Source: Psococerastis gibbosa (lineage: Eukaryota; Arthropoda; Insecta; Psocodea; Psocidae). From it: 64,000 nt of DNA. The notes beneath the pieces were generated by a model. It was not told the origin of the DNA. It was given only the letters and a program-made list of their open reading frames with translations, and did not search any database. Location: assembly GCA_963971405.1 (NCBI GenBank), contig OZ020488.1, positions 20,355,089 to 20,419,088 of the forward strand. The letters are read 5' to 3'. Positions 1 through 64,000 of this stretch are shown in pieces. Within the stretch, counting starts at the first letter, position 1; each line of letters opens with the position of its first letter. The translations under genes were made by a program, and so were the position numbers.

Positions 1-320
1 TTCAAGCACCATATATTAATTAGCACTGTATCTGCAGTATGAATCGGAGCAGTCTACAATAGTTTGCCGCCTCCTCGATTTCAGTCACACCTTTCTGCTT
101 TCTCAAATATGACTGCATTACATTTTCATTGTCTATTCTTAACAAAACGAGAAGTTTACAAAATGTTGCCTTGGCAACAAATGGAAAGAACAGAATGATT
201 ACTACATGAGCTTGGCGAGATCTGTAATAAAACAATCATTTACTTAACGTAATAGAAAAACTTTCTTTAGGACACCCACCCTCCAAATGTTACTCGCTGC
301 CTACAAAACTTGATTTACTT

Positions 321-380
321 GAAGATGTAAACTTTCACAGCAGCAGAATTCAAGATGTAAAGTTTCGAAGCAGCAGAATT
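321..380. repeat. 30-bp tandem duplication, two units
   Basis: Two adjacent 30-bp units share the pattern AAGATGTAAA followed by TTTC and AGCAGCAGAATT, differing at about three positions. It is a simple local duplication. Just after it, GAATTGCT and AGCAATTC form a small inverted pair. No function is suggested. Confidence 0.85.
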
Positions 381-1181
381 GCTTTAAATTATAGCAATTC
401 CTCAGCGACAGCTTTGAAATTCTTAGTGGAAATTCTATATAGCTGTGGGACCCTAATTCCAAGCTTGATATCCTGCCTTCCCGGTGAAATAATTGCATTA
501 ACAAGGCGACAACACTTTCACTGAAAATTGAAATTCCGCTCAGAAAGTGACTGGCTGTTAGCACCGCTATATCTCCCTCCCTCAGTATCAAGTCTTTGTT
601 TTTATGGCCCCCTTTAATGTGAACTCATAATAAAGCTAACCCTTCTTCTACGCCTTCTATAGCCTTCATGGAAGGAATTAATTACCTAAACACGTTTGGT
701 ATGAGGCTTGCACTTATCTCCTAAGCTCCTGTACATCATTAGATTATTACATCCTGCCAAGTTGCTTAAACTGTAAGCTAAACTTAGTAGCTAACTTAGC
801 AAAGTTACACACTCATTTTAAAACTCCCTTTGTGTATCGTTGCGTTGTCATGACAATGAAATGGTAACTTCTCTATAACACTTACCAATCATTATAACAT
901 TGAACAGAACCTGTGTACTTATTTAAAAATTGAAAAAAAAGACATAATATACGCTGAAACTCATGCAATATCGTTATATATTGAAAAAATATATATATAT
1001 TATATATATATATATATATACTTACTGTAAATATGATGTATATTGTAGTTTTGAATAAGAAAAGTATAATATATATAACATAAAGATGTATACATAATAT
1101 AAGTTACATTAGTATACGGCTATTCAAACCGTACGCACTGCCCTCTACCTTAATTTTAAAGCTACAAACACAGTCGATATA
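381..1181. other. Unassigned AT-rich DNA with (AT)n tract
   Basis: I see no gene here. The only distinctive item is an alternating AT run at about 989-1020. The sequence leads directly into the transposon whose left end is at 1182. Confidence 0.6.
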
Positions 1182-1183
1182 TA

Positions 1184-1522
1184 GTCCGGTCAATATAGAC
1201 CAAAAAATGAGAGTGAAGTTACATAAAGTCCCAACAAGCTGAATTTTTGTGAAGTTGTTCAAAACATAATTATAAACAATGTCTGGAAGTTCCCCATCAT
1301 TCCCCTGAAAGGAAAAAATTTAATTCAAGGTCAAAGGTCCAAAAAATGAGTTTTTCGCGATTTTCAGCAAAACGATAAGTTTTATCATAAAAGTACCCCA
1401 GACAAAAATTGTAGATCATAAAATTATCTATAAAAAATGTATCAATACTTTTTTTCTTACGAGCCACCGTTTCTGAGATATAACGATTCTAAAAGTTATA
1501 AAAGTTGTTGTCATAATATGCA
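1184..1522 (+). repeat. Left terminal inverted repeat of element copy 1
   Basis: It starts GTCCGGTCAA and ends near TCATAATATGCA, about 339 bp. It pairs with 2859-3190 almost throughout. The outer 20 bases differ slightly between the two arms: the left arm has an extra AAAAAATGAGAG segment that the right arm lacks. The same difference is present in copy 2, so it belongs to the family. Confidence 0.9.
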
Positions 1523-1601
1523 TGAGAACGCCACGTATATACATCTAGAGTTATAAAATTTTATATATATTTAATGTTTAAATATTTTATTTGATGAACT
1601 T

Positions 1602-2666
1602 ATGACAGTCCCAACCAGTCAACAGAAATTTCTTACTAATACCCACAACAAGTCTCGGTTCATTTCAATGTTGAAAGAAAAGTTTACGGCTGAAAATATA
1701 TTGGTAAAACAAGCTAATAATGATGCTGATGTATTGATTATTGAAACAGCAATAGAGCAATTCAATTTGACAAATACAACTATTGTTGTTGGTGAAGATG
1801 TTGACTTACTTGTATTACTCACTGCTCGAACGCCAACTGAAAAAACTATTTTTTTCTTAAAACCAGGAAAAGCTCAGCATCAATCATATATATATTCATC
1901 AAAAAGTTTATTTACTTTTGTAAAGTGTAAAGATCATGTACTATTTTTACACGCAATAACTGGCTGTGATACGACATCTGCATTTTACAGGAGGGGTAAA
2001 ACAGCAGTTTTCAAAATGTTTGAAAAACAAGATTTAATTCAATGTGCTGAAGTTTTTAAAAAAAGTGATTCAACTCAACAAGAAGTTATTACCAACGGCA
2101 TCCGCTTTCTTCTTTCTATGTACGGAGCTCCTAAAAAAACTACCTGTTTAGATAAACATCGATATGCATGTTTCGTTAAAAATACTAAAAATAAAAAATA
2201 AGTTCAATTAGCTTGTCTTCCTCCAACTTCAGTTGCTGCTCACCAACATCTTTTTCGAGTATATTACCAAGTTCAAGTGTGGCTTGGTTATCAGCTAGAC
2301 CCTACAGACTGGGGTTGGAAGTTGGTCAACAATATATTAGAGCCAGTTCACTCTTTACTTCCACCTGCGCCGAAAAAACTGCTAAACATTATTTTTTGCA
2401 ACTGCAAAAAGGGATGCAGTGCTAAATGTGGTTGCAAAAAAGTCGGACTGTCTTGTTCTTTGGCATGCACAAATTGTCAAGGCCGGTCGTGCTCTAATAT
2501 TGAATCACAAACAATGGAGGATTCGTTTGACTCCGACGAAGTATCATGCGATACATCGCTATTGACGCAATTTACTTGCATCCAAAATGAAGATGAAGAA
2601 GAAGCAGGAGAAGAAGAACAAGAAGAAGATCAAGAAGAAGAACAAGAATTTGAAACTTACGAATAA
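1602..2666 (+). pseudogene. Element-encoded XPG/FEN-like nuclease with Cys-rich tail, one stop
   Basis: One reading frame runs from an ATG at 1602 to a TAA after 2663, interrupted by a single TAA at 2199-2201. Copy 2 has CAA (Gln) at that position. The first 199 residues hold motifs that match the PIN/XPG-FEN nuclease pattern: DADVLI at 41-46, VVGEDVDLLVLL at 62-73 and HAITGCDTTSAF at 117-128 with GK at 132-133. These resemble the FEN1 EAEAQ, TEDSDLL and GCD..GIG motifs. After the stop the frame continues with LPPT, YYQVQVWLGYQ, DWGW and LPPAPKKLL. A dense cysteine cluster follows (CNCKKGC, CGCKK, ACTNC), and the protein ends in a Glu/Asp-rich tail. Related uncharacterised proteins that I recall are longer at the N-terminus, so the family product here seems to start inside the nuclease domain. 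The frame is closed upstream by a TAA at 1572. Nuclease activity is inferred, not shown. Confidence 0.8.
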
Positions 2667-2858
2667 GATGAATAAACTTCAACACTTTTTTTTCATTTAC
2701 ATCGCTTTTATCTTTCCCAATCTTTGAAAATTTCCGTTATTTTGCAAAAGTTTTACATTAAACAGGATCACAACTGACCCGTGGAGTAGGCCTACTGGGG
2801 AAACCACGTTAACAAAAACGCGCTAAGTACACTACCTCATAGGTGGCGTGGAAACGTG

Positions 2859-3190
2859 TGCATATTATGACGATAACAACTTTTATAACTTTTAGAATCG
2901 TTATATCTCAGAAACGGTGGCTCGTAAGAAAAAAAGTATGAATACATTTTTTATAGATAATTTTATGATCTACAATTTTTGTCTAAGGTACTTTTATGAT
3001 AAAACTTACCGTTTTGCTGAAAATCGCGAAAAACTCATTTTTTTGACCTTTGACCTTGAATTAAATTTTTTCCTTACAGGGGAATGATGGGGAACTTCTA
3101 GACATTGTGTGTAATTATGTTTTGAACAACTTCACAGAAATTCAGCTTGTTGGGACTTTATGTAACTTCGAATGTCTAAATTGACCGGAC
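2859..3190 (-). repeat. Right terminal inverted repeat of element copy 1
   Basis: It is the reverse complement of 1184-1522 with few differences, from TGCATATTATGA inward to TTGACCGGAC at the outer end. Single-stranded DNA or RNA from the element could fold into a stem of more than 300 bp. Confidence 0.9.
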
Positions 3191-3192
3191 TA

Positions 3193-4534
3193 ATATAGGT
3201 TTACACGGGTCATTGTTATCCTAGCTGTCTTCCTGCTACAAAGAGACAATAAACGTACCAGTGTTTATCCACCCTAAACGAAATTGTTAGCATAAGTTCT
3301 TTATTTATCACACCCAAAGGAAAACATGGACTTGTCGACACAATATTAAAATGCATCTAAAGTTCAATGCACCTCCTTACTTAACACGCTCGGTATTAGG
3401 CGTGACTACATCATGGAGGGTGTTGCTAATGGAGAAAGCAAATATGGGTTACAGCTGTGTATATGCTATTTAACATGTTTTCTCCTTGAACTTGTTCAAT
3501 GACGCTCGTTTACGACTTCTCTTGAATTGTGTTGAGGCATTATAGTATTTTCGTGCTGTTCTCAACTTCCTATTAAGCATGCAACATTGCTCGGTATTTA
3601 AGGGCTTTTTGATGTCAAACTTACGTCTGAAAATAAAACGTATATTTAAACATTTCGAAACTTTTGTTTTCAAGTCCCTATGAAAAAATACAAGCCGTGT
3701 CGACCAAATGCGGGGAATTTAACACAGAGGAAAAGTTGTGATTGTGCTAGGCTTTGAGATACGTTAAATGTATTGAGTTTCAAGAGTCTTAGGGCGGTAT
3801 TAGGCACTAATAGGACGCAAAATATTTTTTATCAAGAATTAACGCCATGATCGTACAATATACTAAGATGTACAGCAAGCAGTCACCAACAAGCAACGCT
3901 CGTTAACCTGGAAATTAATGGCAAGGCTCACGTCAACGCCGAACTCTAATTGCCAGGAACCCTAAGCCGCCATGATGGAAAAATTAACGAAATTAAATAC
4001 CCGTGTGTTTGGCAGGATAATTACGGCTTCGATTGCTTCAAAAGACATTTTTTACACATTCTTACTATTGAAACGTGTTTGACACGACAAAACAGTCAAT
4101 AGTTGTTAAAATTGTAAGAAAACTAATCTGCAGAAAAGAAGAAGTTACATAAAATCAACTAACTTACAGTCTGTTTGTAAACTAAAATACTATTTTGTTG
4201 TATTGTAACAGAAGATTAGAGAATAGCACATTAGAATATATATGGATATACTGTAGTTAGGGCACTCACGCACTAGAGGGAAGACAAGGCTTGTCAACAT
4301 CGAAATCTTAAAAATAAATTTTTACACCTAATTGACATTGTAGTAGGGGCAACCTTTTAAGGACTTTACATTCGAAATAGAGTATGAAGAAGGCAATGAT
4401 CAGGGGTTTGAGTCCCACGGGATCCATTTTTTTCTTGATAATCTCGAAATCGTAAATTCACAGAGACTCTCAAGGTCATATAATGTACATTTTTTTTCCT
4501 TGTCCAGTACTCCCTGGACTAGGAGCATATATTA
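3193..4534. other. Mostly unassigned; candidate exon and one B-box-like motif
   Basis: Apart from the possible exon at 3470-3626, I see nothing coding. GGTTTGAGTCCC at about 4405-4416 resembles a Pol III B box but has no A box at the right distance, so it may be a decayed SINE. Confidence 0.5.
3470..3626 (-). CDS. Possible terminal exon of an unknown host gene (weak)
   Basis: On the minus strand a pyrimidine-rich tract ending in TTTTATTTTCAG (just above 3626) is followed by about 51 open codons to a TAG-free run and a stop at 3470-3472. The peptide is basic (RRKFDIKKPLN, RKLRTARKYYN, KRSRKRASLNKFKE). An AATAAA lies about 170 bp downstream on the same strand, near 3301-3306. This is the arrangement of a last exon with a short 3' UTR, but each sign is common by chance in AT-rich DNA. 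I do not recognise the peptide; a LINE fragment is an alternative. Confidence 0.15.
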
Positions 4535-5402
4535 AAAGAACCGGTCCGAGTTAACCCGAACATGCTTTCCAATTTATCAAAATTAGTAGATAGAGAAAAT
4601 GAGTAATTTCATGGTAAATAATTTTCCTATGGTTAAATCTCCGACATCTCGGGGGGGGGGGGGGGTGTGTCCACCTGACGTCATTGGAGGTGAGGTAAAT
4701 TCTAGATAGGTCAGACCAACACATTACCACACAGAAATACTGGCAGGGCACGCAATGTATTTGAGCGTGAATTTTCTATCATTTAAAAAAAAAAAACATT
4801 TTTTTTTTACAAAACCAAATACTTTTCTGGGAAAGCAACCTGTCCGGTTTCGTTACTCAATTTAACACCTAAAACATGCCTGAAGGTAGAAATCATCGAT
4901 AGAAAGGTTTCGCAGAAAAATTATTTTTTAGTAATTTTTCATTAAAATTTAGTTATTTTTATTTTTTAACCCCAGAAGCAACCTAACAAGGGGCAAGCGA
5001 CCCCACGCATTTTGTTAAAATTAATAACGACTACAATATATGTGAATTGAAAAGAAATCGTTGGAGCCGTTTTTGAGAAATAATTTTTTTAGACGTTTTT
5101 TTTTGGAGTTTTTTGAGAATAAAACCCCCCAAATTAAGTTAGCCCCAAATAAAAAAAATTCTTCCTAGGTATGATTTTTGTGAATTTACATGCCGTATTT
5201 CATCAAAATCGACCAAGTAGTTTGCCCGGAAATCGACGCACAGACAGACATACAGAACGACAGACAGACAGACAGACATTTCGTAAAAACCACTTTTTTG
5301 GGTTCCTGGGAGCTTAAAACGTGTAAATCCGTTGAAATCTCGGAATCGAAAATTTTGACCGTCACAAAGCTTTCCTTATACTACGTATAAATTGGAAAGC
5401 AA
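4535..5402 (+). mobile_element. AAAGAACCGG family non-autonomous repeat, copy A
   Basis: It begins AAAGAACCGGTCCGAGTT and ends in ACGTA followed by AAATTGGAAAGC. Copies share this layout at 43339-44217, and a foldback version occupies 7826-9102. Landmarks along it are ATGCTTTCCAATTT near the start, a G run of about 15 at position 120, a CCCCAGAAGCAA segment and a (CAGA)n stretch near 5243-5278. GCTTTCC and GGAAAGC form an inverted pair at the right end. It has no open frame of note. Copy B ends in the same AAAGAACCGG motif at both borders, so the family is best read as an inverted-repeat DNA element, and copies A and C as right-end variants. Confidence 0.75.
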
Positions 5403-5524
5403 CAATACAATAACTTACAGGCATACAATTTTTGGGTACCAAAAACCCCCTTAGGTATAATTATGCATAGTAAGAGACACAACTCGGCCGGCATAAAAAG
5501 GCAGACACTTACAGTATTGTTGTC

Positions 5525-5740
5525 AGGATATGAAGAGTAGTGGTACGGACTCTGACTTACACCCGAAGGGTTGTTGGTTTGAGTCCCACACTTCCTGCAT
5601 GTTCCTGCCATGCTTCGGCGAGTATGCAAAGCAGGCGGTCCCGGGCCTGTCTAATTGAGTGTAAGAGGGGGCTTTACAACTCCTCTAAGATGGCCCATAA
5701 ATAGAACAAATAGGCATTATTTATAATTTCTTCTCAGCCC
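5525..5740 (+). mobile_element. tRNA-derived SINE (family 1), copy 1
   Basis: AGAGTAGTGGTACGGACTC carries the A box and GGTTTGAGTCCC the B box, with the tRNA-Glu-like segment between. Downstream are the family body (AAGCAGGCGGTCCCGGGCC) and the AGTGTAAGAG segment. It is diverged from the copy at 21876-22106, and its tail is short (TATTTATAA). Confidence 0.8.
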
Positions 5741-7825
5741 AATCTGTTTTTATTCTTGCGTGTTATAGTGCTCAACTGCTAATTATCTTTCCTATAGACT
5801 TAGGCAAACAGACTGCCAGGCCCGCTTATTATTAGCTTAATCTGTGGATTAAAAATGTAAATAAAAAAAATCCGTTCTAAAATTTTATTGTTATTAGCAC
5901 TAAGTGCCATAGTAGAAGCTTTTTGAAGCTCCGGAGTTGCCATTTCCAAAATTAATAATAATAATAATAAAGCGTGTATTTATAAAAAAAAACATTACAA
6001 ATTTTACTAAACCGGTGCCAAAAAGGCGCGTTGGGATCACCACACAATTTACTGTAGTAGCTTATTTACTAGTTCGTCACACTAACTAAATTAATTAAAT
6101 TTTTTGAATATTCCAGCTGCTCTTTTATACAGAAAATTGAAACCGATCACGCAAGGAAATAGTGCAATTTGACATGCGAAACACCAATGAAATAATTATG
6201 ATTCAGCTTACGAGTCAATGGCTTTAACATTTTCCAACCCTGCTATCAATAATACAACTAGACTACTTTTCCTAAACTTTCCGGCATTTGTATATAAAAA
6301 AATAAAATAAAATGTTTTGCATGGAGCCATATTTTACAACAATCAACTTACACTAGGCTAGAACGAAATTTAAAAATGTGAACAGAAGGGGACAAACCCT
6401 CAAGCCCGGAATTGGATATCGGAACTAAAAGAGCTCATCTGAGGAAGCCTTTCCCCTTATTTGTTTGAATTCTTTGTGCCTCAGGGAGGCATGGAACAAA
6501 GTATTCCGAATCGACTCTCCGACTTAAAATTTTCCAAACTTCCTTAACTTTGATTCGTTTTCGCCTCAGGTGGATAGTAGTCGTTTACAACTCGAAATTG
6601 CTTGAGAAACTGCCAAAAGCCATGAATAAGATTGAGTGAAAAGAATCGGATGATGGAGCGAGCTAACTTCCAACAAGAAAAGTATGTCCAGGCTATATTT
6701 TGCACATATTATTAACTAATGAATTTAACTAGCGATTAAGAAACGAAAATGAAGTACCATTAATTCCATTCTTTCACTGAGCACATTGCATATTTTGGTA
6801 TTACGCAATACGCAGCAATTGAGATACGCGAACTAGATGAAGGTTCCAAAAAGAGCTATGGCAGACGTCAAAACCGAAACATCTTTCCGTCGTAGTGAAC
6901 AAGAGAAGAATACTTCCTACTGCATTGTTGTGAAAGTATGAGACAGAATTCAGGTGCAATAAGGACACGGCCTCACCGCAGTCATGTTCCTGTCGTGCGT
7001 AACATTTGAGATGCTCTTGAAAAAGAAACTATTCACGTCAAGTCTCATCATCTTCTACAAGATGAAAATATAATACTTGAGGAAGGATGTTGTTCTACGT
7101 TCAAAATATTACATGGTTTGAGGTACTTCTGCGTCACTTATTTCCAGGAAGGAGCTTCCAGAGGGTAGTAAGGCAATTGACCAAAGGAATATTTTTCGTG
7201 AACCTTTTCTAGTGAGTTATTTTTTGACAAAAAACTTCATGTTAAAAGTACTAAATAAATTATTCTTAGCAGCGTCGAATAGGATGATAAGACAGGGTGG
7301 AATTTTCAAATTTCAAAAAATTCATTAGGCCTATATTTTACTGTAGTATTTACAAATTGTGCTCTTAAGAACCTGCACGATACAACAATTTAACTTAAAA
7401 TGCTATTCCAAGACCAGTGAACACTTAGATATTGGCCAAATCGGTAGGACCGAGAATCTGAAAATCTACAAGTATAACTAAATCTGTATAATGCATTTAT
7501 CATGCAACGGTCAGTTGCGCTGATATGATGGTACTTGTTATCTCAATTACTTTAATAGCCCATTACGCCGATTAATGTCAAGTTTAGCTCACTACCTCCA
7601 CTGCTATCAAACTATAGTACACGATACAGGAGGCCTCAAACCCCTTAACATTGACCTCATACATTCATATAACATATAGACCGCTAATGAACGTTATACT
7701 ACTAGAGACGAGAAGAGCACCATGTCACGGAGAATAAAATATTCTAGACTTTTCTTTTATAGTTATAACGGTGAACGCAATTACGTCAATTGGAGAATTT
7801 ACAAGATTTTGAATGTCATCAGATA
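5741..7825. other. Unassigned; (AAT)n and a small repeat remnant
   Basis: An (AAT)n tract lies at about 5953-5970. The stretch at about 5824-5862 (AGCTTAATCTG, GATTAAAAATGTAAAT) resembles the inner arm of the foldback at 34182-34336 and may be a fragment of it. I recognise nothing else in these 2 kb. Confidence 0.5.
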
Positions 7826-9102
7826 AAGAACCGGTCCGAGTTTACTCGAACATGCTTTCCAATTTATCGATTAGTAGAGAGAGAAAATGATTAATTTCAT
7901 GGTAAATAATTTTCCTATGGTTAAATTTCGGATATTACGGGGGGGGGGGGGGGGGAGTCGTCCACCTGACGTCACTGAAGGTGACGTAAATTCTACATAG
8001 GTCAGACCAACACATTCCCACACAGCAATAATGGCAGGGCACGCAATGCATTTGAGCGTGAATTTGCTTTCATTTTTTTCAAAAAACATTTTTTTGCACA
8101 AAACCAAACAGTTTTTTGGATAAGCAAACTGTCCGGTTTCGTTACTCAATTTAACACCTAAAACATGCCTTAAGTTAGAAATCATCGATAGAAAGGTTTC
8201 GCAGAAAAATGATTTTTTAGTCATTTTTCATTAAAATTGAGTTATTTTTATTTTTTTACCCCCAGAAGCAAACTATCAAGGGGCAAGCGACCCCCCGCAT
8301 TTCGTTAACATTAATAACGACTACAATATATGTGAATTTAAAAAAAATCGTTGGAGCCGTTTTTGAGGTCCCAGGAACCTAAAAAAAAGTGGTTTTTACG
8401 ATTTGTCTGTCTGTTCATCGATTTCCGAACAAACTACTGGGTCGATTTTGATGAAATTCGGCATGTAGGTTCACAAAAATCATACCTCGGGACCATTTTA
8501 TTTTTATTTTGGGCTAACTCAATTTGGGAGGTTTTATTCTTAAAACATTCCACAAAAAAACGCCTAAAAAATTATTTCTCAAAAACGGCTCCAACGATTT
8601 CTTTTAAATTCACATATGTTGTAATAGTTATTAATGTTGACAAAATGCAGGGGGTCACTTGCCCCTTGATAGTTTGCTTCTGGGGGGTAAAAAAAATAAA
8701 AGTAACTTAATTTTCATGAAAAATGACTAAAAAATAATTTATCTGCTAAACCTTTTGATCGGTGATTTCTACCTTCAGGCATGTTTTAGGTGTTAAATTG
8801 AGTAACGAAACCGGACAGGTTGCTTTCGCAAAAAACGTTTTGGTTATGTGGAAAAAAAAATTTTTGTTTGAAAAAATCATCGAAAATTCACGGTCAAATG
8901 CATTGCGTGCCCTGCCATTATTACTGTGTGGTAATGTGTTGGTCTGACCTATCTAGAATTTACCTCGTCAGGTAGACAACCCCCCACCCAGATATCGAAA
9001 ATTTTGCCATAGGAAAATTATTTACCACGAAATTACTAATTTTCTCCAACTACTAATTGATAAATTGGAAAGCATGTTCGAGTAAACTCGGACCGGTTCT
9101 TT
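7826..9102. mobile_element. AAAGAACCGG family foldback, copy B
   Basis: Both ends read AAAGAACCGGTCCGAGTTTACTCG in inverted orientation, and the arms of about 540 bp (7826-8367 and roughly 8562-9102) are reverse complements with scattered differences. The right half is a nearly whole reversed family unit, including the (CAGA)n stretch seen here as TGTCTGTCTG. The left half is a unit cut off at GGAGCCGTTTTTGAG. About 195 bp in the centre are therefore single-copy. The two ORFs of 117-119 codons inside it fall entirely within repeat sequence. A transcript would form a long hairpin. Confidence 0.85.
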
Positions 9103-9891
9103 GGAAGTTGTACAGACATTAAAAAATTAACAAGTAAGAAAGAAACGTAACAATTGTTACCCAGAAATAGTCTCTTGTATAATTTCACTGAAATGTGACT
9201 AAATGAAATCCAATTGTATGATTATATTTCAAATTACTCAGAATAAAGGCACAACAGATAACGGGGAGAAAGGGGGAAACGAAGATGAAGCGAGAGATTA
9301 GCGGAATTAACCAAGAAAACTGTAAAATTATACATCCGACGGTAATGAGCTACATGATATCTCAATCACCATCAAACCGAACAGTACCATTAAACATTTA
9401 TCGCCCTACAGGAACAAAGAGTCAGTGCTCAAATGCCCTGGCAAACTCGTTCATCTAATTTGTTTCACATCATATTGCCATAAGCACTGGACCGTTTTGA
9501 TGCACCGATATAATCATGGCATTTTTACTTTGTAGCTTAGTATGTTTTGTATGTTTTATAACTATAGCAATGCATAGCACCTTGTCATGGTGAGACTGGC
9601 CTTTAAGGGGGAATGGAAAGAAATATCATGTTCCAATGCAGGGATCGGCAACCTTTTTTTAGCAGCAGAGCCAAATTTCGAAACAACCAGATTTAGACCA
9701 GTTAGAAGAGCTACACATCCAAACCAAAAAAAAACAACACCAAATTTGAATACAATCAACCTTATGAGAAGGTTTACAGGTTATTTGGTATCTTTAAAAT
9801 ACGAATGCACTATAAAAACTATAATTTATAGGTCTGTAAAAATTTCGTATCGCTAAGATAGTGTCCTGTAAATATTCTTTTAGAATGTAAC
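9103..9891. other. Mostly unassigned DNA with a hAT-like end
   Basis: Contains the short motif described at 9639-9676. Both strands are open for about 65-90 codons around 9562-9856, but the peptides are not recognisable. Confidence 0.4.
9639..9676 (+). mobile_element. Possible hAT-type terminal repeat
   Basis: CAGGGATCGGCAACC followed by a T run and AGAGCCAAATTT closely resembles the CAG-G-TCGGCAACC end of many hAT non-autonomous elements. I found no matching inverted end or 8-bp duplication nearby, so this is one end of a fragment at best. Confidence 0.4.
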
Positions 9892-10076
9892 TGCAAAGGC
9901 TTTCACGGCCGGAGTCGAATGAAGAACCAGTAGAATCCTACGGAGCCACCGAGGTACAACCTTCGAAGTCTACGCAGCGCCACTGAAGATGCCGACCGCA
10001 GATGTTGACGAAACGTTTGGAAGTTCACTTTCATTTCGACCACGGCCCATCAGCCCGGATTCTACTTGTTCTCCAT
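9892..10076 (+). repeat. Hammerhead-like repeat, copy 1
   Basis: It starts GGCTTTCACGGCCGGAGT and ends CCCGGATTCTACTTGTTCTCC. GAAGAACCAGTAGAATCC near the start is the inverse of the end. Its core CTGAAGATG, CCGCAGATG and GACGAAACGTTTGG has the CTGANGA and GAAA elements of a hammerhead ribozyme around a partly paired stem. The second copy lies reversed at 19136-19334. From memory the GGCTTTCA-GGCCGG start and the CCGCAGATG-GGCGAAACGT core occur together in repeats of many animals, possibly linked to Penelope-type elements. Confidence 0.65.
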
Positions 10077-10734
10077 TCTTTTAAAATGCCTACAATTCTT
10101 AGGATTCAACAAAATTACAACAGAAGTTTGAAGTCTTTTTACGACGAGTACAGATAAACATAGAAGTTCCAATTTACTATATTTCATAACCAAAGAAATA
10201 AAAAATATAAGTGTCGCACAAGTGTGAAAAACAGCAGTGTTTGTAAGCAGCCGCGTTACAGATAAGGGAGGAAATATTAGCCATTGAATCACCGAGATAA
10301 GGTCAATTCGAACAAGAAAAACTATAGCTCATTAAAAAAGTTGGCCATTTGAAAGTTGGGGCTTCCCTGTAAGGGCACAACCTACTCCAGCGGATGTTTT
10401 AAGGGTCGTTAGGGAGCTGAAAAGAAGATTAGTCAAGTGTATCATGGAAGTTGCCTTAAGTTTTTTCTCGCTCCATTGCCCTTATTTGTTACTTTCCTCG
10501 ACTTGTTCGCACCCCACTTTCCCGGCACTTCCTCTTCACTTGAATACTGCTGACTAATAGCCAACAAGGTGCCGGCAAGGAAAACAGACCATTTTAGAAT
10601 TCAGTCCACATACAAAACTAATATTGAATTTTACTTCAACGGTACCAGCATCTAAAACTATGTTCCCGAGGGTGGTTTTGGATTCAGGGAGACATGAGAT
10701 GAAGAAAGTTAATGTACGACTTCTACGAATAATA
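10077..10734. other. Unassigned DNA
   Basis: I see no gene, repeat or RNA signal here beyond short chance ORFs. Confidence 0.5.
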
Positions 10735-10947
10735 ATGGTATAGTCCACGCAAAATGAGGAAAATGTGGACATGGAATGTCTTGATCCTGTGCAACACTGT
10801 AAAATTATTCTTTGCACAATTTTTGTTATGCCTTGCATCCAATGCAACATGGTAACACAAAATGGTGCAAAGAATATTTTTACAGTGTTGCACAGGATGA
10901 AAACATTCCATGTCCATACTTTTCTCATTTTGCGTGGACTATACCAT
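10735..10947. mobile_element. 213-bp foldback element
   Basis: The ends ATGGTATAGTCCACGC and GCGTGGACTATACCAT are exact inverses. The arms of about 100 bp match with few differences and share GGACATGGAATGT, ATCCTGTGCAACACTGTAAAA and TTCTTTGCAC. The loop is only a few bases. If the element starts at TAGTCC it is flanked by TA on both sides, as for a Tc1/mariner-type MITE, but I found no partner transposon. Similar peptides on both strands here are a by-product of the palindrome. Confidence 0.85.
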
Positions 10948-11401
10948 GGCGAGAAAAATTCATTCTCAATTAATCTGGCTAGCAAGAGCCCCCATTATGC
11001 ATTTCTATTTGAACATATGACTGTAAGCTACTATAGTAACAAACAAATTTTAGTGATGATAATATAGAAGCCTTAAATTAATATCGGATTTTAATTAGTA
11101 AGATTAGCTATGGCAGCACAATAATCCCAACCTATTATCAGGATAAACGTGTTTCTAAGGTTTCACTGTCACAAAGTTGAAAGAAAAAAAAAAACCATAC
11201 ATGAACATGAGTTTTACATTGTGTCACCCCGCCACCACAAGCGTTGACTGAAAGTATGTTCATTCGAACAATATATGGCAGAGTCCGAACCTTTACAAAA
11301 ATAGAAAGGAGAATGAAGAAAGAAAATTGTCTTTATTTTCCATATGGGCGAATTTTGGTCCTTTCGGCCCACTCTTACAATAGGTAGTTGAATGAAATTC
11401 A
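10948..11401. other. Unassigned DNA
   Basis: Nothing recognised. Confidence 0.5.
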
Positions 11402-11675
11402 TAGGATATGTTGAGAAGTGGTGCGGACTCTCACCAGAAAGGCGCAAATTCCACCGACCTCGATAGTGATATTGACGTGCTAGCAGACATTTTTAGACTG
11501 TCTTTAATGTCTGCTACCACGTCAATATCACTATCACTATCGAGGTCGGTGGAATTTGCGCCAAAGGTAGTGAGTCCCACACTTGCTACATTTTCTACAG
11601 GCGGTCCCGCGCCTTCATAGTTGAGTGTAAGTGAGGGCTCTATAGCCCTAACTCCGCTATTAATGAAAAAAGGGC
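11402..11675 (+). mobile_element. tRNA-derived SINE (family 1), copy 2, split by a hairpin element
   Basis: The head (GAGAAGTGGTGCGGACTCTCACC) and the body (GAGTCCCACACTTGCTACATTTTC, GGCGGTCCCGCGCC, GAGGGCTCTATAGCCCTAACTCCGC) belong to the SINE. A 122-bp hairpin sits between the A and B boxes. The body also lacks part of the middle segment. With its promoter boxes pushed apart and the B box weak, this copy is unlikely to be transcribed by Pol III. Confidence 0.85.
11441..11562. mobile_element. GGCGC hairpin MITE, copy 1
   Basis: The ends GGCGCAAATTCCACCGACC and GGTCGGTGGAATTTGCGCC are exact inverses. The arms meet at a small loop in the AGACTGTCTTTA region, so the whole element is one hairpin. 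AAA flanks both sides, and alignment with intact SINE copies shows this is a 3-bp duplication of SINE sequence. The second copy at 14541-14657 has TTA on both sides. The GG start, hairpin form and 3-bp AT-only duplication fit a PIF/Harbinger-type MITE. Confidence 0.85.
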
Positions 11676-14540
11676 ATGGTACGGGTATATCCATCACTGA
11701 ACCATTAGCAGTTCTTTTTTAAGTAGACCAATCTGCGCGAAGCCTAACTTACGGATGTTGTGTCCACATTCGAACATTCTATTGTAAAATCTTTGGGGTT
11801 ATCTCCACCAAGACGCTGATCTTATTAAAAGCGGCAAGTGATGGAGCATTGCTGGAAGGTGAACAATGAATGGATATGACAAGTACCAAGGCCCAACAGG
11901 TCACGATGTCCCTTTACACCGTGCCTTATCTGTCCAGAACAGCCGATAACATGAAGAGAGAGGAGTTATTATTTGCCGCCATGTCACAATAACGCGTCAG
12001 GCGTACTGGAATGTGGGAGCAGTTGTGAAAAATGCCTCGTTCACAATTGACAAAGCTTCCTGTGCCAAGCTAGTGCCTTCCATACCTGGTGACCAGAGTA
12101 TACCACAAAATAACGGCCTGGCAGCAAGATAATAAGACATAAAAAGGAACAAGGAGCGACTTTTTCCTTTAACGTGCGTCGCAAATACACAAGTCATTGG
12201 AAGCAGAAAATGTAGTCAGTGTGGAACACTGGTGCTACTGTGAAGAGAACGCACGTATACTGTAACCTACAGTACTTTGATTAAAATTACACTACACAGT
12301 AATTAAATTTCATGGCCATAACTTCAAACAGTTAAAAAGTATACAATAAAACTGTATTATTATTTACTTACCGCGAACCCTGCTTCCCTTTACCCCTAAC
12401 CAACTTAACGACAGTTTTTATGGGAAAATGTTTCAAAGCAAAGTTATGAGCTTTTTAGGACACATAGCATGCCTTTTAAATGGATCCAATACTGTAGCCA
12501 ATTAATTTTTTTTATTTTTTCATACTCATCCCCCTCTTCTAACCACCTTTCTTGGTTGCTTTTACCAACCATGGGGACTTGACCGACAAATTTTAATTAA
12601 AACCGATTATATTAGATATTTTATAGAATGTTAGACTAAACTAATAGCAAACTTAATGAGGGAGTGGAATGACCACTAAGAATAATCATGCATACAACAT
12701 TAATCATGGTCACTGCCCCCCCCCCCCGGTAACTTGCCGATATAATTGATATGATAGTTGAGATGGGCGGTAAATCAGCTTTGCCATCTTTCTCAACTAA
12801 TATAGAAAATAGAGCAATACTGATGTTATTGTTCTAAGATCGCACTGATATCACAGATAGCTTCCTCTAAGCTGTTTTTTTTTTTTTTCAATACATTTTG
12901 GGAAGTCTTTAACAACAATTCCACTCTCAATTCAATTCATTAGAAAAATTTCAAAATAGAAGAAACCATGCAGTACAGAATCTATAATAATCACTCACAC
13001 TGTGGCCTAGCAAGGTCTCCCTTCTGCCACGTGCTATATGTGTGGGTGTGCTCATTTGGATTTTATGTCTCCCACACATCCCGTTTCAAGATATGAAATA
13101 TATTGTAATATGCATCTACGAGTATAGATAAGACTGGCATAATGCAGTGGGGCCAACCAGTCTAGTAACTAGCTGAGTGGGAGAAAGTAGGTACATTGAA
13201 GATCAAGGCCTACGCAGAGAGGTTTAAGCTGATCAGATGGGAGAGACAGATAGGAGAAGAATGAAGATAATATCTGAGCTCCATTGAAATCTAGCTTCAA
13301 TATCGGGATAATTGCAGGACTGAGTGCCTCATCAGGCGAGACTTGAAGAACCGATAGCTTCTACCTTCTGCAGTTTTGCCTATCTAGTTAAACGGATCCA
13401 ACCTCCGATATAGCAGCTTCGAGAATAGCATTTTACCATTTTCCAAGTTTAAGGATTACAAATTCATTAGTTTAGTAGTTAAAAAAAAAATACGACTGTT
13501 TTTGTCCTACAAGTTTTGCTGTTAATCATTAAGGCGATACACCAATTCGCAACAAAGATGAAGACGTATGTGTAAAGTAAAATAGTTCAAGTTACCATGT
13601 ACCACTAAAACAATTAAAAGAATAGTTCATTGTTGGCACAATAGTCTTTTAAAATAACAAATTAACACGGTAGCAGGGTCTCACGGTTAGTGAACATTGA
13701 CAATGCTGCACGTTGTATTTCACCACTAGTTTTTACGATGGAGTGAAAGTATTACAGATTAATTTATGAAACAATCAAATATTGTGTTGGGACCCGGAGG
13801 ATTTCCTAATTACACATTTTAAAACACTACATTAACCCTCTCAGCAACAATGGAATATGTCATGGCAAGGTCAACACACAAAGGAAAACTACCAAAAATT
13901 TTCACATCATCGACACGGTTGTAGCTATCATCTGTAGTAACGGCAGGTGGGTCCGGTGGCTCTCGACATCCACAACGCTTTCCGTTTTCACCTACAGGTG
14001 CGGTGTACTCAGTGTTAATTTTCCCACAAAGATTTATTACTATTTCTGATGTAAACCGTTCTATATATAACATTTATGGCGCATGGTACGAGATGGGTCC
14101 CCGTACTTACATTAGTAGCCGAAATTGCCGCGTGGCAATTGATGGCGGCGGGAAACGGCAACCCTGCTTGTATGTGTTTTAATTTTTTAATTCGACCTAC
14201 TAGTGTGCAAAAACTAAAAAGTGGCATTTTCAGGAGGGTTTCCTGCGATCAATTTCAAAACACACCTTTAGCCAGCTAAAGTAGGTACTGGCCAATCACG
14301 GCTAAGTAGAAGTTCCAGGACATACTTAGCATACGCACATGTAAAATCTAGGATGTGCATACGTAATACATACAACTACTCGTATGATTACCAAAACCCG
14401 ATACTGTAGTATAGCGTATTGGTATAAATAAGTGGATCTATTTCAAAGTCAATCTCGTGAGTTACGATATATTGTATATACGATACCTATTTACCTAGGT
14501 TGCTAGGTATAGGGTTATAAAGCGAAAGTGAGAATCCTTA
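11676..14540. other. Unassigned DNA
   Basis: Contains a C run at 12716-12727 and a T run near 12878-12891. An open stretch near 13172-13265 encodes a short charged peptide on the plus strand but has no family I recognise. I see no gene. Confidence 0.5.
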
Positions 14541-14657
14541 GGCGCATATAAATGTGGTATTGACGTGGTAGCAGACATTAAAGACAGTCTAAAAGTGTCT
14601 GCTACCACGTCAATACCACATATACTATTGACTACTGACGTAGGTGGAATAAGCGCC
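14541..14657. mobile_element. GGCGC hairpin MITE, copy 2
   Basis: It is flanked by TTA on both sides (14538-14540 and 14658-14660). It shares GACGTGGTAGCAGACA, AGACTGTCTTTA (reversed) and GGCGC ends with copy 1. The left arm lacks about 25 bp that are present in the right arm (TATTGACTACTGACGTAGG), so the hairpin is lopsided. Confidence 0.85.
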
Positions 14658-14660
14658 TTA

Positions 14661-15468
14661 TCACTACCTTACCTGTGATGGAAAGAAAACATGTAGTGAA
14701 CTGGAATCCATAAAATGAAGATGATCCATCATCAACTATCAAATGTGCACCAGTAAAGAATGAACAACTTGTTAAGCTAACCAAGTTTCAATTGGAACGT
14801 GATCAGTGTTTTGATTTCATTGCATATGCAAAGAATAATCCGCAAAGTCGTAAACTCCGGATAGACCTCGTTATCATTCCAAGATGTGTGGAATACTTAA
14901 TGAGACTTACTCCTTATTAAACTCAGCAAGTCAATTTACTTTGTATAGTTTACTTTATCGTGTGTTTTACAACGTTATACAGTTTATGTTTAATTAGAAG
15001 TAGATGGATACAATATAAAGCCATCAATTTTTTTATGCAGACTCCTAAGAGAATTGAAATAATTTTATAACCGAAAATAGGATAATAATGATTTCGGATT
15101 GGTATAACAATATATCGTAAATAAAGTAGCTCATTAAATTTGCTCGGAGGAATTGGGTTAATTAATTCTATGCGTTGAGAAGGATATCGAGTAATAAATT
15201 TTATTATAATGCTCTTATAACGTGAAATAATTAAGTTCTTACAACTGGTCCCTTTAAGTCTTTGTTTTTTGCTCATAAACTCACTTTTAACACAAAAACT
15301 AAATATAAACTCAGTACAGGCTAGTTTAAACACACAGGTCTACATTATACAAATAGAATATTATATATACTACAACTACTTTGTTTTTTTTAATTTATAG
15401 GCGCGAGACTCTTCCGAGTATTTGCGCCGGTCGGTGTGTGTGTGTGCGCAGAGGTGCACTACTACTAT
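14661..15468. other. Unassigned AT-rich DNA
   Basis: A (GT)n stretch lies at about 15433-15446, just before the second long-TIR element. A 127-codon minus-strand ORF (14950-15333) is low-complexity and Lys/Ile-rich and is probably chance. Confidence 0.5.
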
Positions 15469-17465
15469 TAGTCCGGTCAATTTAGACATTCGAAGTTACA
15501 TAAAGTCCCAACAAGCTGAATTTCTGTGAAGTTGTTCAAAACATAATTACAAACAATGTCTAGAAGTTCCCCATCATTCCCCTGTAAGGAAAAAATTTAA
15601 TTCAAGGTCAAAGGTAAAAAAAAATGAGTTTTTCGCGATTTTCAGCAAAACGGTAAGTTTTATCATAAAAGTACCTTCGACAAAAATTGTAGATCATAAA
15701 ATTATCTATAAAAAATGTATTCATACTTTTTTCTTACAAGCCACCGTTTCTGAGATATAACGATTCTAAAAGTTATAAAAGTTGTTATCGTCATAATATG
15801 CACTAATATGCACTAATATGTACTATACCTATGAGGTAGTGTACTTAGCGCGTTTTTGTTAACGTGGTTTCCCCAGTAGGCCTACTCCACGGGTCAGTTG
15901 TGATCCTGTTTAATGTAAAACTATTGCAAAATAACGGAAATTTTCAAAGATTGGGAAAGATAAAAGCGATGTAAATGAAAAAAAAGTGTTGAAGTTTATT
16001 CATCTCATTCGTAAGTTTCAAATTCTTGTTCTTCTTCTCCTGCTTCTTCATCATCTTCATTTTGGATGCAAGTAAATTGCGTCAATAGCGATGTATCGCA
16101 TGATACTTCGTCGGAGTCAAACGAATCCTCCATTGTTTGTGATTCAATATTAGAGCACGACCGGCCTTGACAATTTGTGCATGCCAAAGAACAAGACAGT
16201 CCGACTTTTTTGCAACCACATTTAGCACTGCATCCCTTTTTGCAGTTGCAAAAAATAATGTTTAGCAGTTTTTTCGGCGCAGGTGGAAGTAAAGTTTGAA
16301 CTGGCTCTAATATATTGTTGACCAACTTCCAACCCCAGTTTGTAGGGTCTAGCTGATAACCAAGCCACACTTGAACTTGGTAATATACTCGAAAAAGATG
16401 TTGGTGAGCAGCAAAGTTGGAGGAAGGCAAGCTAATTGAACTTGTTTTTTATTTTTAGTATTTTTAACGAAACATGCATATCGATGTTTATCTAAACAGG
16501 TAGTTTTTTTAGGAGCTCCGTACATAGAAAGAAGAAAGCGGATGCCGTTGGTAATAACTTCTTGTTGAGTTGAATCACTTTTTTTAAAAACTTCAGCACA
16601 TTGAATTAAATCTTGTTTTTCAAACATTTTGAAAACTGCTGTTTTACCCCTCCTGTAAAATGCAGATGTCGTATCACAGCCAGTTATTGCGTGTAAAAAT
16701 AGTACATGATCTTTACACTTTACAAAAGTAAATAAACTTTTTGATGAATATATATATGATTGATGCTGAGCTTTTCCTGGTTTTAAGAAAAAAATAGTTT
16801 TTTCAGTTGGCGTTCGAGCAGTGAGTAATACAAGTAAGTCAACATCTTCACCAACAACAATAGTTGTATTTGTCAAATTGAATTGCTCTATTGCTGTTTC
16901 AATAATCAATACATCAGCATCATTATTAGCTTGTTTTACCAATATATTTTCAGCCGTAAACTTTTCTTTCAACATTGAAATGAACCGAGACTTGTTGTGG
17001 GTATTAGTAAGAAATTTCTGTTGACTGGTTGGGACTGTCATAAGTTCATCAAATAAAATATTTAAACATTAAATATATATAAAATTTTATAACTCTAGAT
17101 GTATATACGTGGCGTACTCATGCATATTATGACGATAACAACTTTTATAACTTTTAGAATCGTTATATCTCAGAAACGGTGGCTCGTAAGAAAAAAAAGT
17201 ATTGATACATTTTTTATAGATAATTTTATGATCTACAATTTTTGTCTGAGGTACTTTTATGATAAAACTTACCGTTTTGCTGAAAATCGCGAAAAACTCA
17301 TTTTTTTGACCTTTGACCTTGAATTAATTTTTTTCCTTACAGGGGAATGATGGGGAACTTCCAGACATTGTTTATAATTATGTTTTGAACAACTTCACAA
17401 AAATTCAGCTTGTTGGGACTTTATGTTACTTCACTCTCATTTTTTGGTCTAAATTGACCGGACTA
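15469..17465 (-). mobile_element. Long-TIR nuclease transposon, copy 2, inverted
   Basis: Borders are TA-GTCCGGTCAA at 15469 and TTGACCGGAC-TA at 17465. The inverted repeats are 15471-15802 and 17121-17463. The orientation is opposite to copy 1, and the two copies are about 12.3 kb apart. Just inside the lower arm, ATATGCACTA is tandemly repeated, which copy 1 lacks. Flanks are unrelated to those of copy 1, confirming the ends. A/T-only surroundings and the shared TA suggest TA targets. Confidence 0.9.
16005..17041 (-). pseudogene. Element-encoded XPG/FEN-like nuclease, copy 2, frameshifted
   Basis: The frame starts at the ATG complementary to 17039-17041 and matches copy 1 through HAITGCDTTSAF and on past the position where copy 1 has its stop, which here is Gln. 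About 4 bp (CAGT in copy 1) are missing after LPPT, shifting the frame at about residue 208. The Cys-rich cluster and acidic tail are then open in another frame (16005-16430). The acidic tail is shorter than in copy 1 (EDDEEAGEEEQEFETYE), a change of whole GAA/GAT codons. The upstream truncation is the same as in copy 1. Confidence 0.8.
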
Positions 17466-18224
17466 TATAATAAGAAAAGAAAATACAGAGTGAGAGTAGC
17501 GCCAGGGCGGTAAAACTCGCCAATAAAGACCTTTTTCATTCTACTGTTTTACATTATGAAAGAAATAGCCTGGCAAGAACAAAACGTCCACACACACCAG
17601 AGTGAACGGCGACTAATATTATCCAATATTCCATTGGAGACAATATTTTGACTTAACGAAAAAAAAATCAGCGAAGAAAGATATAGTAGACGTCGTGCGG
17701 TGCAGCAGCTAGTGACGGATTCAGTCTTTTTCGACCCGAATTTTCGGCAAGACCGAACAGAAACCGACCAAACCGAACAGGATCGAAAAAATCAGCAGAC
17801 TGGACAGTTCGGTCCCGGCAGTCCCGGACGGCCAATCACCAGCAGCAGCTCATAAGACGACAATAAAATGGCTAAATGTCTCACTATAAGGTAGAGGTGT
17901 GGGACAAAACAATGGAGATAGCATTAGAAAGTCATGTCAAGCGCAAACCGTGGGCGGGCAAGTAAATCACCCATCTAGCTCATTGCTTTGCCCATGCCAT
18001 TCCGAGATTTACACTTAGCCTCATTCGCAGTGACAGATGGCGTGATTGGAGCAGCTGTGGCTAAGTCCAACATGGGGTAGCTGTACTATCGTATAATTCA
18101 CCTTGTTTTGGACAAACACTACATCTGAACCTATTGCAGAACCTGTCGATGACCAGTTTACATTAAAACCAGTCCATGTACTTTATATTAAGTTATTTCC
18201 CTCCATTTGCAACATAAAAGAATT
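17466..18224. other. Unassigned DNA
   Basis: Contains a local ACCGAAC/ACCGACC-rich stretch near 17750-17790. No gene or repeat recognised. Confidence 0.5.
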
Positions 18225-18540
18225 TCACAGGCTTCTTCTTCTTCTTTAAATGCCTCTTCCATCTAAGATTGGCAATCATCATGGCAATTTGTACCTTGGA
18301 GACTGTTGCTCTGAAAGGGAAGTCGTGCTCTTGCCAAACCACCGCCTCAAGTTTTCCAACCAGGATGTTCTTCTTCTGCCGGGAGCCCTCAGTCGTTCAT
18401 CACATGGCCGAAGTATGTTAGTTTCCGTTTCTTAACTGCCAGCAGCAACTCTGCTTCTGTATACATTCGCCTCAGGACCTCAGCATCAGGGACACGATTT
18501 CTCCAGGATATGCGCAGAATTAGTCTGTATACCCACATTA
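18225..18540 (-). pseudogene. LINE 3' end fragment (reverse transcriptase C-terminus)
   Basis: Read on the minus strand it gives RLILRISWRNRVPDAEVLRR, then KKRKLTYFGHVM. After a gap it gives GRRRTSWLENLRRWFGK and, one frame over, LFRATVSKVQIAMMIANLR. These are the typical closing motifs of arthropod non-LTR retrotransposon polymerases. It ends in a (GAA)n tail (CTTCTTCTTCTTC on the plus strand at 18232-18246). About 25 residues are missing after GHVM, and there is at least one frameshift. The short tail repeat and truncation at the 5' side fit normal LINE insertion. The apparent 61-codon plus-strand ORF here is antisense to it. Confidence 0.8.
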
Positions 18541-19135
18541 CAAATGCACTGATTCTGTTCTACATAGCTGTTGCCACCACCAAATAGAAGGATTGTGAAC
18601 ACATAATATTTCAACATTCTCAATCGAAGGCATTGGCCATATACAGAAAACAAACATTTCGATTGCTTTGTAACAATTAGTCGAACAATGAAACGGCGAG
18701 TGTTTAGGACCACACGGTTGTAGTGAAACAGGTACTTACTGTACATGTTTTTAGGTATTCCATAACCGTCCCTCATGTTCTCATCGCTACCTATATCCAC
18801 CCTTGAGCCTGATTAGATAAGACGGCGTAAAATTGAGAAATACCTTAATAACCCCAGCTAGACTTTCACGTCATGTTCCCACAAGATCAGGTGCATTTCC
18901 CTTCGTTGCTTCCTCGATAAAAAAAAGAAGCCCGAGGACTGGTCACACCCCTCTTCGTAATTGACTGTATTTGCACAGTAATCGCGGCGGTAGCCTGTCT
19001 CATGTCCATCTCAGTACCGGCTACAATGTCAATGTCGGCAGTTTTACGGGCCTCATTCCCTGCCGCCCAGATCCAGTAAGACGGGCAAAACACCAAAATA
19101 TTAAGATTCTTCAAGTTAAAAATAAATTCATCTAT
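18541..19135. other. Unassigned DNA
   Basis: The part near 18890-19090 is open on both strands for 75-88 codons and relatively GC-rich, but the peptides are not recognisable. Confidence 0.4.
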
Positions 19136-19334
19136 GGTGAAGCAGTAGAAACAGGGCGGATAGGCCGTGGTCGATCTGAAAGAGGACTTCCAAACGTTTC
19201 GTCAACATCTGCGGTCGACATCAGTGGCACTGCATAGAATTCTAAGATTGTACCTCGGAGGCTCCACAGCAACTTTGCTCTGTAATTCTTCTGCTTCAAC
19301 ACTTTACTCCGGCCGTAAAAGTCTCTGTAATTAT
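19136..19334 (-). repeat. Hammerhead-like repeat, copy 2
   Basis: Reverse-complemented it reads TTACGGCCGGAGT, GGAGCCTCCGAGGTACAA, CCACTGATGTCGACCGCAG, GATGTTGACGAAACGTTTGG, ACCACGGCC and ends TTTCTACTGCTTCACC. In this copy GTCGAC and GTTGAC can pair over six base pairs beside the GAAA. The core CTGATG is two bases shorter than in copy 1. GAAGCAG at one end and CTGCTTC at the other form the short terminal inverse, as in copy 1. Confidence 0.65.
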
Positions 19335-20032
19335 ATAATTCATTCATTGGTTTACCTAGATTTTCATCAAAGAAAAGTCAATAGCAGATTGGAAATTACA
19401 ATAATGAAGATGGATATGAAGTAAATTTTAAAGACAGCTCCGTTTAGGGGAACTTAACTATGATCATAATAATGTGAACACAGCACCAAATACTAAAACA
19501 GGCGTTACAAATAAAACCCGGACAGGTAAGTAGCAAAATAGAAAATCTGGCTGAAGCCATCGTGTGAAGGACAAGGAGGTCAAACGTAAAGGGTGAAAAA
19601 AAAACGAGCAGTCGGGACGGAAGGAGCAAAACCTCAAACCGTAAGTATCAAGGGGGGAGGGGGGGGAGGGGAGGGGGGGCAGTAGAAGATGATGAGGGTA
19701 CCCAAAGGGTAAGAGAGGGTGGGAGGCAGGAAGACAGAAGGAGATGGAAGGCACTTTGCGAGTTGCTCGGTCTCCAGGGTCGAGGGCGGCGACAGCTTAT
19801 TTCATTTACATTAACCAATATCGAATTTCCCGTGAACCGAGTAAAAAATATTACATTCGCCTCCTGCACCTCCTCTACCATCCACCCAATTCCTCTTCCT
19901 AGCAGGGCAGGGCCGTGGTTAAGGGGTGGTGTCCAGTATCAACAATAGCAACAATTACTTAGCATATAATAATAATGTCCTGAAGGACTTTTTAAGAGCC
20001 TAGACCTGTTGGTCCCTTGTCCAATGCCAACT
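19335..20032. other. Unassigned DNA with a G-rich tract
   Basis: The G-rich tract is at 19652-19679. Overlapping ORFs of 77-96 codons here come from the purine-rich strand bias rather than from a recognisable protein. Confidence 0.5.
19652..19679 (+). repeat. G-rich tract with quadruplex potential
   Basis: Four runs of four to eight G separated by single A residues (GGGGGGAGGGGGGGGAGGGG and onward) meet the usual pattern for a stable G-quadruplex with one-base loops. Purine-rich sequence continues for about 80 bp. Confidence 0.8.
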
Positions 20033-20218
20033 CGACTTCGATGGCCAGGTGGTAGCGTGCTTGTACTTGTGCGAGTCTCTACTCGCCATGCGATCGGAGA
20101 CGTGTCGTAACTCGACACAAGTACCTATTAGGTAACTTAGTGAGGCGACTGAAGAGGTCAATTGGATACAATCATTGAATTGTTTGTATGCGATTAACCT
20201 TAAAAAAAAAAAAAAAAA
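20033..20218 (+). mobile_element. Poly-A SINE-like repeat (family 2), copy 1
   Basis: The shared unit starts near CGATGGCCAGGTGGTAGCG and runs through ATGCGATCGGAGACGTGTCG, CACAAGTACCTATTAGGTAA and GAGGCGACTGAAGAGGTCAA to a 16-A tail. The reversed copy at 53082-53266 is about 95% alike by eye. GGCCAGGTGGTAGCG resembles a tRNA A box, but no good B box is present. The A tail points to LINE-driven copying. Confidence 0.75.
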
Positions 20219-21673
20219 CTACCCTATGGATATCGGACATCCGTATGCATTTTTGGTCTTTATCAAACTGGGATACGTCCTCAATGACAACACCTGCTAC
20301 ACGCGATAATGGACATCAGCATTGACGTAATGCAACAGCATGACTTAACCCAGTGCAGATGCGAGTATGAGATACTTAGCATATAAACTAATAATTTTCA
20401 GGGCCCATCCCGGGTCACGGCATAACGGACCCATAAAGCGTAATTTCAATGTTTTCCTATTTCAGATAAGACAAATAAATTTGCTTGCGCTTCCTACAAG
20501 AAAGATTTGCTTCAATTATGAATATGAGAGAATGTATGTTTGATATTAGTACCAAACCATAATTTTTCGCATTTCATATTTTTACAATGACGTTGCGGTG
20601 GGACAGGATAAAGAAATTACAGACAAACCTCATATCTGTATAAAATGCCATACCATCATGGTTTAGCCTCCATGCGTAAGATGGAGCCATTAAAATTAGC
20701 CGCTAACTCCTAACATGGAGTTTATTTCCTTTCACTAAGAACTTCTTCCTGAAGAAGCTACGCAAATTTAACGAGGGTACATATGCAATAGGATAGAATT
20801 GAAAATTTTCATAAGCAACTTCAATTGCAATATCAATAAACTTAGTTTTATTTCCCATTGACAAGAACATGTTATAAGCAATGGTGCTGAGGAACCTAGG
20901 CACGCCCCTGTCGCCAGGCTGACTTCCACTACATGTACGTATATGCCAGCTGCTGCAAATAAAACAATAAGCAATATCGTATACCTGTCAATATCCCTCA
21001 AAATTAATACGAAGGCGAAGCATTTTACCGTGGTTGCCCAGCTCAGCAGCAACATTGTATGTATCAATAGACAAGTAGCACTTTTGGGTTTCTTTTTAGA
21101 TATTTTATTTACTATTGTAGTAGCATTACGCTTGAATTTAATATGGGTGCTCATTTACCTTTGGTAAAATGAGAGAAGTCTAGGAAAATATAAAAAGAGA
21201 CTTTTGATATAAATAATATTTCCACTATTTTGTATGTTTATTTATTTACTTACTATTTTTATTAATATTTTCCAACACGTTTTCAAATGACAATTTTAGT
21301 CATTTCTACGGAAACAGTTAGAAAATGGGAAAAATAATAAATTCAATTGTATTATTTAAAAGTTTATTTTTGAGAAGCCACGTGAACCAAAATGTTAATT
21401 TAGTGCTTACAGGGACACCAGAGAATCGCAAGAAATGAGCATAAATGACTAACATAAAAAAGGATCCATTAACAATCCAAACTCTACAAAAATATTTATA
21501 ATATAAATAAGTAAATATGACGTAACCATTAAGAGCATGTGGAATGTAGATATTGGTATTTATATTTTTTGGTGTGAAATTATTTAATGAACTCGACGGA
21601 GGACAAAAATTTCACGCATTGTAAAGTTCATGTTCAAGTTTATGCAATGAATTATGTATGAAGTAATCTTCTT
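20219..21673. other. Unassigned AT-rich DNA
   Basis: Overlapping ORFs on both strands at 20703-21167 (66-128 codons) have hydrophobic, low-complexity peptides that I do not recognise. Confidence 0.5.
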
Positions 21674-21830
21674 AAATAAATAAATGAAAAAGTACTTTTT
21701 TGTTCTATTACTAAGCCAACCTAGCGGAGTTAGGACTATAAAGCCCTCTCTTACACTAAACTAGGAAGGCCCGGGACCGCCTGCTTCACATGCCCTCCGA
21801 AGCATGGCCAGAAAATGTAAGAAGTGTAGG
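21674..21830 (-). mobile_element. tRNA-derived SINE (family 1), copy 3, 5'-truncated
   Basis: It holds the tail and body only (AAATAAATAAATGA, GCCAACCTAGCGGAGTTAGG, GGCCCGGGACCGCCTGCTTC, CATGGCCAGAAAATGTAAG). The tRNA-like head is missing. It lies head-to-head with the complete copy 46 bp away. Confidence 0.85.
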
Positions 21831-21875
21831 AGATGTGTGGTTATACAGTAAATTACAAATTTAAGCAGACATTAA

Positions 21876-22075
21876 GGACATGTAGCGTAGTGGTACGGAC
21901 TATGACTTTCACCCGAAAGGTTGTTGGTTCGAGTCCCACACTGGCTACATTTTCGGGTCATGCTTTGGAGGGCATGTAAAGCAGGCGGTCCCGGGCTTTC
22001 CTTGTTGAGTGTGAGAGAGGGCTTTTAGCCCTGACTCCACTAGGTTGGCTTAGTAATAGAAACAATAAAAAGTCC

Positions 22076-22106
<31 letters not shown>
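21876..22106 (+). mobile_element. tRNA-Glu-derived SINE (family 1), copy 4, most complete
   Basis: TAGCGTAGTGG at 21883-21893 fits the A box and GGTTCGAGTCC at 21926-21936 the B box. Between them CTTTCAC matches the tRNA-Glu anticodon loop (TTC). The acceptor ends do not pair, so it is not a working tRNA. The body ends GGGCTTTTAGCCCTGACTCC, AGGTTGGCTTAGTAATAG, and the tail is (TTTA)n at about 22075-22106. I take this as the reference unit, about 230 bp. Confidence 0.9.
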
Positions 22107-22107
<1 letters not shown>

Positions 22108-24473
22108 AGAAAGAAAATTGACTCTTTTTCCATATGTGTGATATTTCCACATGCAGCAATAATTATTTAAATAGAAAACTCTGTGACGCCTTCGATATAA
22201 TAAAAAATCAGACAAACATTCATCTTCAGCGTTATTGAGCTAATGTAGCTAAGCACATGGTCCTGCTCATGAAGGTTTTTGAAATTTTAGAGAGAGGGTA
22301 AAATAAAATAAATGAAACAAGTTGAACAGTAGAATATAATAATACATATAAAATATAAATAATATTTATAATTGTAGTACATACATAAACATTAGAAAAC
22401 AATGCCATCGTGGCTACATCTCTCGGTGCCGTTCTTGATTTACTGCATTTCTACAATCATGCAACCGTGAGCGTTGCTATCACCAAATTTTGCGATGGTC
22501 GTTTAATGTTTAAAACGCACTGGCGTACATTATACTCATATGAGTAAAAGTAAATAATATGATAGAGAGCGGTCATATTATAAAACAAAGCTCGGACTCA
22601 ATGGGTTTTGTTGACAGGGCTAGCTATTCAGACCTAAAATAAAAGTTCCAATCATCGTAAACTCCATAATTGGCCAGTATTTGGATGCCGACACACTCAT
22701 ATTCGATTTATTGCGACCCAGAGTCCGGAGGCACTTTTTGTGACCGAATTATATTTTATTCTTAATTAGGTTTATTCGCCCATAAAATTAGGCATTGTGT
22801 GTTTATACCATAATATGCTACGTTTCTGGGTTTGGCTGTTCGACAAGTTACCTTATAACTTATAGGATTAGGTTGATTAGACAATTAGTTTTATTTATTA
22901 TTAATTAAGTTTATTGGAGAACAGTATGTACTATAGTACTTTATTGGTACTATTGTAGAGTCCGCCTTAAGCTCTAAGAGTCCGACTCTTCATTCGATCA
23001 TATGCACCATGCACTTTCAACCAATTTGACCCCTAGTAGCCGTAGCCGATAAGATGGCTATGACTAATGATCCATATAAATAGCCATTTAAGGCGGCAAT
23101 TTGTAAAGAAAAGAACTCCACGAAATTAATTAAAATATAGCCCATCAAACAAATATAACCGCAGTCAGCGAATAGCCGGCGTATTCATTCGCTAACGGTA
23201 ACAAATAAATTGCCCACCTTTTAAATAAGCATAAAGAACCTGCGGGTTAACTAATGGTTGCTTGGTATTCATAATTAATCGCGGACACCGTCGGGGTCGC
23301 GGGCCATGTAATTCAGTTGTCGACATTCCTTACAGCAGGGGTCCAAACAAAATAATGGAACCTTGCGGTTATACATAAACCATGCGGCATTACATTACAT
23401 ATACACACGGGTCTTCGCCCGAACCGATCGATGACAGATAAGGTGCTAATAACCTGTTGAGAATTCAAAGCACCATTAGCACAGCAATCAGGTACTATAA
23501 GGTACATACGTGCTGCCACAACCCGACAATGGTTACATCGGTCTTGGTTACGCCTCGAGAAGAAGACTGACATATTGCAAGGGTCACAAGTTCAAATGCA
23601 AGAGTTAATGAAAATGCTGGTCTGTAACTAATCGCATTAGGCTCAGTGCCGAATATTTGCCTAGTCACAATTTGTTGCTTTTTTTCACATCAAGAGCTCA
23701 CCGTGATTACTATGAAATTAGCTGCGTTCGGTCCTGTCAAGCTGACAGCCTTCGGTACCTACAATTCGTAATTAAAACATTTTCCTCTTGCACTCCAAAG
23801 ACTGCTCTTCACATGCCTCTAACAAGTAATACGACACCGAACCACCGGGAACTACGAAAGGGAACATAGGCACGGTCCCATTGAAAAGAATCCGTAAGGA
23901 ATATGGCACCGCCATCTACCAAGCAATAATGGGAACCGCCCCAAGTCTACAGTCGCGATCTACCCAACACTAGTGGTCTAACCATCAGTGGCTGAATGGA
24001 ATACGATACAATTTGACTGCAAACCCCCCTCCCCCTCCCTCAGTGACTTAATCGACCGATTTGAAAAATAGTCTTCTTACTAATCTTATTGCCAGAGCTC
24101 AAGCTCACCCTCAGCGGGGGTTATTAGTATTTTATTTTCCCGCTTTCTGACTTAATTGACTGAACCACAATTAAACGGTTGTGGAAAGTGTAAGCTTCAG
24201 CCAAATGCATCCAACGATTCAGCTGCAGATGCTAAAGGTCAATTTTTCAAGCGGAAAAATTGACTTTTTCACCTTCACCTCGCTATATTGATAGCGTTTA
24301 TAGTTGAAAACTGACTCTGTGTAGATAGAATTTGTCAGAGGTCAAAATAGGTTTCTATTGACAAACGATCATTGAATTAAATTACTACCTATCTACTGCA
24401 GTAGTTGTATGATTGCATTAAGCAATGAGGTTAAGCATAGTGGCGTCATTATTGCAGTTTATATGCATATAAC
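22107..24473. other. Unassigned; AT-rich, possible regulatory DNA
   Basis: The part at 23090-23300 has several TTAATTAA-like and ATAATTAATC motifs next to more balanced sequence. A C-rich run lies near 24026-24040. No gene recognised. Confidence 0.4.
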
Positions 24474-24486
24474 AGAATTAATATTT

Positions 24487-24696
24487 CAGGACATGTAGAG
24501 TTGTGGTACAGACTCTGACTTTCACCCGAAAAATTGTTGGTTCGAGGCCCACACTTCCTACATTTTCTGGCCATGCTTTGGAGGGCATGTAAAGCAGGCG
24601 GTCCCAGACCTTCCTAGCTTAGTGTAAGAGACGGCTTTATAGCCCTAACTCCGCTAGGTTGGCTTAGTAATAGAACAAAATAAGTAATTTTTTTTT
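24487..24696 (+). mobile_element. tRNA-derived SINE (family 1), copy 5, with target duplication
   Basis: The head GGACATGTAGAGTTGTGG, B box GGTTCGAGGCC, the body AAGCAGGCGGTCCCAGACC and GGTTGGCTTAGTAATAG are present, followed by a T-rich tail. AGAATTAATATTT occurs exactly at 24474-24486 and again at 24697-24709. A 13-bp duplication of this type is produced by LINE-encoded endonuclease, so the insertion is complete and fairly young, although the B box has a base change. Confidence 0.9.
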
Positions 24697-24709
24697 AGAA
24701 TTAATATTT

Positions 24710-25720
24710 GTTAATGCAACATGAAATAGGTTTCGAGAGTAAATAGAATTATTCATGCTGCACAGTTTCTGCTCAGCATCATATCCACATCAATATGAGA
24801 CGTTTTGATTATAAAAAAGGAAAAGTAAAAAACTGGAAATTTATATATATTTTTATCAATTTTTCTGAGGTAGGCAATACAACTTCGCTTAGCTATTTTC
24901 CATATATTGCCTTTGGAATCAAAATAAGGGTAGTATAGCAACCAAATGAACACTTCAGTGCTACGTAGTACTCTGAATAAACTCACCGAAGGTTTCTTTA
25001 ATTCCCAAGGACCACAGACCACACGAAATAAAAACTCTGCTGCCTGCTGCGTTCCTGACAACGGCGTGTACTAGTGAATGTCCAATTTACCTCACATTTC
25101 CCACCACAAAGTGTGCCACCATAATCCATTAGAGTTTTTCCAAAGACTTTATCACTTTGGCCGCATTTACCGACAAGATCGCCGCCGATAACGAGCCAGG
25201 CGAGTCGTACTCGGCTGTGTAGTGAGCGTATGTCGTGACGGTTACAACTTTGTCACGGTTTTAGGCAAAGAAAAGAAGGGAGACACGTTCTCCGTGTCCA
25301 CCAGTGGTACAGTTAAATGTATGCGTGGTGTGCGTCTCCCCGGACAATGGGCATCCGGAGTCCAGCGGGGCTGGAGAACGGGACAGGGAGTCTGCCTGTG
25401 TAGCGGTCAAGCGCCACTGGGCACCATCAGGAAGCAGCACAAATGAGAACATCCCAAATGAACAATCACCCGTGTTCAACCTGTTTTGTCGAGGAAGCCG
25501 ACCTATTTCCTAACTGTTTGCTACTTTTGACCTACCGCACCGGACAGTTTGCATACAATGAAACTAGACATTTTTCTAGAAGTCATGCAACTGGCTGTTT
25601 ATGAAACTATACAAAAATAGGGATTTCCAGAAGCAATTTTAATTGTAACTTGAAAACTATTTTCCAATGATGGCCACTACTACTACTGCTAAAGACCAAC
25701 TTTTCATCATTACTTACAAA
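24710..25720. other. Unassigned; GC-richer patch without recognised gene
   Basis: The stretch at about 25080-25530 is clearly richer in G and C than its surroundings. It is open on the plus strand for 74 codons (25222-25446, includes TSGTVKCMRGVRLPG) and also in two other frames. No domain, splice pattern or homolog is evident. A promoter-proximal exon is possible but unsupported. Confidence 0.3.
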
Positions 25721-25878
25721 GTAAATAAATTATGACTTTGTGTTCATAGCACCCTCTCTTACAATCAACTAAGTAGACCCTGGACTCCCTGCTTTTACAT
25801 TTACATGTCCCCCAAAGCATGCTCAGAAAGTGTAGCAAGTGTGGGACCCGAACGAACAACCTTTCGGGGAAAAGTCGG
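25721..25878 (-). mobile_element. tRNA-derived SINE (family 1), copy 6
   Basis: Reversed copy: tail remnant GTAAATAAATTATGAC, body CACCCTCTCTTACAATCAAC and CATGCTCAGAAAGTGTAGC, B box seen as GGGACCCGAACGAAC, and part of the tRNA-like head (AACCTTTCGGGGAAAAGTC). The head is cut before the A box. It is diverged. Confidence 0.8.
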
Positions 25879-27658
25879 AGTTTTATAGTAGACTTCAGCG
25901 AACGGGTAACTGGGATAGTGATACAGTGCTTCTCTTTTTATGCATATCTTGTGAAATTAATATTAAAGCACTAAAAAATAATGATGCAAGCGCGTCAAAA
26001 ACAAGAATGATATAATTTACAGTTCGACATGTCAGCAAAAGATTCTTTCTGCTTGTCCGACGAAACTGAAGGAATAATAAAAGGTTACTTAGCAACCACC
26101 ATAGGGTCATCTATAAGACATCTCGCATATGTAGACTTAAGTCGTAAAACGCCCGACCAATCATTTCCGCAAGATGAAACTCAGTCATAAAATGCGCAAG
26201 GGACAATGGGAATCCACTGAATGAAAATGGGGCAGGGAAGACCAACCCTCGCACCCCCCCCCCCCCGACCAAATATAGAAAGTCGCTTCTCTCCATTCAG
26301 TGTATCAATCAAAAGTGAAAGCCTAGCTCTGCGGAATAAATGGCGAGCTTTCACCCTCATATCGCGGGCTTAGCTTTTCACAAAACCAACTTTCATCTTG
26401 CACTACCATTGACGTGGCAGCGAAAAGCCTGAAAATCTAATAGATTATCTTATACGCAAACCTGATATTCCCGGGCTTAATAGTCGACCGAAGAATAGTG
26501 TGCGAAGATCCTGTGAATCGATTTAATATCGTCTAACCTGACTGTAACCGCTTTCAGTATTTTCTGCAATATTCAAAATAATAAAAAGGGAAAAATCGAC
26601 ACAAGATTGACCCTCACCGATTTCCACTGCATGCAGATTAAAATCAGAACTCACGCCTTGTGGTGAAGTAAACAATTAGAACCACAGAGGCCATATTTTA
26701 CGGTCCTTCCACTGCACCGGAATCCATAAAATGACAACATTACAATGTTTTGAGGTTAATTAAAGTGACGAGGTCATCTAATAAATTTGCCTCCTGTGCA
26801 GTGCAGAGTAAGCCTGCCGACAATGTATGTAGAAGACAAAAAATAGTATAAAAACACATTACTGTGGGTTACCGAGACTTACATATGTTTTAAATGCTAA
26901 CATTCAGAAGTGTCAGTCTGTCCCTGGGCCAGCAAGCCAATTCGAGCGCTCGTCGGTCATCCCTTGTCGCTACATCATAATACGCGTAACACAGGTTCGA
27001 AATCAGGGTGTAGCCAATTTTATACTGGTCAACGTGGCAGTCACTTTCGATGAAATTACATGGCTTTCCTGCTATTTTAACGAAAATATCAAATAACCTA
27101 TTGTATAATATTACTAATTTAGCCTTACTTTTTACAGCATTTTACAATTGTAGTACTTTATCCCAGCTACAGTATATTGTGGCGTGTTGGTAATCGCCGC
27201 ACCTATTCCGTATTTCCCACTTACCTAAAAAAAAAGAAAAAACGTAATCAATTCAGACGGTAGCTTAATTGCGGAGGGGACATTCACAAAGGGAATTACA
27301 GAATCGAAAGGGCTTTGCGTGATCCAAGAGCATTGTTTTATTAATAAGTCCAGAAATATTAATTGCGGTTTCACTGACGGAGACCTCCTCGTGTTGCAAC
27401 GAAAGGTAGTACTGTAGAAGGGGAGGGGGGCGGTCCCTTACAAATAGTAGATGGTAAGGCGGATTTTCACTCAGTGTTCAACACAAACCCAATCGTTCAT
27501 CAGCGAATGAAAAATAAATGCTTTAATCAGTGACATATCAGTGATAAAGATTTTTTTCATTTTATTCTGACACATTTTAGCTAACGACCGGTACCAGCGA
27601 CGAACCTAACTTTAAGCTGAACTGAACAGTTACTACGAGTACTACTCTTAATTACTCT
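25879..27658. other. Unassigned DNA
   Basis: Contains a C run at 26254-26266 and an A-rich stretch near 27226-27241. TTTTATTAATAAG and AATATTAATTG motifs near 27338-27362 are homeodomain-like, but nothing more can be said. Confidence 0.4.
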
Positions 27659-28031
27659 AGCAGCCCTACTATGCCGTTTACAGATTAACTTAACACCGGG
27701 AATAGGATTACAATATTCTAAATAACCACAATGTGTTACGTGAAAGGATTAAAACCATTTTAACTCATAAGCTATTAACGAGCATTGATTCAATTGTTTT
27801 GAAAAAGAGTCCATAATGCGCGGGAAATTTTAAAAACTCAGCAAGAATGTATCAATTAATTAATTAATTTCAATTTCCCGCGCATTTTAATCTCTTTTGA
27901 ATCAATACGTATCAACAGCTGATAACTTAAATGGTTTTAATCTTGCCACGTGACAACATGGGATTTCACGAGAGTAATTTCATCATATTCCCGGGGTTAA
28001 GTTAATCTCTAAACGTCATAGTAGGGCTGCT
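27659..28031. mobile_element. 373-bp foldback element (TACTATGCCG family)
   Basis: The ends AGCAGCCCTACTATG and CATAGTAGGGCTGCT are exact inverses. The arms continue with GTTTA-AGATTAACTTAA, CCGGGAATA, GATTAAAACCATTT, GATTCAA and AATGCGCGGGAAATT, with some unmatched blocks between. Arms are about 170-185 bp. A related shorter foldback lies at 34182-34336. No coding capacity. Confidence 0.8.
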
Positions 28032-28737
28032 GGTAAGGGATGCGGGGTCCTCCAACAAACCAACTGAGAAAAAGCTGTCTCATGGTTTGAGGTAGCCGAG
28101 GTAGACCGCAGACAGAGTCCATTCCGATTCCGAATTTTACATGTCACCCTTAACAGGGCAAGAAATAGAAAGTCCGGTAGTCCGATTCTCCGGATTATTA
28201 AGTTTTCTCTTGAATTCCAAAAGAAAATTGATCACAATCAAATTTTCAAGATAAGGCCAACGAGAGGAAAGCCCAAATAAGCTATTAAGAATTCCACTTA
28301 GCCTCGACCTACATGTACTACAGAACCAGATTTTCAGGTCCTCCAAATAATGCAGGGGGAGACAGACTAATGGTACCCAAAAAACGAATCAACTACCTCA
28401 ATAAGGAGATGTCTTGCTGGCCCAACTCACAGTCCTCCATCATGGAGTCACGACATTATTGATCGATCTAGTTAAAACCCCGTCGACAAGAAACTCAAGA
28501 CTTGCACAAATGCGCAATACACGGCCAATATTCTTAACTACGAGAGCAAACTCAGGTACAGTAGGTAAAGTGGTAGGTATAGTGTAAATGCATCTGTAAC
28601 GGCAGATGCCTTTACACTATAAAATTAGATATGAACATTGTGCACAGAAAAGCGTTTTCAGATAAAAATTGTTTCTATACACACTTTGGCCAAGTGATGA
28701 GGAACGAAAAGTATCACCTTCTACATGTATAAATTAA
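28032..28737. other. Unassigned DNA with one small hairpin
   Basis: Only the hairpin at 28578-28621 stands out. Confidence 0.5.
28578..28621. repeat. 44-bp hairpin
   Basis: TATAGTGTAAATGCATCTG pairs with CAGATGCCTTTACACTATA, 19 bp with one mismatch and a 6-base loop. Too short for a miRNA precursor; it could be a MITE remnant. Confidence 0.8.
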
Positions 28738-28895
28738 AGGACTACCGGCAGAAGAACATCTGGTTGAAAAACATGGGGTAGTGGTTTAGCAAGATTACGA
28801 CGTCTCTTTTTAGAGCAGCAGTCTCCAAGGTTTATATTGCCATGATGATCGCTAATCTTCGATAGAAGAGGCATTGAAAGAAGAATTGTTTCTAT
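28738..28895 (+). pseudogene. LINE 3' end fragment, same family as 18225-18540
   Basis: The plus strand gives QKNIWLKNMG, WFSKITTSLFRAAVSKVY and IAMMIANLR, then RGIERRI-type tail codons and a GAAAGAAGAA end. This matches the closing motifs of the fragment at 18225-18540, which reads LENLRRWFGK and SKVQIAMMIANLR. At least two stops interrupt it. Only about the last 50 codons remain. Confidence 0.75.
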
Positions 28896-31800
28896 GTGGG
28901 TGACGCGAGTGAGTCGTCTCTTTGACCGGCTCCTCAACAGACAAAATATGGAATTGCCCATTACAGGAAACAGGTTCAGTTCGTCTGGGCCTTAATACAT
29001 TCAAAACAATAATTAATCATTTGGTGATGCTCGTCCTATCACTTGGATCTTCATCCCATTCACCATGGCTAGTCTATACAACCTTGTTTTTTTTTTTTTT
29101 GTAAATTTTCTAAAATCATCACTGGAATAAATTAAAATGCTATTATCATTCATTAAAATACCTCATCGAGCAGACTGATTAATTCCTTTTATGTGAGACA
29201 GAGATCTCAAAATATTTTGTAAACAAAGAATGAGCGAGGATGGTGAAATGACGTGGCTGCTATGAATGTTTAAGCAGGGCTTATTGAACTATTATGTTGA
29301 ATTTTCCTTTGTTAGAAATACAGCTGATGCTCTACCGGGTATATCTTTGGATATGGTACACCATACCCAGAGATATAAAATAGAATCGATGACGCTAAGC
29401 CATAAAAAAAAAAAATTGACTTTGCTTTGCTTTACATATGTATGTATCAGGTTTCCATCATCCGAACAATCATTATGCTGCATGAGGCTGTTGCCCCTGG
29501 AATCAGGCACCAGCATAAATAACCCACTAAAGTAGTAAATGGTCATCTTCGTACATAAAACAAGACAATGCTGATTAAGTGACACTTGCGAATGTACTTC
29601 AGCGCCAGCACATTACAGCTAAACAGCGATAGCTACTTCGCTAACTTGGCTCACAAGGGAAATTATTTTTGCTTAACTTTACCAATTTTTAACGTCCACA
29701 ATTTTCCGAAAACCACCCTATTTCATAAAAAGTATTTTATATCCAGCACTAAAAGTTAAGCTGTAAACCACGCCAAAGACACTATAAAGTGGATGTTCAA
29801 CTTTTTCAATTCTACCAGCTCTTTTGGCCATTACTAAGCTCCCCCAAGCATGCTGAAGTCATTTGGCCCAAGAAAATCCACTCAACAACTTACAAATGAA
29901 AAAGCCTTTAAACGAAATGAGCTGCTTTTTCCCGTAGCCCCCCAGCAGTACACAGTACGATACACTCCATGTAACTTACCTATTGCATTAAGTGGATATG
30001 ATTTATACACATTTAACATATCATAATATTTTGATTTGGAGATCTTTCGTTTAGAAATTGAACACGTCTGCTATACACGCAACCATTTAAATATGACATC
30101 ACAGTCCAATTATTTTGATTTCTCGGATTGGTCGTTCCAAAAACAAGCAGAAGAAATTTTACATACGAATGATCACCATTTGAAAGTAACGTAAAGAAAA
30201 TAACGAAGGCGACGTTACACTGTGTGTGTAAAGGTGACTTAACTACGAGAAAGTTATTGGATATTGGACTGGAGACGAAAGGTTCGGGGTCTAATATTAG
30301 CAAATTTCCTACACTCACCTCTGATTCAAAAACGAAATTGCTTAGAGTACAATAACCGATGGTTTAAAATTAATACCCTTCACAGCATGTTACAATAGAA
30401 AGTTAAATTCTCCAATTTACCCGGTCTCAAAGCATAGTTAAAAAGGCAAAATTATTTATCTTCCTGATCTTAGCCCAGCAAAAATTGACGTCCGAATCGA
30501 TACTTTGGTAACTGTACAAATTACAATGATTGCATGCATAGTACGAGTATGTTGTTCCCCGAACACGTAGTAGTCGGTCTTCTGTGGTTATCAAGCATAA
30601 GTACCAGACAAAACAAAAAGTACAGGGGGGTGTTATGTATGTACTTGCCCCTGATAGGCATGATGTCAGTACCAGTCACGCCCAGGGTGGTTCAATTTTA
30701 TATATTTCTAGTTTTCCAAATAGCTATCGCTGATGGGTCCACAGAAATGTCGTTTTTTTTTTTTTAGAAATAAACAGACGTTTCTCATTCAGTGTAGGCC
30801 ATTGCCCGTTGAATGCAATGACAAAACAGCTCATATGACATTGAAAATGCAACAAACAAAGATTTGCAGCACAATGGCAACTAATGCACTAAACAACTTA
30901 GCCCTAAGTAGACCCGCATCCGTTACAAATGGGAGAAGCGCAATACACTTGAGATGCCAAGAGAACTCAAGCAACAGTTATTCTGACGAACAGGTGTTCA
31001 TTTTTACCACCTGCCACAGAAGCTGCAAAAACCGCAAGAAGTCATCCAAGCACAGTCTTGAATCAGGTCAAAGTACACACACAGGTGAGCATAACGAATA
31101 ACGACACGCCCCCTTATAGAAGAAGGAAGATTCACAGAGCATTTTGATTTCATATTCTAACCACAGAAAAACCCACAGGACAACTTGAAGGAAACGCACG
31201 CATAAGGGTGTAAATGATGTCGGAGGGGTTATAAAACAAGTTTCTAAGTTACCGGCCTAATGGAGCGAGCCAGAAAAAACAAGGAATCTAAAATTGGAAA
31301 CATTATGGGAAACCGACGCGACGGTGTGCTTCGAGATAGGAGCGCCCTACGGTAATGGGCCGCACAAAGGGCCCAATATTTAGGGGGCTTTCCACTAAAC
31401 TGGCAGCCAAGAAATTGCACTCGTAAATTGCTGACCATAGAACTCGCCATATAGAAAACCTTTTGCCGGGTGTACGGTTTTTGTCTCATTTTCCGAAAGG
31501 GAAAATTTAGTTGATGCAATATTATTTTTCGATAAGGTTTCGTAAAGCGATGTCGCCCGCTGAAAATATCACCACTCTTTGTAGCCCCCCCCCCCCCACC
31601 CCACCTCATTCTCCCTCAACCTGTCCAGCGTTTTGAAAAGGTAAAATAATTTTCACATGCAGGGACTGAAATAGAGGCTGTAATTTAGGTGAGAGAAATG
31701 AGTCCCAAATGAGGGAGGAAAATTATTGAGCCTTCTTATTCTATGATGCGTTTAATTTAGTTACACTGCTATTACTAATAACTATAAGCAAATATGCACA

Positions 31801-31929
31801 CTTAATAACGTTTCATTGATGCCTTGGCCCATCAAACTCTTATGACAACCTTGCCAATAATAGTTCAGTTCAGTTAGGTAGCAGTTGTGTAGTGGTGCTA
31901 ACCTATCGAACAATATCTGTATCTTGTCA
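28896..31929. other. Mostly unassigned; T and C runs, one candidate exon
   Basis: A T run lies at about 29086-29100 and a C run at 31585-31597. ATATCTTTGGATATGG and CCATACCCAGAGATAT near 29341-29378 form a short imperfect hairpin. A candidate exon is listed separately. Nothing else recognised. Confidence 0.4.
30768..31084 (+). CDS. Possible internal exon of unknown gene (weak)
   Basis: A run of 13 T ending in TAG stands just before 30768, a good acceptor. ACACAG-GTGAGC at 31079-31090 is a good donor. The reading frame is open throughout the 317 bp. The peptide includes CNDKTAHMTLKMQQTK, TMATNALNNLALSRP, CQENSSNSYSDEQVF and KNRKKSSKHSLESGQ. It has no domain I know and is polar and serine-rich. 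Splice-like borders around a 105-codon frame occur by chance in a window of this size, so this is a candidate only. Confidence 0.18.
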
Positions 31930-32170
31930 AGCCTGGACAAGATGGGACTCGTGGTGTAGTGGTAAACACGATGTCCCGGGATGGCACAGATTGTAGGTTC
32001 GAGTCCAGGCTTTTCTTGATATCCTATTTTCGGATAAGAATCTCATCCGGTCGTAATGCTGGCCATAACATCCGAAATTGAGCAGTGGTCAAGAAAGAGG
32101 ATCCTCTATCAGTCCAGTTCAGAGGCTTAAACCGTCAATGGATTACTGTGCCACGGTGTTTGTTATTTTT
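31930..32170 (+). mobile_element. tRNA-derived SINE (family 3)
   Basis: TGGTGTAGTGG at 31952-31962 is a perfect A box and GGTTCGAGTCC at 31996-32006 a perfect B box. The tRNA-like head GGGACTCGTGGTGTAGTGGT differs from family 1. The body includes GGATAAGAATCTCATCCGG and AAACCGTCAATGGATTACTG. The acceptor stem does not pair, so it is not a tRNA gene. AGCCTGGAC just upstream is the inverse of GTCCAGGCT after the B box. Only one copy is in the window, so the borders are approximate. Confidence 0.65.
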
Positions 32171-33298
32171 GTTAAAGGATCTACCTTTTTACTAGGGTAT
32201 TCCACTCGCCTCGGATCAACGACAAGGATGGCCTCAAGGCAGACTTCACTATAATTCACTACCATAACATTTACCCAGGATTATTGTACCACTGACGTTT
32301 ATAATTCCAGGCGAGACATGCAAGTGCCGTGCCGAGGAGTAATAAGATGCTCCCATGCAGTCTGGAGAGAGAACACGCCTCAGGTGTAGTCCCAACACTA
32401 GACATTAAGGGCCTGCCCCAAGCTAGCATCAAATTAAAGTCAGTACCAACTTCCACTCGAATTTTAAGTTCATGGTCAACCAAAGACATATCACATAATG
32501 GTAAGCCAGGACATTTCGGTTGCATAAAAAATTGCGTTTTAAGAGTCAACCAATCCAAAGGTTGGCGTGTTTTGAACAGGCATTCCCCGATAGCGCTACA
32601 ATTAAGAGCAGCAAGCTTCCAGTCATAGTGCGGTTCGCAAAGCTTGCCGGCTTAACCAAATGGACTGATGTGAACTAATACAATAGTTAAAATGTAATGT
32701 AATAAAAATGAACTCAATGTCTATACGCTGTTCAAAGGGTCTGTGACCTATGTCAGCTAACAAACTTATAAATAATAATAATAATATGCCTCTTAGATTA
32801 CACTAGGCAAAGGGAACAAGTTAAGTTGATGAATTTCATTCATATTCGTGATACAGAAGTAAAGGTGATAGTTAAATAATTTTTAATAGACGGACTAGTT
32901 CGTTGCATAAGTACGTTATGATGTGATCTTTTAGGAGCCGGAAAAGAATTAGGGGAACATTTAATTGAGATTTTACCTAAAGCCTTTCACTGTTAAATGG
33001 TAGTCACGATGGTTTATAGTATGACCCGTAACGCCGGGCTAGCTGACTCTTCCTATAAGATAATAACTTTGCTCTTTTTCTATATATAGCTTTGACAACG
33101 CACGATGCAAGTGTGGAAACATTCATCAATACGAAAAATTTATAACTGAAAAGCTTTTTAACTAATTGTAGGCCAATATGGTGCAAGAATGAGACGACTT
33201 CATAATATTACGATGGGCCAATGAGCAGACAGAGATTCAACAAGAGAATCGGCGCATATTAAGAATATTACATAATATTTATAGTTTTTTTATTTTAA
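32171..33298. other. Unassigned DNA
   Basis: Both strands are open for 95-99 codons at 32271-32628 without a recognisable product; the open frames probably share one cause, a low frequency of stop triplets. (AAT)n lies near 32772-32787. Confidence 0.4.
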
Positions 33299-33343
33299 CC
33301 CGAGCCAATCAGAGTATAGCACCTCGTCTCTGATTGGCTCGGG
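33299..33343. repeat. Perfect 16-bp hairpin
   Basis: CCCGAGCCAATCAGAG and CTCTGATTGGCTCGGG are exact inverses separated by 13 bases. Each arm contains an ATTGG/CCAAT box. It may be a small palindromic repeat or a paired protein-binding site. Confidence 0.9.
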
Positions 33344-34181
33344 TCCCGCATAAGGCATTTCTATGTTTCACCGAATTTCTACTTATTACTTGGTGTTTTG
33401 TGGATTATGCTGGGGGCTCTGTCGCAGGTGACTGGTGCGCCAACAATACATGCATTTTAATACATAATACAGTACATTTGCGATTGTGTCAGCCATTGAA
33501 CCAATACAAGTGGACGAACTCCACTTGAGCTACTCACGTGTCGGGGCAATAACTTTAATAATAATACACCCACCAACAATATAACTTATCAAAGTCGTGC
33601 GCTCTGGCCATGCTTAAACCCCAAACACAATTTTTGTCACTTCTCAGAATCCATCAACCAAGAAAAGTGGTATCCTTTCAGGGGTTAAAGTCTCCTGTAG
33701 CGCCGTTGGGATCTCATTTATCCTTAACGGTGATCTCCATTCTTAGGAGTTGCCTCAATGATTAATGATATTTTCTCAATAACGCTCCCAATATAAATCA
33801 GAAACTTCCAATTATAGGAGCAAGGCGCCCCGTTGTCTCAACATGTTCCAACTTTGAAAGAGCCATCTCTGACGGCAATTGCAATTCTAATTTAGAAACA
33901 ATGGGTCGCCCAGAAAACTCCTATAAGCTGGATACCAAGTATGGTCACATTAAATGCTGATCGAATCTAAACGAGCATAATTAATAAAGGGACAGAATGA
34001 AATAAGTCTACAAGGAACTGGGAAATCTACTTCAAGAAATTTTGTTAACATGTAGCTTACTGAGAAAAATTTCCCGTTACCCCTAACATTTGTCTAATAA
34101 ACTAAATCCGTAAGAACGTTGACGTTTTCCTCTCGCATGATCAAATGTTCGAATCTAAGGATGCCGGTCATTTACATGGTT
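33344..34181. other. Unassigned DNA
   Basis: Nothing recognised. Confidence 0.5.
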
Positions 34182-34336
34182 GGTATACTGCGGGCCTACT
34201 ATGCCGTTTAGTAATAACTTAATTTGAGATTAAAAATGTAAACAAGATCATCTCAGAATGAAAAGCGCTATTCACAATTGTTTTGTTTCCATTTCTAATT
34301 CCCCAGATTAAGTTAATATTAAACAGAAGTATACCT
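34182..34336. mobile_element. 155-bp foldback related to 27659-28031
   Basis: GGTATACT and AGTATACC close the two ends. GTTTA-TAATAACTTAATTTGAG on the left matches the inverse of CCCCAGATTAAGTTAATATT on the right. ATTAAAAATGTAAACAAG is matched by the inverse of TTTTGTTTCCATTTCTAAT. The left arm also carries GGGCCTACTATGCCGTTTA, the start motif of the larger element at 27659. Confidence 0.7.
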
Positions 34337-37300
34337 GGAGCATATTCTTATTATTATTATCCGTGGGATCGTTGGCATTACAATATTACTATATTACGTA
34401 TTGTTCTCTTCTCAGACTTGTACTCGCGGGGTAGTAAGTTTCAATAGATATGAAATAGGGCCTTGGGATGCTTTATTATGGGTAATAGTAGTAGTAGATT
34501 TTTGGCAGAGTCCCAGGCCACGGTGAGGGCCCATAGGACACATTATGGGTAATAATAAACTATAGAAAACTATAAGACGTGAAAACATTTGAAGATACAT
34601 AAACGAAATATTCAACATTTTTAAAATATTTCACGATCTACAGTACATGCCACCGTTGGGTTCAACGAATTGATATATAAAAAGAAAGGATTAAAAAAGT
34701 AGTGAAGTGTGTCTCCATTCACACTACAAATTACACTAGCAGGATCAATAACAGTACAAAAAAGAAAAAGTTTTTAAATGATGCAAGCACCTTCATGCCA
34801 ACACGAATAATAAATAGGTAAATAATTTAGCAGCCTAGCCAATGTTTTCATCAAAGGCAACGCGCGGAACTTTCCTTTTGAGGGAATATTTCCAATTGAA
34901 CAGTTGTGGATCGATGCTACACGGGGCTTTTCCACGGTGTTAATTAGGGGGTAGTAATTTTTTATGGTACACGAGTATCCATTGATGTATAATGAAACAA
35001 GCAACGACTTCAAAGCCAACGCAGATGAGTATGCATGGTGACGATTTTTTTTTTTTTTTTTTTTTTTTTGTAGACTGAACCAATGGAAGAGAAGGGGTGG
35101 GGTGGGACCTGCCCCATTCAAGTGTACTACGGTTACAACAGGGAGGTCCCAAATAATGGAATTAGTTTTGTAAAATGCCAACAACTTGTTAGCATAGGCC
35201 GGCATAGTCAACGGCTGCTACAGAGAATTGGAGTTTATGAACATGGGGACGATTATTCTACATTTACAGCCATTATATAGGTTAGCTGTTGGCCGACTAG
35301 CCCTTCGAGGCTTAAGCTAGCCTAATATAAAGACGTCATTCATTTCATTTCATTAACGTAGACTCCGGCCAACCTTGGATCAATCCTAACCCGTGGTTTA
35401 GTTTTTTTATTTAATTTCCTACTAAAGTTATTAAATATTTAGTCTATCAATGCTGTTGAGAACTAATCCATGCACTAAATTCTTGAATAACTGGCGCAGA
35501 AAATGAAATAAAGAATAAATTTTTGGGCTCAGGAGTGACCAAATTCTATGGTAAGTTTTCCCCAAATACAAAATTATTTGAATAAAAAAGTTTCTTTTTC
35601 ATTTTTCAAAGATTTTCAAAGACTGACACTCTGAATAATGTTCTTGCTAATTTCAACAAAATATTTCGCTCAGTGTACACAATAGAAAAGAGAAAAGGGG
35701 TCAGCTTGTATTTCAATTGAGAGGAAACGCGAAAACAGGAAAAAGTAAGCAAACATTACAACGCAAACAAAAACTCTGGGCTCAGGATCTCTGGCCCCCA
35801 TAACGGATTAAGAATCCAAGCGATAAAGTAACCAGGAAAACAAATAAATGTATCATTTTTATGGCCAATAACTTATGTAAAGCATAAAATATATCTGACC
35901 CTCATAAAATTAATTGAAAATAGGGCTCTCCCCAAGGCGAAATCCGTATTTATAGTTTCTAAACAATCTGATAACAATATCGTTCGACCACCATAAAAAC
36001 TTGGGAGTGATTTGCAAGGTAGCAATTTAGGTAATGGCAGCATGCATACCATTGGGACATTCTAGCATTCTAATGTGCGACAGGCTATTTAACCTGAATA
36101 TGCGGTCATCATCACTTACACTGTATTATTCATGCACAAACTGCGGTCTAGTTACTTTCCATAATACATGGATAATTTTTAATTAACGTATTAATATTGC
36201 TACATTTTTTGGTACTTGCACAATATATTTGATCTGAACCTTTCTCCCAAACCTCATATTTAGGCCGTTTTAGAAGGCCTCATAAAATATCGAATAAGAC
36301 ATAAACACATAGTGCCATTCGGAATTTTTTCAAATCCCTTCCACCTAAAAGTAATGGATTTTTCACCCATTGATTAAACTGAAGTTGATGCTCGCCGGTT
36401 CGTAGATTATTAACGAAAAAGGGTTTTTAGTTTGTCGAAAAATCCATACTGAACTACCAAAGTTGTCATTTTCCATTTAGGATTTTCACAACGCATTCAA
36501 GCAGTACAACGAAAGGCAGTCATGGCGTTTCATCCACACGATTGGAGACAGCACAAAGGATGATATAATTAAAAAATAACTTATTTTCTTGCGCCGAGAA
36601 GCGTGTGAAACGAACGGAAACAATGAAGACATCGGCCAAGTGCAACGTCCAACAGTGGGATGAATTAAGACCTGAGACCCCAAGGGACAGTCATGACTTA
36701 CCACTTTTCATAATTATTACTAAGCAGCGGATAAGGTCGTAACACCCCGGCATCATAACAATGTACGAGTATCGTGCAACTAACACTCGACACTTTGGCA
36801 CGATTGACTTTGTTTTAAGAAGAAGTTTTAATTGTTGGACAGTTTGTCGGAACATTTTTGTAATTAATGGTTTCAAATGACTATCAGAGCATATCCTATT
36901 GTTTTAAATCATAAGTTGAGAAACCCTGACAGAAGTGAGATTTAAGCCTATACTTCTATGGTAATTATTATTGTCAGTAACAATTTGAACAATCGAAGGA
37001 TTTATTTACCGTTCCCAAAGATTATCACTATAATTTAACCTTAAAGAAAAACATAGGGGTTCTGGAAGGAAAGGAGCGAACTTGCAGGGTAAATTCTAAT
37101 AACAATCCGTTCATTGAACAGTCGAAAGCTTTGGGAGAGAGAAAATCGTGACAGCTTAAAATGAGGCAAAAGTATAATGATTTGACATAGATGGTCATAT
37201 CTGCCGCAAGAATGAACAAATAAACACCCACAATGACTAGGAAGTTCTGCTATTGTGTATGTGTTCAAAATGCTATACCTTTATAGGATTTAATCAGATT

Positions 37301-39784
37301 TTTTAGAGGACGATTGGAATGGACAACTTGCCTGTAGAATTACCAGTTGTCATTCGCAACTATAGCGCCCATGATTAACTTATGGAGAATCCTCGCGCAG
37401 ATGGTTGATTAGTTGGCTTAGATAGTGTAGTGTGAGTGTGTATAGAATGGTTGGTGCAAAACGACAGAATCTACATCAGAAAGTTTTTATGAGCTGACGT
37501 GTCTTGGGGAAACCGTTAACTTTCGTGCTGTTGGCTTCATGTTGTCTTCCCGCCAGCTTCAGAAATCGACCAGATATCTGCTGCTAGCCTATTTGCTGCA
37601 ATGAAAAAAACGGTCGGCAACTCGCCACCGCAAACTCGTCCGTGTGTACCGGGCCTTTAAGCACTGACCGTGGAGCATAAACAGTTGGAAGATGTGAGAA
37701 CTTGGTACAGCTATCAATTAAAACGCACTTAACGTCAACTGCAGCCAACAACCCGTTTGAGCGCTAACCGTCATAATCGACACATCAAACAAGGCGAATC
37801 GTTAATCAAGTTTACAACTACCGAGAACCCATTCAAAAATTAAACTTAGGTGTTACCAGTTGCCACAACATAATGTTGTTGATAACACCCATCACGTTGG
37901 ATTAACAAGCCGATATTAATGGCGGCAGCTACCATCGCTGGTAAAACTACGAAAAGAGGAATCCGATGGAAGCCGCCATGCATTATATAGGAACAGGAAA
38001 AAACCAACGCCTAATCATAAATACGCATTGCTGATAGCGGTGGAACGTAGGGGAAAATGGCAAAGGTATCGTTTCCAGGATGTGGGTTCCAATATAAAAA
38101 AAGGAAATAAGCGCCAAATTAAAAACAAATGAACCATTCAACAGTTTTTTGAGGCGATATTTCTAACTCCCGCGACGTTTTGGGTCGGTACCTGCCAGGT
38201 TCAGTTGTTAATGAATAGTCTGGGCAATCAGCTCAGGACTCAGCACCCTTCTTCAATGGAACGTGCAACGTGCAGTGTGTAGGAAAATCGGCCTTCCAAA
38301 ATGCGATGCCCGTCCACGAAGGCCTGTATGACTACCCCTATTATAAAGTTGGATGAGGTAACGAGGCAATCAGCAATGGTGCTGTGTCAGCTGGCACAGG
38401 ATGTTGTGAAAGACGGGCGGCTGCCATCACCAATTTCTTTACTTCTTTTGAAACGTCAGTCAAGGCCCCCCCCCCTAAAATAACAATGTAAGCACCACTG
38501 TTTTCCTTAGCGTTACGCTGACAAGAAATTTATTGGACATGGCGGCCTGTCAATCCCCATACTTTTACCCAACTATAAAACATTTTTTAACTCATATACT
38601 TTTCCCCCCTCGTTTTTCCTTCATCAGTTTCATAAGGTTTGTCATTAAAATGGATGATAGCTCGCTCGTAACGGTTAATATTATTTCGGAATTTTATTGA
38701 GTTTTTATTCCACAGTTTATCGGTTGCACGTGGTTTACGGCCACGTTTTCGGAGAGATTGGGGATTCTGATTGAAATTTTTGGTGCCCCAAGGCTATACA
38801 TTGCTCTCAACAGTTTTATTAAAGAATCCATTGAATTTTCTTTCAACTAACTCTCTCTCTCTCACTCTGCACGATAGGACAATATAGTAGAATAAAAATG
38901 TAGAGGAACATTTCCTTGAATGAAGTATACACAATGATGGCTCTACGATCAATATTTCCCCTGTAATTTGGCTTTTTGCTTTTAAAAAAAAAGGAGGGGG
39001 AAATGTGGGATGTCCCATTCCACTTAGCGCTGTTTTATAAACTACTCCAAGCGAAGACATAAAAAGTTGCTTTTAGATTACTGGTATGCGTCCCTTATTG
39101 TTGTGCAAGGTTAATAAAGGTTAAAAACAGACGCTTTGCTTTGTTTTACCTCCCAGCGTCTCGGCAGTCATAATGGAAAATGAAACGTGACGAAACGTAT
39201 TGTATAATATGATCATTTAATTATTGATGAATAAAAAAAATTCCCATAAAAGAAAAAAAAATCCGCTGCAAAATCATAAATACCAACATCAAATTAATTT
39301 CACGCATGCGAAATAAAATATGTACTGACATCAAAGTTCCTCCTACTAGCCGCATCAATTAATTAAAGAAAATTAATTACAACTGCAATTAAATTTAAGA
39401 GCATGCCAAAGTCCAACATAAAATTACACACAATGATGCATTTTAATTTATTGTAGGGTATTACATTTTAAAAGCGATTTTAATTAATTTTTAACTCCTA
39501 TGCACCGAGGATTCGGCGAGGAAAATTTTTTTGAAGCAGTCAAGGCAAAAGCAGACAACGAACTTTGACAAATATACATTATAACAGTACGTTAAAATGG
39601 ATTCGACGAATGCTAGAACCGCGGAAAAATGAAAAGAAATGTTGCGCAGAAAATATGACTTTAACGTCTTTGGAAATTGTCCTCGTTTAAATTAACATTG
39701 TAAAGTTAAGAACAAATGGGTCAGCCGTTTTTTGCAAAGTCAAATTTTTCGTAAAATACTGATCAATGTTTGATATGCAGTATG
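34337..39784. other. Long unassigned stretch
   Basis: Contains a 25-T run at 35045-35069, a (CATTT)n-like tail near 35336-35353 that could end a decayed retroelement, a CT-rich run near 38848-38863 and a C run near 38466-38474. The part at 39270-39500 has many TTAATTAA and AATTAATT motifs. I recognise no gene. Confidence 0.4.
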
Positions 39785-40020
39785 TGGCCCCCACGAATAT
39801 CAATTGGTCACAGTTTTGGAAGGAGTGGACCTATAACATAGTCTTGAAATTGTGGTCAAATTGTGTTAGCACAGGCTACGTACTATGTATCATAATGTAG
39901 AGGCGCATTTCTTCGACTTTATTACTTCTCAATTATGGCTCTAAGATCGAGAGGTTATGAGAAATTCTACCCTAAAAAAAAAAAAAAAACGCGTAGTGGG
40001 GGCGTCCAATTTGCTCTTAC
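39785..40020 (+). repeat. Shared-ends repeat, copy 1
   Basis: It begins CACGAATATCAATTGGTCAC and ends with an A run, AGTGGGGGCGTCCAATTTGC and TCTTAC. The same start and end motifs bracket 49935-50322 and 59503-60183, with interiors of different length. The type is unknown. Confidence 0.4.
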
Positions 40021-40394
40021 GAGGAAGCTGGCCGTACACATTGGCCACCCCTGGATCACATAAAAATAGGTTGGTTTTTATTTTTTATTTATTTTATAGA
40101 GATTTGGTATATTCAATTGGTAGAGGACTATTTCATGCATAGCACTACGAACGACGTTTTTGTTTTGGAGCAGGAGTATTTCCGTGAAACTGATAATATA
40201 CAGAATTTTACCGAATTATCCAATTCATGGACAAATTATAACATTAAAAATGCAAAAACACCTTATAATAGGGTGTATGAAATAGTCCTCTACCAATTGA
40301 ATATACCAAATCTCTATAAAATAAATAAAAAAGTTAAAAACCAACCTATTTTGTTGTGATCCAGGGGTGGCCAATGTGTACGGCCAGCTTCCTC
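40021..40394. mobile_element. GAGGAAGCTGG MITE, copy 1
   Basis: The terminal inverted repeats start GAGGAAGCTGGCCGTACAC and run about 120-130 bp inward (TTGGCCACCCCTGGATCAC, AATAGGTTGGTTTTTA, ATTTGGTATATTCAATTGG, TAGAGGACTATTTCAT). The loop is about 120 bp. TTA occurs at both borders (with one extra C at the left), so a 3-bp duplication is possible. The ORF at 40117-40359 lies within the repeat. It sits exactly at the end of the shared-ends repeat. Confidence 0.85.
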
Positions 40395-40510
40395 TTAATG
40401 GTCACAATAATTATTTTCATCTTACTCGTTCACTCGCAAGCCCTACAACGGAAGCCATGGATGATCCATAGCTCTGGCAGGGAACCCTCTCATCCCGAAT
40501 GGAAGTAGTT
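40395..40510. other. Unassigned spacer
   Basis: Short stretch between two inverted-repeat elements; nothing recognised. Confidence 0.5.
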
Positions 40511-40669
40511 AATGGCTGTGTTCAACTTTCCCGTTCAACCCGTGTTTCAACGTGCGGGCAACAATGAGCCACATGAGTGGTCTACTGAGATTCTAGTCGC
40601 TCATTGGCTACCGGCAAGCTGATACCTGATACTCAAGTTGAACGTGGAAATTGGACGGACATAACCATT
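40511..40669. mobile_element. 159-bp inverted-repeat element
   Basis: AATGGCTGTGTTCAACTTTC plus CCGTTCAAC on the left matches the inverse of GTTGAACGTGGAAATTGGAC plus GGACATAACCATT on the right, about 30 bp with several mismatches. AATGAGC and GCTCATT form an inner pair. A small MITE is the likeliest reading; there is no second copy to confirm it. Confidence 0.5.
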
Positions 40670-41280
40670 CAGAGAATGAAACTGCAATGAACAGCGGATG
40701 CTTGACATAATCCCGTAGAAAATTATATCACCGGCTGCAGCTATAGCAATCCCGTTATTAAAACAGCTGTTCGTCAATCGTCAAAGTAATGACAAGACAT
40801 GGGGTACCGCTGCCCGCTCGACCAGTCCGACATTCTGTTCCCCGTCTCCTAGGCCAATTACAAGTATTAACCACATCATAAAGTAATTAGGGAAATTTGC
40901 CCTAAGGTTGTCGTATCCCGATCCCAGTTTTGCGTTTCTCCACTAATGCGTTGCGTAGAGGAGAAAATTGGATTGTACCGGTATTGCAGCATATCATATG
41001 AGAATTATCCGCCACTAGAAAAGATGAAAATATTGGTTTCTGTCATCAATGGGTACTTCACAGTTCTAAGTTACTATAATAATAGCAAGGTGAAGGCACC
41101 TACCTAATATAATAGGTGACAGTGAGTTGCAAGATTGAAGATTCAGATATTTTTAAAGTGGGAATAATTTGCTTACGTTGGAAACATATTTTACAAACTT
41201 TTAGAACTTAAACTTACTTTAGGTGGTATGTCATCCATGGGTGCCTTTAAGTGTCCCACTTAACTATAAAATATTTAAGA

Positions 41281-41593
41281 TGATATTGGTCACCCCTGGA
41301 TTATTCAGTTATTTTTTTTTTTAAATTTACTACATAAGTTATAAAGATTTGGTTCATCGAAGTGGAGTACTTCATTCACAATATCACAGGGATATGTTGG
41401 GAATAATTATTTAATGAGCTTAACCAGTCCTTGGAAACATGACAGCACCAAAAAGTAAAAATAGCCTATGATATTGTATATGAAGTAGTCCTCTACAACT
41501 TCCATTGACCGAATCTTTATTGTTTACGTAGTAAATTAAATAAAAAAAATAGAAACTGACTGACTTTTGAGTGATCCAGGGGTGACTTATATC
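41281..41593. mobile_element. Diverged relative of the GAGGAAGCTGG MITE
   Basis: TGATATTGGTCACCCCTGG and CCAGGGGTGACTTATATC are the ends. Inner matches are AATTTACTAC, TAAAGATTTGGT/ACCGAATCTTTA, GGAGTACTTCAT/ATGAAGTAGTCC and CAATATCA. The arms of about 110 bp are more diverged than in the copy at 40021, so it is older. Confidence 0.75.
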
Positions 41594-43204
41594 TACGTTC
41601 CATATCCCCTTATAATGTACAATTTGAATGGATATGTAACATTGTCGCAGTATTCAGTATAGAAATTACAACTTACCGAGCCTTTCCTCTTTATACAGAC
41701 TTCCAAAAAGCAAAAATCAGCCGCAGCACACCCTACCTTTCCTCCACTCAGCCGCCATTGCAAGCCTCATTTAGCTGCCAATATAACGTTACCAAGTCCT
41801 AATGCACTGTCACACATAGTTCATAGGTACACAGCTACCCATGACACAGCCTTACGGCCTTTACCGCAGGACAAGCTGTTGTAGGAATCATTAATGGGTA
41901 TGCCATAGTTCCCTAGACTACGAACCCTCTATACCAAAGGGCGCCAAAAATGACCTCACAAAACGTGATACTAGTCCGCGACTCCAACCAGGCGTTAAAA
42001 ATATTGACGTTTTGACAACCCTAGTCGATACGACGCAAAGTCGCAAACACCCGGTTATTGAGGGTTTATCCGCAAAAGCGTGCCTACCTAGCCCCTTACT
42101 CCAGGGTATCCATAGCCTGGGGTATATTCCAAACCAGCAAAAGTCATACAGCACAATGGGTTTGATGTTTTTTTTTTCAATTTCACACACATAGATTTTA
42201 TGAAAATATATTTGGATTACAATCGACAAGGCACATTTCTTAAATTTCTAATTTCTAGCTTTCCTTTGAGTCTAGTATCCCATTAATGTCATAATTATGT
42301 CTATACTACCGTACATAACGTACTACATTACCGCAACAGCTCGTAACATCTGCCTCCCATTAGCATAAAGGACAAGGCGGTGCCCAAACTATAAAAACGC
42401 AGCCAAGGATAATGACATGGGCTTATTACGAGGGCTGTTACAAGTACGCCAGACACTACGACATTACAATATTATTTGCATAGTTAAATAGGCTTTTTAT
42501 TAATGGACTTGAGCTAACGATGCTAATAAAAGCCAACGAACACATGACACAAAATTAGTTTTGTAATTGGCAGAAATGTCTATAATTAAATGAATTTAGA
42601 TGGCAATATTGTATGCTGCAGGATATTTAATTGATTTTCACTTTGTGGCGGATCGTCAAAGGAATAATATCAAACACTCGTTCGTTTGACATGAAAGGCT
42701 AGTTTATAAACTAATACCATAAAAGTCATACGTACAACATTACAACAACTAGCGCTTAAGTGTAAATAAAAACGGCAGTAACAACAAGTTACACGAGTCT
42801 TTCAATGAGGCTTATGGAGTCCAAAAGGTTAAAATTGCCTCAATTAATGGAACGTCTACGTCTGGGCATACCGTCCTATAATACGTAACATAGTCTACTG
42901 GAACATAATACGATGGTTAAAATCACCAGGTAAGCGAAGTTTGGAAACGAAAGTGATTTGAAAGCTGCATTATTGCAAATAATGTGTGTTTCTTGAAACG
43001 GTTACTTTTTAATAATAATAATGTTTTTATTGAAGAAAAGAAAATACAGGTACCCTCATTTGGAGAGAATGGGAGGACACTAGCATCTTCCAAACTTAGC
43101 TAAAGAAACAGGACCGAATGCAATTCACTTATCGTATCTATGACAAATAAAATGGTGTGGGCGCGAGACCTGTACATGTGAGGGTAATAGGCTCAGTCTT
43201 ACAA
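41594..43204. other. Unassigned; possible regulatory DNA
   Basis: The part at 42440-42700 has ATTTGCATA (octamer-like), TTTTATTAATGG, TAATTGG, TAATTAAATG and TTTAATTGATTTT within 260 bp, spaced by non-repetitive sequence. It looks more like a developmental enhancer than like transposon DNA, but that is only an impression. No gene seen. Confidence 0.3.
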
Positions 43205-43338
43205 CATGAATAAATAAATAAATGACTTTTGTACTATTAGTTCGCCAACCTAGCGAAGTTAGAGCTATAAAGACCACTTTTAAATTCAACTAGGAAGGCC
43301 CGGGACAGCCTACTTTACATGCCCTCCGAAGCATGGCC
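43205..43338 (-). mobile_element. tRNA-derived SINE (family 1), copy 7, interrupted
   Basis: Reversed tail AATAAATAAATAAATGAC and body (GCCAACCTAGCGAAGTTAG, GGCCCGGGACAGCC, CATGCCCTCCGAAGCATGGCC). It stops exactly where the AAAGAACCGG element begins. The remaining SINE head is not found beyond that element. Confidence 0.85.
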
Positions 43339-44217
43339 AAAGAACCGGTCCGAGTTTACTCGAACATGCTTTCCAATTTATCGATTAGTAGAGAGAGAAA
43401 ATGATTAATTTCATGGTAAATAATTTTCCTATGGTTAAATTTCAGATATCAGGGGGGGGGGGGGGCGTCCACCTAACGTCACTGAAGGTAACGAAAATTC
43501 TAGATAGGTCAGACCTACACATTACCACACAGCAATAATGGCAGGGCACGCAATGCATTTGAGCGTGAATTTGCTTTCATTTCTTCAAAAAAAAATTTTT
43601 GCACAAAATCCAATAGTTTCTTGGAAAACCAAACTATCCGGTTTCATTACTCAATTTAACACATAAAACATGCTTGAAGTTAGAAATCATAGATAGAAAG
43701 GTTTCGCAGAAAAATGATTTTTTAGTAATTTTTCACTAAAATGTAGTTATTTTTTTTTTTTTTTACCCCCAGAAGCAAACTATCAAGGGGCAAGCGACCC
43801 CCGCATTTTATTAACATTAATAATGACTACAATATATGTGAATTTAAAAGAAATCGTTGGAGCCGCTCTTGAGAAATAATTGTTTTAGACGTTTTTTTGT
43901 TGTTGAGTTTTTTGAGAATAAAACCCCCCCAAATTGAGTTAGCCCAAAATAAAAATAAATGGTCTCGAGGTATGATTTTTATAAACCTACATGCCAAATT
44001 TCATTTAAATCGACCGAGTAGTTTGCCCGGAAATCGATGAACAGACAGACAGACAGCAGAGCGACAGACAGACAGACATTTCGTAAAAACCAATTTTTTG
44101 GGTTCCTGGGACCTCAAAACGTGTAAATCCGTTGAAATCTCAGAATCGAAAATTTCGACCGTCACAAAGCTTTCCTTATACTACGTATGAATTGGAAAGC
44201 AATAAATTGGAAAGCAA
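43339..44217 (+). mobile_element. AAAGAACCGG family repeat, copy C, inserted at a SINE
   Basis: It has the same order of landmarks as copy A: AAAGAACCGGTCCGAGTTTA, a G run near 43453-43465, CCCCCAGAAGCAAACTATC, (CAGA)n near 44040-44078 and an ATTGGAAAGC end, here duplicated. By eye it is closest to copy B in its first 100 bp. The junction with the SINE at 43338/43339 is sharp. Confidence 0.8.
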
Positions 44218-45175
44218 AAATATAGCGAGTGTAGCGCATCACACACCTGACACCACATTGTTGTAGTGGGAGAACGCACCAGGGCCCTAATATTTACAAC
44301 CACTCGCCCTGATAAGACTGCCGCAATTAGCAGGTTTTTTTTATATTTCACATAAACTGACTTCATTGCGTCCCAGTTACGTAAGTACGACTGGCAGCAA
44401 AATGTCAATTTCGGACAAGAGATAATATTGACGTTGGCGAGTTAGTTGCAGCTTTTGCCAGAGACAGGTCTAGCGGTCCGGAAGATCCGGTTTGGAGGAA
44501 GAGGAGTGGAAAAAATTATACACTAGGACAGAATTGCGTGGGCTAGGGCTTTTCGCATGCTTATTCACTTATTATTAAATATGGCGTCACTGATTCCATA
44601 TTTCGTGATCTGTGACCAATTTTCAATTATATCCCTGGGCCGTGACTACGTAAAAATTAAAAGAAAATCTTAATGCCCATCATTAGGACATAATGCCAGT
44701 ACAGTCAGTAACAAGGTATTATTTATTAAGTGTTGTTTTAGTCACTAATTTAATAGGAATGCCTTTGACCCCGACAGTCGTCGTAGGAGTTTTCGCCTTC
44801 AGATTCAATTAAATATTGTCGTTACGATGTGTAAACTTGACTTGCCTGATGCACTTTGACATCTACTTTTTAATTTGAATAACAGGGTTTCTGAATGAAT
44901 GTGCGGTGTTTTGGTATGTGGTTTGGTATTATAGCAGATTTAAGTTTTTGCTAAACAACGACAAACTTTGTCCTCTCAAAATAAGCATCGGTCTTCCAAA
45001 ACTGCGACATGAATGAAGATCTACGCCGCTATTCTATATGGCAACCTTGCTAGATGACCGAACTATTTTGTAAGTAAAAGAAAATCTAATGTTATTGCAA
45101 TGTATGAAGCACATACAGTATATAAAATTCGCAGAGTAAGCCAAATTATATACATTTATTGTTGGATTTTCCAAC
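44218..45175. other. Unassigned DNA
   Basis: Nothing recognised. Confidence 0.5.
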
Positions 45176-45477
45176 TTGACCTAAATTACGCCATGGAACA
45201 GCAGCATCCCTCCGATGCGGATGGCTTTACACGCTGTCGTGGAGGCCTGGGGCGCCAGGCAGTAGTCTAAGTTTGAAATATACTACAGGCTTCTTCTAAC
45301 CACCGGTGTAATCGATTCACCCGCTATATCGCACCTTGCGGTGGTGGAGCCGGTGGTTGGAGGAACACTGTTGTATGTTTCAAACTTAGACTACTGCGTG
45401 GCACCCTAGGCCTTCACTACAGCTTGTAAAGCCATCCACATCGGGGAGATGCGGCAATTCCATGACGTAGGCCAAAT
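45176..45477. mobile_element. 302-bp foldback element
   Basis: Left arm TTGACCT, ACGCCATGGAA, GATGCGGATGGCTTTACA, GAGGCCTGGGGCGCCAGGC, AGTAGTCTAAGTTTGAAA matches the inverse of the right arm (GTTTCAAACTTAGACTACTG, GGCACCCTAGGCCTTCA, TGTAAAGCCATCCACATC, TTCCATGACGTAGGCC). Nearer the centre AACCACCGG and CCGGTGGTT continue the stem. Arms are about 120-125 bp with roughly 15% mismatch by eye. GC content is above the local average. No duplicate in the window. Confidence 0.8.
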
Positions 45478-48400
45478 TATACATAAACTGTAAATCAATG
45501 TACAATGGAGCGAGAATAAACTCATCACTCCATGGAGAAGACAAATAATTTACATCAGAAAAGAATTTTCCACGATTGAAATGGACCACTAGGGCCAAAT
45601 AGTCAAATATAGTAGCCATTATGGCTTTAGCAGTACACGTGTACATACTACATACTACGTAGCTCTTAATGAGATGCAAGATCACGAAAGTAACACAAAT
45701 ATGTCACGCGGTTAGGCAAATTGTATGGTTAATCTATCACGGAGCACATTGTACTTAAATAAATAACATCTTGTTACGGCTAGAATTAGCACTCCAACGG
45801 TTTTGCGGTAATATCACGATGACATCAACAGAATATCATTTGCCATTAAGTGACAAATATTTAGTTAGTGTGCCCCTGAACCGAAAATATGTCACAAGGT
45901 CGCAGTTATACGCTGCGCTGGCTGGTTCCCTAATTTCTAGGGAATACAATGCGGGACGTTTACAAGAAATTTTTACACCAAGAAATATGATGGTGGAATA
46001 GCCCCCGGGAAACAAGCAAGCTCTAAACAGCCAAACGGCACAATCCTTTTTTTAAAAACAAAACAGACACCTTAATCAGCGGAAAAGGGAGTTAAAAAAA
46101 AGTGAGTTTTCAAAAAAATTTCATTCAACTTGAGTGCTACCCTCGCCCACCGTTGGCATGAGGGGCACTTTAGCTTTTGTTTACTGAAGTAAAAAAGTAA
46201 GAAAATACATGATTTTTTTTATTATTGAAGTTATACTTCTTTACGATCGAGAGTGAATTTTGAGGATGCGCGCGCAGTTCACAGAAAAAGTTCACAGAAT
46301 GAAGCTGCCATTTTGTACCCGTGTTTTAGTTCTATCCATACGTATTATTTCTTGATATAAATCAAAATATTTGTATTTAATATAATTATTAACACTAAAT
46401 ATTATTAAATTTATTACTGTTAAATATTTATTAATACCTAACCTGGTTATTTAATATTTACAAAATAAAGAAATAAAAAGCTTGTGATAAAAATTACAAT
46501 TGAACGTCAAATGTGTTTTAGTTCTATCCGTACGTATTATTTTTATTTTTAATGATGGCAAAGAAGTATATCTTCTTACGCGTGTACATAAGTACACACA
46601 CCCACTTTTATTATTAGACGCCGGCCAAGCATACATTAACCACCAAACGACTTTCTGTTTTATATGAGTCTCCTAAAGTTAAAGATGTGTGGCAAAGGCT
46701 CGGTCATAAGTAGTTTTGTCAAGTATACAATAGTATATATTGTGTATTGTCAATGGCATAGAGTTATAAAAGTCAGAAAAACCTTCAACTAGAGACCAAC
46801 TGACTGAATCAGAGTTGGCGATACTGTGGCTATACATCGGTGCCGCAAGCAGGAAATTATAATATTAGGCGGCTTATTGGACTTTATTCGAACGACATTC
46901 AGTTGACACGTTTTGATTTTGTTACTTTCCTGTTTCACCCTCTTAGTTCATTTTCGTCGCGATGCGTATTTAAATTAGAAATGAATGTCTATGGCATGAG
47001 ACAGTGCAGTATCTAGGGAATATGAGTTCATTCTCATAATGGCTGAAGTTTTAGTAGTTAGAGTAAATAAAATTGTGGCAACAAGTAATTGCTCTGCACC
47101 CCGCAATTTTGCTTGCCTGACAGTGGCAACAGCTACCCTAATGAAGTAGCATGTGTTAAAAAAGTAGGAGGAATTTTTCGACAAAACATGGGCAATGAAT
47201 CCCATGATTTAAATACCGTATCGCAGCAGCACATAAAATGGCAATTCGCAATTTCACCGTCAGTATATTACTCGAACGTCGAGTTTTTTAACTAGGGAAA
47301 TTGCAATTTCAACTTATTATTCCAATGCAAACACCTGTAGACCCCCATAAAACCTGAAAATGACCGTAGTTTTGTACATAACTGGTGTGCTATATCAACT
47401 AGCTCTAAAATTAAATTAAACCACTACCATCTAGTTTTATTAATGCAAGTAAATGAGTTACTAAGCTCATATACTGGCCCGATTCCTGGGGTATAAAAGT
47501 CATTCCAAACAAGGTAATTCAGCTCTTGTAAACTTGTAGGGGCGTATAGGTGTTGAACATTACATACCTATCTTGCCGATCACACTAGCTATACTTGTGT
47601 TATTTCAAATGGTAGTACTTTTTATTTTGGGGATTTTCAGGGACCACACATTGCCGTTTAAAGTTGATGAAAACGTATTAATTAACAGTAGAAACGTAAG
47701 GTGCCTCTTTCGCCCTGTGGTTACTTTATACAAAAACGCTTTCTTTAAATTAAAATAGGTCACAGTATTCTTTGATAGGGCGATGAAAGTTCAAGCTATC
47801 GTATACTGTATAGTGTATATCCACTGACGGATTTACCATTTCGTTTGAGGCGATCTGTCCAATCAAATTAGTTCGGGTTGTTGTTCACTTTTACAATATC
47901 AGACTCCGACGTAGGTTAGCTTACCAACTACTCACTCAGTCAAAATATACTCGTCTTCCGGATGAAATTTAATGCTTTCATATCTGTGTTTCATCCCCAT
48001 TGAGAATTCGCGTAATCAAATCAACACCAAGCCATAAATAGTGCAGAAGACTGTAATTTAGCGAAATTCAACTCCATCGTGTGCATTGCTCGTTTATGCA
48101 GCCATATATCAATCACATAGTCGCGTACATAATGTATGACCTTGTGGTGCCCTGAATGAATCTTTATCTCTGGTTGGAAAATAACCGTGATACTAAAGGG
48201 GGATTCCACTTCAAGCATCCTTCATTAATCCAAAAAGTTCTGTAATTATTCTTAGCTGCTATATCCTGACAAAATAAGTTATGATCCACTACAATGAGGA
48301 GTGCTTTTCTGAAACAATCGTTTCATCTTACTTCTCTCTCCCTTTCTGCCAGTATTAATATATCAACAACTTAAAAAAAAACATTCAAGAAATCAAGGAA

Positions 48401-49934
48401 ATGGTTTTGATAAAATTCAAACAAATAATAGAAAGTTTACAGCTTCAAGATAAGTAGATAACGGCCACTGACCAGTCAATGTACAAAATTGAATCATCGT
48501 TTGCTCACAAATGAAATAAATATATAACGACTATTCTGTAACACGAGCACCCTGGTAGATTTACATAGTACACACGCTTCTACGCTGCATTACGTTCATT
48601 TTGCATTACAATAAAGTAATTAACCATGCCAGTTCTTATTACATAATAACAATGAAAAATAAAAACCATTTAATTTTCAGTTTTCACAAGATTCAATAAA
48701 TATAATAGTATTAAATGTACGCATTACAATGCAAAAAATAAAAAAAAAGTAATTATGTCCTGCACACATCTACGTACAGCCGCGGTTCAGCAATTGTACT
48801 GGAGTTTAATTTTATCAACAAAATTATTAGAAACAATTGTTTATTCATAATAGCCAGTGTTACATCTCTGACCCTATTTGATGGTCGTCAAATTCTCACT
48901 ATTAAATACATTAATCTGCAAAGTTTCCTTCAAAAAGTGCCATCCATCGGATTTACCTTTAATATTATCTTCCCGATTAATAACAATGTTCATGTACTTA
49001 AACCTTCCAACATTCAACCTATAAGAGCTAATATGCTGTTATTTAAGAAAAATTCACCAATGAAATTGGCGAGCTCATGAGCTACCTTTGTTGGTAATAA
49101 CAGGCTTCATTCTCAGTCATTAACAGTGCCGTCCCTTGTTATTCCCTATCTTCATTCGCCATCTTAATGCGGCTTTCTTCTTCGACGGTTGCACTATCTC
49201 TATCTTGTTTTACTTTGCATGAGTATTTCACCATAGCAGCCACCAGCTTGCTTCAGGGCGCAAAGTACGCGTTTTGTTGCGCCGCCGTCAAGCAGTATAT
49301 CTCATTGTTATCAGTTCGCTGTGACAACTAACAAAGCTATTCACAGCATTGTAGTACTTGAACACCGCGAGGTACATCACAACCCATTAACGATGATCGA
49401 GACTCCAATCACTTTCGTAACTGACAGCGTTAATCTGGGTCGAGTGGTTTCTTTACGGCATATTGTGTCTGTTTGACGTAAAATATTAGCTACACTAACA
49501 GCCAATCCCAATACAATGCAATCAACGGAAAGGGTTGGTATGAGAATCCCTTTCTGTTCATTGTATTCTCTGGTAACCCCTAGACTTTTTCCCTTGGCAC
49601 AGGGACATAGTTAGGCTTCAATGCTAACATGAAACCTTCCCCTTATATTTTTCGGGAGGGAGAAAGCAGCCGGGATCCCTCCTGGTATCCACCATTTCCG
49701 GGAACGAGGTAGGGGACCTCCATTTCCCCCCTTTCTTCCTTCTTTTCAACGGAAGGGGCAACTGGTACAAAAATGAATCTCTTGCAGGCCTACTATGGCC
49801 ATTATTTATCTAATAAGGTGTAGGAGAACTGTTTACAAACTAGGCTTTACAACAGATGACGAATTTCCATGAAATATCCATAACTAGGAGTAGACGTAGA
49901 AGAAATGTTCCCCTTAATTTCGATATATAGTGTG
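45478..49934. other. Long unassigned stretch
   Basis: Holds a 30-bp direct repeat, GTGTTTTAGTTCTATCC then TACGTATTATTT, at 46321-46350 and 46513-46542. GGCCTACTATGGCC near 49789 resembles the start of the TACTATGCCG foldback. AT-rich stretches at 48540-48860 are repeat-free by eye. No gene recognised. Confidence 0.4.
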
Positions 49935-50322
49935 CAGTCGGCACGAACACCGATTGGCCAGTAATTGAAGGCGCATAAAAATGCCAGGTTAGGTGTGGTC
50001 CACGCAAAGCCGTAGCTATAGATTTGCGACGGGGGGGGGGGGGGGGGGTCGAAATTCTAGACTCTAGAGGCTACAATAGTAGTTTATACGGAGCTTAAGA
50101 AAGCAAAACTGGATTTTGGTAAATACAACAAGAAGAAATATAGAAAGAACAGAACAAATTTATTTTTAAAAACGACCTTTTGAAGGGACTGGCAAAGAAT
50201 GGAAGTATACGAAACTATTTTGTGGATGGAATTTTTCCCGACGGGGGGTCCAGACCCCTGGATTTCATAGAAATTCGACTTTGTAAAAAATAAATCGAGT
50301 AGGGGGTGTCCGATTTTCTCTG
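49935..50322 (+). repeat. Shared-ends repeat, copy 2
   Basis: Starts GGCACGAACACCGATTGGCC and ends AAATTCGACTTTG, a short A run and GTAGGGGGTGTCCGATTTTC. A G run occupies about 50032-50048. The last 60 bp align with copy 1 and the last 45 bp with copy 3. Confidence 0.4.
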
Positions 50323-50454
50323 AGCACAAGCAATATAGCAACATAAAATTATATAATGGAAAGCATGTGACAATAAGTAAAGAGGTGTCATGCCGACAAG
50401 GACAGTTTAGTGACCCCTTGATGACATCCGAGAGATTTCCGTGTTGTGAGCAAG

Positions 50455-50558
50455 ATGGCTACTCAAGTACAGCGCAGCGTTTCCACAGAGGTATTACCTA
50501 ACGGCGCGACAGGGGGATACACTTGTCGGTTGAGAAATCGACTTGAAAGACAACACCC
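50455..50558 (+). CDS. Possible first coding exon of unknown gene (weak)
   Basis: CAAGATGGC gives an ATG in a strong context, followed by 34 open codons (starting MATQVQRSVSTEVLPNG, ending RLRNRLERQHP). ACCC-GTGAGTGC at 50555-50566 is a near-consensus donor, and a stop follows at once if unspliced. The stretch is GC-richer than its surroundings. I do not recognise the peptide and no downstream exon can be linked, so this is speculative. Confidence 0.15.
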
Positions 50559-50986
50559 GTGAGTGCAACTGAAAATACACAATATAATACTAAACATCAC
50601 TGTCTGCCTTTCTCACCCAATAAGTCAAGCCGCAAGCGCATAGTATAGTAAACAGAAAAATGAATGAACACGGAACAGATTAGTGAATCTTTACAAATTA
50701 TTGTCGACATCGCTATTAATTTCTAGATATAAAACAACGCCGAGTTTTATGTTAGCGGGCTTATAAGTTATAACTCAAGAATGGCTGGACCAATTTGAAT
50801 GATGATGAATGATCAATGGTTTGTAGGATTCATCATCGCCCCAACTAGTCCTCTCTACCTTCAAAAACATCTAAAAAATAATTGATAAATATATATAAAT
50901 AAATAAAACAAAAATCTGAAACTGATTACTGAAACAACGTCAGCCGAAACACCCATTAGCTCGGAACACGACATTAATTTACTGTT

Positions 50987-51090
50987 AGGACATGTAGAGT
51001 AGTGGTACGGACTCCGACTTTCACCCGAATTGTTGTTGGTTCGAGTCCCACACTTGATATATTTTCTGGACGTGCTTTGAGAGGGCTAGG
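50987..51090 (+). mobile_element. tRNA-derived SINE (family 1), copy 8, 3'-truncated
   Basis: Head AGGACATGTAGAGTAGTGG with A box, GACTTTCACCCGAA and B box GGTTCGAGTCC are well kept. The body stops after TTTTCTGGACGTGCTTTGAGA, so the tail is lost. Confidence 0.85.
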
Positions 51091-53081
51091 GTAGTTTTTG
51101 TAATTATTTGGAAGGAGTCAACTTATTAGTCAAGTGGTTTTATTCGTCAGTCAGGGTGGACATTACTCAGATTTCTCTGCTGCCATGTCGCTGCAAGCAT
51201 GAGTACCAACATGAAGCAAGGGGTTCCCACAATTTGAGCCAATGGCTGGCATATAATATACAGTATGTGTCACGAATTAATATTGCGATTTTGGAGATGA
51301 AGTCCAGGAAAAAATTTACCTGATAGATTTACCGATAAAATAAGTATGAAAAATAAATAAAATAAACGGAAAAGGTCATCTTATCATACGCTAATCAACT
51401 GCTTTCTACAGTAGTTTCGCCACCACTGTCCTTAAAAAGAACTAATAGTGGATACATTTACTTTTCAAGAAATTAACCGCCAGCTAAGTCACAAGGGTCA
51501 GCCAGTCGCGACTTACCGTTTTTCCACACAATTTTAATTTAAAATTCTCTTGGTAAGTGGGCCCGTATCTTTGACCAATCTCATGCCCGCATGCTTGCAG
51601 TACCATAACGTCCTTTTTACCCTCTGGTGACCAAGGCGACGCGGCGGTACACAAGGGCATGTGGGTCAGAGATGTACACAGAGCGGTTGCATCACAGTAT
51701 TATAATGTCATCAATTAAAACCTACTGAGGGGTTTTACTTTTAGAGGATTACCCAGTGGTGGCTCGTGGGGTCAAGTTTTGGGAAGGCTGCCATTAATGT
51801 CAAACTGAGTCAATCTAATAAAAAAAACCTCAATGATATGAAATTAAATGCGGAGGACAAATTGAAGGTGTCCCATGCAATGGGATGGGGTCGCACTTGC
51901 CCTGAGAATAAAGTTAACATACATCTGATACAGTTCAAGTTCACGCTACGCTAATTTCATGAATTATGCACTCACTCAACTTTCCAAGACTAGTGAAACA
52001 GAATGCTTAACATGGCATTATTTCTACTTAGCGTGCTAATTAATACTCTGTTGAGGTAAAGCCCCGTCAAGTCAACTATTACGTCAATATTATAAGTTTC
52101 GGTTTCCAATTTTGAGGGATTCAGCTATATCATCCTATTATCCCAGAATAACCATTCCAAAATGACCAGATCTCTAATAACGTGAACCTCCCTATTACAA
52201 ACCACGAACCCGATAAATTGGCTAAAATCGGGTGAAACAACCCGAGTAATCTCTCAAAAATAGCTCTGACTGACGCGGAATTAAAGCAATTAAAAGTTTT
52301 GCTGTGTTTGGTGCAGTATTGATCGGGTCATTGAGATTAGCACGTCGTGTTGTATAATCGCGAAATACAGTGAAATTGTTGCTATGGTTTGTTCATTACC
52401 TTTTACCTACCCAATAAATATTATTAGCCAACCGGGAATTAACCTTACGACTCGGCCGCATGCATCCCGTATTACCTACGTGTTTTATGGTCTTGTGGGA
52501 ACCTCCATCTGGATCGCTAGTCCCACAATTTCCAGCGCATGGATGTCACAGCCTATTTTATTGCTGGTTTTCTATAAATATCTAACCATTTTACCCCAGC
52601 TGCTAGAATTTATCGTCACGAACCACATCATGTCATAGCAACCAATAATTATAATGTGATTAAGAGGACCAAACACGCACTTGTTGAACGCTTTTCGTTC
52701 CCTTAATTTGATAATTATGAGGCTATTTAACCGTCGACCTGCACTAAGCACTTGTAATGCGATCAGGAATTAAATTAAAATTTAATGCTAAATCATTATT
52801 TTGCATTGAAAAAATGTCGACCTATTTTTCCATTAAACAAGCATATTTTACGTTAGGAAATACCAAAATAACCTCAAACAAGAATCAAACCACCCAACTA
52901 AATTCAAATTTACAAATCGACAAACATCAAAATATTCTAAGAGAATAAGAATAATTTCTTTTAAATTTTAAGAGCACCCACAAAACAATTAATATTTACA
53001 TGAAAGTAATAATTTAATATAATATTATTTTCACATGCTCAATCAGAAAGCAATTTTGTGTTATTTTGCTTTATGCTTTAT
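51091..53081. other. Unassigned DNA
   Basis: CAGTGGTGGCTCGTGGGG near 51754 resembles the end of some DNA elements but has no partner. The part at 52640-53060 is AT-rich and otherwise featureless. Confidence 0.4.
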
Positions 53082-53266
53082 TTTTTATTTTTTAAAAGGT
53101 AAATCCCATACAAACAATTCAATGAATGTATCCGATTGACCTCTTCAGTCGCCTCACTATGTTACCTAATAGGTACTTGTGTCGAGTAACGACACGTCTC
53201 CGATCGCATGGCGTGTAGAGACTCGCACATGTACAAGCGCGCTACCACCTGGCCATCGCAGTCGAT
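53082..53266 (-). mobile_element. Poly-A SINE-like repeat (family 2), copy 2
   Basis: It is the reverse of 20033-20218 with about 95% identity by eye. The A-rich tail appears on the plus strand as TTTTTTATTTTTTAAAAGG at its lower end. The upper end is TGGCCATCGCAGTCGA. Confidence 0.75.
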
Positions 53267-54021
53267 AAATGCTACAATGCTACAATAATTTTGGTGAACT
53301 TTCCATAGAGATCCGAAATACCGAGCCTCGCTGACTCGCTCTGATCGGTAGGGTGAAACAAGCATTTTTCCTATACGAAAGTGGTCAATTGATTTCATAG
53401 GACGCCATATATCGTCCGTCGTTCTCTGTTACATGTTCCTCTTTCATTAAGCCCTATTCTTTCTCGACTGGCGGTACTGTTGCATCTGCGGTAAAGTTTT
53501 TAAACTGTACATATAAAAAGCAAAACCATTTTTTTGCACATTTATTCGCTGTCATATCAGGCCCTCATTGATCTATTCAACGCATTCAATACAATCCAGA
53601 TCAACCATTAAAAATGGTACGCACTACCGGAAGACGTATATAAACCTGTGCGCTGTGGGGAATAAAGCATATGATTGCCAGTGTACGATATATTCCAGTC
53701 AGGTCGCGATGTTATGTTGTGGCTAATAGTACGACACTGCCGCGTTTCCTGTCACAAATGGCCCGTGTGAAGCGCTCTTTTTAACATAACAATATGTGGT
53801 ACCAGCTATTCTGCTATTGTATTTTCTTTAGATTTATTATGATAAATGCAGCTGCCCAATCATAACTCCTGATAACCGGAATCGCAATGTTGTCACAACA
53901 TTACCCATCAATAATTTCTACAAGGGAAGCCAAGAATTATTTATTCAGCAAACACATACAATAACATGCCTTTAACTCCTTCTGCTATGTTAGTTTTTTT
54001 TAAATAGTATATAAAAGTAAT
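53267..54021. other. Unassigned DNA
   Basis: Nothing recognised; a 78-codon minus-strand ORF at 53162-53398 partly overlaps the SINE. Confidence 0.5.
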
Positions 54022-54510
54022 TTCGAACATCGACTTGGATATAAGGAAAAGACTTCTCAAAACTCTAGTGTGGAGTGTGCTCTTGTACGGAAGTGAAACA
54101 TGATGCATTTACGAACATGATAAAAAAAAACTGCAAGCCTTTGAGTTGTGGTGCTACAGAAGAATCTTGAATATCCCATGGAGAGACCACATAACCAACG
54201 AAGAAGTGCTCCATAGAATAAACAAAAAAGAGCTATTATGGCCACCATTTCAACAAGAAGAGGCAAATGGATGGGGCATATTCTGAGACACAAAGGGCTC
54301 CTCAAAAACATAATTGACGGTATGGTTGAAGGCACCAACTCAAGAGGACGACAGAGGAAGGAGTACCTAGAGGATCTCATGAAGGACCTAGGGTGCGACA
54401 CCTACAAAGAACTGAAAAGGACCGCACAAAACAGGCAAGAGTGGAGGAGAAAAATACAAAATTCGCTGCAAACCAATCCCTAGATTGCAACTCATGAAGA
54501 AGAAGCAATG
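54022..54510 (+). pseudogene. LINE 3' end fragment (RTE/BovB-like polymerase C-terminus)
   Basis: One frame gives DLDIRKRLLKTLVWSVLLYG, SETW with the Trp codon changed to TGA, then KLQAFELWCYRRILNIPW and TNEEVLHRI. After a one-base frameshift near 54236 it continues with STRRGKWMGHILRHKGLL, EGTNSRGRQRKEYLEDLM and NRQEWRRKI to a stop at 54481. These are standard closing motifs of RTE-like and related reverse transcriptases. A short tail (CATGAAGAAGAAGCA) follows the stop, as in RTE elements, whose 3' UTRs are short. It is a 5'-truncated insertion with few breaks, so moderately young. Confidence 0.85.
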
Positions 54511-57324
54511 TTAGTTAATAAATACAGCCCAATTACCAACAGTAATTCAAACTAAGATTACTTACTGGAATTCAGTGTAAGAAACAACAGCATAACCGCG
54601 AGGGAGTGTTAAGAAGTTTTACAAAAAATTACGGTTGCGAAAATATTTATACCACGGTGTATGAAGAGAAATTGTATCGATCCGAAACATGGGTTTCGAC
54701 ATTCCTGAAATGTTTTCACTGAAGTTGCTTCGGGAAAGGGGAAATCCGCCATTTGCCTCACCGATTGAATTCAGTATTCACTTGGGTAATAACAACCCTT
54801 ACAATTCCAAGGTTGTCTCGTTTTCTACGAACACACAATTTTTATGTCTTCCTATACGTGAATATGAGTTCACTATGCAGAATATGAAAATGAGAGCACG
54901 TTTTAGCGCTACAAAAACATGGTGCAAGGGCTATTCAGAGTAAATTGAATTTCTTTGAATTGGCAAGAATCATAATTATGCTGCAATATTATGCCCACAC
55001 TATTTTTGCAGCATTTATAAACGCAACGAATGTACAAAATACTAGTACCCCTACAATTTCTTCAAATCTGGGCCAATTATTTTACATGATATCAAAAAAG
55101 AAAATTGAAAATAGGTAATCTACCTTGTTTTGCACAGTCAACCTTAAATTAGTGAAATATGCATAAAAAGTGCATGCTTAATATTTACCCAGAAAAGGTA
55201 GATTAAGCTACTATGGTGTGCTGTTCAACTTCACAAAATTGGGAATGTTAAAGTAATCAGTGTGAATCGACAAAATGTTGTTTATATTTTGATAACTACA
55301 ACAGTCAATGTCAATTAGTCAATTCTAATGGTAACACTGTGTGTGCCTAGAGTCTGTAGTACCTGTCTATAACTGCACTATTACATTTCAAACGTACATT
55401 TTAAGCCCAGTTAATAAACATACATAAGCCTACATACGCCATTTATTATAAATCAAGTTATCGTTGGTAAAGCTGCGGAAAGTAGTTTCCTCTGTTTTCC
55501 AACTCCTGCGTTCGGCATTTCTGCTTTAAGCAACCCTGCCAACTTGGGTGGGGGTGGAGTGAGTCTGTTTGTTAACTTGTAACTATTGAGGCGCCCTAAG
55601 GGCGGACTCCTTCACATCAGGGGGGAGGGGAGTTGACTGACAGGGTGGACTTCCTGATTATAGTGGATTCCGAACCACTTGGAGAACATAGAAAGTTACA
55701 CGATTAATTCTGAGGTGACCAGGACTGGACACGCACTTAGACTGAATGGTAATCTCAGCGCGTTATCATGTTCCCCAGCCAACGCTGCGTACACCAGCAA
55801 GTTTACTGCAGTTTTGAACAGGCTCTGTTCAACTTGGTATGGCCGTTGGCAAAAAAAGAAAGTATAGCGGAACAGGCAGAAAGATAGCGGGCAAATTTTT
55901 ACATCCTATAACAACCTAACAGTGAGGTTATATTTCTGTGAACACAAAGTCAATTTAATTCTACAAAAACCAACTGACTCAAATTGAGCCATAAACTCTG
56001 CCTAGGCGGACAATGCACTAATGTTATGCTTAGTTACAATAATTTAGTTAAGAGCAATGCCACAGCACGAACGGTACCATTTCTGAGAAATAGTTAACGG
56101 AAAATCCCATGCATTATCATGTTACGTAAATACTAAAGTCAACTTAATTCTTTCACCCCCAATGTCGCTATGGAATAACTAACCACGGCTCAAAAGTCGT
56201 CTGGTTTCTAAATTCATTAGAAAATACCGGCTTTGAGGTAAAAGGACAAACCCCTTACGTCCGCAGCCGACATGTAATCTCTGGTTTCTGAAAGTGAAAG
56301 CTTTCCTTCTCTCAACAGCCAAATGAGGTAGGGAGGGTGGAAAACAATGAATTTCTCCCCTTTGATCACGTTTCAGCCGCCTCTGCGGCTCTGAGTGAGT
56401 GCCAGGTACATTTTATCATGTTCATCACCCCCTTCTCTATCGCAGCAAACAAACAACGGGGAAAATTCGAATGATTCCAACTATTTGCAAATTAGCAGCG
56501 TTCAGATGATTGAATCCGACCGGGACTTTAAGACGAGTACTGGCTATTTAGTTTACAGTAACAATTTACAGCTCAGCTTGAACCCATGGCAGTTTAAAGT
56601 GTAAAATAATACATTGATACATTAGCCGTAAGATGCGGGGGTTAAACCTCTGTCTCTCAATTTTTGAAGAAAAAAGAAAAGAAATTTTCGATAGCCGTAA
56701 TGAATAGTGAAACGAAAAGTGAAATTGCGTGGCAAACGGCTAACTCCCGTGCAACTGTATTTTAGTCTTATTTAGCGAGTAAAAAAATTAATACTAAGAT
56801 ATTGTAGCGTACTTCAATGTAAAGAAGGCTAATAAATTGGACAAGGAAACAGATTTTTAATTAACTAATTTATTCAAAGAGTAGAGGGTTAAAGTTGTAC
56901 TGTGCAATGCATGTAACAACAGCAAGTACTGCAGCCACAGCAAAGATAGGAGTATTAACTCATACAGTATTTATGGAGGTGCATGCGGCAGGGAAGCACA
57001 GTTCCGGCCACGAGAGTAGGCGAGTGGGTGACCTAGTCCTCCTCTACCCGAAGAGAGTAGTGACTCAGCCATTACTTGTTTAGCTATAAACATGTATACA
57101 CAAACACACATGCACTTACCATGCATGTCCCACCTACTGCACTACATGCTTATGGGTTTATGGTAGGGCAGACAATAAAAATGTCCAGTGGGGTAATGAA
57201 GTAGGCACCGGACGGGGAGAGTTGTCCAAAGTTCCATGTCCTGTTGCAAACCCTCCACCCACGGTCATTCCATGTCCCATATCTTCCCACTAGAACGGGT
57301 GTATTCGTATGGCGAAACCTGAGC
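54511..57324. other. Unassigned DNA
   Basis: An 84-codon plus-strand ORF at 54689-54943 (starts MGFDIPEMFSLKLLRERGN) is not recognisable. G-rich sequence lies near 55546-55630. Nothing else stands out. Confidence 0.4.
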
Positions 57325-57570
57325 TAAATCAGATGAGGAACTGAAGAGGCTAGAAGCGTTTTAAATGTGGCGTTACAAAGGGATGCTTCGGATCAGCTGG
57401 TGGGATCACGAGACGAATGAAAGAGTGCTAGAGGCTATTGAAGAAGAGCGACAGCTGCTATCTCATTCAACAAATAAAAGAGCAAAATAGGCGGGGTATT
57501 TCTTAAGACACGAACACACCATCATTGAGGGCACAGTGGAAGGAACCATCAGAAGAGGGCGGCCGAAGAA
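57325..57570 (+). pseudogene. Old LINE 3' end fragment
   Basis: Plus-strand frames give EELKRLEAF, MWRYKGMLRISWWDH, TNERVLEAI and then FLRHEHTIIEGTVEGTIRRG, RPKKGF. The order matches the reverse-transcriptase tail at 54022-54510, but this copy is far more decayed, with stops and at least one frame change. Its 3' end is not clear. Confidence 0.7.
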
Positions 57571-59502
57571 GGGATTCACTCATCACTGGTCCAGTCCACA
57601 TTATAATGGGCAGCGTGGCACACACCTGGTCATTTCAGTTAACGAAAAAAAATGATCGGCCGTTCTGTCAAGTCGGGCTTGTCTCCGTAGGGGAATGGTG
57701 TTCTTATCGTAACAAGTCACTGAACTCGAAGCAATATTCGGCAGATAATAAGTACGCGAGCAGGTGATGGCCATGGCATAGCATAAGAGGCTATCGCAAG
57801 GTAGAAACCATATGCATCGGTTCAGTCAAGTAAATTAAGTCAGGTTTGTAAAGACTGGTAGATGGGAAATTCATTCCCCAAAACTTTCAGGAGCAACCTG
57901 CCATGACTTTTCAATGGCTGGTTACAGGAGAAGTGGCAGATGGCCCCAAATGCCCCATCTCTCTAGAAAAGAAAACTAACTCCGATCTGCGAACTACGTA
58001 TACATGTAACCAGACGACAAACAGCACAATAAGAAGCAAAATGTCGGATGGAAAAATTTCATGCTAAAATACCAAAAGCAAGGAGCATCGCAAAACCCAA
58101 GCAACAACCCACGCGATGGCAGCAAAATTAGCATGTCAACTAATGCTTAATGATTTAACAGTGTTACAGTAGCACGATCCCATCAAAGGGAACATTTACC
58201 GCAGAACTCGTATAAATTGGGCAAAAAATAACGAACCTTGAAAAGATGAAAAACACAACTGCATAAACGGATCAACTCAGATGGGAATGGTCATTGTTAA
58301 TGATTAATTAATAGAAATTACTCTCATAGAAAAAACACGGGACACCGCCGACCTTGTACGCCGAATCCCGATTACGTAGCCACGGAATTTGTCTGCTTGA
58401 CGCCATAAAAGGACACTTAGCTGGTGTTATTAGTGGCTTAAGGTATTAAAACCCGTTTTAGTGAAGTCTGACATAACTACATCTTGAAACCAATACCATC
58501 AATACAGCAGTCGCTATGTCTACAACACAATAGGCCGATACTATGAGAACATTACATACTTCTACAGGACGCAACCTCACCAGACTAGGTTACACGGCTG
58601 CAGCTATTCATACGATTTTTTATGGCTACTAAAAACCTATTATGTTTGCATATGAATATAAAGAAAGCCATTGGAAGGCGTCACTACAGACTTGCCGGCT
58701 GGAGATAAATGATGGAACATGGAGGCCCGTCGTAAGGCAATCAACGCAGTGTTCAAGGTGGTTTCAATAGCTATGGGCCGACCTAAAACAGCCTGTTTGA
58801 CGGTTACAGAAACAACTGGCCGGACAACTTTTCATAAATATGATGACACCTATCTACAACCCATCATTAACAGTACTTATCTATCTGTTAGTCTTTTCAT
58901 TACGCGGGTTCGAATCCCCTTACCCAATTTTACTTCTCATTATTCTAACTGACACCCTGCTCAGGGCGATTACAAAGCTCACCTAAAATACAAAATTTAA
59001 CTGCCCAATAGTGACAAGACTGACTTAATTTGCATGAAATTAGAGCTAATGGTCTTCTGAGTTTTGATTGGTTGGCAGCAACTCCCAGCATATCATCCTC
59101 CCGCTGTCTCGGTCCTGCGTCTTCGTCTTCAGCTCTTGGTACGTCCTGCGTCCTCTTTAACTTGATCCATAAATTCCTTCTTCGGCCGCTAATAGTACGC
59201 AGACTTTTAATATATCCAAAGAGTCACAAATGATCCGGCTTATATTAACATTAAAAAAAGGTAGGAAGATGCAACACTTCTGAAGCGTATATCTGGTGAT
59301 TTTCCATTTTAAACCCGGGTTAGCTGTAGTATGCCCCTGCAGTAGTTAAAAATAAAACCTTTTACAGACATATGGAGGAAAAGCCTTACAGGTGAAAAAA
59401 ATTAAATGTCACTTGAAAAATCAATCCTAGTAGAGTTGACTAAAATATCACATCGCTTTGAAGAAATATTCCCCAGCATGTTGATATTTTGATACAGCAC
59501 GT
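57571..59502. other. Unassigned DNA
   Basis: GGGTTCGAATCCCC near 58909 looks like a B box, but no A box is found upstream. No gene recognised. Confidence 0.4.
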
Positions 59503-60183
59503 TTCAAACACCGATTGGCCACAATTACTGAACTTGTATTGCAAAAAAATAAAGGAGAGTAAAGGTGTCTGGAGGTTAGAGTTCAAAAACTGTGGCAAAT
59601 CATCGGTATTAGTGACGGCCACATATGTACATATCAACATGTATTTCTTCTAAGATCTAAGCCGGCTTCGTCAATATTCCGTCATTAATTGATGAGATTT
59701 TTGTTTTACTCTATGTCATTGTCCATTTTATCGTCCGCATGTTAAAATTGATCAATGATCATAGAATAAAATCACCTTTGCAAACAATAACAAACTAAAA
59801 TTAAACAATGGCGTCGTATGTATAACTTATGATAAATAATTTTAATCAATTTCTTGAGAACAAACGAATTATTTCATACTTTAAATCATAAAATGTCTAT
59901 CAGATTATAAAATTAAAAGAAAGACGGTGGGCAAACTTACAAAATTGGAAAAAATTGAAAACAAAAATGGGAAATTATTGAAGACAAGTGGAATGAGGTG
60001 TAAAAATATAAATGATATTTCCGTCAATGACATTATCAAAATTGCAGAAAAATTGACAAGTGGAATTTCAGCCTTAGGGATGTGACATTATTGATAGCTC
60101 TACCAACACTACAATGGATATTTCCTAATTAATTTGATTTTGCTTAAAAAAACTAATATTGGGGGTGTCCGATTTGCTCCTAC
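59503..60183 (+). repeat. Shared-ends repeat, copy 3
   Basis: Starts CAAACACCGATTGGCCAC and ends ATTGGGGGTGTCCGATTTGC and TCCTAC. Its interior is about 300 bp longer than that of copy 2 and very AT-rich. Homology is convincing only at the two ends. Confidence 0.35.
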
Positions 60184-61333
60184 CTAAGGTAGCACAAAAC
60201 ATACAAGATCATACGTTTAAAAATATACCACAGAGGCGAGTTTGGAATCTAAATTACAATTTAGAAAAAACTAGTAGGCACTGTACCTTGATAGCTCCGT
60301 AATCACAAGCAAGCTCCATTGAGAAGCCATAGAAAAACTTACCTAAAACAATAACAAACTGTGAGTAAAAAAATCTATATCCTAATTAGGCCTTGGGCAA
60401 GGTCACACCAGTAATCGCAGCCTTCAAACATCGAATTTCTTACTAGGAGCATTTTAATTGACAACGGAGACGACGGGGAACTCGCTAAATAATACGTGTT
60501 GAGCAGTTATTTATTCTGCCATCCTCTCCTAATTGAACCAGGCAGACCAGAAAGCTGTTCTATGCGATTTGTGGGATTCTTAGAATTTCTCAGCCATTAA
60601 AATTAAATTAAGCAATTTGTGCAGAGGGGTGGTATTTGAAATTTTAAGGGTTTCTGGTGGAGAATTTCCGAGAAAAGCCAATCACAGGGATTTGAAATGG
60701 ATGAAAACACCCCTTCCGGTATGACTCCACACTGCCACTACATTCTAATTAATAAAAGGACTCAAAAGAGGTAATTAAAGCAAGAATGAGTGAATTTAAT
60801 AATTTTAATCGATTCCGAATAGACAATTTATTAGCTATTTAATTGGGATTCGTGAATTTTGCGAGGGAACTATAAACATGCAACGTATTCATAAAATATC
60901 AAATATCTGAATCACAGTCAATTTATAACACCTACTGTCAACACAATGTAACTGCAACCACCCCAAAGATAAATAACTAACTGCCAATTAAATTGTATAT
61001 AAATGCAAATAATTTCAACAGCATACGCCAAACATAATCGCTTTGAGTGCACTAATTGTTGTAAGACATCATGAAAGTTTTAGACCCAATTAACAACAAA
61101 AGTAAAAGATATCGCACTCCTTTCCCCACGATTCACGATAAATACCGTAAGTACCAGATGAGTACCAATAAGCCACAACGACCTCATCATATTTCTTTTT
61201 ATCATTATAGCAGCAACAGGCTAATAGACCTTGTTACTCATATACCTTGACCACATTTAAAAACCACTAAGCTAGAATGGGAGGAGCTGGAAAATGGTTG
61301 AGTGACTTTAGTGCGTAGTTTTAGTGGTCATAA
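60184..61333. other. Unassigned AT-rich DNA
   Basis: TAATTAATA, GGTAATTAAAG and TTTAATTGGG motifs cluster at 60590-60850. No gene or repeat recognised. Confidence 0.4.
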
Positions 61334-62118
61334 TACGAGGGCAGCTCAATAAATCTTAAGAAAAAGGCAGAAAAACAAATTATTTTCATATAGCTTTCTA
61401 TATTTCTCAAGATAATATGCACTTTTAAGATGTATACTAATTTTTAAGTGGGTCTCAAACTTTTTTAACCGGTCGAAAAAAATTCTCAAAAAAAAACCAG
61501 CAGGCTTACAAAACTGGCCTCTACCACGATAATAGCCTCATCATTGTACATAAATTGTTGGCCGCTGAGCCAATTTTTAAAATTTGTAAATAAAAAGAAG
61601 TCACTCGTGCCAAATCGACGTAAAAAGTTCTAGAGTCAATCACATGATTGCGTTTCTTCTCAATTGCCAAGATATGTTTCATGTCAATTCTTTTTTTGCG
61701 AGAAATTGGAAACATCGCAACTTGCGAAATGCCTGAGGACTCAACTATTTTGGGCACAGTGGTTCGACGGTTACTTAAAAACATATCGTATTTTTTTTCA
61801 ACATTTCAGTACTGGTCACTTCGACCGGGCGTCCCAAGGGCCGAGATGTGTATCGTCTTTGGTGGTGAACTCCTTTTAAACTCATTCACACGATTGATAC
61901 TGTTGCAAATACATTAGAAGATTTGATCTGCATCTATCTCAGTTTTTATTTCTTTCGGCGTTAAGTCTTCGAAATTTAAGTATTAAGTCTTAACCCAAAA
62001 CTCAGATTTTTTGGATTTCAAAACGAACAACACCGTCCATGCCAAACGATAAAAAAGCGAAGCCAGCATGCCTCCTACAATATTAAAATAAAGGATTTAT
62101 TGAACTGCTCTCATGATA
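61334..62118 (-). mobile_element. Mariner element, internally deleted
   Basis: The inverted ends are TACGAGGGCAGCTCAATAAA at 61334 and TTTATTGAACTGCTCTCATG closing at 62118, with TA at both. A full mariner is about 1.3 kb; this one is 785 bp, so the middle of the gene is gone. The transposase remnant reads on the minus strand. The end motif and the peptide both point to the mariner branch of Tc1/mariner. Confidence 0.8.
61590..61975 (-). pseudogene. Mariner transposase N-terminal remnant
   Basis: Minus-strand motifs in order are LTPKEIKTEIDA, RVNEFKRS, NVEKKYDMFLSNRRTTVPKI, VESSGISQVAMFPI and EKKRNHVIDS. They follow the mariner pattern (LTPKEI, VNEFKRGR, RP...EKIHDMVLNDRR, REIAEALGISYGSV, QKRNRVIDS), which covers the paired helix-turn-helix DNA-binding region. 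The GRP linker between the helices is decayed, at least two stops or shifts are present, and no catalytic DDD region remains. The longest open piece is 87 codons (61521-61784). Confidence 0.8.
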
Positions 62119-64000
62119 TTACCACTTGTGTGGTCAATTCTTCTGCTAAGTTATTTTAAATATTCTGTTTAACAAATGCATTAGAAGTTAAGCCACACTC
62201 ATATAAAATTTAAGCTAATCAAATACGTAAACTCCATTCCAGTGATGACAAAATACCAAACATGCCGAATAGTTAAGATTTAGAAGCTAGCCCCCGCAGA
62301 GGACCATTGCTCTCTGGACCTAGAATAAATATCCCTTCGTAGACCCAGACCTGACCGGAAGAAAACGTGTGCTCCTTTTATTATAACTAGAGAACCAATA
62401 AACATTATCACCATGTCAACGTAACTGTAGACAAAATAACGGATTCTCGAGAGGAGCTCGTTAGATAAAAATGCGACAAGTATCGTAGTTGAATGGGTGA
62501 TCAAGTAAACACAAAAGCGACAAAATCATTCATTCCGTACACAGACAATTTCACAAGATAATGAACCAGTCTAATCAATCACACAAGTCTATTCCAATTG
62601 CTCGAATAAGTCAACCGGAAGGTTTAAAGCACCGAAAAATTTAATAAATTACTCACATCAAATTATAAGGTAGTTTTAAATCATCACGTTGACGTGATTT
62701 ACTCTAATGCATTGTCTTGAAACGGGAAATGCTGTTAACAATAATGATGATGACGACGAATGGTTATGGGGAAAGCAATACTCGCAAAATAAAATATTGT
62801 GAAGTAAATGAAGCCAAGTTTTACTATGTTAAATACCTAAAATTCCAAATTTCATTAATTATGCCATGTGAAGAAGTTAAGATTGAAAATGTCACATTGT
62901 TTCGGTTCATTTCAGTTTAACATAATTATTTTTAACACAGTCTACTGTAAAAATAAAATAAACCCGAAATGGTCGTATCAAAATAAGTTTCAGCGACCAA
63001 ATCAGAGGAGATGATGTTTTCTTGGCTGGATTGGACCACCTGGTCACAGCAGCTCCCAACAGGTCAAGGAGAAGAGTGACTCGAGCGATAAGAAATAAGT
63101 AGAAGCCTAATTTTAAGTTAGTAAGTCACTCAAATTAAGCTATGCATTTGCATTGTTAAGCCATGTGGAGGCCGAGGCACGAGGGTTCGTCTTATATTGC
63201 AGATTGTCGTTCACGACGTTACTCAGGTTGCATAATCACAATTTTGAAGGAAATGCTATCGTCCCTAAATTTTTCGTATACCAGATTTGTGAACGAGTGA
63301 GAGAGTGGTTGTTGCATTGAGGGAGATTTCAAAAATCTACCTATTTTGCACATTTTAAGTGGCCAATGCTCTATTAAGAGAAGGTCCTAACTTCGCTAAG
63401 AGGGGCATGCGTAAAGAACGCTATTACCTAATAACCGTATTTACCTTCAAGCTTTCTAGCGCAGGGTTTTAGAAAAGAAAAAAATTTAAATGTATCCCTT
63501 TCATTTGATACTCAGCGGGCGGCAAAGATTGCATTTTTTCAACAAAGATTGTATCAAGCAATTTGTTCCGATTCTCATTATTACAGAAGAACCCATCGGA
63601 GAAATGGAAGCCACTTCTATCTTTTGTACATCCGACACTTCTCAGTTGGCTGCGCCAGCTTGTATTAGCGGCCACAACCTCTAAATGAGCTCGAAGTGCG
63701 TACATAAAGACTTCGTCACACCCAGAACGTGGGAGATGATTGCTCTCTAGCTCGCACTTCAAGTATCAATAAGTATGGTTGAGTGTTGAGGACTTTCATT
63801 TTCTAGCTGCATTGAGCGTTGATTTCTCCGTTCCACTTGAGCGGGTCTGCTCGTCTCCGTCAGCCCCAGGTAATTTCTGTTTACGTTGCGATCATGACTC
63901 ATTGAATTCGTATATGACGCTCTGTTTATTACCATTAATGAGCTTCCAAACTTCAAATTAATACAAGAACCAAACAACATTTAAGAGGGCCCAAAAAATC
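62119..64000. other. Unassigned DNA to window end
   Basis: Several overlapping ORFs on both strands at 63469-63980 (60-97 codons) share no recognisable product. No repeat or RNA gene seen. Confidence 0.4.

What the first reader, a model, noticed from the sequence alone, without database searches (positions are those of the whole stretch)
1182..3192. A 2-kb transposon whose only product looks like a flap-endonuclease-type nuclease
Seen: precise ends at two loci, inverted repeats of about 335 bp, TA at each border, and one gene with DAD, GEDVDLLVLL and GCDTTSAF...GK motifs plus a Cys-rich cluster. Known: such acidic motifs mark the XPG/FEN branch of PIN nucleases. Inferred: either this nuclease moves the element, which would be an unusual mechanism, or the element is a passenger moved in trans by a transposase that recognises the GTCCGGTCAA ends.
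Basis: partly seen in the sequence, partly recalled or inferred. Interest (0 to 1): 0.75.

Follow-up and report, generated by a model that had tools for sequence, protein, structure and literature searches.

The report
Crippled copy of a jumping gene
This 2-kb stretch is a shortened jumping gene that has lost its own mover enzyme, keeps only a piece of a DNA-cutting enzyme, and was most likely moved by full-length relatives of a little-studied but already described transposon type.

Summary
In detail: 1182-3192 is a precise mobile element with ~340-bp inverted repeats, 16 full or nearly full copies in the genome (0.5-1.3% from their majority) and one residual gene with XPG/FEN-type motifs and a Cys cluster. 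Details change. "TA" is part of the element end (TAGTCC...GGACTA); the target duplication is 3 bp (14 of 15 copies). The gene is only the last quarter of a longer one and, in the window copy, has a stop codon inside. Two related families in the same genome (A, 5.97 kb, 17 of 19 copies intact; B, 5.80 kb) have ends with one mismatch over positions 1-11 and the same 3-bp duplication. They encode ~1500 residues: Cys motifs, a large central domain with candidate DDE residues, a complete XPG/FEN-like nuclease (predicted fold of B matches FEN1, T5 FEN, Exo1, XPG) and the Cys cluster. The window protein lacks the central domain and the first two nuclease motifs, so it is a predicted dead remnant and the element a passenger moved in trans. 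Nuclease, duplication and length fit the published AcademX lineage of Academ transposons; no Academ reference sequence could be compared, and the central domain's fold was not established.

The parts
1182..3192 (+). whole element, 2011 bp, ends TAGTCCGGTCAA...TTGACCGGACTA
1179..1181 (.). target duplication, left copy (ATA)
3193..3195 (.). target duplication, right copy (ATA)
1182..1522 (+). left terminal inverted repeat
   Evidence: 92% over 344 columns
2859..3192 (-). right terminal inverted repeat
1602..2201 (+). residual gene, first part: part of an XPG/FEN-like nuclease domain, ended by a stop at 2199-2201 that the other 15 copies lack
2202..2666 (+). residual gene, same frame after the stop: end of the domain, Cys cluster, acidic tail
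1722..1730 (+). DAD motif
1791..1805 (+). GEDVD motif
1962..1979 (+). GCDTTS motif
2397..2492 (+). Cys cluster (CNCKKGC...CGC...CSLACTNC...C)
   Evidence: no Pfam match to it
15469..17465 (-). second copy (L014); TAT duplicated at 15466-15468 and 17466-17468

Best explanation
The element is a non-autonomous, internally deleted member of a group of long-inverted-repeat cut-and-paste DNA transposons, most likely the AcademX lineage of the Academ superfamily. Full-length members encode a ~1500-residue protein: Cys motifs, a central transposase domain (inferred DDE), a complete XPG/FEN-like nuclease and a Cys cluster. In the window family everything from the start of the gene to about residue 1218 of 1584 (relative B numbering) is gone. 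What is left is the two terminal repeats plus the gene's last ~360 codons, which lack the first two nuclease motifs. Shown: precise ends, 3-bp duplication, recent dispersal, relatives with matching ends encoding the longer protein, and a predicted FEN/XPG fold of the complete domain in B. Inferred: a full-length relative's protein recognises TAGTCC(A/G)GTCA ends and moves the element in trans; the residual protein is a dead remnant.
For: 3-bp duplication in 14 of 15 window-family copies and in the one copy examined of A (AAC) and of B (TAG). A and B ends TAGTCCAGTCA against TAGTCCGGTCA: 1 mismatch in positions 1-11, which with equal duplication length meets the Repbase rule quoted in PMC4455052 (passages). 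A: 17 of 19 copies with an intact 1487-codon frame; B: 4 of 7 with 1585. Window protein aligns to B from about residue 1218 on, 40% identity. Decayed copies with the TAGTCCGG ends (L021, L022, L023, L025) carry upstream pieces of the gene, e.g. B residues 982-1289 in L021. Fold of B's domain: pLDDT 66, pTM 0.67; 41 Foldseek hits with E<=0.001; all 50 rows listed are 5'-nucleases of the FEN/XPG/XRN kind. Copies 0.5-1.3% from their majority; 54 non-synonymous, 14 synonymous, 4 stop changes against neutral expectation 50.7/15.9/5.3. Unoccupied sites. AcademX = 3-4 bp duplications and a nuclease (PMC10045372, passages); curated bivalve Academ mean 5565 bp (PMC10294476, passages).
Against: No intact full-length element with the exact TAGTCCGGTCAATTTAGAC ends was found; copies with upstream gene pieces and TAGTCCGG ends are decayed. 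The central domain matched nothing above cut-off in Pfam, NCBIfam or PDB sequences, and its structure prediction failed (pLDDT 35, two sequences), so DDE is read from conserved FDNAD, FDQPL and IEQ alone. The FEN/XPG match rests on a moderate model with large rmsd (8.7-23 A) and TM-scores of 0.26-0.42 by query over the listed rows; a profile search of PDB sequences found no FEN-type nuclease. Distinct changes per site are fewer in the residual frame (0.068) than outside it (0.121), which could be read as constraint. No Academ reference sequence was available.
Confidence: 0.85

Rival explanations
1. Autonomous element: the nuclease encoded by the 2-kb element itself cuts and moves it.
For: It is the only gene seen in the element; the majority of 16 copies has an open frame of 363 codons; 3 of 16 copies keep the whole 354-codon frame open.
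Against: Lacks the first two acidic motifs (IDGG, IVFDG) and the first strands of the fold present in A and B; the frame is broken in 13 of 16 copies; neutral proportion of change types; longer relatives share the ends.
Confidence: 0.03
2. The truncated nuclease/Cys-cluster protein acts as a regulator that binds the ends and represses or competes with the full-length protein, like the KP derivative of the P element (recalled comparison).
For: Derivatives tend to keep the 3' part of the gene: a search with B's nuclease/Cys part gives 73 of 100 rows outside A and B, 28 of them the window family and 45 others, whereas the central domain gives 4 of 33 rows outside A and B in each of two searches. 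A second family with ends TAGTCCATTG keeps only the last 162-225 codons, open in L048, L049 and L050. Fewer distinct changes per site inside the residual frame than outside (0.068 against 0.121).
Against: No clear sign of selection: change types among window copies are in neutral proportion; dN/dS 0.54-0.92 among the three second-family copies on few changes. One search scored 99 of 259 candidates and its query is shorter, so the bias is approximate.
Confidence: 0.1
3. The transposons are a superfamily other than Academ that independently combines an XPG-like nuclease with 3-bp duplications.
For: No reference Academ sequence was compared; the Kojima 2020 paper is not held.
Against: Nuclease, duplication length and element length fit published AcademX/Academ statements.
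Confidence: 0.15

Closest known systems
AcademX lineage of the Academ superfamily (named in PMC10045372, passages seen; Kapitonov and Jurka 2010 and Kojima 2020 seen only as references)
   Same: 3-bp duplication, nuclease encoded with the putative transposase (that X stands for XPG is recalled), autonomous length 5.8-6.0 kb against a published bivalve Academ mean of 5565 bp
   Different: window element is internally deleted, lacks the central domain and part of the nuclease; no reference sequence compared
Families A and B of the same genome (L043+L041, L044+L042)
   Same: end sequence over positions 1-11 with one mismatch, 3-bp duplication, homologous C-terminal quarter of the protein
   Different: full length with intact frames; the ends diverge beyond the first dozen or so bases
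FEN1/XPG/Exo1/GEN1 5'-nucleases
   Same: predicted fold of B's complete domain and order of acidic motifs (motif correspondence recalled)
   Different: transposon-encoded, followed by a Cys cluster; the window copy lacks the first two motifs

Membership tests
AcademX (Academ superfamily) | 3- or 4-bp target duplication | tested here: met
   3 bp in 14 of 15 full-length window-family copies, and in the one A and one B copy examined; published value from PMC10045372
AcademX (Academ superfamily) | nuclease (not helicase) encoded with the transposase | tested here: met
   FEN/XPG fold predicted for B's domain; met for relatives A/B, only as a remnant in the window element
AcademX (Academ superfamily) | DDD/E transposase of Academ type | tested here: inconclusive
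   FDNAD, FDQPL and IEQ conserved between A and B; no profile hit above cut-off, failed fold; absent from the window element by deletion
AcademX (Academ superfamily) | sequence homology to a reference Academ protein | not testable with these tools
   no Academ sequence held; paper not held
Same group as A and B | Repbase rule for non-autonomous elements: same duplication length and end positions 1-11 aligned with at most 1 mismatch | tested here: met
   rule in PMC4455052 (passages); ends
XPG/FEN nucleases | fold | tested here: met
   for relative B by predicted structure; sequence searches alone did not find it
XPG/FEN nucleases (window copy as a working enzyme) | full set of acidic motifs | tested here: not met
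   window protein starts after the first two motifs
Tc1/mariner | TA target duplication | tested here: not met
   TA belongs to the element; duplication is 3 bp of varied sequence
Tesmin/TSO1-like CXC domain | Pfam profile match | tested here: not met
   no such match; the Cys spacing resembles it from recall

The most novel reading that the evidence does not exclude
Several lineages of this transposon group have separately shed the transposase and kept the gene's C-terminal nuclease/Cys-cluster part, because that protein binds the ends and regulates (or helps) the full-length enzyme in trans.
Probability: 0.08. Interest if true: 0.55.

Novelty: new member of a known kind. Interest (0 to 1): 0.27.

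Why it matters
It makes it unlikely that the nuclease by itself moves the element, and it points to family A (17 of 19 copies intact and nearly identical) as a good candidate for a live AcademX-type transposon, in which the role of the XPG-like nuclease could be tested.

Tried and rejected
Tc1/mariner-type TA duplication: rejected (3 bp). Local hopping between the two window copies: the pair ranks 52 of 120 in similarity, not supported. Selection on the residual frame: change types look neutral, weak at most in the second family. Relatives in viral contigs (2 scans), prokaryote genomes (2 scans) and phages (nuclease/Cys part only): none confirmed. Profile searches: nothing above cut-off; a sub-threshold NCBIfam match of B's domain to a 5'-3' exonuclease model, E 0.065, is only suggestive, and the same call gave an equally weak unrelated match for the upstream part (E 0.086). 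Fold of the central domain: failed, not searched. L045/L046 as short derivatives with the same ends: ~200-bp palindromes whose flanks (ATA/TGT) do not match and that lie in a longer shared repeat, left open. Duplications that do not match: L012, L017/L029, L022, L023, L049. The notebook entry is right on the coordinates; that gave 1180-3194 in error.

Full report
Observation. The element at 1182-3192 is real and its borders are exact. The two terminal repeats match at 92% over 344 columns. A search of the genome that holds the window (409 Mb, 68 contigs, unnamed, animal-like by inference) gave 125 matches, 16 of them spanning all or nearly all of the 2011 bp: the window copy and 15 others at 96-98%, on eight contigs. 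Each of the 16 differs from their majority by 0.5-1.3%, and pairs differ by a median of 1.54%, so the burst is recent. The 19-bp end with up to two mismatches occurs 422 times against 2 for the reversed control.

Ends and target. The bases just outside are duplicated over 3 bp in 14 of 15 copies with both ends (L012 has CTA/CAA; L007 lacks its left end). Among nine further places with both ends, six match (L021, L026, L027, L028, L030, L032) and three do not (L017/L029, L022, L023). The sites vary (ATA, TAA, ACA, CAG and so on), so there is no TA or TTAA rule. Of 15 empty sites rebuilt by joining flanks, two had matches running across the junction among the loci held: the L004 site in four loci and the L013 site in three, the latter with only ~20 bases left of the junction.

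What the gene is. The window frame 1602-2666 has a stop at 2199-2201, which the other 15 copies lack; the whole 354-codon frame is open in 3 of 16 copies, L004, L008 and L009. A search with its first 199 residues found, besides its own family, two families with long frames. Family A (L043+L041) is 5970 bp long (C1:19173756-19179725), with repeats 92.6% alike over 527 columns, ends TAGTCCAGTCAAAT and duplication AAC; its frame of 1487 codons (1482 from the first ATG) is intact in 17 of 19 copies. Family B (L044+L042) is 5804 bp, with ends TAGTCCAGTCATTA and duplication TAG; its frame of 1585 codons (1584 from the first GTG) is intact in 4 of 7 copies. The A and B proteins are 47% identical. Both hold two Cys/His clusters, a large central region with conserved FDNAD, FDQPL and IEQ, then IDGG or LDGG, IVFDGYP, DAD, GEDxD and GCDTTS motifs and a Cys cluster. 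The window protein matches only from about residue 1218 of B's 1584 on. It has DAD, GEDVD and GCDTTS and the Cys cluster but not xDGG, IVFDG or the central region. From recall, these motifs correspond to the metal-binding acids of FEN1, of which the first two are missing here.

Fold. AlphaFold2 on 425 residues of B's C-terminal part with six rows (one doubled by mistake) gave pLDDT 66 and pTM 0.67. Foldseek against PDB gave 41 hits at E<=0.001; the 50 rows listed are FEN1, T5 D15, plastid exonuclease 1, Rad2, XPG, Exo1, ExoIX, GEN1 and Xrn1/Xrn2/Rat1. TM-scores are modest (0.26-0.42 by query) and rmsd large (8.7-23 A). Sequence profiles did not find the relation: five chance-like PDB matches, best E 0.029, none a FEN-type nuclease. 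The central region failed to fold (pLDDT 35, two sequences) and matched no profile above cut-off, so DDE is inferred from motifs alone.

How it works. The element carries no transposase gene, so its recent copies must have been moved by another element's protein. A and B carry a candidate and share ends and duplication length. They meet the Repbase rule for grouping non-autonomous elements (same duplication length, positions 1-11 with at most one mismatch; PMC4455052, passages). Whether A, B or a lost parent with TAGTCCGG ends did it is not known: decayed copies with TAGTCCGG ends carry upstream pieces of the gene (L021, 3.66 kb, B residues 982-1289; also L022, L023 and L025), but the central domain was found almost only in A and B. 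Distinct changes among copies in the residual frame (54 non-synonymous, 14 synonymous, 4 stops) match the neutral expectation (50.7, 15.9, 5.3), as for a dead passenger; against this, distinct changes per site are fewer inside the frame (0.068) than outside (0.121), which I take to reflect variable terminal repeats but did not test.

Family label. Passages of PMC10045372 state that AcademX makes 3- or 4-bp duplications and AcademH 9- or 10-bp, tied to nuclease and helicase. Passages of PMC10294476 give curated bivalve Academ elements a mean of 5565 bp. That the X stands for XPG is recalled. The defining paper (Kojima 2020) is not held and no Academ protein could be compared, so AcademX is the best label, not a proven one. 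Literature searches answered were made; a whole-word search for Academ, XPG and transposase together gave 0 papers.

Unexplained. With a query from B's nuclease/Cys part, 73 of 100 rows lie outside A and B (28 in the window family, 45 elsewhere; 99 of 259 candidates scored). With central-domain queries, 4 of 33 rows do, in each of two searches. A second short family (L048, L049, L050; ends TAGTCCATTG; duplications TTT and TAT in L048 and L050, not matching in L049) keeps only the last 162-225 codons. dN/dS among its three copies is 0.54-0.92 on few changes. Chance 5'-sided deletions or a need for 3' sequence in cis would explain this as well as a regulator.

Verdict. Real, ordinary in mechanism: a non-autonomous deletion derivative of an Academ-type, most likely AcademX, DNA transposon.

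Noticed in passing
L043+L041 (G000:C1:19173756-19179725): Family A: 17 of 19 copies with an intact 1487-codon frame and nearly identical central domains; looks recently active.
   Followed up: partly
L048, L049, L050: A separate non-autonomous family with ends TAGTCCATTG keeps only the last 162-225 codons of the same gene, including the Cys cluster.
   Followed up: partly
G000, whole genome: Outside families A and B, fragments of the gene's 3' part (73 of 100 rows) outnumber fragments of its central part (4 of 33 rows).
   Followed up: partly
L045:98-300 and L046:88-284: Palindromic ~200-bp stretches with the same end sequence, inside a longer shared repeat; not resolved.
   Followed up: no
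window 4537-5405, 7825-9104, 43339-44205: Another repeat family in direct and inverted copies (65-98% alike), not identified.
   Followed up: no
window 5522-5693, 11598-11659, 21872-22043, 24485-24656, 50984-51137: A short dispersed repeat, partly with the core CAGGCGGTCCC; no tRNA or Rfam match in the window.
   Followed up: no
L026 (G000:C12:39570675-39577834): A 7.16-kb place with both ends and GTA duplicated; contains a window-family copy, perhaps with a nested insertion.
   Followed up: no
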